Shown here one piece after another: positions 1 to 52,629 of a stretch of 52,629 nucleotides of DNA. The notes under the pieces were generated by a model. The model made no database searches and had not been told where the DNA came from. It worked only from the letters and a program-made list of their open reading frames with translations. The first letter of the stretch is position 1. The number at the start of each line of letters is the position of its first letter. The stretch is from Chloroflexota bacterium (GTDB taxonomy: Bacteria > Chloroflexota > Anaerolineae > Promineifilales > Promineifilaceae). Made by a program: the position numbers and the translations under genes. The stretch is from positions 1-52,629 of the forward strand of contig JAKQCM010000111.1 in NCBI GenBank assembly GCA_029559155.1, in the 5' to 3' direction.

Positions 1-135
1 GCCGCCTACCTGGGCGGCAAGGAGAAGCTCATTGGCTTCTTCGTGGGCCAGGTAATGCGCGAGATGCGCGGCAAGGCGGACCCGGCGGTGGTGAACCGCC
101 TGCTGGCGGCGGCGCTGGCTAAGAGGAAACCCTGA
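1..135 (+). CDS. gatB: Asp/Glu-tRNA(Asn/Gln) amidotransferase subunit B, C-terminal fragment (truncated by window edge)
   Basis: Frame 1 reads [44 protein letters not shown], typical of the GatB C-terminal GatB/YqeY tail ([13 protein letters not shown]...GKADP..VN.LL). Confidence 0.85.
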
Positions 136-176
136 ACTGAATAGACATCCGATTTAACCGCAAGTATAATGATGTT

Positions 177-440
177 ATGTATCCCTTGCCCAAGCTAGAC
201 GCTTTACCCAAGAGCATGCCCGCCGAAGGGGCCATTAACCTGACTTTAGAACAGGGCAGCCCTGTTTTTCGGGCATCGACGGCCGTACAAAAACGCATTC
301 ACACCCTGCTGGAAAAACAGCAAAACCAGTCGCTAACGCCGGCCGAACAGGTGGAACTAGACCGTTACGAAGAAATTGACGATTACTTGAGCCATCTGAA
401 TCGCGTTGTCCGCAACCTGTTCCAGGAACAAAACCATTAA
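177..440 (+). CDS. Conserved small hypothetical protein (87 aa) paired with the downstream HNH endonuclease
   Basis: ORF 2 nt upstream of the HNH gene; motif LTPAEQVELDRYEEIDDYLSHLNRVVRNL resembles small proteins often seen next to HNH genes in cyanobacteria and Chloroflexi. Confidence 0.7.
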   Translation: MYPLPKLDALPKSMPAEGAINLTLEQGSPVFRASTAVQKRIHTLLEKQQNQSLTPAEQVELDRYEEIDDYLSHLNRVVRNLFQEQNH

Positions 441-442
441 CC

Positions 443-889
443 GTGCCAGCACGCCAACACGCCGTGTCATTACAGAAACAAGTGCGCCAACGGGCGCGTT
501 TTTTATGCGAGTATTGCCATACCGCTGAACAATGGCAGTACGTACCGTTCACGGTGGATCATGTCATCCCGCTTAAATTGGGTGGAACCGATGACCTTGA
601 AAACCTGGCTCTGGCCTGTTTTCACTGTAATCGGCGCAAAAGCGACCGGGTAACGGCCGTTGATCCCGTAACAAACGAAGAGGTTCCCCTGTTCAATCCC
701 CGTCAGGATGAATGGGCTCAACACTTCATTTGGTCAGCCGATTGTCTGAGCATCGTAGGCCAAACGGCTACCGGACGCGTTACGGTAAACAGCCTGGACT
801 TAAACCGCAAACGCATCTTGCCCATTCGAGCAGATGATTTGGCAATTGGCCGACATCCGCCTACAAACGACCCGGTGCAGACAAGTTAG
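443..889 (+). CDS. HNH endonuclease family protein
   Basis: CEYCH...FTVDHVIPLKLGGTDDLENLALACFHCNRRKSD: HNH motif with CxxC zinc-binding pairs. GTG start. Confidence 0.88.
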   Translation: MPARQHAVSLQKQVRQRARFLCEYCHTAEQWQYVPFTVDHVIPLKLGGTDDLENLALACFHCNRRKSDRVTAVDPVTNEEVPLFNPRQDEWAQHFIWSADCLSIVGQTATGRVTVNSLDLNRKRILPIRADDLAIGRHPPTNDPVQTS

Positions 890-905
890 CTTTGGAGAGC
901 GTAAG

Positions 906-2819
906 ATGGGGAAACGGCCGTTTATCGTCCTGTTAGTCTTCTGTCTGTTGTGGTTAGCGGCGTGCGGAGCGGATGAGCCAGCGGTTTTGCCGACGACAAC
1001 GGCCGTGCCGCCCCAACCAACTGCCACTGCCACCACGCCCCCGACTGCTTTGCCTTCTGCGACGAGGGGGATGACGGAGACGGCCGCGCCAACTCCTACC
1101 GAAACTCCGCCAAGCCCTCTAGCGCATGTATCCGATCTAACTAAACTCCCTGCGATTCCTGTCGATAATTCAAAGACATACAACCTAAAACGCCCCTCCT
1201 ATAAATTTCTGCGCGACTGGTTGCAGGCGGCACGAGAAACACCCATAAGCATTCTACCAAAATACTATATTTTGGATCTGCTGGCCTTCGATTTCGCCCG
1301 CAGTTTTCCAGAAGGCGCCGGCAGTCTTGATCTGATTTTTCAAGAAGACATTTACCATGGCGCATATCTTGATGATGGCGTGACCTGGCCTTTACTGGAA
1401 ACGGCCGTTGTTGCTCATCTCAATCAAAACCAAATCCGCTTTGAAGCCGAAAACCCTATTAACATCTCATCAGGGATAACCCTCGAACCCAAAGCTGTGG
1501 ATTTGGGCGGTGATGGCGTCAGGGAATGGATGGTTAAGGTTAAATCCGATGACTTGCATATCTTGGGTGTGATACCACTAACCATTAATCAATCCGATCA
1601 ATTTGCCATCCTTCCAAACACAATTGAGCCAATAAATACGTCGCTCTTTTTTGACAAAGCTGAAGTTGGTTTTGATTTTGACTTTACGGGTGATGGCAAT
1701 CATGACATTTTGCAAGTCCAGCAAGGATATTTGGGTGGACCGACTGGATACATCAACATTTACACTTGGAATGGTTCGGGGCTATATCTGCTTGAGATGA
1801 TTGATATAACCGCTGGCACACATCGGCCTTTTCCGGCGTTTGAAATATCTGATTTCACCGGTGATGGCGTCATGGATGTGAAAGTCATTACTTCACATGA
1901 ACTCAATTTCGACTGCGACTGGGATGAAGAGGATGTTTACAGTTGGCGAGGTAGTTCGCCACAACATGTACTCATGGATGACTTACCGCCCAACACACCT
2001 GAGTGCGCCATGTTCCATGCCATTACCCCTCAACGCTATTATTCAGAAGCTGTGCTAGCAGAAAAGAGCCGCACAGAACTGCTTGAAGAAGCGTTGAATC
2101 GGCTATCGCTTGAATCGGCGCCTTCTGCGGACTATCTGGCTCTGGGCTATTTGCATTTGGCTATGGCTTATGCAGTTCAAGGAGATCATGCGGCTGCAGC
2201 GGCAGCATTTGCCCACATAAATACCCTTCCCGCAGATTCTCCATTTGTCAAACTTGTTACCGACCTTTACCTAGAAGAAAATTCTGACCTTGCTGCGCTC
2301 TGCCAACGGCTTTATTCTGAACCGGAACTGGCAGATCAAACCGATATCAAACCTTATATCTACGCCGGCTCAATTACAGGGTATTTTGGTCCGGGGAGTG
2401 AAGCCTTTAATCAATTAGCAATTTGCCGATATCCAAGTTTTGAACCCGAACCTGTGGATGAGATCTTCCCTCAAATCCCGTCCAATCAAGCGGAGTCAAA
2501 TCCACCAACGTGGCAGTCTCTGCTGTATGATGTTACGGGGATGTTTGAATGGGAATGGATGAATGAACTGCAAACGGCCGTTCTCACCCAATCCGACCCT
2601 GACATCGCCAGCAAAATAACCGACCTGCTCGCCTACCTGCCCACCGACGAGCCTGAAGCCCAACCCTACATCGAACACCTCACCTACCTGCTCGGCTACC
2701 ATGACGAACTGAGCGGGGATGACGAAACGGCCGTTACCACCTACCTCGCCCTCATCCGCCAAGCCCCCAGCTCCCCCTGGTCCTACCTGGCCTGGGCGCG
2801 GTTAGCGCCAGAAACATGA
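906..2819 (+). CDS. Secreted lipoprotein with FG-GAP/VCBS-like Asp-rich repeats and TPR-like C-terminus
   Basis: MGKRPFIVLLVFCLLWLAACGADEP lipobox, Pro/Thr-rich linker, DFTGDGNHDI / DFTGDGVMDV motifs, C-terminal AxxTYLALIRQAPSSPWSYLAWARL. The ORF track extends upstream to 834; the ATG at 906 precedes the signal peptide. Confidence 0.75.
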   Translation: MGKRPFIVLLVFCLLWLAACGADEPAVLPTTTAVPPQPTATATTPPTALPSATRGMTETAAPTPTETPPSPLAHVSDLTKLPAIPVDNSKTYNLKRPSYKFLRDWLQAARETPISILPKYYILDLLAFDFARSFPEGAGSLDLIFQEDIYHGAYLDDGVTWPLLETAVVAHLNQNQIRFEAENPINISSGITLEPKAVDLGGDGVREWMVKVKSDDLHILGVIPLTINQSDQFAILPNTIEPINTSLFFDKAEVGFDFDFTGDGNHDILQVQQGYLGGPTGYINIYTWNGSGLYLLEMIDITAGTHRPFPAFEISDFTGDGVMDVKVITSHELNFDCDWDEEDVYSWRGSSPQHVLMDDLPPNTPECAMFHAITPQRYYSEAVLAEKSRTELLEEALNRLSLESAPSADYLALGYLHLAMAYAVQGDHAAAAAAFAHINTLPADSPFVKLVTDLYLEENSDLAALCQRLYSEPELADQTDIKPYIYAGSITGYFGPGSEAFNQLAICRYPSFEPEPVDEIFPQIPSNQAESNPPTWQSLLYDVTGMFEWEWMNELQTAVLTQSDPDIASKITDLLAYLPTDEPEAQPYIEHLTYLLGYHDELSGDDETAVTTYLALIRQAPSSPWSYLAWARLAPET

Positions 2820-2917
2820 CTTTAGACATAAACAGGGTTGGCAATTAATAGCGTAAAAGCATGTTACAATAATTGCGCTGTCAATATCCAAAATCTTCGA
2901 TCAGCAAGGATATTAAG

Positions 2918-3157
2918 ATGATGCAAACACTTACCATTGATCAAAAAGGACGCATAAAACTTCCCTGGCAGATGATGGAATCATTAGGCATGAAAGCCGA
3001 TACGGAACTCATTGTTGAAATGACCGAATTTGGCTTATTGCTCAAGCCGAAATCATCCGCTACCCCATTAACCGACCAATTATCAGCAATGGATTTGCCT
3101 GTGGCCGATTGGGAGCAAATGGAACAGGAAACTAACGCTGGACGAATCGCTTCATGA
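2918..3157 (+). CDS. vapB: AbrB/MazE (SpoVT-AbrB) family antitoxin, VapB-like
   Basis: MMQTLTIDQKGRIKLPWQMMESLGMKADTELIVEMTEFGLLLKP swapped-hairpin signature; overlaps the PIN gene by ATGA. Confidence 0.8.
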   Translation: MMQTLTIDQKGRIKLPWQMMESLGMKADTELIVEMTEFGLLLKPKSSATPLTDQLSAMDLPVADWEQMEQETNAGRIAS

Positions 3158-3582
3158 CGGAAGTAGTCTTTTTAGATGCCAATATTTTCATGTATACAGC
3201 GGGCAAACCCCACGCTTATAAGTTGCCCTGCCAGCACATTTTGCAAGCAGTTGAAATAGCCCAATTGCCTGCCGCCACAAATGCCGAGGTACTCCAAGAG
3301 TTGTTGTATCGGTATCATCATCTTCACTTGTTGGATAAAGGGGTGCAGCTTTGCCGGTATATTCTGGATTACCCCTTGATGGTTCTGCCTGTTACGCCAG
3401 CAGACGTATCATCTGCGTTTAATTTGATGTCCCAAAACAATGATACTAACTTGCCCCCGCGTGATGCCATCCATGCGGCTACCATGCAAAACAACAATAT
3501 CACCCGAATTTTGACCGCCGATAAGCATTTTGATCAAATCACTGGTATTCAACGGCTGGATCCGTTGACATTTGCACTGTAA
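3154..3582 (+). CDS. vapC: PIN-domain ribonuclease toxin, VapC-like
   Basis: VVFLDANIFMY...NAEVLQELLYRY...PRDAIHAATM...ILTADKHFDQI: conserved PIN acidic residues; start overlaps the antitoxin stop. Confidence 0.85.
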   Translation: MTEVVFLDANIFMYTAGKPHAYKLPCQHILQAVEIAQLPAATNAEVLQELLYRYHHLHLLDKGVQLCRYILDYPLMVLPVTPADVSSAFNLMSQNNDTNLPPRDAIHAATMQNNNITRILTADKHFDQITGIQRLDPLTFAL

Positions 3583-3684
3583 TCGTTTTCTCTTGTTGCC
3601 AAACGGCCGTTACCTCCTCCTTTCATTTTGCAACAATTACTTGGTTGCCCTTGGAGTTGGTTAACTTGGCACATTGGGGAGATC

Positions 3685-6033
3685 ATGTCACAAAAACGAT
3701 TCATCTTATTCATCATTGTGTTCTTTATGTTCTGGCTGGCAGGATGTGAGCAAGCTGCACCCGAGGTTTTGCCGACGGCAACGGCCGTGCCGCCCCAACC
3801 AACCACCACTGCGACCACGCCCCCGACTGCTTTGCCTTCGCCGACGATTGTGGTGGTGGAAACGGCCGTTGTTACGATGACCAACACACCTGAACCAACA
3901 CCTACTATTGACGCAGAAAGTATTGAAACGCTTTCTTCTCTTTCAAGCCAACTAGAGGAAATAGAGTTCCAATTACGTACACCGTTACCAGATATTCTCA
4001 TGCAAATATTGGCAGCAACATTGGCAAAACAGAAATCTCAAAAAGAATCGCCTGTATCCATGCAATCTGATGTCCTTGAGGCTGAGATTACTTCTCTCTT
4101 CAACCTGATTGAGCGCGATATAAAGAGATTTCACCCACAAGGCTTTTCATCTTCAATAAATTTGAAAACACATCCTTTTGAATGGGATTTTGAATCTCAA
4201 AAAACGCTTTGGGCGGTTTGGCAGGAGTATGCATTGTTTGCACTAAATGAAAGTCAGATAGATTTAGCCAATCAAACAGAAATTGAAACCCCTCTCGCTA
4301 AATTAGCAATTCTAAAAGCCATACAAAAAGATGCCTCTAATTCATCATGGCTCTTACTTATCAATCCTCAATTAGACCCAGAAACATCCTGGTCGTTTTT
4401 CCTGCCAATTACAAAAAATACGGATGGACAATACTATCTTCTGCCAAATGATCTGAAAAACCCCTATGATCCCGAATCCATGAACATTTTAAGTCATGTA
4501 GATGTTACCGGGGATGGGCAGCAAGATATTATCATCGAGATAGGCGGTTTATTCCCTCATCGCCTGGAAGTATATTCTTGGGATAATTTGGGTTTATCGC
4601 TCCTTACGGAAATTGATGCTGAAGATGGTAAATACACAGCATCCCCCCAAATAGAATTTGATGACTTTAATGAGGATGGCGTTGCTGATATACGCTTAAT
4701 TCATCAAAAATGGATGGATTTGGGATGTCAGTATGAGGAAGTAGAATTATATAGCTGGCGCGGAGGAGAACCACAGTACACGCAAACCAGCAATTTGGCC
4801 GATAAACCAGAATGTGACGCAGCCCGAGCCATTACCCAAAATTTGAGTTCACAAAGCATTTACATCGGTGATGTTATCCTTTCTCCTGAAAATTTAAGCG
4901 TGGATGAACGCATTACAATGCTTAACCGCAGTTTGGTAAATACAACAATTGAAACGGCGCCCTTCGTGGATTACATCGCGCTTCTTCGCCTACATTTGGC
5001 AATGGCTTACCAAAGCAAAGGCGAAAATGAATTGGCATTAGCCACAATGACCTCTATGAACGATCTGCCTCAAACAGAGTTTGTCACTGCCATGCAAGAT
5101 ATTTTTCTAGCAACTGATGCGGATCTCGTAGACACTTGCCGTTTAATGTACCAGGATGAATGGTTTCGCAGCTTAGATATGAATGCAAACGAGGATCTAT
5201 TAGCCCAACTTGGCATGTTGCGAAACTATGGCTATCCAACAACAGCTTTACAAAGGCGAATGTGTCCTTTTCCAATGGCAATTGCTGGCTTACTGGAGCG
5301 TTTGAGTTTGCCGGTCAATCTGTCACCTGAAGCTGCATTCGCTCCCAATCACATCGAGATTTTATTCCAGCAGGAATTCAATATTGACGATGATCCAGAA
5401 AATGAATGGCTGGTTATTGTTGAGCCAGCAGCTCCACAAGTTGTGATTTTGGATGCGGTTGACGATACCTGGCAACTTTATCGGTTAACCGAATTGATCC
5501 CACCTGTGACGGATATTCAAGTTCAAGCCATAACTGACACGCTCGATGGAAATCCTTTGCTTCTTTTACAAGCAACACAAAACATTTACTCTTGGTTTTG
5601 CTGGGGGGATCAGCAGTCTGACATACTTACCATTGGATTGTCCGAAGGTGTGTATGGACTGGTAGATCATACGACTGCCTGTGCGGATGAATCGTTACCA
5701 TTACGATCTGATAATTTGGACAATAGCTTTTATGAATCGCCTGCAGATTTCTTTTACAATCAGCAAATCAATCAAATAGAAGAAATGATTTTGGCGGGAG
5801 AACGGCCGTTTCCCGATTTACAAAACAAGCTAAATGATCTGATAGACAAATTGCCCAATGGCACACCTTCTCACCAGATGATGCATAATCGGCTGCTCTA
5901 CCTAAGCGGATTGACTTATGAACTTGCTGGCGATAACAACCAAGCCGTCGCCACCTACCTCTCCCTCATCCGCCTAGCCCCCAGTTCCCCCTGGAGTTGG
6001 CTGGCCTGGGCGCGGTTGGAGCCGGTGGAGTAA
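3685..6033 (+). CDS. Secreted lipoprotein, paralogue of 906-2819
   Basis: MSQKRFILFIIVFFMFWLAGCEQ lipobox; N-terminal VLPTATAVPPQPTTTATTPPTALPSPT and C-terminal ATYLSLIRLAPSSPWSWLAWARL nearly identical to the upstream lipoprotein. Confidence 0.75.
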   Translation: MSQKRFILFIIVFFMFWLAGCEQAAPEVLPTATAVPPQPTTTATTPPTALPSPTIVVVETAVVTMTNTPEPTPTIDAESIETLSSLSSQLEEIEFQLRTPLPDILMQILAATLAKQKSQKESPVSMQSDVLEAEITSLFNLIERDIKRFHPQGFSSSINLKTHPFEWDFESQKTLWAVWQEYALFALNESQIDLANQTEIETPLAKLAILKAIQKDASNSSWLLLINPQLDPETSWSFFLPITKNTDGQYYLLPNDLKNPYDPESMNILSHVDVTGDGQQDIIIEIGGLFPHRLEVYSWDNLGLSLLTEIDAEDGKYTASPQIEFDDFNEDGVADIRLIHQKWMDLGCQYEEVELYSWRGGEPQYTQTSNLADKPECDAARAITQNLSSQSIYIGDVILSPENLSVDERITMLNRSLVNTTIETAPFVDYIALLRLHLAMAYQSKGENELALATMTSMNDLPQTEFVTAMQDIFLATDADLVDTCRLMYQDEWFRSLDMNANEDLLAQLGMLRNYGYPTTALQRRMCPFPMAIAGLLERLSLPVNLSPEAAFAPNHIEILFQQEFNIDDDPENEWLVIVEPAAPQVVILDAVDDTWQLYRLTELIPPVTDIQVQAITDTLDGNPLLLLQATQNIYSWFCWGDQQSDILTIGLSEGVYGLVDHTTACADESLPLRSDNLDNSFYESPADFFYNQQINQIEEMILAGERPFPDLQNKLNDLIDKLPNGTPSHQMMHNRLLYLSGLTYELAGDNNQAVATYLSLIRLAPSSPWSWLAWARLEPVE

Positions 6034-6036
6034 ATC

Positions 6037-6069
6037 AGATTGGTCCAATCTTGGAGATTGGACCAATCT
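6037..6069. terminator. Perfect 15-bp inverted repeat (AGATTGGTCCAATCT-tgg-AGATTGGACCAATCT)
   Basis: Read directly; immediately after the lipoprotein stop; no clear T-tract, so terminator function is uncertain. Confidence 0.6.
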
Positions 6070-6201
6070 CTCCCCCAACTTAACATTCCCTAAACACCCA
6101 CCCCCCATTCCGCCACTCTCCGCTACAATCAATCCCAATACTTTAACCCTTTGCGCCTCTGCGCCTTTGCGTCAAATCTTTCCCTCAGGAGTAAAAAAAC
6201 C

Positions 6202-6764
6202 ATGAGCCAAGAACCCACCAAAACCGAAATCGCCACGCTCGGCGGCGGCTGCTTCTGGTGCCTGGAAGCCGTCTACGACGACCTCATCGGCGTGCAGTCC
6301 GTCGTCTCCGGCTACGCCGGCGGCCACGTGCCCAACCCCACCTACGAGCAGGTGTGCGGCAAACGCACCGGCCACGCCGAAGTCGTCCAGGTCACCTTCG
6401 ACCCCAGCATCATCAGCTACCGCGAGATACTGGAAGTCTTCTTCACCATCCACGACCCCACCACTCTCAACCGCCAGGGCAACGACGTCGGCCCACAGTA
6501 CCGCTCCGTCATCTTCTATCACGACGAGGCGCAGAAGGAAACGGCCGTCGCCATCATCGCCGAATTCGACGCCGCTAACCTGTGGCCCAACCCCATCGTC
6601 ACCGAAATCACCCCGCTGGATGTCTTCTACCGGGCGGAAGATTACCATAGGATTATTTCAAAAACAATCCCTACCAGCCCTACTGCCAATTCGTCGTCGC
6701 CCCCAAAGTCGCCAAATTCCGCAAGAAATTCAGCCACCGGCGCAAATCAAGCCGGGAAAACTGA
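6202..6764 (+). pseudogene. msrA: Peptide-methionine (S)-S-oxide reductase MsrA with an apparent -1 frameshift near 6650
   Basis: [28 protein letters not shown]...[10 protein letters not shown]...VGPQYRS...AEDYHR is MsrA. After AGG at 6649-6651 the next frame reads [37 protein letters not shown], the normal MsrA C-terminus, ending at TGA 6762-6764. The continuous ORF (6151-6771) has an unrelated tail. Confidence 0.85.
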
Positions 6765-6816
6765 TGCGTAATGCGTGATGCGTAGGGCGTGCCCACGCAT
6801 CACGCATTACGCATCA
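6762..6816. repeat. Long perfect inverted repeat with 22-bp arms (TGATGCGTAATGCGTGATGCGT ... ACGCATCACGCATTACGCATCA)
   Basis: Arms 6762-6783 and 6795-6816; loop a-GGGC-gt-GCCC extends the stem with one bulged A. Confidence 0.9.
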
Positions 6817-7015
6817 TGGAAAACATCATGGAAAATCGGCCATAAAGGTACTATTTTCCCATCCTTCTCCAGTCCACTGTCACGCATTCTTCACGCCTCC
6901 TCCTACACTCTGTGTTATGATCGGCTCGTAGCGTAAGCAGATCATAAATCCACGTATTGGTAAACCAATAACCGTATACATTCCCCACACCAAGGGACCG
7001 ACCGATGTAACTAAA

Positions 7016-7076
7016 CCCCAAGGGTTTGCTCCTGAGAATTTGGATTGTTGGGGTATCAAACCCTTGGGGTCTCCAG
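7016..7076. repeat. Dispersed intergenic inverted repeat (CCCCAAGGGTTTGCTC...ATCAAACCCTTGGGGTCTCC)
   Basis: Same layout as the elements at 8221, 37661 and 49333. Confidence 0.75.
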
Positions 7077-7223
7077 AGAAACCTGCGCAGCTACGGACCG
7101 ATTACCAAAAGTACCATTCAGGATCAAAGTAACGCCAGATAGAATTAAGGCAATCAGGCAACAAAACTTACTTCCCACAAATTCTTGATATCCCTGGCAC
7201 AATTTGACTGAAGAGGAGAAAAA

Positions 7224-8165
7224 ATGTTTGGTAAAAAATCGTTAACCAAGATAGTGTTCAGTTTGGTTCTCATGTTAGGCTTCAGTTTGGCAAGCTGCAC
7301 TTCTGGCACCCCCGCGCCAGAAGAGGCCCAGACCAATGACGCCGCCCAAACGCTGCGCATCGCCCTGCTTATGCCGGAAGACGCAACTTTCTTCAAGACA
7401 ATTGAAGAAGGGGCCAGCGAAGCAGCCAACCGGTTAAAGGCCGAATTGATTATCCGCGAAGCCAAAAATGACCTGGCGACGCAGAATGAGCAAATTCAGG
7501 AAATGATTGATCAGGGTGTGGATGCGATTGTGATAACGGCCGTCGACGGCGCCGGCGTGGCAGACAAAATCAACGCTGCAGCCGCAGCCGGTATTGCCAT
7601 TCTCAGCGTAGACCGCAGCATCGAATCCGACGCCATCGTCTCGCACATCGCCTCAGACAACGTGGCCGGCGGCAAAATGGCCGGCGATTATCTGGCCGAG
7701 ATTGTCGGGGAAGAAGGCAACGTGGTAGAACTGGAAGGCATCGAAGGCACATCAGCCGCGCAAGATCGCGGCGCAGGATTCAATGAAGCCATCGCCGCTT
7801 ATCCCAACATCACAGTCGTAGCCAAAGAAGTCGCCAATTTTAACCGCCAGGAAGGGCACGACGTGTTCGCCCAGATTTTGGCCGACAACCCCAAAATCGC
7901 CGGCGTTTTTGCCCACAACGACGAAATGATCCTGGGCGCCATTGCCGCCGCCGAAGAGGCCGGACGTCTGCGAGACATCCGGTTCATGGGTTTCGACGCA
8001 GTAGACGATGCCATTGCGGCGCTGGAAACCGGTTCCCTGGCCGGGACCGTAGCCCAACAACCGGCGGAAATGGGGCGTCTGGGCATTGAAAACGCCGTTA
8101 AACATCTGCAAGGCGAAACAATCCCCAAAACAATTGCGGTTGATCTTGCCCTGGTTACGCATTAG
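7224..8165 (+). CDS. Substrate-binding lipoprotein, sugar/RbsB-like periplasmic binding protein (Peripla_BP_4 type)
   Basis: Lipobox LASC; QNEQIQEMIDQGVDAIVITAVDGAGVADKINAAAAAGIAILSVDR...SDNVAGGKMAGDYL...IAGVFAHNDEMILGAIAAAEEAG. RBS GAGGAG upstream. Confidence 0.88.
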   Translation: MFGKKSLTKIVFSLVLMLGFSLASCTSGTPAPEEAQTNDAAQTLRIALLMPEDATFFKTIEEGASEAANRLKAELIIREAKNDLATQNEQIQEMIDQGVDAIVITAVDGAGVADKINAAAAAGIAILSVDRSIESDAIVSHIASDNVAGGKMAGDYLAEIVGEEGNVVELEGIEGTSAAQDRGAGFNEAIAAYPNITVVAKEVANFNRQEGHDVFAQILADNPKIAGVFAHNDEMILGAIAAAEEAGRLRDIRFMGFDAVDDAIAALETGSLAGTVAQQPAEMGRLGIENAVKHLQGETIPKTIAVDLALVTH

Positions 8166-8220
8166 GTGCATGCAAACCCTGACAGGCTGCGCGAATGGGT
8201 CTGTCAGGTTTTTCCGGGAA

Positions 8221-8279
8221 GACCCTAAGGGTTTGAGTTCGGAAAGGTCTAACTTCTCAGGAGAAAACCTTTAGGGTCT
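8221..8279. repeat. Dispersed intergenic inverted repeat (GACCCTAAGGGTTTGAG...GAAAACCTTTAGGGTC)
   Basis: Read directly; same family as 7016, 37661 and 49333. Confidence 0.75.
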
Positions 8280-8379
8280 GGTCTGTACAGATATTATTTT
8301 TTGTGGCACAACACGACCAAATAGTGCGCCGACTTATGATTTGTCGATCTTCTCATCACAAATGCCGCAGGAGCTGGTT

Positions 8380-9912
8380 ATGATACGAAATCTTTCCCTG
8401 GGACAGCGGATTGGCCTGGGTTTTCTGCTGATTGGGCTGTTGGTGCTGCTTTCCAGCGGCCTGGGGCTGGCGTTTGCCAGTTCTGTCTCGCGCACAATTT
8501 CTGAGACGCAAATCGGTCTGCAACAGTTTAACGACCTGGCATCTCTGGAAAGATCGTGGGCCAGTGTGGCGGCGACGGTGGATCGGATGCTGCTAACTCG
8601 CCAGACGGGCAGCGCCATTTTAAGTGACCTGGAGATCCTTTTGGATAGTTATAATGAGCAACTGGCGGCGGTGGCGGAACTGCCGGGTCTGAACGAACGC
8701 GATCTGGCGGCTGCGGAAACGGTGCAGTTGTTGGGTTCGCAGTTAGCGGATTCGGTGAATGAGATAACGGCCGTTGCCCAAGACGGCCGTTGGTCACAAG
8801 CGCAGGTCATCCGGCACACCGAAATGAGTTCCCTTCAGCGCCGCTTCGATGAGAGTCTGGCGCAGTTCCGGTCTTACATTCAAGAAGATGTCAACCTGGC
8901 TGTCTCCCAATCTGTAGAAGCCCAAAATTTCCTGCGCCTCATCTGGATCGGCACGGTCATCCTGGCGATTGTGGTTGGGACAACGGCCGGTTTGTGGGTT
9001 ATGCGCAGCATCACCCGCCCGGTAGACGCCCTGATCGCCCAAACACGCCTGGTTACCCAGCGCGATTTCCGCGAAATTACCCCCCTGACCTATCAAGATG
9101 AAATCGGGGAACTCTCCCGATCGTTTGTGGAGATGACCAATCTGCTGCGCGCCTCTTATGGCGAATTGGAACAGCGTGTAGAAGACCGCACGCGCGCCCT
9201 ACTCATCAGCGCTCAGGTCAGCCGCCAACTCACCACAATTTTGGATCGCAACCAGCTTGTGCAAGAAGTGGTCAAACAAATTAACACCTCTTTTGGTTAT
9301 TACCACACACACGTATATTTATTTGACGAAGAGAAATCCAGGCTGCTGATGGTGGGTGGAACCGGGGAAGCAGGCGAGGAAATGCTCGCCCACGAACACC
9401 AGATTCTGCCAGGGCAGGGTCTGGTAGGCCAGGCGGCGGCTTCGGGCAAGCCTATCCTGGTTACAGACGTTTCTCAATCGCCAGATTGGCTGCCCAACCC
9501 ATTATTACCAGAAACGCAGGCGGAAACGGCCGTGCCCATTAAGATCGGCGAAGATGTGCTTGGCGTTATCGACGTGCAGCACAATATCCGCGCAGGCCTG
9601 CAACAAACAGATGTCGATCTGCTGCAATCCATTGCCAACCAGGTGGCCATTGCCCTGCAAAACGCCCAGCTCTACGCCCAGGCGGAAGAGCGCGCGCGCC
9701 GCGAAAGCGTTATCCGCGCCATCAACCAAAAAATCTTGAGCACCACGGACATGGAAACGGCTATGAAAGTGGCTATTCGGGAAATTGGTCAGGCGACCGG
9801 GGCGGCAAAGACCAGAATTCGCTTGCAAACGGCCGTGCCCACCAACGCCCCATCCGCAAACAACGGACAATCTACCGAACACAACAAACAACCTGATGAA
9901 CAACCGGCCTAA
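8380..9912 (+). CDS. Membrane sensor: TM-extracytoplasmic-TM-HAMP-GAF-C-terminal stub, no output domain
   Basis: MIRNLSLGQRIGLGFLLIGLLVLL TM; RSITRPVDALIAQTRLV HAMP; GAF with SFGYYHTHVYLFDEEK...GLVGQAAASGKPILVTDVSQ...PNPLLPETQAETAVPI; ends ARRESVIRAINQKILSTTDMETAMKVAIREIGQATGA. Confidence 0.82.
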   Translation: MIRNLSLGQRIGLGFLLIGLLVLLSSGLGLAFASSVSRTISETQIGLQQFNDLASLERSWASVAATVDRMLLTRQTGSAILSDLEILLDSYNEQLAAVAELPGLNERDLAAAETVQLLGSQLADSVNEITAVAQDGRWSQAQVIRHTEMSSLQRRFDESLAQFRSYIQEDVNLAVSQSVEAQNFLRLIWIGTVILAIVVGTTAGLWVMRSITRPVDALIAQTRLVTQRDFREITPLTYQDEIGELSRSFVEMTNLLRASYGELEQRVEDRTRALLISAQVSRQLTTILDRNQLVQEVVKQINTSFGYYHTHVYLFDEEKSRLLMVGGTGEAGEEMLAHEHQILPGQGLVGQAAASGKPILVTDVSQSPDWLPNPLLPETQAETAVPIKIGEDVLGVIDVQHNIRAGLQQTDVDLLQSIANQVAIALQNAQLYAQAEERARRESVIRAINQKILSTTDMETAMKVAIREIGQATGAAKTRIRLQTAVPTNAPSANNGQSTEHNKQPDEQPA

Positions 9913-9960
9913 CCAAACATACCAAAACGACTCCCGGCAGCAACCCTTGGAGATCATCTC

Positions 9961-11814
9961 ATGACGATTACCCGCAAAGTGATTCTACCTACCTTACTCA
10001 TCCTGGGGATTGGGTTTTTGGGCTTGCTCCTTGTGCAAACCCAAAACGACTTACGAGCCAGCGCCGCTACCGAACAAAGCAACATGGAATTCCTGTTCCA
10101 GACATGGCAGAGCCGTCTGCAAGCCATGGAGTCGTTTGCTGTGGCGTTGGCGATGGAAACGGCCCAAAACCCCGAAGTAGAAGCCGCGTTTGCCGCCAAA
10201 GATCGAGAACGGTTAACCGAACTGACATTACCTGCCTACCTCGCTCTGGACGAAGAGTTTGATATTCCGCAAAACCAATTTCACCTGCCGCCGGCCACGT
10301 CATTTTTGCGGCTGCATCAACTAGACAGCTTCGGCGATGATCTTTCCACCTTTCGGTTCACTGTGCTGGAAGCCAACGCAACCAACAAACCGGTAAGCGG
10401 CCTGGAGATTGGCCGCGGCGGGCTAGGGATGCGCGGCGTGGTTCCGGTGAACTACCAGAACAACCACATTGGCACAGTGGAATTTGGTCTCAACGTAGAC
10501 CAAAAATTGTTAACAGACCTAAAAAATCAGTACGGCGTCGATTGGCAAATTTTGCTGCGCCGTGAACCGGCCGAAATCGCCACATTCACTGGCGCGGTAG
10601 CCAATGCGACCGGCCCCACAGAAGACCTGATTTTGCAGGCATCTACTCTGGCAGCGCCATTTTTTGCGTCAACGGCCGTTTACGACCAGGTGCTAACCAA
10701 CAAACCAATTTTCAGCAACGACATCAAAGTTAACAACACAGAATATGCGATTTACAGCGCGCCGCTTTATGACTTTTCGCAAAATATCATTGGCGTGGTG
10801 GAAATTGTGGCCGACCGGACAAGTATCCTGCAGGCGCAATCGGAGAAAGTCGTGACAACGGCCGTGCTCTCCATCTTTACTCTCGCCGTTGTCGGCGCCG
10901 GGCTGGTTTTCATTACCACCCGTATCTTGCACCCCATTCAAGACCTGACCGAAGCCGCCTCGGCCATAGCCAGCGGCGATTTAAACCGCGCCGTTCCCGT
11001 CGCCAGCAACGACGAATTGGGCATCCTGGCAAAAGATTTCAATGTGATGACCGAGAACTTGAAGGAGATGCTGGAAAACCTGGAACAACGCGTGAACGAA
11101 CGAACACACGCGCTGGAAACCAGTATGGAAATCAGCCAGCGGCTCTCCAACATCCTCGCGCAAAATCAATTGGTCGCCGAGGTTGTCGAACAGGTCAGCA
11201 AGGCCTTCAATTATTACCATGTGCATATTTACGTGCTGGATAAATCCACCAACGAACTGATCATGGCCGGCGGCACGGGCACGGCCGGCAAGATGATGCT
11301 GGCGAAGGGACATAAGATACTCTCGGGCCGCGGCCTGGTGGGGCAGGCGGCCAACACCGGCGAACTCGTCATGGTTCCGGATGTTTCGCAGGTGGCAAAC
11401 TGGCTGCCCAACCCCCTGCTGCCCGACACAAAATCGGAAGCGGCCGTACCCATCATATACCGCGCCGAAGTTTTGGGCGTTCTGGATGTGCAGCAAAATA
11501 GTGTCAACGGGCTGAATGAAGAAGACGCCAAAATCTTACAGTCGATTGCCTCTCAGGTAGCCATCGCCCTGCATAATGCCCGGCTGCACGAAGAAGTGCA
11601 AGCGCGCATCGACCGCGAAACAACCATCAACGAAATCAATCGGCGCATTCGGTCGGCGGGAGATATTGACACTGTTCTCAGGGTGGCGGCCCGCGAAATT
11701 GGCCTGGCTATCAATGCCCAAAAAACCAGCGTACAGCTAGGGCACGATGTCGTTGAGGGAAACGGCCGTGCCGAACTTACAGGCGACGCCTCCTCTCATA
11801 CGCGGAGAAACTGA
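9961..11814 (+). CDS. Membrane sensor: TM-Cache-TM-HAMP-GAF-stub, no output domain
   Basis: N-terminal TM, double-Cache-like ectodomain (LEIGRGGLGMRGVVPVNYQN), HAMP (RILHPIQDLTEAASAIASGDLNRAVPV), GAF (NYYHVHIYVLDK...PNPLLPDTKSEAAVPI), stub ending. Confidence 0.82.
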   Translation: MTITRKVILPTLLILGIGFLGLLLVQTQNDLRASAATEQSNMEFLFQTWQSRLQAMESFAVALAMETAQNPEVEAAFAAKDRERLTELTLPAYLALDEEFDIPQNQFHLPPATSFLRLHQLDSFGDDLSTFRFTVLEANATNKPVSGLEIGRGGLGMRGVVPVNYQNNHIGTVEFGLNVDQKLLTDLKNQYGVDWQILLRREPAEIATFTGAVANATGPTEDLILQASTLAAPFFASTAVYDQVLTNKPIFSNDIKVNNTEYAIYSAPLYDFSQNIIGVVEIVADRTSILQAQSEKVVTTAVLSIFTLAVVGAGLVFITTRILHPIQDLTEAASAIASGDLNRAVPVASNDELGILAKDFNVMTENLKEMLENLEQRVNERTHALETSMEISQRLSNILAQNQLVAEVVEQVSKAFNYYHVHIYVLDKSTNELIMAGGTGTAGKMMLAKGHKILSGRGLVGQAANTGELVMVPDVSQVANWLPNPLLPDTKSEAAVPIIYRAEVLGVLDVQQNSVNGLNEEDAKILQSIASQVAIALHNARLHEEVQARIDRETTINEINRRIRSAGDIDTVLRVAAREIGLAINAQKTSVQLGHDVVEGNGRAELTGDASSHTRRN

Positions 11815-11815
11815 T

Positions 11816-14800
11816 ATGGAAGCAGATATTACAACAGCAGCCCAGGCCCGAAGATCCTTCCGGTTATCGCTGGTTCTGGCAATCATCGCCACCTTCGGCG
11901 CCGCCTATTTGGCCATTCGGAGCCTCAATCCTGCCGTCCCCATCGGTTGGCAGATATACATCGCCCTCCTCCTGATTGTTCTGTTCGCTATCAGCACCTG
12001 GGTTAGTGTGTGGTTAAGCCGTCACGAACGTCACGTCGTCGGTATTTCCCTGCTATTTTCCACGCTCATGCTGGTGGTTATTTACGTACCATTCATTGCC
12101 GCCAACCGCGCCACTTCTCTAGCCATCCTGGCTGTGTTTATCGTCGTAGGCATATCCGCGCAAACCCTGCCCGATAAGCTTGCTAATTTCTGGGTAGGCG
12201 TCAGCGCCGTCGTCGGCATTGCCTCCATCTTGCTTGATCTCTTTATCCCGATTGAACGCCTGGCCCCTGTGTATTCTCCCCTGCCGCTCTTCGGTCTGGG
12301 GTTTGCCGCAGCCGGATTTGTATTGATTTTATTGATGCAATACCGGCGTTTGCGTGTACGCACCAAACTCCTGGTGACTTTTGTCACCATTCCGGCCGTT
12401 ATTGTTATCCTCGTGGGCGGCTTTTTCTTATGGAGCTTTCTGGGCAGACTCAATGCCCAAATACGCCATGACAACAGCAACAATGTAGAAAGTAAAAAAG
12501 AAGCCCTGACCTTTTTTCTTACCGATGCCAGCGATGACGTACAGTTCCTCAGCCAATCGGTCGCGTTAAGAAACTATCTCGCGGCAGTCGATGCCAACGC
12601 CGATCCCGCCGCTATCGCCGCCGCGCGCGACAATCTGAACGAGGAGTTTTTCGCCTTTGCCCAGGCGAGAAGCATCTATGACCAAGTCCGGTTTTTAGAC
12701 GCCACCGGCCAGGAAATTATTCGTGTGAACACCGACCGCAATGGCGTCTCTACGATTGTGCCCGAAGATGCCTTGCAGAATAAGGCCGGCCGTTATTATT
12801 TCGATGACACCTTCGCCCTCGCTCCAGGCGAATTAATGATTTCGCCATTGGACTTGAATGTGGAACAAGGGGCTATTGAACTGCCACATAAACCTGTTTT
12901 GCGGTATGGCACGCCAGTTGTGTACAACGGCGAGAAAGTTGGCGTGATTGTTACCAACATTCTGGCTGATAATTTTCTGAACTTTTTGCAGGACCCGGAT
13001 AACCATTACACCCTGACAGACGCCGATGGGTACTATTTGTACCATCCCGATGAGGCAAAACGGTGGGGTCGGGACCTGGAAACGGGCATCACGATCCAGC
13101 AAGAGTACCCGGAATTGGCTGACGTTCTTTTTTCTGGGAGTCCTGGCGACCTGCAAGATATAACAAACCTGTTTTCGTATACGCCCATTGTGGTTCCGGG
13201 AGAAAGCAGCCCGCGTTGGTTTTTGGTAAACACGACCCCAACGGCCGTTGCCTTTGCCACCGTCAACGAAACATTAGCCATCAGTCTGGCGGTATTGGCC
13301 ATTTCCTTAATGCTCACCCCGCTCCTGGCCCTGGCAGTCAGCCAATCCATCACCGCCCCTGTAACCAAACTGGCCAAAGCAGCCGAAAAAATCAGTCTTG
13401 GCGACCTGGATGTCAATGTTCCCCTGACGAGTCAGGACGAATTTGGTCTCCTGGCAAACACTTTTAATGAAATGGCCGGTCGGCTGCGCGATCTGTTTGC
13501 ATCGCTAGAAATTCGGGTGCAAGAGCGAACCCGCGACCTGGAGTTGGCAGCGGAACTAGGCCGCAACCTTTCGCAGGTGTACGACCTGGATGATCTCCTA
13601 ACAACGGCCGTAGACATCATTCAAGATCGGTTCGATCTCTACCATGTGCAAATTTATCTGGCCAACGAAGCCAAACACACCTTGCTGCTGCGGGCCGGTG
13701 CTGGCGTTGTCGGGCAACAACTGCGGCAATCCGGCCACAGCTTGCCGATTGGCCCTGGGTCCATCAACGGGACGGCCGCTGTACAAAAGCTGCCCGTCAT
13801 CGTGGCAGATACCAGCGAAGGCTTTTTATTCCAGCCCAATCCCCTGCTGCCCCTCACCCGCTCTGAAATGGCCATTCCTATGCTCGTCGGCGACCGCGTT
13901 GTCGGGACTTTAAACCTGCAAAGCGCGCGGCCAAACAGTTTGTCCGAAGAAAACTTACCCGCTTTCCAGGCGTTGGCCGGTCAGCTGGCCATCGCTATCG
14001 AAAACACCAGCCTGCTCACCGAAACCATTGAAGCCCGCGCCGAGATGGAAAATTACACCCGCCGCATCACACGCGAGGGCTGGGATAATTATCTAAATGG
14101 CCTGGAGCGGGCAACCCGAATCGGCTATACCTTCAATATGCAAGACGAATCCGTCCGCAGCGCATCTGATGTGGCAACGACAGAGCCAACAGCCCAAAAC
14201 ATTGTCACCATTCCGATCCATGTCGTCGATGAGGCCATTGGAGCTATCCAACTGGAGAAAGGCGACGGTTTGAATTGGTCAGAAAACGACCTGAATATGG
14301 TGACGCTCATTTCCAAAGAAGTCGGGCAGCAAATCGAAAATTTGCGTCTGCTGGAAGATGCGACGCGATACCAGTTGGAAGCCGAGCAGGCGGTTCGTCG
14401 CCTGACTTATGAAGCGTGGCAGGCGGCTGAAGATTTGCCCGCGCTTTCTAATGGCTTTGTGTATGATCAGAACAAAGTGAATGTCGCGCCAATGGCGGAC
14501 GAGGATTACCCGGCGGAGATGGTGACACAAGCGCTGCGGATTCATGGCGAAATGATCGGCGAATTGGCCGTTCAGTCGCCGGATACGATGGATGCGGCAG
14601 AAGTGGCAAATTTAACGGCCGTTATCGCCGACCAGTTGAGCCGCCACCTGGAAAACCTGCGCCTGACAGACGCAACAGAACAAGCCCTCGCCCAATCACA
14701 ACGCCGTGGCCGAGAATTAGCCATTCTGAACAAGGTTGTTACGTCGATCTCGCAGGTTAATGGCCTGCATGAAAGTATGCAAGTGATTGTGGATGAAGTT

Positions 14801-15934
14801 GCCAACGCTTTGGAAATTAAACAAGTTCGCATTGCCCTGAAAAACGAAGAAGGCACTTCGCTGACCATCATCGCCGAGCATTACGACCCTGCCAAATCGC
14901 CCAGCGCTTTGGGGCAAGTCATTCCTATCGCCGGAAATGCGCTGACAGAGGAAGTCTTGCAAACCAAGCAGAGCGTTTATGTGCCGGATGCGCGCACTTC
15001 CCCGTTAACTGAACGAATTCGGGACCTCTTGGAAGTACAGAGCATTTACGGCCTGGCAATTATTCCGATTACGTTGTCGGGGGAGGTTGTGGGAACGCTG
15101 GGTATCGATCTCTTGGAGGAAGCTCATTCTCTGGATGCGGACCAACTGCAATTAGCCGAAGCGATCGTTTTACAAGCAGCTACAGCCATCGACAAAGCGC
15201 GCTTGTTTGAGGAAACAGAAGCGCGCGCCGAGGAATTGGCCGTGCTGAACCGCGTGGCGCAGGTAGTTTCGCAGCAAATCGATCAACAGGATTTGCTCCT
15301 GGCTGTGTATGAACAAATCCGGCGCATTATGCCTGTAGACGCTTATTTTGTCGCTCTGTATGATCGGGAAGCGGATCAGATCCAGTACCCGTTTGTGTAT
15401 GATAACGGCCGTATCTACCATGAACCCGCCTCTCCCTTCTCCGCAACCAGCAATATCGCTTCGGTCATTTCCACACATGAGCCAATGCTCATCAACCGCA
15501 CCATTGATCAGCTCCGCAGCATTGAAGTTGGTCAAAAATCTATTATGCTCGGCGACTATCAAAAACCATCCGCCTCTCTGATATATGTCCCGCTGCAAAT
15601 CGGCCAGGAGACGCTGGGTGTTTTATCAATCCAGAGCTACACCCTGAACGCCTATTCTCAGGCCAACACCACGCTGTTGATGGGTATTGCCAACCACGTC
15701 GCCGTCGCTCTGGACAACGCCCGCCTGCTGGCCGAAACGCGCCACACAGCCAGTCGAGCGCAGCTGCTGCGCGAGATTTCCGGCAGCATTAATACCACCG
15801 TCGACGCTGAATCTATTTTGCAGACGGCCGTGCGTGAAATCGGGCGCGCCATGGGTTTGCAAACCTACGTGTATCTGAAAACCACCGAGACAAACGGTCG
15901 CCAGCAAACGCCCGGCCCGGAACTCGACAATTAA
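11816..15934 (+). CDS. Multi-TM sensor: polytopic TM-Cache-HAMP-multiple GAF-stub, no output domain
   Basis: Several N-terminal TMs, Cache-like VRFLDATGQEIIRVNTDRNG, HAMP (QSITAPVTKLAKAAEKISLGDLDVNVPL), repeated GAFs, ends REISGSINTTVDAESILQTAVREIGRAMGLQTYVYLK. Confidence 0.8.
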   Translation: MEADITTAAQARRSFRLSLVLAIIATFGAAYLAIRSLNPAVPIGWQIYIALLLIVLFAISTWVSVWLSRHERHVVGISLLFSTLMLVVIYVPFIAANRATSLAILAVFIVVGISAQTLPDKLANFWVGVSAVVGIASILLDLFIPIERLAPVYSPLPLFGLGFAAAGFVLILLMQYRRLRVRTKLLVTFVTIPAVIVILVGGFFLWSFLGRLNAQIRHDNSNNVESKKEALTFFLTDASDDVQFLSQSVALRNYLAAVDANADPAAIAAARDNLNEEFFAFAQARSIYDQVRFLDATGQEIIRVNTDRNGVSTIVPEDALQNKAGRYYFDDTFALAPGELMISPLDLNVEQGAIELPHKPVLRYGTPVVYNGEKVGVIVTNILADNFLNFLQDPDNHYTLTDADGYYLYHPDEAKRWGRDLETGITIQQEYPELADVLFSGSPGDLQDITNLFSYTPIVVPGESSPRWFLVNTTPTAVAFATVNETLAISLAVLAISLMLTPLLALAVSQSITAPVTKLAKAAEKISLGDLDVNVPLTSQDEFGLLANTFNEMAGRLRDLFASLEIRVQERTRDLELAAELGRNLSQVYDLDDLLTTAVDIIQDRFDLYHVQIYLANEAKHTLLLRAGAGVVGQQLRQSGHSLPIGPGSINGTAAVQKLPVIVADTSEGFLFQPNPLLPLTRSEMAIPMLVGDRVVGTLNLQSARPNSLSEENLPAFQALAGQLAIAIENTSLLTETIEARAEMENYTRRITREGWDNYLNGLERATRIGYTFNMQDESVRSASDVATTEPTAQNIVTIPIHVVDEAIGAIQLEKGDGLNWSENDLNMVTLISKEVGQQIENLRLLEDATRYQLEAEQAVRRLTYEAWQAAEDLPALSNGFVYDQNKVNVAPMADEDYPAEMVTQALRIHGEMIGELAVQSPDTMDAAEVANLTAVIADQLSRHLENLRLTDATEQALAQSQRRGRELAILNKVVTSISQVNGLHESMQVIVDEVANALEIKQVRIALKNEEGTSLTIIAEHYDPAKSPSALGQVIPIAGNALTEEVLQTKQSVYVPDARTSPLTERIRDLLEVQSIYGLAIIPITLSGEVVGTLGIDLLEEAHSLDADQLQLAEAIVLQAATAIDKARLFEETEARAEELAVLNRVAQVVSQQIDQQDLLLAVYEQIRRIMPVDAYFVALYDREADQIQYPFVYDNGRIYHEPASPFSATSNIASVISTHEPMLINRTIDQLRSIEVGQKSIMLGDYQKPSASLIYVPLQIGQETLGVLSIQSYTLNAYSQANTTLLMGIANHVAVALDNARLLAETRHTASRAQLLREISGSINTTVDAESILQTAVREIGRAMGLQTYVYLKTTETNGRQQTPGPELDN

Positions 15935-15973
15935 CATGAGTCTTATGTCTGTTCGATTAGACCAAGGAAAAAA

Positions 15974-18900
15974 ATGATGGTAGACACAATTAAAAGGCTC
16001 TTTTCGCCACCCATCTACCCCGAAGACGAGAACAAAACGCGTATCGCTAATTTGATGCACATCATCCTGTTAGCGCTTTTGGTGCTGCTTTCATTTAATA
16101 CGGCCGTATCCTATCTTTTGGGCGACGAGGCGCTGGCGGTTGCCATCAATGCCGCCACCGTGCTGGTGACCGCCGGAATGTTTGCGCTCTTACACAGCGG
16201 CAGAGTCCACCTGAGCGCCATCATAGCCGTTTCTCTTTTCTGGGGGGTGGTTACACTCGTCAGCTTCTTCATCTCCGGGTTCACCATCATCATTGTTTCC
16301 AGCTATTTTGTCCTGGTATTCCTCGCCGGTACAGTCATTAACAAACGAGCCGGCATCCTTTTCGCCTTTCTGTCTATTGCTGCCGCCGTCCTGACCTATG
16401 TAATTGAAGCTGCCGGGCTTATGGTTGCCGCCATACCCGTCATTCCGGCAATTGCTGTTTCGGCCACGGCCGTTAACCTCCTGGCAATGGCTGTCATTCT
16501 TTATCTCAACCTGCAAAATCTGGAAAACGCCCTGGAACGATTACAGAAAACCCAAAAAGAAATGATCGATTCGCAGGCCCAGCTGGAAGAGCGTGTCGCC
16601 GAACGCACCCGCGACCTGGCGCTGACAAATGAAATTGGCCGAAGCATCTCCGCAATCCGCCATGTCGACGCCTTGCTCACCAGCGCCGTGGAAGTTATCC
16701 AGTCTTATTTCAAGCTCTACTACGCCCAGATTTACCTGGTAAACGAAACCGAAAACAAGCTGGAGCTGCGCGCAGCTTATGGGCAAGCGGCCGAACGTAT
16801 TCTTCGCCAGGGACACTATCTACCGTTTAATGCGGCGTCGATTAATGTCACGGCCGTTCTGCAAAAACGCTCCATCCTCGTTCCCAACACCGCCGACGAC
16901 CCACTCTTCCGGCCTCATCCCCTGCTGCCACACACACGCTCCGAAATGTCCATTCCCCTGCTCATCGCCGACAGAGTCTTGGGCGTCTTGGATTTGCAAA
17001 GCGCCGTGCCGTTTGGCCTAACAGCCGACAACCTGCCCTCCTTTGAAGCGCTTACCGCGCAAATCGCCATTGCTCTGGAAAATGCCGGGCTATTTAGCGA
17101 ACGCGAAGAAACCGCCCACACATTACAAGCCTTACTGGCCGACATGGAAGCCAGGTCGCAGAAAGAAGCCATTCTTACCAACCTGAGCGCCGCCCTTTCA
17201 ACGGCCAACAGCACAGCCGAAGTGTATCAATTAAGCAGTCAACACATCATCGATCTGGTTGATGGCCATCAGGTTGCCATCACGTCCATCACAGAAGACG
17301 GGACAAGTTTTGAACCTTTGTCGCTGTCCGACGAGGACGGAACCATATCTAGCGGCAGCCAGATGCCCATTGCCGATACGGCCGTCGGCCTGGCCATCAC
17401 CCAAAACAACATCATACGCTTACCCCAAGATCTTCCCTTCTCCGCCTACCCCGATTCGTCGGCTATGGCTCAAGGCGGTTGGCAAAGCCTGGTTCTGGCA
17501 CCCCTGTCGGCCGAAGGACGAGCCTTTGGCACGCTCAACATTGGCAGCATGCAACCCAATGCCTTCTCAGAAGAAACCATCGTCCTAATCCAACAAATCG
17601 CCGCGTTAATCGCCACCCGTCTGGAAAATATCCGCCTGGCCGATCGGGTCGGTTTATTAGCTGACATCGTCGAAAACCACCCGGACTTCATCAGCGCGGC
17701 AGCGTTAGACGGCCGTATCATCTACGCCAACCACTCCGCACTCTCCATGCTCAACCTGCCGGCCGACCAGACCATCACCAACAAAACCATCACCGACCTC
17801 TACGCCGAAGAAGAACGCGACGCCATCACCCAAACCAGCATTCCCCAGGCTTTACAAAGCGGTTCTTGGACCGGACAGGCCCATTTACGCACCAGCAACG
17901 ACCAATTAATACCCGTTGAACTTACCATCTCAGCCAATCGCGACGCGCAAAATGCCTCGCCTGGCTTCAGTATCACCATGCGCGACATCACCGACCGTCT
18001 AGAAGCCATAGAAGCCCAACACCGGCTCACCGTGCAACTTGAAGAGCGTCTGCTCCAGGTGAATGCGCTCCAGCGCACCATGACCCACGAAGGTTGGTCC
18101 GAATTTCTCACCTCTCCCAACCGCCTCATCCAAGGCTTCAGCTTCGATGACGAACGAATCCGCCTGCTTTCTTCCAGAGACCTTCTAAAACCGGAAATCC
18201 CCAAACTACCTTCGGCTGCCGAGACAAGCAGCAACGCCCCCGCAACCGACGACCCCACAGCCCTGGCAGCGCCTATCCAGGTGCGCGGCGAAACCATCGG
18301 CGTACTGGGCGCGCGCAACCCATCCGGTGAGCCTCTAAACCGAGACCAGCATGAAATGCTCACCGCTCTGGCCTCCGAAGTCGCCGAAGCATTAGATCGC
18401 GCCCGCCTGTTTGAAGAAATGCAAATGGCCCAAACCCAAATGGAAAAGCTTTTTGCCGGCAGTGAACGCGTGGTGCAGGCCAATACAATCCAGGGCGTTT
18501 TAAATTCTTTGGTCGAATCTACTGAACTAAAGCAGATGGATCGGGTAAGTTTTATGTTCTTCGATAGACCGTGGGACACCCGGCAACCTGAGTCGATGAG
18601 TGTTACCGCAGCCTGGAATCGTAATGGAAAATCGGCAGAGTCGGCCATCGGCCTGACCTATCATCTGGCAGATCTGCCCAGTTTCAGACACATCAACCGC
18701 CACGAACCAACCATTTTCTATAATTTAGACAATGACGATCGTGTTGGGGAAGATGTGCAAAGTTTAGCCAACAAATTAGGCACAAACAGCGCGGCTTATT
18801 TCCCGCTAATCGCCGGCGATCAATGGTTTGGTGTGCTGGCAGCGCAGTCCGATTCCTTGCTCAGTCTGACAGAGGCAGACATTCGCCAGATCAGCAGTCT

Positions 18901-19156
18901 GACCAGTCAGGCTGCTTCTGTTAGCCTGACGCAACGATTGTTTGAACAAACACAGGCCCGCGCGCGCGCTGAACAGACTTTGCGGGAAGTAACCGCGCGG
19001 GTTTTTGCTGCGGCCGATGCGGATACCATCTTACGCACGGCGGCTCGAGAAGTGAACCGTGTTCTGGGTTTAGAAACATACGTTTACCTGACGCCAACAG
19101 ATATCCAGGCCGCTGGGCAGGGAAATGGGCACAGCGAAGAACGGAGCGAGTTATGA
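15974..19156 (+). CDS. Multi-TM sensor: TM-GAF-GAF-PAS-EGW/GAF-GAF-stub, no output domain
   Basis: Polytopic N-terminus; LYYAQIYLVNETENKLELRAAYG GAF; HPDFISAAALDGRIIYANHSAL PAS; HEGWSEFL segment; ends REVTARVFAAADADTILRTAAREVNRVLGLETYVYL. Confidence 0.8.
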   Translation: MMVDTIKRLFSPPIYPEDENKTRIANLMHIILLALLVLLSFNTAVSYLLGDEALAVAINAATVLVTAGMFALLHSGRVHLSAIIAVSLFWGVVTLVSFFISGFTIIIVSSYFVLVFLAGTVINKRAGILFAFLSIAAAVLTYVIEAAGLMVAAIPVIPAIAVSATAVNLLAMAVILYLNLQNLENALERLQKTQKEMIDSQAQLEERVAERTRDLALTNEIGRSISAIRHVDALLTSAVEVIQSYFKLYYAQIYLVNETENKLELRAAYGQAAERILRQGHYLPFNAASINVTAVLQKRSILVPNTADDPLFRPHPLLPHTRSEMSIPLLIADRVLGVLDLQSAVPFGLTADNLPSFEALTAQIAIALENAGLFSEREETAHTLQALLADMEARSQKEAILTNLSAALSTANSTAEVYQLSSQHIIDLVDGHQVAITSITEDGTSFEPLSLSDEDGTISSGSQMPIADTAVGLAITQNNIIRLPQDLPFSAYPDSSAMAQGGWQSLVLAPLSAEGRAFGTLNIGSMQPNAFSEETIVLIQQIAALIATRLENIRLADRVGLLADIVENHPDFISAAALDGRIIYANHSALSMLNLPADQTITNKTITDLYAEEERDAITQTSIPQALQSGSWTGQAHLRTSNDQLIPVELTISANRDAQNASPGFSITMRDITDRLEAIEAQHRLTVQLEERLLQVNALQRTMTHEGWSEFLTSPNRLIQGFSFDDERIRLLSSRDLLKPEIPKLPSAAETSSNAPATDDPTALAAPIQVRGETIGVLGARNPSGEPLNRDQHEMLTALASEVAEALDRARLFEEMQMAQTQMEKLFAGSERVVQANTIQGVLNSLVESTELKQMDRVSFMFFDRPWDTRQPESMSVTAAWNRNGKSAESAIGLTYHLADLPSFRHINRHEPTIFYNLDNDDRVGEDVQSLANKLGTNSAAYFPLIAGDQWFGVLAAQSDSLLSLTEADIRQISSLTSQAASVSLTQRLFEQTQARARAEQTLREVTARVFAAADADTILRTAAREVNRVLGLETYVYLTPTDIQAAGQGNGHSEERSEL

Positions 19157-20472
19157 TGAGAAAATATTGTTATAGGCTGGCGCTGATTTTGTGGCTTGCT
19201 GGCCTGGTCGCCTGCACCAGCGGAACTGCGCCTGCGAGTAACCCAGAGCCGCCATCGCCCATGCTCGACCCGATTGGAACGCCATCTAGCGCGGTGGAAG
19301 GCGTTTCTGACGACGAAATTGTGATTGGGGTATCGGCAGCGTTTAGCGGGCCCTCGCAAGGTTTGGGTGTGGAATTGTACCGTGGGGCGATGGCTTACCT
19401 GGAAGAAGTGAATGCCAACGGGGGCGTCAACGGCCGTCGCATTTCCCTGCGTGTTTATGATGATGGGTACAACCCCAACCCGGCCATCAACAACACCATT
19501 TCGTTGGTGGAAAACGACAACGTCTTCCTGCTGTTTAATTATGTAGGCACGCCCACAGTTACCCGAGTGCTCCCCCTGCTCAAACTTTATGAAGATCGGT
19601 CCATGGTTATGCTGTTCCCGTTTTCCGGCGCCGAACCACAGCGACAACCGCCATTTGGCGAATATGTCTTTAACCTGCGCGCTTCCTATCTGGAAGAAAC
19701 GGCCGGACTGGTGCAAAACTTCCTCAACATCAACCGCCGGCGCATTGCCGTGCTTTATCAGGCGGATGCATATGGCCGCGGTGGGTGGGATGGCGTCAGG
19801 CGTGCGCTCAACGGTTATGGCACAGATATTGTGGCCGAGGCCACCTACCGGCGAAACGTCGATTTTTCCGAGAGTTTTCAGCCCCAGGTAAACATTTTAC
19901 GGGCCGCGAATCCAGACGCTATCATCATCGTTGGTTCTTATGCGGCGGCGGCCGGATTTATACGAGACGCCCGAGACTCCGGCCTGGATGTGCCCATTGC
20001 CAATGTCTCATTTGTCGGCAGCGAAAATTTATTGGCCTATTTGCAGCAGGCTGGCAGCGAAAACGGCCGTGATTACACCACCAACCTGATCAACTCCCAG
20101 GTTGTCCCCAGCTATGAAGACACAACGCTAACGGCCGTGCGCGAATACCGCGCCCTCATGGACAAATACAACCCACAGTTCCCCAATGAAACCGTTCAGG
20201 CCAGCTACACTCCACTGCCCTACAGCTTTGTCAGCTTCGAAGGCTTCCTCAACGCCAAAATACTGGTCGAGTTATTAAACCGCTTAGGCGAACTACCACG
20301 GCGCGAGAATATCGACGACGTGTTAGAAACCATGAACAACCTTAATTTGGGCATCAACACAACCGTCTCCTACGCCGAAAACAAACACCAGGGCCTGGAC
20401 ACCGTTTATTACACTGTGCTGCAAAACGGCAAATTTGTCCCCCTGACAAGTTGGGAGGAGTGGAAACAATGA
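19153..20472 (+). CDS. Branched-chain amino acid/amide-type substrate-binding lipoprotein (LivJ-like, Peripla_BP_6 type)
   Basis: Lipobox LVAC; DDEIVIGVSAAFSGPSQGLGVELYRGAMAYLEEVNANGGVNGRRISLRVYDDGYNP. Start overlaps upstream stop (ATGATGA); stop overlaps next start (ATGA). Confidence 0.88.
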   Translation: MMRKYCYRLALILWLAGLVACTSGTAPASNPEPPSPMLDPIGTPSSAVEGVSDDEIVIGVSAAFSGPSQGLGVELYRGAMAYLEEVNANGGVNGRRISLRVYDDGYNPNPAINNTISLVENDNVFLLFNYVGTPTVTRVLPLLKLYEDRSMVMLFPFSGAEPQRQPPFGEYVFNLRASYLEETAGLVQNFLNINRRRIAVLYQADAYGRGGWDGVRRALNGYGTDIVAEATYRRNVDFSESFQPQVNILRAANPDAIIIVGSYAAAAGFIRDARDSGLDVPIANVSFVGSENLLAYLQQAGSENGRDYTTNLINSQVVPSYEDTTLTAVREYRALMDKYNPQFPNETVQASYTPLPYSFVSFEGFLNAKILVELLNRLGELPRRENIDDVLETMNNLNLGINTTVSYAENKHQGLDTVYYTVLQNGKFVPLTSWEEWKQ

Positions 20473-23400
20473 GAACATCGAAGCTGTTCCAGGCCAACCT
20501 CATCCGAGAAATTATCCTTTTCATTGTCCTGGCGATTGTTACAGGTACTTTTTTCAGCATCAGTTTATGGACAAACCTCAACCGGGAATTTATCAACCGC
20601 GGGACATCCATCGTCAACAGCATCGCCAATTCCAACGTCGAATTGGTTCTCAATCGCGACGCCTCCACCATCCAATCCACCATTGACCAATTTTTAGACC
20701 CCCAAAATGGCGTCGCCTACGTCTTTGTCGTCAACGAGCAAAACACGTTTATCGCCCACACGTTTGTCCCGGCCGTCCCGACCGAAATCATCAAAATTGC
20801 CACTGGTGACAAAAACAAAACCCTCGTGCGCAACGTTACCATCCCCGGCCAGGGCGATTATCTGGATGTCACGGCCCCTATTCTGGCTGGCGTAGCCGGA
20901 TTTGCCCACGTAGGCATGGATCTGGCGATTATTCGCGCCTCTATCCAATCGGCCATTATCAACCAACTCTTGTTAATCGGTCTGGTTCTCGTATTCAGCG
21001 TAATAGTGGCTTATGTACAATCCAGCCGCGTTTCCCAACCGCTGATCGAACTGACCGCATTTGCCCAAAAAGTCATCAACCGAACGGGGCCGATGGAAGA
21101 AACCGTAGCCCTGAGCAAACAGCTTTCCTCAATTGCCCAACGGAAGGACGAAATCGGTCTATTAACCAAGGATTTCCAACTAATGATCGAGGAAATCCAT
21201 ACCTATGAAAAAGACCTGGAAAACCGTGTCCAGGAACGCACCCGGGATTTGGAATTATCGGCCGAAGTCAGCCGCCGCATTTCTGAAATTAGAGACCTGG
21301 ACATCTTGTTGACGCAAGCGGCCGAAAATATTCGTCATCGGTTTAATCTCTACCACGTGCAAATCTACCTGGCGGATAACGAGCAGCAATTGCTCAGGCT
21401 TCAGGCAGGCACCGGTTTGGCCGGCGAGGAAATGCTTAACCGGAAGCATCAACTACCTATCAGCCCAACTTCCATCAATGGGTTGGCAGCCAGCGAGAAA
21501 CGGCCCGTGATTATTTCCGACACGGCCGTTTCCGACACCTTCCGATCCAATCCGCTCCTACCAGAAACACGGTCAGAAGCAGCCATCCCCCTGCTCGTCA
21601 AAGAAGAAGTGGTAGGCGTACTAGACATGCAAAGCGCCATCCCCAACGCCTTCTCCGAAGACAGCCTGCCAGCCTTTGAAGCCCTGGCCGGCCAATTGGC
21701 CGTCTCCATTGAAAACGCCGCCCTTTTCAGCCAACAAGACAAACTGACCCGCGAACTCCAAGAAAATGCGCGGCGCATTGCTGAAAACACCAACTTCCTC
21801 GATTCAGTCGTCGAAAACCTGCCGCTGATGTTGTCTGTGAAGGAAGCCGAAACCCTGCGCTACATCCGCTGGAACAGAGCAGGCGCAAATCTGGTGGGCA
21901 TGCCCGCCGAAACGTTTATTGGTAAAACAGATTACGATCTCTTCCCCGCCGCCGAAGCCGAAACCTTTAGCGCCAATGACCGCGCCGTTCTCAAGAATGG
22001 CCTGCCCGTGGATATTCCCGAAGAGCCGATCAGCACGGCCGATAAAGGCGTCCGCTTGCTGCACACCATCAAAGTGCCCATTCTTGATTCTGATGGAAAT
22101 CCGCAATTTTTGATGGGTATTTCTGAAGATATTACCGAGGGCAAACAAGCGGATTTGATGCTGCGCGAGCGTGTCAAAGAGCTGAATTTGCTGAACGAGC
22201 TTGGCCGCGTAACAGAAGCGCAGCTGCCTATTCCCGCTTTTTTGCGTTTTGTAACCGAACATATCCCTCATGGGATGCAGTATCCGGAATTATGTCAGGC
22301 GGCCATCTTGCTGCAGGGGATTGTTTATGGCGCGCCAGAGGCTGTGGACTTGCCGTGCCAGATTGTAGAAGGCATTCGCATTGGCAACGAACAGGTTGGG
22401 CGCATCTATATTGCCTACACGGAACAACGCACTTTCCTGAATGAAGAAAGCGCGCTGATCGGCGATATTGGCCGGCGCGTGAGCAACTATATTGAAACGC
22501 AGTGGCTTCTGGAGCGCATTCAGAACAACGCGGGCGATTTGCAGACGGTGGCCGAAGTGAGTACGGCCGTTGCCGCTATTCTCGACAAACAACAATTACT
22601 TCAGGAATCGGCCAATCTGACCCAAACGCGCTTCGGTCTTTACCTGGTGCAAATTTACCTCTACGATCCGCTCAGAGAAGAATTAAGCCTGGCTGCCCGA
22701 TCTGGTGAACTTGGTCCGCAAATTTCAGACCTGGAACGACACATGCCGCTGGCCAAATCACGTTCGCCGATCATCCAGGTGGTGCGTACAAGGCAACCTG
22801 TCCTGATCAACGATGTGCGCCGCGAATCTGGCGCCAGCATCATCGCCTCGTTACCAGAAACCCGCGCCGAAGCGATCGTGCCGCTGCTCATTGGCGACCA
22901 GGTTCTGGGGGTTTTAGATCTCCTCTCATCGGTAGAAAACCGATTCACGGCCGACGACATCACCATTCTGGCCACGCTTGGCGCCCAAATTGCTGTGGCG
23001 CTGCAAAACGCCATCCAATACGATGAAACGCAAACCGCCTTGCAAGAGTTAAACGCCTTGCAGCAAATTATGGCTCGTGAAGGTTGGGGAGATTTTCTGG
23101 CGAACGCGCGGCTGGCCAGCGGCTATCGCGCCAACCAGGATGCCTTGCAGCCGTTGGCGGATGCGCTGGAAAAAGAGGGCGTGGAATTAGAAACGGCCGT
23201 TACCTATCCCTTGCAAGTACGCGGAGTCACGGTCGGTTCGTTGGGGGTACGGCCGTCTGGCAACAAACCGCTTTCTACGGAAAACCAGGCTTTTCTCCAG
23301 GCGATTTCGCTCCAGGTGGCGGAAGCGTTGGAAAGAGCGCGCCTTCTGGAAGCCACAGAAACGGCGCGCAGCCAGACAGAAGCGTTGTTCTCCAGCAGCG

Positions 23401-24086
23401 AACACCTCGTTCGCGCCACCACGCCAAGCGAAATTTTGCAGGCGCTGGTGCAAGGAACAGAATTAAGAAACCTGGACAGCGCCAGCCTGGTTTTCTTCGA
23501 CAAAGCCTGGCAAGCTGAAATGCCGCAATCGGTTACGATCAGCGCTATCTGGCACAAAGACGGCACGCCGCCGGAGATTGACATCAACACAGCCTATCCC
23601 ACCGAATCCTATCCTGTTCTGCAATATCTCACCCGGGAACGGCCGTTTGTCAGCACCAATGTCACCGAAGACCCCCGCCTCGACGACGCAACCCGACACC
23701 TCTTCGCCAACACACGCAACATCAAAACCATCATCGCCCTGCCCCTGGTAGCCGGCGATTTGTGGATCGGCTTTGTCATGGGCGTATCTAAAACCATTCA
23801 GCATCCCAGCGAAACCGCCATCCGCCAGATCCTCAGCCTCACCGGGCAGTCGGCCGTGGTCGCCCAGACACAGCGCCTCTACGAAGAAGCGCAGCAGCGC
23901 GCCCAACGCGAACAGCTCCTACGCAAAGTGTCCGATCAGGTGTACACAGCCATCGACACCGAAACCGTCTTACGCACAGCCACCCGCGAAATCGGGCGTG
24001 CGCTGGGCTTAGAAACATTCGTCTATCTTAAAACCCCCGCCAACAAATCCGCTAAACCAGCAGAAAATGGCGGGCAAACGTCATAA
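20469..24086 (+). CDS. Membrane sensor: TM-ectodomain-TM-HAMP-GAF-PAS-GAFs-EGW/GAF-GAF-stub, no output domain
   Basis: HAMP-like linker; GAF (NLYHVQIYLADNEQQLLRLQAGTGLAGEEM); PAS (FIGKTDYDLFP); AREGWGDFL; ends RKVSDQVYTAIDTETVLRTATREIGRALGLETFVYLK. Confidence 0.82.
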   Translation: MRTSKLFQANLIREIILFIVLAIVTGTFFSISLWTNLNREFINRGTSIVNSIANSNVELVLNRDASTIQSTIDQFLDPQNGVAYVFVVNEQNTFIAHTFVPAVPTEIIKIATGDKNKTLVRNVTIPGQGDYLDVTAPILAGVAGFAHVGMDLAIIRASIQSAIINQLLLIGLVLVFSVIVAYVQSSRVSQPLIELTAFAQKVINRTGPMEETVALSKQLSSIAQRKDEIGLLTKDFQLMIEEIHTYEKDLENRVQERTRDLELSAEVSRRISEIRDLDILLTQAAENIRHRFNLYHVQIYLADNEQQLLRLQAGTGLAGEEMLNRKHQLPISPTSINGLAASEKRPVIISDTAVSDTFRSNPLLPETRSEAAIPLLVKEEVVGVLDMQSAIPNAFSEDSLPAFEALAGQLAVSIENAALFSQQDKLTRELQENARRIAENTNFLDSVVENLPLMLSVKEAETLRYIRWNRAGANLVGMPAETFIGKTDYDLFPAAEAETFSANDRAVLKNGLPVDIPEEPISTADKGVRLLHTIKVPILDSDGNPQFLMGISEDITEGKQADLMLRERVKELNLLNELGRVTEAQLPIPAFLRFVTEHIPHGMQYPELCQAAILLQGIVYGAPEAVDLPCQIVEGIRIGNEQVGRIYIAYTEQRTFLNEESALIGDIGRRVSNYIETQWLLERIQNNAGDLQTVAEVSTAVAAILDKQQLLQESANLTQTRFGLYLVQIYLYDPLREELSLAARSGELGPQISDLERHMPLAKSRSPIIQVVRTRQPVLINDVRRESGASIIASLPETRAEAIVPLLIGDQVLGVLDLLSSVENRFTADDITILATLGAQIAVALQNAIQYDETQTALQELNALQQIMAREGWGDFLANARLASGYRANQDALQPLADALEKEGVELETAVTYPLQVRGVTVGSLGVRPSGNKPLSTENQAFLQAISLQVAEALERARLLEATETARSQTEALFSSSEHLVRATTPSEILQALVQGTELRNLDSASLVFFDKAWQAEMPQSVTISAIWHKDGTPPEIDINTAYPTESYPVLQYLTRERPFVSTNVTEDPRLDDATRHLFANTRNIKTIIALPLVAGDLWIGFVMGVSKTIQHPSETAIRQILSLTGQSAVVAQTQRLYEEAQQRAQREQLLRKVSDQVYTAIDTETVLRTATREIGRALGLETFVYLKTPANKSAKPAENGGQTS

Positions 24087-24131
24087 CTTACCGCAGTATA
24101 CGACTGCATAAAACAGACTTAGGAGAACGTT

Positions 24132-27100
24132 ATGCGCACAGGACAACGACAGCGTCACTATACCGGGGTTACTTTTAGACTCCTGCTGGCCCTGTTTGCC
24201 ATCTTCCTAATCCTCATTGTTGCTCAGGCCTGGGTTAACGCCAACCGGTCTGTTGAAATTTTGGAACAAGAGGAAAAGCAAGGTTTGGCCGAGCTTTATA
24301 CCCTTTACAACAATGAAATCAATCTGCGCCAAAAATCTGCGGAAACGCTCTCCATCAGCATTGCCGACCGCGCCGATGTGCGAGACATTTATCTGGCGCA
24401 AGATCGTGATGGCCTGTTGGCACTGCTCACGCCGCTCTTTAACACCCTAAGAACCGATTACGACATCGTCCACCTCTACATAGAAAATTTGGATGGCACA
24501 GTATTTGTGCGCGTACACAACCCCGCCCAATTTGGCGACGATATCACCTATCGCCGCACGGCGGCGGCAGCATTGGAAAATGTGCAAACCGTCAGCGGCG
24601 TGGAGATTGGACCTAGCCGCCTGGGGGTTCGCAGTGTAACTCCCATGTTTGAGGCCGGAGAGTTTGTCGGTCTGGTTGAAGTTGGCCTGGATTACGACGA
24701 ACCGTTTATTAACAGCTTGAAAGAACGATACGGCGCTGATTTTCGCATGTGGGTATCGCACGAAGCAGCTGCGCCGGCCGGTCTTAGCCCAGTAGAAGGG
24801 GCGCCAAGCCCGCCTATTTCGGAATTGTTTTTTTACGCCGGAACCCAAACAACCTCGTTGCCCATCCCGGCGGCAACGTATGAGCAGGTTTTGAATACGG
24901 GGAACCCCCAAACTATTTTTGTCACGGCAAATGGGGAAGAACTGAGTGTGCTGGTTTCGCCTTTGCTGGCGTATGGCGACCGGGTTATCGGCGTTTTAGA
25001 GATCGTTACGTCGCGGCAAGCAGATTTGGCCGCCTTGCGGACGAATGTGTTTAGTTCAATTGCGAAGACCGGCATGCTCGCGCTGGTGAGTTTTATATTG
25101 GTAGCGTTGATTCTTAATGGGATGGTGTTACGGCCGTTAACCCAACTCAACGAAACAGCCGAAAAATGGCGCGCCGGCGACCTCGCCGCTCGCGTCACTC
25201 AGCTGCCAAACAACGAATTTGGCCTGCTCGGCCAAACCTACAACACGGTAGCCGATGAACTGGAATCTACCCTCAGACGTCAAGAGCAAGTTATTCAAGA
25301 ACGCACGCGCGCATTGGAAACCAGCAACCGTATCAGCCGCAACCTATCGACAATCCTCGATACGGAACACCTGGTTCAAGAGGTGGTAACGCAGATTAAA
25401 AGCGCCTTCAACTACTACCACGTTCACATTTACCTGCTAGATAAAGAAGGCAGATGGCTGGTAATGGCCGGCGGAACCGGTGACGCAGGTCAGGCCATGT
25501 TGGCGCAAGGACATAAAATTGAAGTGAATAAAGGGCTGGTTGGCCGGGCGGCGACGCATAACAGCTCTGTGCTGGTACCGGATGTAACCCAGGAGCCGGG
25601 CTGGCTGCCCAACGCGCTTCTTCCCGATACATGCGCCGAAATTGCTGTTCCCATCGCCACCGGTGACCGGGTATGGGGCGTCCTGGATGTGCAGCAAAAC
25701 ATTGAAGGCAGTCTGACCGAAGAAAGTGTGGAGTTATTGGAGTCCATTGCCAGCCAGGTGGCCATTGCGCTGCAAAATGCCCGGTTGTTTAGTGAACTTC
25801 AAGAAGCTGAAGAGGAAGCAGCCTTATTTAAGTTCGGCATCGACCAATCGAGCGCAAGTGTTTTCCTGACCCAGGTAGATGGCACAATCACCTATGTTAA
25901 TCCGGCCTTTGAAAAAATTTATGGGTACACGGCGGAAGAAGCCATTGGGCAAACGCCGCGTATTCTAAAATCCGGCGTTATTCCGCCAGCTCAGTATGAA
26001 TCTTTCTGGAACAGCCTGTTGGCCAAACAGGTTGTGGCCGGTGAAATTATTAATAAAGCGAAAGACGGCCGTCTTATTCCCATCGACGGCAGCAACAACC
26101 CCATCGTCACCCCGGAAGGAAAGCTGGTAGGGTTTCTCACCATTCAAACCGACATTTCCGACCGCAAACGCACGGATGCGGCGCTGACTAAACAAGCGCA
26201 AGATTTGCAAACTGTGGTCGAGGTGTCTACGGCCGTCAACGCCATCCTCGATCAAACCGAGCTGCTCCAGGCGGTAACCAATCTGACCAAAGAGCGATTT
26301 GATCTCTACCACAGCCAGATTTACCTGATAGATGAGTCCGGTACAAACCTGGTGCTGGCCGCTGGCGCCGGTGATATTGGCCGGCAGATGGTTGCCGCCC
26401 ATCACAGGATCCCGCTGGCGCAAGAATCATCGCCGGTAGCCCGCGCCGCCCGCGACAAAAAAGGCGTGTTAGTTAATGACACCCAGGCGGACCCAGACTT
26501 TTTGCCAAACATGCTGCTGCCCGAAACCCGATCTGAAATGGCTGTTCCCATGGTTATTGGCGATCAGGTATTGGGGGTGTTGGATGTTCAGGCCAATGTC
26601 GTTGACCGTTTTTCCGAACAAGATGTGCAAATTAAAACCACACTGGCGGCGCAAACGGCCGTGGCCCTGCAAAACACCCGCCAATACGCCGCCACAAATC
26701 GCGCACAACAAATCGTGCAGAAAAACGAAGCCCTGATGCGCACAATTATCGATTCCACCCCCGACTGGATCTTTGTCAAAGATATCGATCATCGGTATGT
26801 GCTTGTGAACAAGGGGTATGCAGACGCCTTCCACATGACGCCCGAAGACTTTATCGGCAAAAACGATCTGGAAATCGGCTTCCCAGAAGAGATTGTCAAA
26901 GGCAATCCAGAGAAAGGCATTCGCGGTTTTTGGGCCGACGATCGCCAGATTATGGCCGAAGGTGAGCTGAAGGTTATTCCCGAAGAACCGGCTGTGGTTG
27001 ACAATCAACCCCGAGTACTCAGCACAATTAAAGCCCCACTTAAAGATGAACAAGGGAACGCCATTGGGGTTGTCGGGTTTGTGCATGACATCACCGATCT

Positions 27101-28652
27101 GAAATCTGTAGAAGAAACACTCCGCCAGAATCAGGCGCAGCTTCAGCAGGCTTTGCGCACCGCGCGCATGGCAAACTGGCAAATCGATCTCTCAACCCTC
27201 ACATTTACGTTTAACGATCCGGTTTACGAGCTTTTGGGCACATCAGCCGCCAACGCAGGCGGGTATGAAAAATCTCTGCACGATTTTCTGGTTGAGTTTG
27301 TGCACCCTGATGATAAGGCTATGCTCACCGCTGCGGTGCAGGATTTGTTAGCTGCCAATCGCATGCATACCATCGAGAAAGAAATTCGTGTCATTCTGGC
27401 CAACAAACAAGAGCGCGCCATGCTGGTGCGCTTCGATTATTTGGGCGCCGACAGCCAGCAGCCGAATACCATTTATGGTTCTGTGCAAGACATTCATGAA
27501 CAGAAGCAGGCGCAGTTGGCTCAGGAACGATTGACCCGCGAATTGGAAGAGCGCGTGGATCAAATGAATGCGCTGCAGCGGGCCATGTCGCTTGAGGGGT
27601 GGCAGGAATTTCTGACAACTGGCAACAGACCCGTGCAGGGGTTTATGTTTGCCGATGAAACCATACTGCCGATCCAGCCTGGCGGTTTAAATGACCAGAT
27701 TCAGACAAATGCGCCCATTCCGCTGGAAGAGATCACCGAAATCTCGTTTAATGAAACGCATACGGCCGTTTCCGTCCCCTTAAATCTGCATGGCGAGTCC
27801 ATTGGCATCATCGGCGTTCGCAGTAAATCGGGCGAATCGTTGAGCAACGAGCAAGAAGCCTTACTCATGGCTTTATCTGCACAGGTGGTAGAAGCGCTCG
27901 AACGCGCCCGTTTGTTTGAAGAAACAGAAATTGGCCGCCAACGCCTGGATATTCAGGCTCGTGAATTGGCCGTTATTAACGAGGTGGCCCAGTCCGTCTC
28001 CCAATTGTTGGAGCCGGCAGACCTCCTCGAAACCATTTTCAAACAGGTGCAGCGAGCTGTCGTAGCCGACGCCTTCATTGTCGCTAGCTACGACCCGCGC
28101 ACCAACTTGCTGAGCTACCCCCTGGTTTATGATGGCGGGCAGCGCTATCAGCCACCTGCCGGCCGCCCGACAGCGGATAATCCCTGGCTGCAAGTGGTGC
28201 AGACAGGCCAGCCTCGTCTGATCAACCGCACCGACGAAGAGATCGCCGCTCGTTTGGCCGAATTACAAGATGCGGCCGAGCATCGCTTGGGGGCCCCCGG
28301 CAAAGTGTCCGCTTCGCTGATTTTTGTCCCTCTCTTCCTGGGTCAGCAAGCCATCGGCGCGTTGTCTGTGCAAAGTTACGCCCAGGCAGCTTACAGCGAT
28401 CACGACCTGGCGCTGCTGTCCGGAATTGCCAACCACGTGGCCGTGGCCCTGGAAAATGCGCGGCTTTACACGGAAACGCAGCGCCGGGCTGAACGGGAAG
28501 CCCTGGTAAACGCCATCAGCCAGAAGATCCAGAACGCCTCGACAATAGAAAGCGCCATGCAAACGGCCGTGGCCGAGCTGGGCAAAGCTTTCCAGGTAAA
28601 ACGCGCCATCGTCGAGCTAAACCATACCAAACCGTTGCCTGAGATTTCATAA
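24132..28652 (+). CDS. Membrane sensor: TM-Cache-TM-HAMP-GAF-PAS-GAF-PAS-PAS-EGW/GAF-GAF-stub, no output domain
   Basis: FRLLLALFAIFLILIVAQAWV TM; dCache VSGVEIGPSRLGVRSVTPMFEAG; HAMP; PAS (PDWIFVKDIDHRYVLVNKGYADAF...FIGKNDLEIGFPE); SLEGWQEFL; ends AISQKIQNASTIESAMQTAVAELGKAFQ. Confidence 0.82.
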   Translation: MRTGQRQRHYTGVTFRLLLALFAIFLILIVAQAWVNANRSVEILEQEEKQGLAELYTLYNNEINLRQKSAETLSISIADRADVRDIYLAQDRDGLLALLTPLFNTLRTDYDIVHLYIENLDGTVFVRVHNPAQFGDDITYRRTAAAALENVQTVSGVEIGPSRLGVRSVTPMFEAGEFVGLVEVGLDYDEPFINSLKERYGADFRMWVSHEAAAPAGLSPVEGAPSPPISELFFYAGTQTTSLPIPAATYEQVLNTGNPQTIFVTANGEELSVLVSPLLAYGDRVIGVLEIVTSRQADLAALRTNVFSSIAKTGMLALVSFILVALILNGMVLRPLTQLNETAEKWRAGDLAARVTQLPNNEFGLLGQTYNTVADELESTLRRQEQVIQERTRALETSNRISRNLSTILDTEHLVQEVVTQIKSAFNYYHVHIYLLDKEGRWLVMAGGTGDAGQAMLAQGHKIEVNKGLVGRAATHNSSVLVPDVTQEPGWLPNALLPDTCAEIAVPIATGDRVWGVLDVQQNIEGSLTEESVELLESIASQVAIALQNARLFSELQEAEEEAALFKFGIDQSSASVFLTQVDGTITYVNPAFEKIYGYTAEEAIGQTPRILKSGVIPPAQYESFWNSLLAKQVVAGEIINKAKDGRLIPIDGSNNPIVTPEGKLVGFLTIQTDISDRKRTDAALTKQAQDLQTVVEVSTAVNAILDQTELLQAVTNLTKERFDLYHSQIYLIDESGTNLVLAAGAGDIGRQMVAAHHRIPLAQESSPVARAARDKKGVLVNDTQADPDFLPNMLLPETRSEMAVPMVIGDQVLGVLDVQANVVDRFSEQDVQIKTTLAAQTAVALQNTRQYAATNRAQQIVQKNEALMRTIIDSTPDWIFVKDIDHRYVLVNKGYADAFHMTPEDFIGKNDLEIGFPEEIVKGNPEKGIRGFWADDRQIMAEGELKVIPEEPAVVDNQPRVLSTIKAPLKDEQGNAIGVVGFVHDITDLKSVEETLRQNQAQLQQALRTARMANWQIDLSTLTFTFNDPVYELLGTSAANAGGYEKSLHDFLVEFVHPDDKAMLTAAVQDLLAANRMHTIEKEIRVILANKQERAMLVRFDYLGADSQQPNTIYGSVQDIHEQKQAQLAQERLTRELEERVDQMNALQRAMSLEGWQEFLTTGNRPVQGFMFADETILPIQPGGLNDQIQTNAPIPLEEITEISFNETHTAVSVPLNLHGESIGIIGVRSKSGESLSNEQEALLMALSAQVVEALERARLFEETEIGRQRLDIQARELAVINEVAQSVSQLLEPADLLETIFKQVQRAVVADAFIVASYDPRTNLLSYPLVYDGGQRYQPPAGRPTADNPWLQVVQTGQPRLINRTDEEIAARLAELQDAAEHRLGAPGKVSASLIFVPLFLGQQAIGALSVQSYAQAAYSDHDLALLSGIANHVAVALENARLYTETQRRAEREALVNAISQKIQNASTIESAMQTAVAELGKAFQVKRAIVELNHTKPLPEIS

Positions 28653-28678
28653 CGCCAACGAGATTGGAGACCGTACTT

Positions 28679-31600
28679 ATGGCCAACAACAGCCAAACTC
28701 ATCAAACCGCCACCGGTGATTACCAATTTTTAGATAAAATGCAGGCGCTGCAAGAAGTCAGCCTGACCTTGTACCGCGCGGCGAGCCTGGAAGAACTTTA
28801 CCGCCAGGCTGTCGAACTGGGTCGGTCACGCCTTGGCTTCGACCGTTTGGGCCTGCTGCTCTACGACGAAGCCAACAACCTGATGCGCGGCGCTTTTGGC
28901 ACCGACGAGCAGGGCAACCTGCGCGACGAGCGCGACTACAACGAACCCATCGAAGACCCGCGCCTGCTGCAAGTCCTGCACAGCGCAGAGCGGATTGGCT
29001 ACTGGCCCGAGACCCAGCTCCGCGACTTTGGGCAGGTGATCGGCCAGGGCTGGAACGCCATGGCGGTGCTGTGGAGCGGCGACAAAGCCATCGGCTGGCT
29101 GGCGGCCGACAACCTCTTGAAACGCGAGCCACTCACCTACCACCTGGACATCCTGAAACTATATGGCGCAACTCTGGGGCATCTCATTTTCCAAAAACAG
29201 TCGGAAGAGGCGCTGCATCGCCAGGAGCGCGCGCGTTACCAGACGTTATTCGACAACGCGGCTGACACCATTGTGGTCATGGACATGGACGGCCGTCTAA
29301 CGGATTGTAATGCCAGTTTCGTGCAGTTAATTGGATACGGCCGTGATGAAGTGATCGGCCAATCCATCACCCGCTTCTTTGCCCCGGCCAGCTTGCCCAC
29401 CTTCAAGGCCATGTTCCCGCTCTTACATGCCAAAGGGCATGCCGAAGGCGAAGTGCAGTTCATGCACAAAAGCGGTCAGGCAGTTGACGTGTGGAACAAG
29501 GCACAGTTATGGCGCGACGATCAGGAAAAATTCCAGGGCATCGTCTTATTCAGCCGCGACATTACCGCCCGCAAAACGGTAGAAAGAGAACTCAATTTGC
29601 GCCAGTCGGCTTTGGAAGCAGCCGCCGACGGCGTCGTCATTACCGATAAGCAGGGCAGCATCCTTTGGGTGAACCGCGCCTTCTCGACTCTCACGCAATA
29701 CAGCCGGGAAGAAGCCATCGGCGGCAACCCGCGCCTACTTAAATCCGGCGCCCACGACGAAGCCTTTTATCGGCAGTTGTGGCAAACTTTGTTAGACGGC
29801 CGTGTCTGGCAAGGCGAAATCACCAACCGGCGCAAGGATGGGTCCCTCTACCAGGAAGACATGTCCATCACGCCGGTTCGTTCGGCCAATGGCGAGATTT
29901 CCCACTACGTGGCCATCAAGCGCGACATCAGCCAGCGCAAAGCGGGCGAAGAAAGACAGCGCCAGGAAAGCGCCCTGCTAACCAGCCTGCTGGACTCCAT
30001 CCCCGACTTGATCTTCTACAAAGACGAAGCGGGCGTTTACCTGGGCTGCAACACGGCCTTTGCCCAGTTCACCGGTCGACCGGTGGACGGCATCGTCGGC
30101 AAGACCGATTTTGACCTGTTCCCTGAGGAGGTGGCCGTCTTTTTCCGCGAGCAAGACACCGAGATGATGGCGCAGGGCGAGGCACGGCATAACGAAGAAT
30201 GGGTCGATTACCCGGACGGCCGTCGTGTGCTGCTGAACACCCTGAAAACCCCCTTTTACGACGCCGATAAAAACCTGCTAGGCCTCATCGGCATCAGCCG
30301 AGACGTCACTGCGACGTATCAAGCGCAAGAGGAACTGCGCCGTTTGGGTTACGTGGTAGAACAATCGTTAGACGGCACGGCCGTAGCCAACCTGGACGGC
30401 ATCGTCGAGTTTGTCAACCCCGCCTGGGCCGCCATGCACGGCTACACCGTCGACGAACTGATCGGCCAGCACCTCAGCGTCTTCCACACCCCAGATCAGT
30501 TGGCCAACGAAGTCGACCCGGTGAACCAGCGTGCTCTGGCCAGCGGCCAGGCCCAGCGGGCGGAAATCGGTCATGTGCGCAAAGACGGCGTCACCTTCCC
30601 CACCCTCATGACCATCGACCTGCTGCGCGACGAAAACGCCCAGCCCATCGGCCTGGTCGCCGCCACTCAAGACATCACCGACCGCAAAGAAGCGGAAAGA
30701 GCCTTGCAAGAAAATCAGGAGCGTCTGGAAGAGGCCACCCGCATTGCCCGGCTGCATTACTGGGAATTCGACGTCGCCACGCAGATGTTCACCTTCTTGC
30801 CCGCTTATTACGAATTGCTCGGCACAACGGCCGAAGAAGAAGGCGGCTACACCATGTCGGCGGCCGACTACGCCCGCAAATATGTGCCCGATTACGAAGC
30901 CGGCATTGTCCAGCAGGAAATCATCGCGGCGCTAACCACCGACGACCCGAACTACAGCCGGGAGATTGACTCGCTGAACCGGACCAAAGACGGCCGTGTC
31001 TTCCCCATCCGGGTCCGTTTCCGCATCCTCAAAGACAACGACGGCAACACCATCAAATTCATCGGAGCCAACCAGGACATCACAGACCAGGTAAAAACCG
31101 AACAGGCGCTGCGCGAACGCGAAAGCTTGCTGCGCACCATCATCGACTCCACACCCGACTGGATTTTTGTTAAAGACGTGAACCACCGTTACCTGATGGT
31201 GAATCAGGGCTACGGCAATTCGCTCGACCTCAACCCCGACGACTTCATCGGCAAAAACGACCTGGACCTTGGTTTCCCCGAAGACATCGTGAAAGGCAAC
31301 CCCGAAAAAGGCATTCGCGGCTTTTGGGCCGACGACCGCGAAATCATGGAACGAGGCGAAGTCAAGATCATCGACGTGGAACCGGCGGTGGTGGACGGGC
31401 AGCAGCGGTTCCTGAACACCATCAAGGCGCCCCTCAAGGATTCTACCGGTCAGGTTGTCGGCATTGTGGGCTTCGTCCACGACATCACGGAGCGCATCGC
31501 CGCTGAAGAAACCCTGGCCAAACAGGCCGCTCAGCTCCAAACGGTAGCCGAAATCTCCACCAGCGTGTCGACAATTCTGGATCAGACCATTTTGCTGCAA

Positions 31601-33631
31601 AACATCGTCGACCTGACAAAAGAACGGTTTAACCTTTACCATTCACACATTTACCTGCTGGATCCTTCCGGCAAATCGCTGGTACTGGTCGCCGGCGCCG
31701 GCGAAGTCGGGCAAATCATGACGGCCGAGGGCCGCTCCATCCCCCTCGCGCAAGAAAGATCCCTGGTCGCCCGCGCCGCACGCAGCAAACAGAGCATTAT
31801 CATCAACGATGTGCAGGCGGAGCCTGGCTTCCTGCCGCACCCGCTCCTGCCGGAGACAAGATCGGAAATGGCTGTGCCCCTGCTCGCCGGCGATCAGGTC
31901 ATTGGCGTCCTGGATATTCAGGCAAACCAGACGGAGTATTTCTCCGAAGATGACGCCAACACTCAAACTACTCTGGCGACGCAAATCGCCATCGCGGTAG
32001 AAAACGCCCGCTTGCTGGCCGAAACCCAACGCGCTTTCGAAGAGCTAGATGCTCTGACGCGTCGGCTGACTCGTGAATCCTGGGAAAATTATCTACAAAC
32101 CTTTGAACGTCCGGAATGGGGCTTTGCTTACAATTACGGCCAGCTTTTGGCGCTTGATCCGGCCAGCGCGGAGATGTCTTCGGCGTCTTTGGCTACAGAG
32201 AAACAGGCTAACGGACTGCTGGCTCAACCGTTGTTGGTAAACGGCGAGTCAATCGGGCGTCTGGCCCTTTTTAATGAGGATGAGGAATTCGGGCAAACGG
32301 CCGTAGAGGTTGCAGAAATGGAGGAAATCATCGCCGCTGTGGCCGAACAGTTAAGCTCCCGAATCGAAAACCTCCGGTTGACCGATCAAACCCAGGCCGC
32401 TCTCAGCGAATCCTCCAGCCTATACGAAGCCAGCGCCGAAATGAACGCCGCCCAAACCTACGACGATATTCTGGCCGTTGTGCGCAAATTCACCATCGCC
32501 GACACGGCACAAAGCGTCAGCTTTAGCATGTTCGACCGGCCCTGGACTGCTTCACAAACTCCTGATTGGATTGAACTGCTGGCTGTCTACACCAAACGGG
32601 AAAACCAGGAAATAATACGCCGTTATCCCCTGGCCGAATTTCCATCTGCCGATACCATCCTAAAAGCTAACAAACCAACCATTATTGAAGATTTTGACAA
32701 CCCCACCATTCCCATCCATGAGTCCATCATCAACTTATACACCAAACAATTTGGCGCCCGGTCCGCGATTTTTGTGCCGCTTGTGGTTGGCGGCCAGTGG
32801 ATTGGGTATATCAATGCCTTGTATCGTGAACCAAGTCGGTTCGTTGAATCGGATATTCGCCGGTTGACGGCGTTGGCCAGCCAATCAGCCATCAGCATTC
32901 AAAACGTGATCTCTGTGGCGGAAACAAAAACCCGCGCCGACGAATTGGGCGTTTTAAATGAGATGAGCCGCGCTCTGGCAACTATGTTGGAGCCGCGTGA
33001 AATCATCGAAAGTATTCATGGGTATGTCAGCCAATTACTGGACGCCGACAACTTCTTTATCGCTTTGTATGATGCACAAGCCAACGAACTGAACTACCCT
33101 GTGGCGATGGAAGATGGCAAACCGGTCCAAATCAGGACACGGCCGTTTGGCAATGGCCTCACTGAACACGTCATCCAAAAAGGTCGGGCTGTCCTCATCG
33201 AAAAAGATCTGGAAAGTTACGTGAAAGAACAAGGGCTTGCCCTCATGGGCGACCCAACCCATTCATGGCTAGGCACACCCATGATCAGCGGTCGGCAAAT
33301 CATTGGGGTTATCGGGGTATTACACCCCGACAGTTACCGTTACAACGAGAACCATCTCAATTTGTTAAGCGCGGTAGCCAGCCAGACTACCATCGCCCTG
33401 CAAAACGCGCGGTTGTTCCAACAAACCCAGGCCCGCGCCCAACGCGAACAAATGCTGCGCGAAATCACCGCCCGCGTTCGCAGCTCCGCCGACATGGATA
33501 CAATTATGAAGACGGCCGTCAAAGAAATAGGCCAGGCGCTCGGACGGCGGACTTTCATTTACCTGGGCGGCGAGTCAGATCAAACCACACCATCGCCAGC
33601 CGAAAACAAGAAAGGAGCGAGAGATGAGTGA
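28679..33631 (+). CDS. Soluble multi-sensor: GAF-multiple PAS-GAF-EGW/GAF-GAF-GAF-stub, no output domain
   Basis: No TM; several PAS units (FDNAADTIVVMDMDGRLTDCNASFVQLIGYGRDEVIG; DYVVEQSLDGTAVANLDGIVEFVNPAWAAMHGYTVDELIG-type); ends REITARVRSSADMDTIMKTAVKEIGQALGRRTFIYL. ORF track starts at TTG 28664. Confidence 0.8.
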   Translation: MANNSQTHQTATGDYQFLDKMQALQEVSLTLYRAASLEELYRQAVELGRSRLGFDRLGLLLYDEANNLMRGAFGTDEQGNLRDERDYNEPIEDPRLLQVLHSAERIGYWPETQLRDFGQVIGQGWNAMAVLWSGDKAIGWLAADNLLKREPLTYHLDILKLYGATLGHLIFQKQSEEALHRQERARYQTLFDNAADTIVVMDMDGRLTDCNASFVQLIGYGRDEVIGQSITRFFAPASLPTFKAMFPLLHAKGHAEGEVQFMHKSGQAVDVWNKAQLWRDDQEKFQGIVLFSRDITARKTVERELNLRQSALEAAADGVVITDKQGSILWVNRAFSTLTQYSREEAIGGNPRLLKSGAHDEAFYRQLWQTLLDGRVWQGEITNRRKDGSLYQEDMSITPVRSANGEISHYVAIKRDISQRKAGEERQRQESALLTSLLDSIPDLIFYKDEAGVYLGCNTAFAQFTGRPVDGIVGKTDFDLFPEEVAVFFREQDTEMMAQGEARHNEEWVDYPDGRRVLLNTLKTPFYDADKNLLGLIGISRDVTATYQAQEELRRLGYVVEQSLDGTAVANLDGIVEFVNPAWAAMHGYTVDELIGQHLSVFHTPDQLANEVDPVNQRALASGQAQRAEIGHVRKDGVTFPTLMTIDLLRDENAQPIGLVAATQDITDRKEAERALQENQERLEEATRIARLHYWEFDVATQMFTFLPAYYELLGTTAEEEGGYTMSAADYARKYVPDYEAGIVQQEIIAALTTDDPNYSREIDSLNRTKDGRVFPIRVRFRILKDNDGNTIKFIGANQDITDQVKTEQALRERESLLRTIIDSTPDWIFVKDVNHRYLMVNQGYGNSLDLNPDDFIGKNDLDLGFPEDIVKGNPEKGIRGFWADDREIMERGEVKIIDVEPAVVDGQQRFLNTIKAPLKDSTGQVVGIVGFVHDITERIAAEETLAKQAAQLQTVAEISTSVSTILDQTILLQNIVDLTKERFNLYHSHIYLLDPSGKSLVLVAGAGEVGQIMTAEGRSIPLAQERSLVARAARSKQSIIINDVQAEPGFLPHPLLPETRSEMAVPLLAGDQVIGVLDIQANQTEYFSEDDANTQTTLATQIAIAVENARLLAETQRAFEELDALTRRLTRESWENYLQTFERPEWGFAYNYGQLLALDPASAEMSSASLATEKQANGLLAQPLLVNGESIGRLALFNEDEEFGQTAVEVAEMEEIIAAVAEQLSSRIENLRLTDQTQAALSESSSLYEASAEMNAAQTYDDILAVVRKFTIADTAQSVSFSMFDRPWTASQTPDWIELLAVYTKRENQEIIRRYPLAEFPSADTILKANKPTIIEDFDNPTIPIHESIINLYTKQFGARSAIFVPLVVGGQWIGYINALYREPSRFVESDIRRLTALASQSAISIQNVISVAETKTRADELGVLNEMSRALATMLEPREIIESIHGYVSQLLDADNFFIALYDAQANELNYPVAMEDGKPVQIRTRPFGNGLTEHVIQKGRAVLIEKDLESYVKEQGLALMGDPTHSWLGTPMISGRQIIGVIGVLHPDSYRYNENHLNLLSAVASQTTIALQNARLFQQTQARAQREQMLREITARVRSSADMDTIMKTAVKEIGQALGRRTFIYLGGESDQTTPSPAENKKGARDE

Positions 33632-36600
33632 CACAACCGACTTATCCCCGCAATTCTTAGCGGACGCCTTACCGGCCCACAAAATTCTAGAGAATGCCGC
33701 CGACTTTGTCGCCCTCATCACCCCAGAAGGCCAATTACTGGATGTAAACGAAAACGGCCGTATGCTCATGAGCATCTGGGACGAAACAGAACTCGCCGAC
33801 CTCACCATCGTCGATCTAACCGCCGAAGCCTACCAAACACTCCAGCAAGAAACAGCCATTCCCACCGCCATCCAGGAAGGCTCCTGGCAAGGAGAAGTTG
33901 TCTACCAAAGCCGCGACGGCATCGAAATACCCATCTCCCAAAAAATCGTCGGCGGGTTCAACCTGGACGAAGAAACACCCTTGCTCATCATCTTCGCCCG
34001 CGACATTACCGAACGCAAATGGGTCGAAACCTCCCTGCTAGAAAGCGAAACACGGTTCAGAAGCTCCTTTGAAAATACAACCGCAGGCATGGCGCTGATC
34101 AGCCAGGAAGGTCGTTTCCTGCAAACCAACACCCCCCTGCAAGAGATGTTGGGCTACACCGATCAAGAATTCATGACCCCCAGCTTTGTCGATATGCTCC
34201 ACCCAGACGACGCCAAAGTTAACGCCCGCCTCATCCGGCAACTGCAACGAGGCGAAGTCACCTCCATCCGCAACGAAGCCCGCTTCCACCACAAAAATGG
34301 CGGTATCATGTGGGCTAACGTCAACGCTTCCAGCATCTTCGACGCCCAAAATCGCCTCTCCTATTTCCTGGTGCAAATCGACGACATCTCTGAACGTAAG
34401 CACCTGGAAGAGCAAGTTCAGGAATCTCTCCGCATCAGTCGCCGCCAACTAGAAATCAGTCAGACACTCGCCGGCGCTCGAACCGAGCAAGAAATCCTGG
34501 AAACCATCGCCCAAAAAGCCGACTACTACCCTCAGGTAGCCTTCTCCCTCACCTTTATGGAATTCGATAACGGCGCGCAAGTTGATGTGGTTAAAGCTCA
34601 AAATGCCGCCCGAAGCGGCATTCGCCTCATGCCCCAGAACTCACGCATTCCCTGGAGCGATTCTCCCATCACCAGGCTCTACTCCAATGAAACCATCTTC
34701 GTCAGCGGCGATGTCCCCACCGACAAACGCATCGGCAGCGCCGTAAAAAAGATGTTTGTCTCTTCCAATGTTCATAGTTTTGCCATTCTGCCGCTTGTAG
34801 CCAGCAGCGAATGGCTGGGCAACATGGCCATCCTCTCCCAAGACGAACATTTCTTCGACGAAACAAAACTCTCGTTCTACCGCAATCTGGCCGAACAAGT
34901 CAGCATCGCTCTCCGCGCCGCGCGGCTGTTTGCCAACATCCAAAATTCTCTTGAATCCCGCAGCCGCGAAGTCAACCTGAGCATTCAAATTGCTCAGGAA
35001 ATCGCCACCGCTCATGATCTCGGCGGGTTGTATCAGCGAGTCGTCAACCAGGTAAAAGAAGGGTACGACTTCTACCATGTCCAACTGCTCCGCTACGATC
35101 CATTTTTAGATACCGTCGCGCTGATTTACGGCTACGGCGAAATTGGCGCCAAGATGCTGAGTATCAACCACTCCATGCCCATGGGTGTCGGTCTGATTGG
35201 CATCGCGGCTGAAACTGGCCTTACCACCCGGCGCGACAATGTAATGAACTCGCCAGACTGGCGGCCAAACCCGCTGCTGCCCGAAACCCGCAGTGAAATT
35301 GCTGTCCCGATCAAACTCCGCGGCGAAGTTCTGGGCGTGCTGGATATTCAGAGTAATTCATCAAACGCGTTTAGCGATAATGATCAACTCGTATTGGAAG
35401 GGCTTTGCGGGCAGATTGCCATCGCCATTGAAAGTACGCGCCTGCGCGAAGAAATGGACGCCCGCATGGCGGAACTCACCACGCTGCAGCGGTATATGAG
35501 CCGTGAAGGTTGGGAAGCCTATCACGCCGAGCGGGAAAAGAAACTGACCGGTTATCAATTTGATCATCAGGGCGTCTTATCTCTGCCCACGCTGGCGACG
35601 GCCGTTATGAACGATAAGAGTAACGGCCGTACCACCACCGACACCTCACTCGCCCCCTACGCCAGCCTGGAAATCCCCCTCACCGTCCTCGGCGGCGAAA
35701 CCATTGGCAAAATCGGCATCCAGGCCGATCAAGACAACCCCCTTAGCGACGAAGACCTGGAATTTATCCGTTCTGTCTCCTCCCAGGTGGCCGAAGCCCT
35801 CGAAGCCGCCCGTCTCTTCGAACAAACCCAAGACTCGCTGAGCGAGCAAGAACGCCTTTCCACCCAGCTGGAAACAGTAGCCCAGGTAAGTACCGCCGCC
35901 TCCACCATGCTGGAAGTAGACGCCCTACTCCAGGCAGTAGTAGACCTCACCAAAGCCAGTTTTAACCTTTACCACACACACGTCTATCTGCTAGACGACT
36001 TCCGCAACCGCCTCGTCCTCCGCGCCGGAGCCGACCAGGTAGGACGTCTGATGACTTTGGAAGGCCGCGAAATTGATCTGAACGCCGAATCCCTGGTAGC
36101 CCGCGCCGCCCGCACACGCGGCGGCATCGTTGAAAACGATGTACGCAAAATTATAGACTTTTTGCCTAACCCGCTCCTGCCCCACACCCGTGCCGAACTA
36201 GCCGTCCCCATGATCGTGGGTGATCACCTCGTAGGCGTCTTAGACCTGCAATCAGACCAAATCGACTACTTCTCCGAGGAAGACATCAACATCCACCGCA
36301 CCCTCGCCTCACAGATCGCCGTCGCCGTGCAAAACGCCACCTTGTTTGCAGAGCAGGTCGCCGCATCCGAAAAATTACGCGAAGTAGACCGCTTAAAGTC
36401 CGAATTTCTGGCCAGCATGAGCCACGAACTGCGCACGCCGCTCAACTCCATTATCGGTTTTGCCGATGTGCTTCTGGAAGGGTTGGATGGAGACCTGAAC
36501 GAGCGTATGGAAGAAGACGTCCGGTTGATCCGCGACAGTGGCCGGCATCTGCGCGAACTCATTGGCGACATTCTAGACATGTCCAAAATCGAAGCCGGCC

Positions 36601-37109
36601 GTATGGAACTGCGTTACGAAGAAATCGACATGCGCCAGATGGCCAACGATGTCATTGCCACGGCCGCGCCTCTGGCAGAAACGAAAAATCTGCAACTATA
36701 CTGCAACATCAGCGATGACGTGGATATCGTCGAAGCTGACCGCACGCGCTTGCGGCAAGTCATGTGGAATATCATCGGGAACGCCATTAAATTTACCGAA
36801 AAAGGACACGTCGCGCTGAACATGCAAATGCAAAACAACAATTTGTTGGTCTCCATCGAGGACACAGGCATTGGCATCAAAGAGGAAAACATCCACATTG
36901 TCTTCGAGCAATTCCGCCAAATTGATGGCAACCTGAACCGCAGCGTTGGCGGCACCGGCCTGGGCATGCCCATCACCAAGAAATTAATCGAACTGCATGG
37001 CGGAGAAATCTGGATTGAAAGCGCAGCCGGCAGAGGCAGTACGTTCTGGTTTACTATTCCCAACGCGCAGCATATTCGTCGTCGTCGAGACACATCTCAG
37101 TTAGGCTAA
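33624..37109 (+). CDS. Soluble PAS/GAF sensor histidine kinase (HisKA + HATPase_c), the only kinase in the array
   Basis: FLASMSHELRTPLNSIIGFADVL H-box; VMWNIIGNAIKFTEKG N-box; VSIEDTGIGIKEENIHIVFEQFRQID; GGTGLGMPITKKLIELHGGEIWIESAAGRGSTFWFTIP G-boxes. Confidence 0.95.
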   Translation: MSDTTDLSPQFLADALPAHKILENAADFVALITPEGQLLDVNENGRMLMSIWDETELADLTIVDLTAEAYQTLQQETAIPTAIQEGSWQGEVVYQSRDGIEIPISQKIVGGFNLDEETPLLIIFARDITERKWVETSLLESETRFRSSFENTTAGMALISQEGRFLQTNTPLQEMLGYTDQEFMTPSFVDMLHPDDAKVNARLIRQLQRGEVTSIRNEARFHHKNGGIMWANVNASSIFDAQNRLSYFLVQIDDISERKHLEEQVQESLRISRRQLEISQTLAGARTEQEILETIAQKADYYPQVAFSLTFMEFDNGAQVDVVKAQNAARSGIRLMPQNSRIPWSDSPITRLYSNETIFVSGDVPTDKRIGSAVKKMFVSSNVHSFAILPLVASSEWLGNMAILSQDEHFFDETKLSFYRNLAEQVSIALRAARLFANIQNSLESRSREVNLSIQIAQEIATAHDLGGLYQRVVNQVKEGYDFYHVQLLRYDPFLDTVALIYGYGEIGAKMLSINHSMPMGVGLIGIAAETGLTTRRDNVMNSPDWRPNPLLPETRSEIAVPIKLRGEVLGVLDIQSNSSNAFSDNDQLVLEGLCGQIAIAIESTRLREEMDARMAELTTLQRYMSREGWEAYHAEREKKLTGYQFDHQGVLSLPTLATAVMNDKSNGRTTTDTSLAPYASLEIPLTVLGGETIGKIGIQADQDNPLSDEDLEFIRSVSSQVAEALEAARLFEQTQDSLSEQERLSTQLETVAQVSTAASTMLEVDALLQAVVDLTKASFNLYHTHVYLLDDFRNRLVLRAGADQVGRLMTLEGREIDLNAESLVARAARTRGGIVENDVRKIIDFLPNPLLPHTRAELAVPMIVGDHLVGVLDLQSDQIDYFSEEDINIHRTLASQIAVAVQNATLFAEQVAASEKLREVDRLKSEFLASMSHELRTPLNSIIGFADVLLEGLDGDLNERMEEDVRLIRDSGRHLRELIGDILDMSKIEAGRMELRYEEIDMRQMANDVIATAAPLAETKNLQLYCNISDDVDIVEADRTRLRQVMWNIIGNAIKFTEKGHVALNMQMQNNNLLVSIEDTGIGIKEENIHIVFEQFRQIDGNLNRSVGGTGLGMPITKKLIELHGGEIWIESAAGRGSTFWFTIPNAQHIRRRRDTSQLG

Positions 37110-37197
37110 TTTGGATGAGGGTTTTCATAAATTTCAGATACCTGTTAAAATCTTGGAGGTGACTCTATTTTAACGAGGTTCAAAATCAGATATTGTT

Positions 37198-37578
37198 ATG
37201 CCAAATGAACGAAAACAAGTACTTTGCGTAGAAGACAATCCGGTTAACATGCTTTTGGTATCTCGCATTGTCGAGGCCGAGGGGCACGAATTGATCCGAG
37301 CAGAAGATGGCCCTAAAGCCATTTCCATATTGGAAACAATGGAACCAGACATCATCCTGTTGGATATCAACCTTCCGGGCATCGACGGGCTGGAACTGGC
37401 CCGCCGCTTCAAGGCAAACGAACGTCTTGCGCCTATTCCCCTTATTGCGACAACGGCACAGGTGTTGGTTGGGGATCGGGAGCGTTGTCTTGAAGCTGGC
37501 TGTGATGATTATCTGCCAAAACCATTGGATATCCGGAAACTGCGCGAAGTCATGCGCACTTACCTGAACAATGATTAG
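37198..37578 (+). CDS. Single-domain response regulator (REC only, CheY-like)
   Basis: VLCVEDNPVNMLLVSRIVEAEGHELIRAEDGPKAISILETMEPDIILLDINLPGIDGLELARRFK...PLIATTA...CDDYLPKPLD; 126 aa, no DNA-binding domain. Confidence 0.95.
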   Translation: MPNERKQVLCVEDNPVNMLLVSRIVEAEGHELIRAEDGPKAISILETMEPDIILLDINLPGIDGLELARRFKANERLAPIPLIATTAQVLVGDRERCLEAGCDDYLPKPLDIRKLREVMRTYLNND

Positions 37579-37626
37579 CCGCTTTGTTTAGCCAACGCGC
37601 TGTCATAAAAAGTGTTACACATGGAG

Positions 37627-37651
37627 AAGAGGGCTGCGGCCCTCTTTTTTT
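37627..37651 (+). terminator. Intrinsic terminator of the signalling operon
   Basis: AAGAGGGC-TGCG-GCCCTCTT hairpin followed by a T-run, about 50 nt after the response-regulator stop. Confidence 0.9.
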
Positions 37652-37660
37652 GTTGGTGCA

Positions 37661-37723
37661 AGACCCTAAGGGTTTGCTCTTGAAGCTAAACCTTTTGGCA
37701 CTCGACCCCTTAAGGTTTCCCTG
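37661..37723. repeat. Dispersed intergenic repeat, degenerate copy (AGACCCTAAGGGTTTGCTCTTGAAGCTAAACC...CCCCTTAAGGTTTCCC)
   Basis: Same left arm as the 8221 element; right arm partly degenerate. Confidence 0.65.
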
Positions 37724-37760
37724 GATAAGCCCGGATAATTACTGGATGTGAATCTGTGAT

Positions 37761-38954
37761 TTACAGGTCTTCACACGGCCGTCCCACCAACACACTCGCT
37801 TTCCCCTGAACCTGCGTCAAAAATAATATCCGCTCTTCGTGGCCTCGCAGCCGAAGCTGCCGTTGCAGCCATTCCGGCTCCAGCGGCGAGCCGCGCTTTT
37901 TAATGATCACTTGCCCAACCTGTCGCTGGCGCAAATATTGGCGCAGCCGCTTGAGCTGAAAGGGAAAGGCGTCGTCAATGGCAAAACAGCGGGCAAAGGG
38001 GTTTTTTTGGGGGGTAACGGCCGTTACATACGCAATCTCCTCGTCAATTTTTGTCGCCCCCAACACACGCGCCAGCTCCTCCACCAAATGCGCCCGAATC
38101 ACCGCCCCATCCGGCTCATACAAATATCCTTGCGGCGCAGTCACCTCTACCGGCTCACCCGCTTCACAGGTCAATGTAGCCCCATCTGGCAGCAGCGTCG
38201 CTCGCCGCTCTGCGCCGGAATGCAGCGGCCCAAACCAGAGCACGCCTTCCTTCACCTCGCCATCGACAGAAATAAACTCTACCTCGGCCTCCGGCGGCAG
38301 CTCGGCATAATCGACGCCGGGGCTGATTTTCACGGCCGTTGCCGCCACCTTCGCTCGCCAGCCATCTATCAGGCTGAGCGGCGGCTGATAATCATGGACA
38401 GAAAACAGGCGACGGCCGTGCGCGTCGCGCCGGGCCGGGTCGAAAAAGAGCGCGTCTACCGGCAAAGGGGTCAACTGGCGCAAATCGGCCTGGAGGGCAT
38501 GAAAACGGCCGTCGCCAGCATATACCCGCACATTTTCCCGCGCCATCGCCAACCGCACCGGGTCTAAATCCACGCCGGTGACAACGGCCGTTTGCCCCAG
38601 CGCCAGCGCGTCGCCGCCAATGCCGCAGCCCAAATCGGCCACGCGCGTCGCGCCCAAAGCCGCAAACCGCCGCGCCCGATAGGCGGCGATGCTCTCACCG
38701 GAAGCCTGCTCCAAAGCCTCGCGGGTAAAATACATCTCCGCCGCGCGGCTGAATTTACCGGCTGCCTTCTGGCGCAGCAGCAGCGTTTCCAGCACCGCCT
38801 GAGCCAGTTCCGGCGACATTTGCTGCCGCAGCGCGGTAGCAATTTGTAGATGGGTGTGCTGGGTAGGAACGGCCGTGTCCGCCAACGCCCGCTGCCCTTC
38901 GGCTGACAAAAGCCATTGAAATGTGTTCAGGTCCATAGCAGGGGGGAGGTCCAA
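37761..38954 (-). CDS. Class I SAM-dependent methyltransferase, THUMP-like C-terminal domain family
   Basis: VADLGCGIGGDALALGQTAVVTGVDLDPVRLAMARENVRVY...DALFFDPARRDAHGRR; C-terminal KKRGSPLEPEWLQRQLRLRGHEERILFLTQVQGKASVLVG. Confidence 0.82.
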   Translation of the reverse strand: MDLPPAMDLNTFQWLLSAEGQRALADTAVPTQHTHLQIATALRQQMSPELAQAVLETLLLRQKAAGKFSRAAEMYFTREALEQASGESIAAYRARRFAALGATRVADLGCGIGGDALALGQTAVVTGVDLDPVRLAMARENVRVYAGDGRFHALQADLRQLTPLPVDALFFDPARRDAHGRRLFSVHDYQPPLSLIDGWRAKVAATAVKISPGVDYAELPPEAEVEFISVDGEVKEGVLWFGPLHSGAERRATLLPDGATLTCEAGEPVEVTAPQGYLYEPDGAVIRAHLVEELARVLGATKIDEEIAYVTAVTPQKNPFARCFAIDDAFPFQLKRLRQYLRQRQVGQVIIKKRGSPLEPEWLQRQLRLRGHEERILFLTQVQGKASVLVGRPCEDL

Positions 38955-38978
38955 TCTTGGAGATTAGCCCCATCTTTT

Positions 38979-39797
38979 TCAGGGCGTTTGCGGCTCCAGC
39001 CAGATGAGGTCAGCCTCGGCCAGTTCGTCCGCTTCTTTGAATAGGGTCGATTTGCGCCCGGCGTTCTGACGGCCGCAGTACACCTGATAGGCGCAATCGC
39101 TGCAAGCAGCCAAATTATCAGTCAATGGCCAAGCATCTGTAGCTAAAGCTGCGTCGATTTGGGCCACGATGGCCTGAATGTCGGCCCAATTTTGCGTGTG
39201 CCAGGCGGATGTGTATTGAATGGTGCGCGGCGTGTCTGGCTCGGCGGCGTACCAGTAGGTCATGCTGACGCGATCAGGAGGAAGCGAACGGCCGTTTCCG
39301 CCCTGCGCCCACAGCGCGCCGTCGCCTTCCGCCAGCAGAGCCAGATAAAGGCGTGTTTGCCAATCCTGCCGCAGTTTGTTTTCGGGCCGCGCTCTACCCG
39401 TTTTCCAATCGAAAACGTGGGCAAAGGGCCGCCCATCGCTCTCGCCGACGACGAGCAAATCGAAGCGCCCCAGCAGCAAGTGGCCGCCCAGCGGCACGGT
39501 AAGCCCGTGTTCAGGCAGGCGCTGGCCGGAGGGAAGCGCCAAATTGCTGGTTCGGAACGCCTGCCACCAATGCTGCACACGGCCGTCGTCAATTTCTTCC
39601 GGCGCGATGTCCAACCCTAAAAAGTGGCGTTCCATCACCCGATGAAACTGCTGCCCGCGAGCCAGTGCCTCTTCAGATTCATCTCCCAGCGGCGCGGCCG
39701 GCCAGGGCAAGCGGCGCAAACTCCGCAGGTAAAAGCGACGCTGGCAGGTCAGAAACGCCTCCAGCTTGCCCTGGCTCAGCAGAAGAGATTGGCTCAT
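38979..39797 (-). CDS. PD-(D/E)XK nuclease family protein (RecB/Cas4-like, probable Fe-S cysteines)
   Basis: LSQGKLEAFLTCQRRFYLRSLRRLPWP; GQQFHRVMERHFLG; VFDWKTGRARPENKLRQDWQTRLYLALL; C-terminal CSDCAYQVYCG. Confidence 0.85.
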   Translation of the reverse strand: MSQSLLLSQGKLEAFLTCQRRFYLRSLRRLPWPAAPLGDESEEALARGQQFHRVMERHFLGLDIAPEEIDDGRVQHWWQAFRTSNLALPSGQRLPEHGLTVPLGGHLLLGRFDLLVVGESDGRPFAHVFDWKTGRARPENKLRQDWQTRLYLALLAEGDGALWAQGGNGRSLPPDRVSMTYWYAAEPDTPRTIQYTSAWHTQNWADIQAIVAQIDAALATDAWPLTDNLAACSDCAYQVYCGRQNAGRKSTLFKEADELAEADLIWLEPQTP

Positions 39798-42700
39798 GCA
39801 GCCTCCGAAAAACCGCCAGAATCCATGTCGGGTCTAATTCTTCCCACCAGGTTTATCAGGTCATTCAAACGATTTTTCTCTTGCGCTGTCACCGCAAGAG
39901 AGCGCCCTTTAGCCGCTTTCGTGCTGCCCTCTAAATCCTCAAAATCAATTTGCAGTTCAAAGGACAATGTTTTTATCTCATCCAAACTAAATTTTTCGTT
40001 CAGTATGGTTGCTACTTGTTTTGCATCTGGCTGGTTAAAGCCAAAAGTGACCGTTGGCGCGTCGCCGACCGTCTGATTAGCGTGGGTGTCGATAGCCGCA
40101 GATTTTTCAGACGCCGGCCGCCTTTGCTGCACCGCTTCGTACAGCTCCGGTAAACGGTTACGCCGTTCCATGTACTGCACCAATTCCAACGCTTTGACAT
40201 ACCGGTTTTCACCTGCCAGATCTTCGTACTGTATACCTAAATCAAAGGCAATCGCTTCGATGTCCGCCATTGTCAATTGGTCGGTAATTTGCCGGTAAAG
40301 CGTCAGGCGATCGATTGATAGCGATTCCTGCATGGTTTGATCAGGCGGCGGTGCAGTCAGGAACGGCCGTTCTTGCCCAACAGCGGCCGCTAAGTCTGGC
40401 AAACGGCCGTTCCGCGCCATCAACGACACTAGATTCTGCACCGTATCGCTTTTGCGGCTGCCAACCAAATCATCGTAATTAAGCTTCAACTTCAGGCACA
40501 AAATTTGGATCTCTTCCAGATTGAACAACGTCATCAACCACTGTGTCAGGGTCTCCGGGCTGGCGCCAGACGATAGGGTTGGGGCTTCTATTTGTGACCG
40601 ATAAACAAAATTAACGCTGGGGCGAGCATCCAAAATGACCAGGGCTAATTCCTGCAACCGGTTCTGGCGCTGGAGCAAGTTAACAAAACTCACCATTTTG
40701 CCGCGCCGCCCCTCGCCCGCCAGATCATCAAATTTAGCTCCCAGCGTAAAGCACAACTCCTGAAAATCATCGAGGGTGAAATTTTCGGTTAACGCCTCGT
40801 AGAGGTCAACGGCCGTTAACTCGCTGCGCCACAAATTACCATGCTCCGTGCTGGTGAACAGGGCCAGGTCTGGGCCGGATTCCTGGCCTTCGGTCCGGCT
40901 CAGGGCGGCGCGGCGCAAATCGGACACGGCCGTATCCAACCACGCGCCTTGCGCCAGCGATTCGTAAAAGGCGGCCAACAACCCAACCAGGAGGTCGTCC
41001 GGCACAGGCGACGGCCAGACCAACACCGCCGGAACGCCAGCCTCAACCAGTTTTTGGGCTGCCAGCAAAACAGGCGACCATTGTTCATTGTTGACGGCCG
41101 TCAGCATCACCAACGCCAATTCGTTCCCTTTTAGCAATGCCGCCAATTCATCCGCAGACGCCAACCACGGCTGCCCGGCGTCATCTTCTAACACCAGGCG
41201 CAGATCGCCCTCTACGTTTGCGGCCAACGCCGCCAGATGCAAAACGTGCACCGGTCCGCCATCCGGCCGCGCTTGCAGCGCCCGGCGGCTGGCAGACCGC
41301 GTAACCGTCAAATTCACCTTGCCCGACAAGCCGGACAACGCCGACTGGACCTGATGAACGAGTTTTTCGGCATCCCAGGGCGCGCCGCTGGTGGGATTGG
41401 CCACAGCCAGCAGCGTTTCGATAGGTTGGGGATTGGCGCGGGTACGGAAAACGGCCGTTTGCCCCGCATAGCGCACCACTGAAATATCCTCGCGCTGCGC
41501 TAAAAAGCCCAGGTCCTTGGCATACAACCACTCCCAGGGCAGCGCCGCCAGATCCGCATCGCCCAACGACAGCCGCAGGCGCAGGCGATTGCCCGCCCGC
41601 TGCGCCTGCTCATAGGCGGCGCGAAACAGCGATTCCACCTCACCCTTGAAAAAGGTCTCAAACAAATCCACGCCAATGGGCTGGCGCGGCGTGCCCTGAT
41701 GGACGCGGCGCAGCTCATCCAAAATGCGCCGGGCCAGCGAATCGCCATCATACACGCTCTTGGGGCGCATTTCTCCGGCAGGCGACGCCAGCACACGCAC
41801 CTCATACGCCTGCCGCTTGGTTCCCGCATCCGCAATGCGCACGTCAAAATTGACATAAACTGTATCCAGCGTATAGGTGGCGTAACGTGCAGCGTTTAGC
41901 AAATCGCGCACCTCGCTGGAGAGGCGGGTGGTGAACAAAAAGCGCAGTCGGGGCACGGCCGTTTGCAGCCGCAAACACACATCCACAATACACGCTTTCC
42001 CCACATAAGACTTGGCCGCGTCCAAATCATCTACCAGCACCACCAGATAATCGGCCATAAAGGGCGATTCATACGGGTCTGTGGGACTAAACGACGATTG
42101 GTACGGGTCCGTGGCGGAGCGATTGGGCAGCGCCAAAAGCCGCTGCAAGGGCTGCGTCAGCAGTTGATCCGTCAGTTCCTCCAGGGTTGCGGCGGCGGGT
42201 GGGTCAGCGGGAAGGAACGTGCGGAACGAGACGAAACGTTCGGCCAGCTGCTGGCTGAGGGCGCGAACGAACAGCTGCGGGTCTACTGTTTCTGGCCGGT
42301 CGTCCTGGCAAAAGTGATAGCCGCCAAAGGTCTGGGCATTCAATGAGAACGATTGGCCGCCGGCTTGCATGGTCTTCACAAAATTGGCCGCCAGATTGGT
42401 TTTGCCGCTGCCCGGCTGCCCGGTAATCACCATGATCGGCGCGTCGCTGGGTTCCGCCAGCCAGCGGGCAATGGCACGCAGCGCGATTTCCAGTTTGCCG
42501 GACACATCGAACATGAGACGGCTAAGGTAATCGTCGAAGTACTGCCGCAGAGCGGCGGCGGTTGTTTCGGGGTTGTCGGTAGGCGGCGGCGGGGTCAGGC
42601 TGCCCAGCAAATCGACTGGCAGGGGCACGGCCGTTTCCCGAATGGCCACATCAGCCGGCGTAGCAAAGTTAGATTGCAAGGTAGACACGGCCGTGGCCAC

Positions 42701-43333
42701 ATCTCCCCGCGCATACGCCGCCAGACTTTCGCTGATGGTTTGCGCGCGGGCAAACTGGGTCTTGGTTTCCGGCTCGGCCGTGTGCCAGTTGACAATGGGG
42801 TAGCTAACCGATTCCACCAGCGAAGCGAAGCGGATCATTTGCGGCGTGGATAACGGCCGTTGATACACCGCATCCAAATAGGCCACCAACTGCTGCGGGT
42901 TGGCAAACGCATACGCCGCCATCCGCTGCGCCTGCCCCAACTCCTGTGCATCCAGATCGTCGCTTATAAAAAACCGGTCGACGTACTGGTCTAAAAATTG
43001 GGCAATCTGCTGAGCGCGTCCCAGGCCAAACCGCTCATTATCGATCAGCTTCTGCGCCAGCACATCTCGAATCGGCTGCTCGATGGCGTACAGTTCGTAA
43101 CCAATCTCCTGGCACAACGGCGACAGCAGCAAATTGGCCACAGCAATCCAGGGGATGTTTAAGGGGAGGCCGTTCACATCCTCGTTAAAGTTAAACCACA
43201 ACGCGTACAGCAAATCAGGCGTCAGGGCCAACGGCAGGGCGGCGTGACAGGCAAAATCCAGGCGCGCTTGCCCGTAACGCTCCGCAAATCGGTCGATGGC
43301 GCGCTGCGCCTGGCGTGTTTTGTAGCTGCTCAT
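39794..43333 (-). CDS. P-loop NTPase with degenerate CHAT-like domain and four tandem effector-associated (EAD) domains
   Basis: Walker A VITGQPGSGKTNLA and Walker B YLVVLVDDLD; CHAT-like LPWEWLYAKDLGFLAQREDISVVRY...VHVLHLAALAAN...LALVMLTAVNN; four C-terminal repeats of type F(T/N/S)LxxhxxLxFxLxhxaxDLxGxxxxxKxxxLhxxxxRxxRLxxLhxxhxxxRP. Confidence 0.82.
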   Translation of the reverse strand: MSSYKTRQAQRAIDRFAERYGQARLDFACHAALPLALTPDLLYALWFNFNEDVNGLPLNIPWIAVANLLLSPLCQEIGYELYAIEQPIRDVLAQKLIDNERFGLGRAQQIAQFLDQYVDRFFISDDLDAQELGQAQRMAAYAFANPQQLVAYLDAVYQRPLSTPQMIRFASLVESVSYPIVNWHTAEPETKTQFARAQTISESLAAYARGDVATAVSTLQSNFATPADVAIRETAVPLPVDLLGSLTPPPPTDNPETTAAALRQYFDDYLSRLMFDVSGKLEIALRAIARWLAEPSDAPIMVITGQPGSGKTNLAANFVKTMQAGGQSFSLNAQTFGGYHFCQDDRPETVDPQLFVRALSQQLAERFVSFRTFLPADPPAAATLEELTDQLLTQPLQRLLALPNRSATDPYQSSFSPTDPYESPFMADYLVVLVDDLDAAKSYVGKACIVDVCLRLQTAVPRLRFLFTTRLSSEVRDLLNAARYATYTLDTVYVNFDVRIADAGTKRQAYEVRVLASPAGEMRPKSVYDGDSLARRILDELRRVHQGTPRQPIGVDLFETFFKGEVESLFRAAYEQAQRAGNRLRLRLSLGDADLAALPWEWLYAKDLGFLAQREDISVVRYAGQTAVFRTRANPQPIETLLAVANPTSGAPWDAEKLVHQVQSALSGLSGKVNLTVTRSASRRALQARPDGGPVHVLHLAALAANVEGDLRLVLEDDAGQPWLASADELAALLKGNELALVMLTAVNNEQWSPVLLAAQKLVEAGVPAVLVWPSPVPDDLLVGLLAAFYESLAQGAWLDTAVSDLRRAALSRTEGQESGPDLALFTSTEHGNLWRSELTAVDLYEALTENFTLDDFQELCFTLGAKFDDLAGEGRRGKMVSFVNLLQRQNRLQELALVILDARPSVNFVYRSQIEAPTLSSGASPETLTQWLMTLFNLEEIQILCLKLKLNYDDLVGSRKSDTVQNLVSLMARNGRLPDLAAAVGQERPFLTAPPPDQTMQESLSIDRLTLYRQITDQLTMADIEAIAFDLGIQYEDLAGENRYVKALELVQYMERRNRLPELYEAVQQRRPASEKSAAIDTHANQTVGDAPTVTFGFNQPDAKQVATILNEKFSLDEIKTLSFELQIDFEDLEGSTKAAKGRSLAVTAQEKNRLNDLINLVGRIRPDMDSGGFSEAA

Positions 43334-44781
43334 AAGGTAAATGTGCGGCGGGTTCGGCCGCGCAGCACGTCGATGGCCTGGTACAGGCCATTCCGATCCA
43401 TGCTGAACATTGGCAGCAGCGCGGCGATGGCCGCGGCGGATGAATTGGGCCAGTCAGTCTCGGGCATGGGGTTTACCCAGGCGATGTGTTCGACGCCCAG
43501 CGCCTTGAGTTGGTAGAGGAAAATGGCGGTAAATTCGATGCGCGCCTCGTCCCAACTGCCACGCGCCGCGCCGGCATCGCTAAAAATCAGCACGCCGGTC
43601 TCCAATCCCTGAAAATCGGCCATAATTTCGCTGACGGGGCGAGCGCTGCGCAGTTGCTCATGTGCAAACAGCAGATGTTCGCGCAGGGGATTGGCGCGGG
43701 TGGGGCGCACGGCCGTTTGCGGCGGCGGGCAGTCGTGGAAGTAGTAGATGTCGGCGCGGCCCAGTTTTCCGGCTTCAACGGCCGTTTCCCGCAGCCGCCG
43801 GGACAACACATGAAACGGAGCCATCGAGCCATCCTGGTCTAGCAAAATTAGCAAACCGGCTTTGTTAACCCGGCGCGGGCGCAGCGTGGGCGTGAGGAAA
43901 AATCCGTCCTGGCTGATTTGGCGGACGGTGGCTTCGACATCCACTTCCACCAGCGGCCCTTCGCGGCGCGGGCGACGCAAGTAGCGCCAGCTTTGTTTCA
44001 TCTGGCGGCGGGTGATGGGCAGGTACTCGTTGACCAACAAATACCGCTGCAGGGCCACTTCATGGTCTTGCGCGGGCGTCAGCAGCGCCGGCGCGGCGTC
44101 TAGAGCCATGTCGCCGGGGATGGCGGCGGCGGGGATCGGCGTTCGGGTCGGGGTTAACGGCCGTGCCGCCTGACCTTGTAAGGGTTGCGGCGCAGGTTCG
44201 GGTAAGAGCGGTTCCGCCTGCGGTTTTTCCGGCTCCTTTTCCTCTTCGTCTTGCGCGGGAACGGCCGTTGTCGGTTCCACCTGGTCGGGGAGCGCAGGCA
44301 GCATAGGCGCGGTGATGAGCTGATCGAAGTGGGCGTTGATAATGGCCTGTTCGACAGTGGAATTGGCCCAGGTGATGTTGCACAGACGTTTGAGAGCGTC
44401 AGGGTCCTGGGGAGTGGAACGGCCGTATCCCTTTTGCAGGGCGCGCAAAACCAGCAAATAATCGTCCACGCCCAGCGGCAAATCGGCGACGCGGCGCAGG
44501 TGGTTAAACAACAGCGTTACCTGCCCCACCAATCGACCAATCGCCAGCGCCTGCGCCACCACTTTCCCGTCCACCGACGGGGGCAGCAGCAGGCGCAGCG
44601 TTTTGTCCACCCGGGCGGCATCTTCCCGGCCAAACAATCCGGCGGACAAGGCAGGCAAAAACAACCGGTATTCATCGGTCCCCGGCGTAAGACCCGCCTC
44701 TTCAAGCAGGCCAAAAAAACGCGTGGCGCTGAATATCAGGTCGGTTTGCACCGTTTGCTGGAGCGTATCCGGGTTGATCAT
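43330..44781 (-). CDS. vWA-domain protein of a MoxR/vWA system
   Basis: KAGLLILLDQDGSMAPFHVLSRRLRETA...IYYFHDCPP...GVLIFSDAGAARGSWDEARI...LGVEHIAWVNPMP; partially degenerate MIDAS (DQDGS). Confidence 0.82.
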   Translation of the reverse strand: MINPDTLQQTVQTDLIFSATRFFGLLEEAGLTPGTDEYRLFLPALSAGLFGREDAARVDKTLRLLLPPSVDGKVVAQALAIGRLVGQVTLLFNHLRRVADLPLGVDDYLLVLRALQKGYGRSTPQDPDALKRLCNITWANSTVEQAIINAHFDQLITAPMLPALPDQVEPTTAVPAQDEEEKEPEKPQAEPLLPEPAPQPLQGQAARPLTPTRTPIPAAAIPGDMALDAAPALLTPAQDHEVALQRYLLVNEYLPITRRQMKQSWRYLRRPRREGPLVEVDVEATVRQISQDGFFLTPTLRPRRVNKAGLLILLDQDGSMAPFHVLSRRLRETAVEAGKLGRADIYYFHDCPPPQTAVRPTRANPLREHLLFAHEQLRSARPVSEIMADFQGLETGVLIFSDAGAARGSWDEARIEFTAIFLYQLKALGVEHIAWVNPMPETDWPNSSAAAIAALLPMFSMDRNGLYQAIDVLRGRTRRTFTL

Positions 44782-44880
44782 TGTGGTTTAAGACTGGAGA
44801 CTGGAGATTAGAGATTGGAGATTGGAGATTGAACAGTCTCCCCAATCCCCTACTCCTTGTCTCCCTGCCTCACCGTCTCC

Positions 44881-45867
44881 CTAGGCCTCGTCTTCCTCGG
44901 CTTCCGGCGGGCCGTAGCTGGTGTAATCGGTGAGGGTTTTTAGCAGCACGCTGGGGAAAAGAAGCTCATCGGTGAAGGTGGGCCAGGGCTGCGCTTGCTG
45001 GCGGTAGCGTAATTTCATGATTTTTACCCAGTCGATGAGTTCGCTGGTGGAGACTTTTTTGGCGCTTTTGTCATTTTTCATTTTGAGGCGCAGATTGGCA
45101 AAGGCGGCAACGGCCGTTGCCAAAAATGGCTCATCGGCGGCTTCCAATTCCAGGTGCAGGCTCACGATCTCTTGCAACCGTTTCTGACTGGGGAATTTGA
45201 TGTAGTAAAAGAGGCAGCGGCGCAAAAAAGCGGCCGGCAGCTCTTTTTCGGCGTTGCTGGTGATGAAAATGATGGGCGGGTGCTGCGCCGGGACCAGATT
45301 GCCGATAAGCCCGTCCGCATCGGGCGTTTGCTGATTGTCTTTGGCCGGCGGCAGTTCTTGCACCGTAAACGATCTATCTTCCAATTCATGCAGCAAGTCG
45401 TTGGGGAAATCAATGTCCGCTTTGTCGATTTCGTCGATGAGCAGAACGGCGCGTTTGGGGCTGCGAAACGCCTCGCCCAACGGACCCCAGAGAATATACT
45501 CACGCGGGTTGTCGAATTTTTTGGTGATGCGCTCGCGTTCGGCGTCGCTGAGGCTGCGGTTGGCGGCGAGTTGGGCGTCGCGCAGCCGCCCGATGGTGTC
45601 GTAAATATAGAGGCCGTCCTGCGCCCGGCTGGTGGATTTAACCGGCCATTCAAAGTAAGGCAGGTCGAGTTCGTCGGCTACGGCTTTGGCCAAACGGGTT
45701 TTGCCGCAGCCGGGTTCGCCTTTGAGCAGCAACGGCCGTTCCAGATCAATGGCGATATTGACCGCCTCGATTAAATTGGCGTTGGGGATGTAGGGTTCCA
45801 CAAGCACTTCACGGCCGTTGACCATTTTTCGCAGTCGCTGTTTGCCTTCATATTTTAGAGTCGTCAT
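44881..45867 (-). CDS. MoxR-family AAA+ ATPase
   Basis: LERPLLLKGEPGCGKTRLAKAVADEL Walker A; AVLLIDEIDKADIDFPNDLLHELEDRSFTV Walker B; PIIFITSNAEKELPAAFLRRCLFYYIKFP sensor/Arg-finger region. ATG at 45867 overlaps the upstream stop (ATGA); ORF track start 45879. Confidence 0.93.
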   Translation of the reverse strand: MTTLKYEGKQRLRKMVNGREVLVEPYIPNANLIEAVNIAIDLERPLLLKGEPGCGKTRLAKAVADELDLPYFEWPVKSTSRAQDGLYIYDTIGRLRDAQLAANRSLSDAERERITKKFDNPREYILWGPLGEAFRSPKRAVLLIDEIDKADIDFPNDLLHELEDRSFTVQELPPAKDNQQTPDADGLIGNLVPAQHPPIIFITSNAEKELPAAFLRRCLFYYIKFPSQKRLQEIVSLHLELEAADEPFLATAVAAFANLRLKMKNDKSAKKVSTSELIDWVKIMKLRYRQQAQPWPTFTDELLFPSVLLKTLTDYTSYGPPEAEEDEA

Positions 45868-47822
45868 AATTTCATCCATTTTTTCTGGAGGTCACTCCAT
45901 TCATAATTGCACACACGGCAAAGTTCATCTAAGAGGTAATCGGGCACGCCGTCTTCGGTTTCGTGCAACAGATGGTTGAGCACGGCGTCCAGGGTATTCA
46001 GATTGAGCTTTTCCTGGGCCTGTTCCAGGATAGTGAGGCGGGTACGGCCGTCGCGCAGCCAACCGCGCAGTTCGTTCGGGGGAATTTGCAGAGGCAGAGC
46101 CGGCAAAACAATCGGCGCCAGCGGGTCGGCCAGATCGGCCGGTTGATCTGGCAGGGCGGCCAGCCCTTTGTTGTCGATCATCACCAACAGACACCAGTTG
46201 CCGGAGGCGACGGCCGTTTTGAGTTTGGGCACCAGCGGCTGCCAAAATTCTTGCAGCAGTTTTTGCGGAAACTCCTGGCCCGGAAAACACACATCGTCCA
46301 ATACGATGACCACATCGCGCTCTTGCCAGGCGGCCACCAGACCATGCAAAATATCATCCGGCTCGGCGAGCGGGCTGCCATTGGTTTCCAATTGTTTGCG
46401 CAGCTGCCGCCAAAAAAAGTCGAGCGTGGGCCGATTGAGGCCATTAAAACGGATAGTAATCGGCTTGCAGCGGTCGGTGATGTGCGCGGCGTAATCATCT
46501 TCCAGCTCTTTTTGTACCAGGCGGTTGAGCAGCCAGCGCTGCCCGCAAGCGTCGCTGGGGCCGGTGATGAGGAAGGCGCCGATGCGCGGTTTGTCGAAAA
46601 TATCCAGAAATTTATCGCGCTGCTGGCTGTAATTGAGCGACCAAAGCGCCTCGCGCAGTTTTTGTTCGCCCTGCACGCTGTCTGAGGGCGTGACCTCGGC
46701 GAGGCGGCGTTGGAAGAGACGGCCGTCGGCGACGCGCATGAAGAGGGTGGGGCTGGCGAAATCGTGGGTTTTGTATTGCAAATTGGGGATCAGGCTGATG
46801 GCGCGACGGCCGTCCTGAGCCGCCTGATCGACGGGCATTTCTTCGGCCAGCCGCCGGTAGAAGCGAGAGACAAACCTGGCGGCGGTGAAATCGTTGACGC
46901 GATACTGCATGGCGATGACGACGGGGATGTTTTGCTGCAAAACGCGGGAGGCGACGCCGGCGAAGGCTGTGGTAGCCGACAATCGGCCCGATTCCTGCGC
47001 TTGCAGCACGACCACAGCCGGCCGATATTGGTTGAGCAGGTCGCTGAAATAATCCTCATCCACCCACAAGGCAGCGCCGTTGTTGCCCAGCAGGGCAATT
47101 TCGCCAACGTCACGGCCGTTTTTGGGGGTGAGACGGCCGTGGCCGACGAAGTGGAAAAAGTGGGGCGATTGGCTGAGAAGTTGGTCAATGTTGTCGGGCG
47201 TGGCGGCGGTGACAATGGGCAGCAGTTGGACGCTGCCCGACATTTCTTTGGCCCAACTGTCGATTTCGTTGAGCAGGTTTTGGTAAGCGATGGCCGGTTC
47301 GTCGGCCGGCGCAGCGATAACGACCGCCAGGCGTAATTTTTCGTCTTTGTCGAGGGTGATGGGTTTGGGCGGGAAGCGCTGGCGCGGACGCCGTGAGAAG
47401 ATGACCTGCGCGGCCGTCGACAGCCAAAACGTAGGCAAATTGGAGCCGATGGGAATGCGCATAAATTCCCAGGGCAGGGCGGCGATTTCCGGTAGGGCGG
47501 CTTCGTCGATATCGAGTTCGAGGCGGAGGAGTTGATTTTGGGCGTGAACGGCCGTTTCGTACAGGTTAGCCAGATCGAGGAGCAGGGGCGCGTCGAACAG
47601 GGCCTTAAACAAAGCTTCACCCAGGGCGGGCACGTCGGCGGCGGCGAGTTGCAAGTTTTGGGCAGTGGCAACCAGTTGGTCAATCTGCTGACGCAGTGGG
47701 CCGGCGTAGGTCAATGCGCCTTCGGGTTCTAACAACAACCTTCCATCGGGGTCGCGGATTTCCCCTTTGACCTTGTCCTGGGTGAGGACAGATATACGAA
47801 AGGTGTAGTAGCCCTGAGTCAT
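45864..47822 (-). CDS. CHAT-domain protein fused to a degenerate (inactive-looking) STAND/AAA NTPase; CHAT Cys replaced by Gln
   Basis: LPWEFMRIPIGSNLPTFWLSTAAQVIFSRRPRQ; FHFVGHGRL His motif; VVLQAQESG where VVLNACQSG is expected; P-loop-like GPSDACGQRWLLNRLV lacks GK[ST]; DVVIVLDDV. Confidence 0.82.
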   Translation of the reverse strand: MTQGYYTFRISVLTQDKVKGEIRDPDGRLLLEPEGALTYAGPLRQQIDQLVATAQNLQLAAADVPALGEALFKALFDAPLLLDLANLYETAVHAQNQLLRLELDIDEAALPEIAALPWEFMRIPIGSNLPTFWLSTAAQVIFSRRPRQRFPPKPITLDKDEKLRLAVVIAAPADEPAIAYQNLLNEIDSWAKEMSGSVQLLPIVTAATPDNIDQLLSQSPHFFHFVGHGRLTPKNGRDVGEIALLGNNGAALWVDEDYFSDLLNQYRPAVVVLQAQESGRLSATTAFAGVASRVLQQNIPVVIAMQYRVNDFTAARFVSRFYRRLAEEMPVDQAAQDGRRAISLIPNLQYKTHDFASPTLFMRVADGRLFQRRLAEVTPSDSVQGEQKLREALWSLNYSQQRDKFLDIFDKPRIGAFLITGPSDACGQRWLLNRLVQKELEDDYAAHITDRCKPITIRFNGLNRPTLDFFWRQLRKQLETNGSPLAEPDDILHGLVAAWQERDVVIVLDDVCFPGQEFPQKLLQEFWQPLVPKLKTAVASGNWCLLVMIDNKGLAALPDQPADLADPLAPIVLPALPLQIPPNELRGWLRDGRTRLTILEQAQEKLNLNTLDAVLNHLLHETEDGVPDYLLDELCRVCNYEWSDLQKKWMKL

Positions 47823-47878
47823 AGTTCGTTTGTGAAAGAGAAAACCAGTCAGGTTATCGATTAAAAGTCAGGCTATTT

Positions 47879-49291
47879 TCAGGCCAGGGCTGCTGCCCAA
47901 TCAACGGATTGACGAGCAGTGTATAACCCTTGCCAAAGGTCTGACACTTTGCCGTGACGGCGGCAGTGGTTCGCCAGTTCCTGCGCTTTCAGAGAGATGG
48001 TGCCACCATTCAAATCATCATAATCCACGCCGATAGAGGTGCTAAAGGCGCGTAATTCTTCGTCGGAGAAATTCTCCTTGATTAACCGCCCCAGGCTCGC
48101 TACCTGCGGCAACGTCAGGGTTGCAGGTGCAGGCGGCGTTTTGATCGAAGAACCATTATTTTGAGGTTTGCCGGACCTTGCAAACAAATGCCCATCGGCC
48201 ACGCGCATGAAGAGGACAGGGGTGGCGAAATCGCGCCTTTTGTATTGGGTGTTGAGGGCGACGGCGCGACGGCCGTACTGCGCCGCCATATCCACCGGAT
48301 CCCCTACCGCCAGTTGCTGGTAGAACTTCAGGGCAAAGCGAAGCGCCGTATTATTGGTCACTTCATATTGCATCGCCACCACGACAGGGATATTTTGCTG
48401 GACCACCCGCGAAGCCACGCCCACAAAGGCTTGAGAAGCGGAAAGCGTGCCGCCTTCACAGGCGTGGAGCAGCACCACGCCAGGCCGGAACGTGTTGAAC
48501 AAACCGGCAAAAAATTCGGAATCCACCCAGTCGGATTCGCCCATAATGTCGTCCACAAAAGCTATCTCGGCTTTAGGCGTATGGTTTTCGGTATTGAAAC
48601 GGCCGTGTCCAATAAAATGAAAAATGTGCGGCTTTTTCGCCAGCAAACTATCAACCGTTTCAGCATTTGCCTTAAGCAAAACCGGCAGCAGTTCAAATTT
48701 GTCGCTCTGCTCAGCAGCTAATGTTTTCAGGCTGGCTTCCACTTTATCATAAAGTACCGGGCCTAAATCAGAAGGGGCAGCGACCGCCAGGGCAATGCGC
48801 AATTTCTCGTTTGGGGCCAATTGGATAGGTTTAGCCGGAAACCACTGCGCGCGCCGCCGGGAAAAAACAACTTTGGGGGTTGTCCCTAACCAGAGAACCC
48901 CTAAATTTGCCTTGCTGGGCACACGCATAAACTCCCAGGGCAGGGCAGCTACATCAGGCATAGAAGCTTCGTCAATATCTAGCTCAATGCGCAAAATCCG
49001 ATCTTCCGTAGCCACAACCTGCTGGTAAAAACCAACAAAATCCTGCCGCAGCACATCATCAAACAACGCGTCAAACAGCGCCTCACCCAACGCCTTCACC
49101 GGCTCATCATCCGTCAGGGCATCGGCTTGTGCTTCAATCACTAGTTTGTCGATGGTTTGGCGCAACTCATTGGCATAGCCGAATTTACCTTCCGGATCAC
49201 CCAGGCTTTGATTGTTTAAGTCGCGCTTTTCAACCTTTACCGATCCGTAGTTGGCCAGGCGAATCCGGTATGTGTAGTATGCGTTGCTCAT
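47879..49291 (-). CDS. CHAT-domain (caspase-like) protein with intact His/Cys and one C-terminal EAD
   Basis: LPWEFMRVPSKANLGVLWLGTTPKVVFSRRR; FHFIGHGRF; VVLLHACEGGTLS; C-terminal LIKENFSDEELRAFSTSIGVDYDDLNGGTISLKAQELANHCRRHGKVSDLWQGL. Confidence 0.85.
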   Translation of the reverse strand: MSNAYYTYRIRLANYGSVKVEKRDLNNQSLGDPEGKFGYANELRQTIDKLVIEAQADALTDDEPVKALGEALFDALFDDVLRQDFVGFYQQVVATEDRILRIELDIDEASMPDVAALPWEFMRVPSKANLGVLWLGTTPKVVFSRRRAQWFPAKPIQLAPNEKLRIALAVAAPSDLGPVLYDKVEASLKTLAAEQSDKFELLPVLLKANAETVDSLLAKKPHIFHFIGHGRFNTENHTPKAEIAFVDDIMGESDWVDSEFFAGLFNTFRPGVVLLHACEGGTLSASQAFVGVASRVVQQNIPVVVAMQYEVTNNTALRFALKFYQQLAVGDPVDMAAQYGRRAVALNTQYKRRDFATPVLFMRVADGHLFARSGKPQNNGSSIKTPPAPATLTLPQVASLGRLIKENFSDEELRAFSTSIGVDYDDLNGGTISLKAQELANHCRRHGKVSDLWQGLYTARQSVDWAAALA

Positions 49292-49332
49292 TGCTAACTA
49301 AATCCTTGTTGGCTCGATGTTGTATCTATACA

Positions 49333-49377
49333 GGCCCTAAGGGTTTGTTATCGAGAAACCTGATACCCTTAGGGTCT
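49333..49377. repeat. Dispersed intergenic inverted repeat (GGCCCTAAGGGTTTGTTATCGAGAAACCTGATACCCTTAGGGTC)
   Basis: Upstream of the CHAT-EAD gene; same family as 7016, 8221 and 37661. Confidence 0.75.
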
Positions 49378-49397
49378 TCCCAGAGACACCTGAATTG

Positions 49398-50285
49398 TTA
49401 CTTTCCCGGCAATGTGATAACCCACTCTTCCCCAGCGCCCCGAGACAGCTTTTGCGCAAGTGCATCCGGGCGATTGAAGAGCTTTTTAAATCCTTCTGAT
49501 AAACGCTCGATGACATTGCCCATATTAGCCGTAAACCAGCTCACTTTTGGCTCCGCCCAGGCCATCCCTTTGAGCGTGATAGAAGTTGTGCCTTTTTTGA
49601 CCTTGAACACCACGCCGAACTTTGTCGATAAAGATTGTTGCAAATCGGCATCCTGAATGTACCAATAACATTCCGAATTCCCGTCGCCATAGGCCGCAAT
49701 TTCAAATTTGCCCAGATCATAAGAGAAATCATTCACAACAATGTACGATTTCATCTCGTTCTTATTGTCTAACCCTGCTTTTACGGCCGCCGGTAAATTA
49801 AGCAGCGCCGCCATTTTTGTAGCGTCCACGCCAACGTTCCAATCCAGGTTCCCATCCAGGCCTAATCGCATACCGCCGCCAAACGCCATCACGTCTTTCC
49901 ACTCGCTATGTGGGAAAATCGTTTGGACAATCGGCTCATGTTCACCTTTTGGTCCAAAATCCAGCTCGCAGGCCAAAGCCTGAAAATGAGCGCCGGGCTG
50001 CGGGCGCAAATCGACGGTAATGGTCATATAGTAAAAATCGTATTCGTTTTGAATTTGTTGTTTGCGGATGCTGCTGAGTTCAAGGCCGGAATCATGCAAT
50101 TCTGCCTCTGTGAGGGCTATCAAGTTATCTCGGGGGTTGCCGAATTGGACTTTGGTTTGTTTTAAGCTGTCGATGCGGTCGGTAATATCCAATTGTTGCC
50201 CACCGGCAAGATGGCTTGCGCCATATAATTCATCGAGCAAATCGTCTGCCTGCTGCAAATCAGGGGAAATAGGTTTATCGGGCAT
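49398..50285 (-). CDS. Uncharacterised protein, first gene of the CHAT/MoxR/vWA block
   Basis: ORF from MPDKPISPDLQQADDLLDELYG...; no family recognised. The ORF-track start at 50360 reads through ACGGCCGT copies and is less likely. Confidence 0.65.
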   Translation of the reverse strand: MPDKPISPDLQQADDLLDELYGASHLAGGQQLDITDRIDSLKQTKVQFGNPRDNLIALTEAELHDSGLELSSIRKQQIQNEYDFYYMTITVDLRPQPGAHFQALACELDFGPKGEHEPIVQTIFPHSEWKDVMAFGGGMRLGLDGNLDWNVGVDATKMAALLNLPAAVKAGLDNKNEMKSYIVVNDFSYDLGKFEIAAYGDGNSECYWYIQDADLQQSLSTKFGVVFKVKKGTTSITLKGMAWAEPKVSWFTANMGNVIERLSEGFKKLFNRPDALAQKLSRGAGEEWVITLPGK

Positions 50286-50399
50286 CAGTTTAACTCCTGT
50301 TGAATCAATAAAAGAAACGGCCGTTTCCCACCACCATCTCGTTAACGGCCGTTTCCCCACATAAAAACTATCTTAATCAGTTCACCAATCCATTGTCAA

Positions 50400-51140
50400 T
50401 CAGTGCGCCAAAATCTTACTCAAGAACAGCTGCGTGCGTTCATGCTTCGGCGTACCAAAAATCTGGTCCGGTGGGCCAATTTCCACAATCTGGCCGTCAT
50501 CCATAAACACCACCCGGTCCGCCGCCGCCTTCGCAAAGCCCATCTCATGCGTCACCACCACCATCGTCATGCCCGCCTTCGCCAGGTCCAGCATCACATC
50601 CAGCACTTCCTTAATCATCTCCGGGTCCAGCGCGCTCGTCGGCTCATCAAACAGCATGATCTTCGGCTGCATCGCCAGCGAACGGGCAATCGCCACCCGC
50701 TGCTGCTGCCCGCCGGAAAGCTGCCGCGGATACGCCGCCGCCTTCTCCGGAATACCGACGCGTTGCAGTTGTTCCATCGCAATCTTCTCTGCCTCAGCTT
50801 TGCTTCGCTTGCGCACCTTCTCCTGAGCAATCGTCACATTTTGCAGCACCGTCAGATGCGGAAACAAATTAAACTGCTGAAACACCATGCCCACCTCAGC
50901 CCGCACCTCGTTGATATTGGTCTTTTTGTCTTCCAGATGCACGCCGTCAATATAAATACCGCCGCTTGTAGGCGTCTCCAGGTGATTGATGCAGCGCAAA
51001 ACCGTGCTTTTACCCGATCCGCTGGGGCCAACAATCAACACCACTTCACCCCGCTTCAAGCGCAAATCAACCCCTTTTACTGCCTGCACATGACCAAAGT
51101 ATTTATGCAGATCATCAACTACAATAATATCGTCGCTCAT
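50400..51140 (-). CDS. glnQ: Polar amino-acid ABC transporter ATP-binding protein (GlnQ/HisP-like)
   Basis: [87 protein letters not shown]. Confidence 0.92.
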
Positions 51141-51141
51141 C

Positions 51142-51936
51142 TTAACGTGAATCCTTGCCCAGCCGCTGCTCATACCAACGCAAAAGCAAACTCAAGGCGA
51201 TTGTCATAGTCAGATAACAAAACGTCAGCACCAGATAAGATTCCGGAAAACGAAACGTACTGCCAGCGTAAAGGCGAGCGCGCTGCGTCAATTCTCGCAC
51301 TGCCAACACCGATGCCAGCGACGAATCTTTCAGCATCGCAATAAAATCATTACCCAGCGCTGGAGATATATTGCGCACGGCCTGAGGCAAAATAATGAAC
51401 TGCATCGATTGGCGATAATTCATCCCCAATGAACGCGCCGCCTCCATCTGGCCTTTGGAAATCGACTCGATACCGGCGCGAAAAATTTCCGCCAAAAAAG
51501 CGCCATAAATAATTGAAAGGGACAAAATCGCCCGCAGCTCAATCGAAACATTGCGATTATCCACGCCAAACGAATTGCTCACGGCCGGAACCAACACAAA
51601 CGCCAGCGTTAAGATCAATACCAGCGTGGGAACCCCGCGAATAAACTCCACATACGTAATAGCGATATTACGTACCACGGCGTTACTGCTAATCCGCCCC
51701 AAACCCGCCAATAACCCCAAAACCAGCGCAATGGCAAAACCTGCCAGGGTAATGTATAGCGTGATCTGGATACCGGGGATAATAAAAAGAAAGGCTTCTC
51801 TGATGTCCGGGTCAGTAAAGACCAGGATGGCCATGACAATAAGAAATGCAAAAATAGCGACAAGCCAAAAAGGAAACTCTCGCCAATTATCACGCCAGGT
51901 TATATCTGGAATCTGAATATCTGGACCTGCCATCAT
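51142..51936 (-). CDS. Amino-acid ABC transporter permease (GlnP/HisM-like)
   Basis: [26 protein letters not shown]...[14 protein letters not shown]...[63 protein letters not shown]. Confidence 0.92.
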
Positions 51937-52007
51937 ACCTCCTGTTTGTGCGAATTAGAATTTAATACGTGGGTATTAAATAATACCTTGAAATGAACAT
52001 AAAACAA

Positions 52008-52040
52008 AGGAGCGTCAGAGTGTTTTACTCTGACGCTCCT
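52008..52040 (-). terminator. Intrinsic terminator / attenuator between substrate-binding and permease genes
   Basis: Perfect 14-bp arms AGGAGCGTCAGAGT-GTTTT-ACTCTGACGCTCCT; minus-strand 3' side continues TTTGTTTTATG. Confidence 0.85.
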
Positions 52041-52083
52041 CATCAAATTTAGATTACAGCTAACAGATTACGACGAACTGTCT

Positions 52084-52629
52084 CTACCCTTCTAAATCTT
52101 CGTACGTAATATCGAAATTGGGGCCAAAGTAAAATGCGTTGACGCCTTGCAGGAAGCCATTGTCTTTCAGCGCTTGCAAAGCCGCGTTAACCGGTCCTAC
52201 CAGATCGCTGCCTCTGGGAAAGATGAAGCCTAATTGGTCGCTGGACATCGACTCACCGACCAGCTTCAGTTTGTCGGCGTTTTCGCCCAGGTAGCCTTGT
52301 CCGGCTACTTCGTCAATGATCACAGCGTCGATGTCGCCGGCCAACAGGGCTTGCACAGCAAACGGGAACTGCTCGAACGCCTGAATGCGGTCTTCCGACA
52401 GGAAGGATTTGGCCGTTTCGTAATTGGTCGTGCCGGTTTGTGTGCCGAGCACCAGGTCCGGGTTGTTGACGATGTCGTCGATGCTGGTGATGCGGTCTTC
52501 GTCGACACGCACCAGCAGGCGCTGGTCGATGTTGATGTAGCCTTCGGAGAAGTCTACGATTTCGGCGCGGTCCGGGGTGATGGTGATGCCGTCGGCGGCG
52601 GCGTCATATTGCCCATCGGCTACGGCCTG
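52084..52629 (-). CDS. Amino-acid ABC transporter substrate-binding protein (SBP_bac_3), 5' part beyond the window
   Basis: Open to the window edge: QAVADGQYDAAADGITITPDRAEIVDFSEGYINIDQRLLVR...LVLGTQTGTTNYETAKSFL...ALLAGDIDAVIIDEVAGQGYL. Confidence 0.9.
   Translation of the reverse strand, partial: QAVADGQYDAAADGITITPDRAEIVDFSEGYINIDQRLLVRVDEDRITSIDDIVNNPDLVLGTQTGTTNYETAKSFLSEDRIQAFEQFPFAVQALLAGDIDAVIIDEVAGQGYLGENADKLKLVGESMSSDQLGFIFPRGSDLVGPVNAALQALKDNGFLQGVNAFYFGPNFDITYEDLEG

What the first reader, a model, noticed from the sequence alone, without database searches (positions are those of the whole stretch)
49398..50285. Uncharacterised 295-aa protein leading the CHAT operon, preceded by a paired palindrome
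I recognise no family in MPDKPISPDLQQADDLLDELYG...YDFYYMTITVDLRPQPGAHFQALACELDFGPKGEHEPIVQTIFPHSEWKDVMAFGGGMRLGLDGNLDWNVGVDA.... As first gene it could be the sensor, substrate or effector (for example a CHAT-cleaved protein). Two AACGGCCGTTTCCC copies lie just upstream (about 50317 and 50345) and may mark the promoter region.
Basis: inference. Interest (0 to 1): 0.6.

Follow-up and report, generated by a model that had tools for sequence, protein, structure and literature searches.

The report
Protease-paired protein in defence operon
The first gene of this predicted bacterial immune operon belongs to an unnamed protein family that almost always sits next to a working caspase-like (CHAT) protease, so it is probably that protease's target or switch, and its predicted shape hints that it may punch holes in membranes.

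Summary
In detail: 295-aa ORF (49398-50285, minus strand, ribosome-binding site AGGAG), and two exact AACGGCCGTTTCCC copies. The protein matches no Pfam, NCBIfam, PADLOC or PHROG family, but it is not an orphan. I found 14 members, in Chloroflexota and on two cyanobacterial plasmids. In 11 the adjacent downstream gene is a CHAT protease with catalytic His and Cys intact; two lack CHAT and one lies at a contig end. The two families co-vary (mirror-tree r 0.92 over 7 lineages). The window operon is an iSTAND-type MoxR-vWA ternary conflict system. It matches gene for gene an operon on an Anabaena plasmid, with the 295-aa protein at its head. Elsewhere the pair heads different operons, so it looks like a portable module. 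Best explanation (inferred): the protein is a protease-controlled substrate or pro-effector of the CHAT enzyme. A fold model of one relative most resembles leukocidin/hemolysin pore formers (Foldseek E 5e-5, but TM only about 0.3; no sequence support), so a protease-gated pore former is possible but unproven. The promoter idea is not supported: AACGGCCGTT is a HIP1-like repeat present about 2,500 times in this genome.

The parts
49398..50285 (-). 295-aa protein of an unnamed family: N-terminal helical region, beta-rich core, C-terminal helix
   Evidence: ORF; homologues; AlphaFold models
47879..49291 (-). 470-aa CHAT protease with C-terminal EAD7; His and Cys motifs intact (HFIGHGR, LLHACEGG)
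   Evidence: Pfam (CHAT 3e-18, EAD7 1.6e-14); motifs
45864..47822 (-). 652-aa CHAT-iSTAND protein; the CHAT has lost its Cys (LQAQESG), a predicted pseudoprotease
   Evidence: Pfam (iSTAND 1.4e-22, CHAT 4e-17); motifs
44881..45879 (-). MoxR-type AAA ATPase, 332 aa
   Evidence: Pfam; 46% identical to the Anabaena plasmid MoxR
43330..44781 (-). CoxE-type vWA protein, 483 aa
   Evidence: Pfam VWA_CoxE 2.4e-7; 30% identical to the Anabaena counterpart
39794..43333 (-). 1179-aa effector protein: N-terminal linker shared with the Anabaena FGE protein, P-loop NTPase, degenerate CHAT, four EAD7
   Evidence: Pfam (EAD7 x4, 6e-58); linker homology (32% over 182 aa)
50314..50355 (.). inverted repeat GAAACGGCCGTT/AACGGCCGTTTC with 18-nt loop, made of two copies of the genome-wide AACGGCCGTT palindrome

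Best explanation
The 295-aa protein is the dedicated partner of the catalytically intact CHAT (caspase-like) protease encoded just downstream, and most likely its substrate: a soluble, inactive pro-protein that the CHAT enzyme cuts when the MoxR-vWA-iSTAND ternary system senses an invader, releasing a beta-rich effector that disables the cell. Shown here: the family, its conserved place beside active CHAT genes, co-variation with CHAT, the iSTAND ternary setting, and a sequence without transmembrane helices. Inferred: that CHAT cuts it, that the cut activates rather than destroys it, and that the product acts on the cell (possibly on the membrane).
For: Eleven of 14 members have CHAT as the adjacent downstream gene, ten on the same strand and usually 11-106 bp away. 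All these CHATs keep His and Cys, whereas the window's two other CHAT domains, not adjacent to the gene, have lost Cys or both. Partner and CHAT identities co-vary: r 0.98 over 11 loci; r 0.92, p 0.0014 over 7 lineages. The pair occurs in operons of different make-up: iSTAND ternary (window, L004), TPR-FHIPEP (L015, L029-L032), zinc-ribbon CHAT (L015, L020), and beside a GAF-domain gene (L005). The protein lacks an EAD of its own, so it is not recruited by EAD pairing; a direct CHAT-partner contact is the simplest link. In L033 CHAT and the downstream genes were deleted while the partner stayed, so it is harmless alone, as a pro-protein would be. Precedents: caspase- or trypsin-activated pro-nucleases (PMC12799240) and the CHAT protease of Craspase (PMC9729208).
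Against: No cleavage site was found and no cleavage was tested. Adjacency and co-variation fit a CHAT regulator or sensor equally well, and shared vertical descent contributes to co-variation. One member (L013) has no CHAT within 8-9 kb on either side. The Planktothrix CHAT is convergent, so not in the same operon.
Confidence: 0.45

Rival explanations
1. Regulatory or sensing partner: the protein binds the CHAT protease and controls it (inhibitor, activator or invader-sensing adaptor) and is not cut to become an effector.
For: Same linkage and co-variation. A caspase-partner protein of this kind exists in Canu (CanB forms a complex with the CanA caspase; PMC12799240). Beta-sandwich folds often bind ligands, and many Foldseek matches are generic adhesion or receptor sandwiches.
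Against: The partner is kept after CHAT loss in L033 and exists without nearby CHAT in L013, which is odd for a pure CHAT regulator unless it serves another CHAT in trans.
Confidence: 0.27
2. Protease-gated pore former with a leukocidin/hemolysin-like fold (a special case of the best explanation): CHAT cleavage frees a beta-hairpin stem that inserts in the cell's own membrane, much as caspase-cut gasdermins do.
For: The better fold model (L034 relative, pLDDT 66.5) has staphylococcal gamma-hemolysin and leukocidin AB as its two best PDB matches (E 5e-5 and 1e-4, probability 1.00) and clostridial beta-toxin fourth. A central 22-39-residue segment is 61% Gly/Ala/Ser/Thr/Val/Asn, 11% charged, variable in length and flanked by strands, the place and composition expected of a stem.
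Against: TM-scores are only 0.25-0.37 with rmsd 8-22 A. Pfam Leukocidin does not match any member, nor do PDB sequences. The poorer window model has pore formers only among chance-level matches. The amphipathic-strand signal is no better than shuffled sequence. No hydrophobic N-terminal segment that could be a signal peptide. The segment itself is modelled at pLDDT about 30.
Confidence: 0.2
3. Unrelated housekeeping or mobile-element cargo gene that happens to lie beside CHAT.
For: Two members without CHAT nearby (L013, L033).
Against: Eleven CHAT-linked loci in two phyla, and the same six-gene order in Chloroflexota and on an Anabaena plasmid.
Confidence: 0.03

Closest known systems
iSTAND MoxR-vWA ternary conflict systems (Kaur et al. 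2020, PMC7159879)
   Same: iSTAND protein with fused peptidase-like domain, MoxR, CoxE-type vWA, separately encoded linker-effector gene, EADs
   Different: A sixth gene at the head, the 295-aa partner, is not named in the sections read; the CHAT fused to iSTAND is catalytically dead, and the active CHAT is a separate EAD7 protein
Canu and other nuclease-protease pairs (PMC12799240)
   Same: A two-gene protease plus partner module that joins different immune systems; in the trypsin pairs the pro-effector is typically the upstream gene
   Different: The partner here has no MBL nuclease domain; the protease is of CHAT type
Bacterial gasdermins with caspase-like proteases
   Same: Gene pair with a caspase-like protease; possible membrane target
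   Different: No gasdermin match by sequence or among listed fold hits; longer N-terminal region; no N-terminal Cys
Craspase TPR-CHAT with its Csx30 substrate
   Same: CHAT protease acting on a dedicated operon-encoded partner (from general knowledge of the system)
   Different: No type III-E CRISPR genes in this operon; no sequence match among solved structures
Leukocidin/hemolysin beta-pore formers (PF07968)
   Same: Best fold match of one family model; central low-charge stem-like segment
   Different: No sequence match, no secretion signal, low TM-score

Membership tests
iSTAND MoxR-vWA ternary system | iSTAND third component | tested here: met
   PF19995 E 1.4e-22 in the 652-aa protein; E 2e-11 in the Anabaena counterpart
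iSTAND MoxR-vWA ternary system | MoxR ATPase next to a CoxE-type vWA protein | tested here: met
   46% and 30% identity to the Anabaena genes
iSTAND MoxR-vWA ternary system | signalling or peptidase domain or EAD N-terminal to iSTAND | tested here: met
   CHAT N-terminal to iSTAND, though without catalytic Cys
iSTAND MoxR-vWA ternary system | effector attached to vWA by a linker domain, or on a neighbouring gene | tested here: met
   1179-aa protein shares its N-terminal 182 aa with the Anabaena FGE protein at the same position
Leukocidin/hemolysin family | PF07968 profile match | tested here: not met
   none of 12 members at E up to 10
Leukocidin/hemolysin family | fold | tested here: inconclusive
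   Foldseek E 5e-5, probability 1.00, but TM 0.30-0.37
Leukocidin/hemolysin family | pore formation | not testable with these tools
   needs a leakage assay
Bacterial gasdermin | gasdermin sequence or fold | tested here: not met
   no Pfam match, none in the 50 listed fold matches
Bacterial gasdermin | N-terminal Cys for lipidation | tested here: not met
   N-terminus MPDKPISPD
Canu caspase-nuclease | MBL-type nuclease partner | tested here: not met
   no Pfam match
Csx30 (Craspase substrate) | sequence relation to any solved structure of it | tested here: not met
   profile searches of PDB sequences find no credible relative
CHAT-cleaved substrate (any) | cut by the neighbouring CHAT | not testable with these tools
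   needs a cleavage assay

The most novel reading that the evidence does not exclude
A new class of immune effector in multicellular-type bacteria: a hemolysin-fold beta-pore former, made inside the cell as an inert pro-protein and freed by a CHAT caspase-like protease, which has spread as a two-gene module among ternary and other conflict systems.
Probability: 0.2. Interest if true: 0.82.

Novelty: new variant of a known kind. Interest (0 to 1): 0.5.

Why it matters
For most CHAT proteases in bacterial immune operons the target is unknown (general knowledge). A conserved partner gene beside active CHATs in two phyla gives a concrete candidate that can be tested by co-expression. If the partner forms pores after cleavage, it would be a second caspase-to-pore route in bacteria besides gasdermins.

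Tried and rejected
Family libraries: no match for the window protein or relatives in Pfam, NCBIfam or PHROGs, nor for the window protein in PADLOC. PDB sequences: nothing credible. Viral contigs and phage records: no relative. First fold model (window protein, pLDDT 52): no significant fold match. Amphipathic-strand scan: no better than shuffles. Leukocidin family in 201 Chloroflexota genomes: none, so no yardstick for a profile-profile test. Promoter role of the palindrome rejected.

Full report
Observation. The 295-aa ORF is at 49398-50285 on the minus strand with an AGGAG ribosome-binding site. It heads six closely spaced genes: 295 aa; CHAT-EAD7 (470 aa); CHAT-iSTAND (652 aa); MoxR ATPase (332 aa); CoxE-type vWA (483 aa); and a 1179-aa protein with a P-loop NTPase, a degenerate CHAT and four EAD7 copies. 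This is an iSTAND-type MoxR-vWA ternary system as described by Kaur et al. 2020 (PMC7159879).

The repeats. Both AACGGCCGTTTCCC copies exist, but AACGGCCGTT is a highly iterated palindrome: 29 in the window (0.1 expected), 94 ACGGCCGT (1.0 expected), and 2,520 in the genome against 28 for the reversed control. Six relatives, one in the genus and five in the family, have about 1,900-3,700 copies, while other family members have 4-149. This resembles HIP1 of cyanobacteria (PMC4390886). The copies at this locus are therefore no specific promoter mark. Together they form a 12-bp inverted repeat between the upstream ABC-transporter gene and the operon, conserved in the 97% relative with changes in the loop.

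The family. No library names it. Relatives: L002 (same operon, 97%); Anabaena cylindrica plasmid pANACY.03 (43-44%); Planktothrix agardhii p1 (39%); and the Chloroflexota genomes G116, G279, G634, G577, G697, G680, G675, G693, G684 and G705. The family is rare: 3 of 400 genomes in the phylum sample, but 7 of 11 in one family.

Linkage. CHAT is the adjacent downstream gene in the window, L002, L004, L005 (convergent), L015, L020, L029, L030, L031, L032 and L034. L013 has none nearby. In L033 the CHAT and following genes are deleted; only 34 residues of the last one remain, and the partner stays. L014 begins 58 bases upstream of the chosen start codon, so one side is not visible (family set; sequence). 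All partner CHATs keep the His and Cys motifs, while the window's other two CHAT domains do not. Identities of partner and CHAT co-vary (r 0.98 over 11 loci; r 0.92, p 0.0014 over 7 lineages); shared descent contributes to this. The Anabaena operon corresponds gene by gene: 43% (295 aa), 50% (CHAT), iSTAND by Pfam, 46% (MoxR), 30% (vWA) and 32% over the N-terminus of the last gene, whose effector part is swapped for an FGE domain. The adapter differs too: EAD7 in the window, an EAD9-like coiled coil shared by CHAT and iSTAND proteins in Anabaena.

Structure. The window model is poor (pLDDT 52). The model of the G705 relative (20% identical to the window protein) has pLDDT 66.5 and pTM 0.61, with a beta-rich core mostly at 70-90. 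The other four models of that job had pLDDT 43-47, so the result rests on one model. Its best PDB matches are gamma-hemolysin (E 5e-5) and leukocidin AB (1e-4), both with probability 1.00, and clostridial beta-toxin fourth (5e-3); TM-scores are 0.25-0.37. A central segment rich in Gly/Ala/Ser/Thr/Val/Asn (61%), poor in charge and variable in length, sits where hemolysins have their stem (stem position from general knowledge of the family). Alternation of hydrophobic residues was not above shuffled sequence, and there is no sequence match to hemolysins. I hold the pore reading at 0.2.

Mechanism. Shown: a conserved partner of active CHATs inside an iSTAND ternary system, without its own EAD, and soluble by sequence (no 19-residue stretch above 1.33 on the Kyte-Doolittle scale in any member). 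Inferred: CHAT cuts it on invader sensing and the product acts on the cell. The module logic matches the protease plus pro-effector pairs of PMC12799240. The rival, a CHAT regulator or sensor, is nearly as compatible with the data.

Limits. I could not sample cyanobacteria broadly, could not see the source-data tables of Kaur et al. (the family may be listed there without a name), and could run only two structure predictions. The number of CHAT genes per genome was not counted, so no formal chance level for the adjacency is given; with CHAT genes a small minority of genes, 11 adjacent cases in about seven lineages is far beyond chance (inference).

Noticed in passing
whole window and genome; e.g. 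652, 913, 40362, 45109: AACGGCCGTT is a HIP1-like highly iterated palindrome in this Chloroflexota family: 2,520 copies in the genome against 28 for the reversed control, 1,900-3,700 in six relatives, 4-149 in other family members. No paper in the held library joins such palindromes with Chloroflexi.
   Followed up: partly
45864-47822 and 39794-43333: Two of the three CHAT domains of the operon are catalytically degenerate (Cys to Gln; both motifs absent), so they are likely pseudoproteases or scaffolds.
   Followed up: partly
L033 6939-7244: Natural deletion of CHAT, TPR-FHIPEP and most of the third gene next to a retained partner gene; 34 residues of the last gene remain.
   Followed up: partly
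L029 7877-11416; L015 3673-7368: In these operons the gene after CHAT encodes TPRs plus a domain matching FHIPEP (FlhA C-terminal region, E about 1e-22 to 1e-24), in one case after a weak TIR match; no flagellar genes were seen nearby.
   Followed up: no
L004 15869-17581 and 17613-18692: CHAT and iSTAND proteins of the Anabaena plasmid share a 74% identical coiled coil (EAD9-like), an adapter pair replacing EAD7 of the window.
   Followed up: no
L004 14684-14896: A small DNA-binding-type protein lies just upstream of the Anabaena partner gene, a possible regulator that the window lacks.
   Followed up: no
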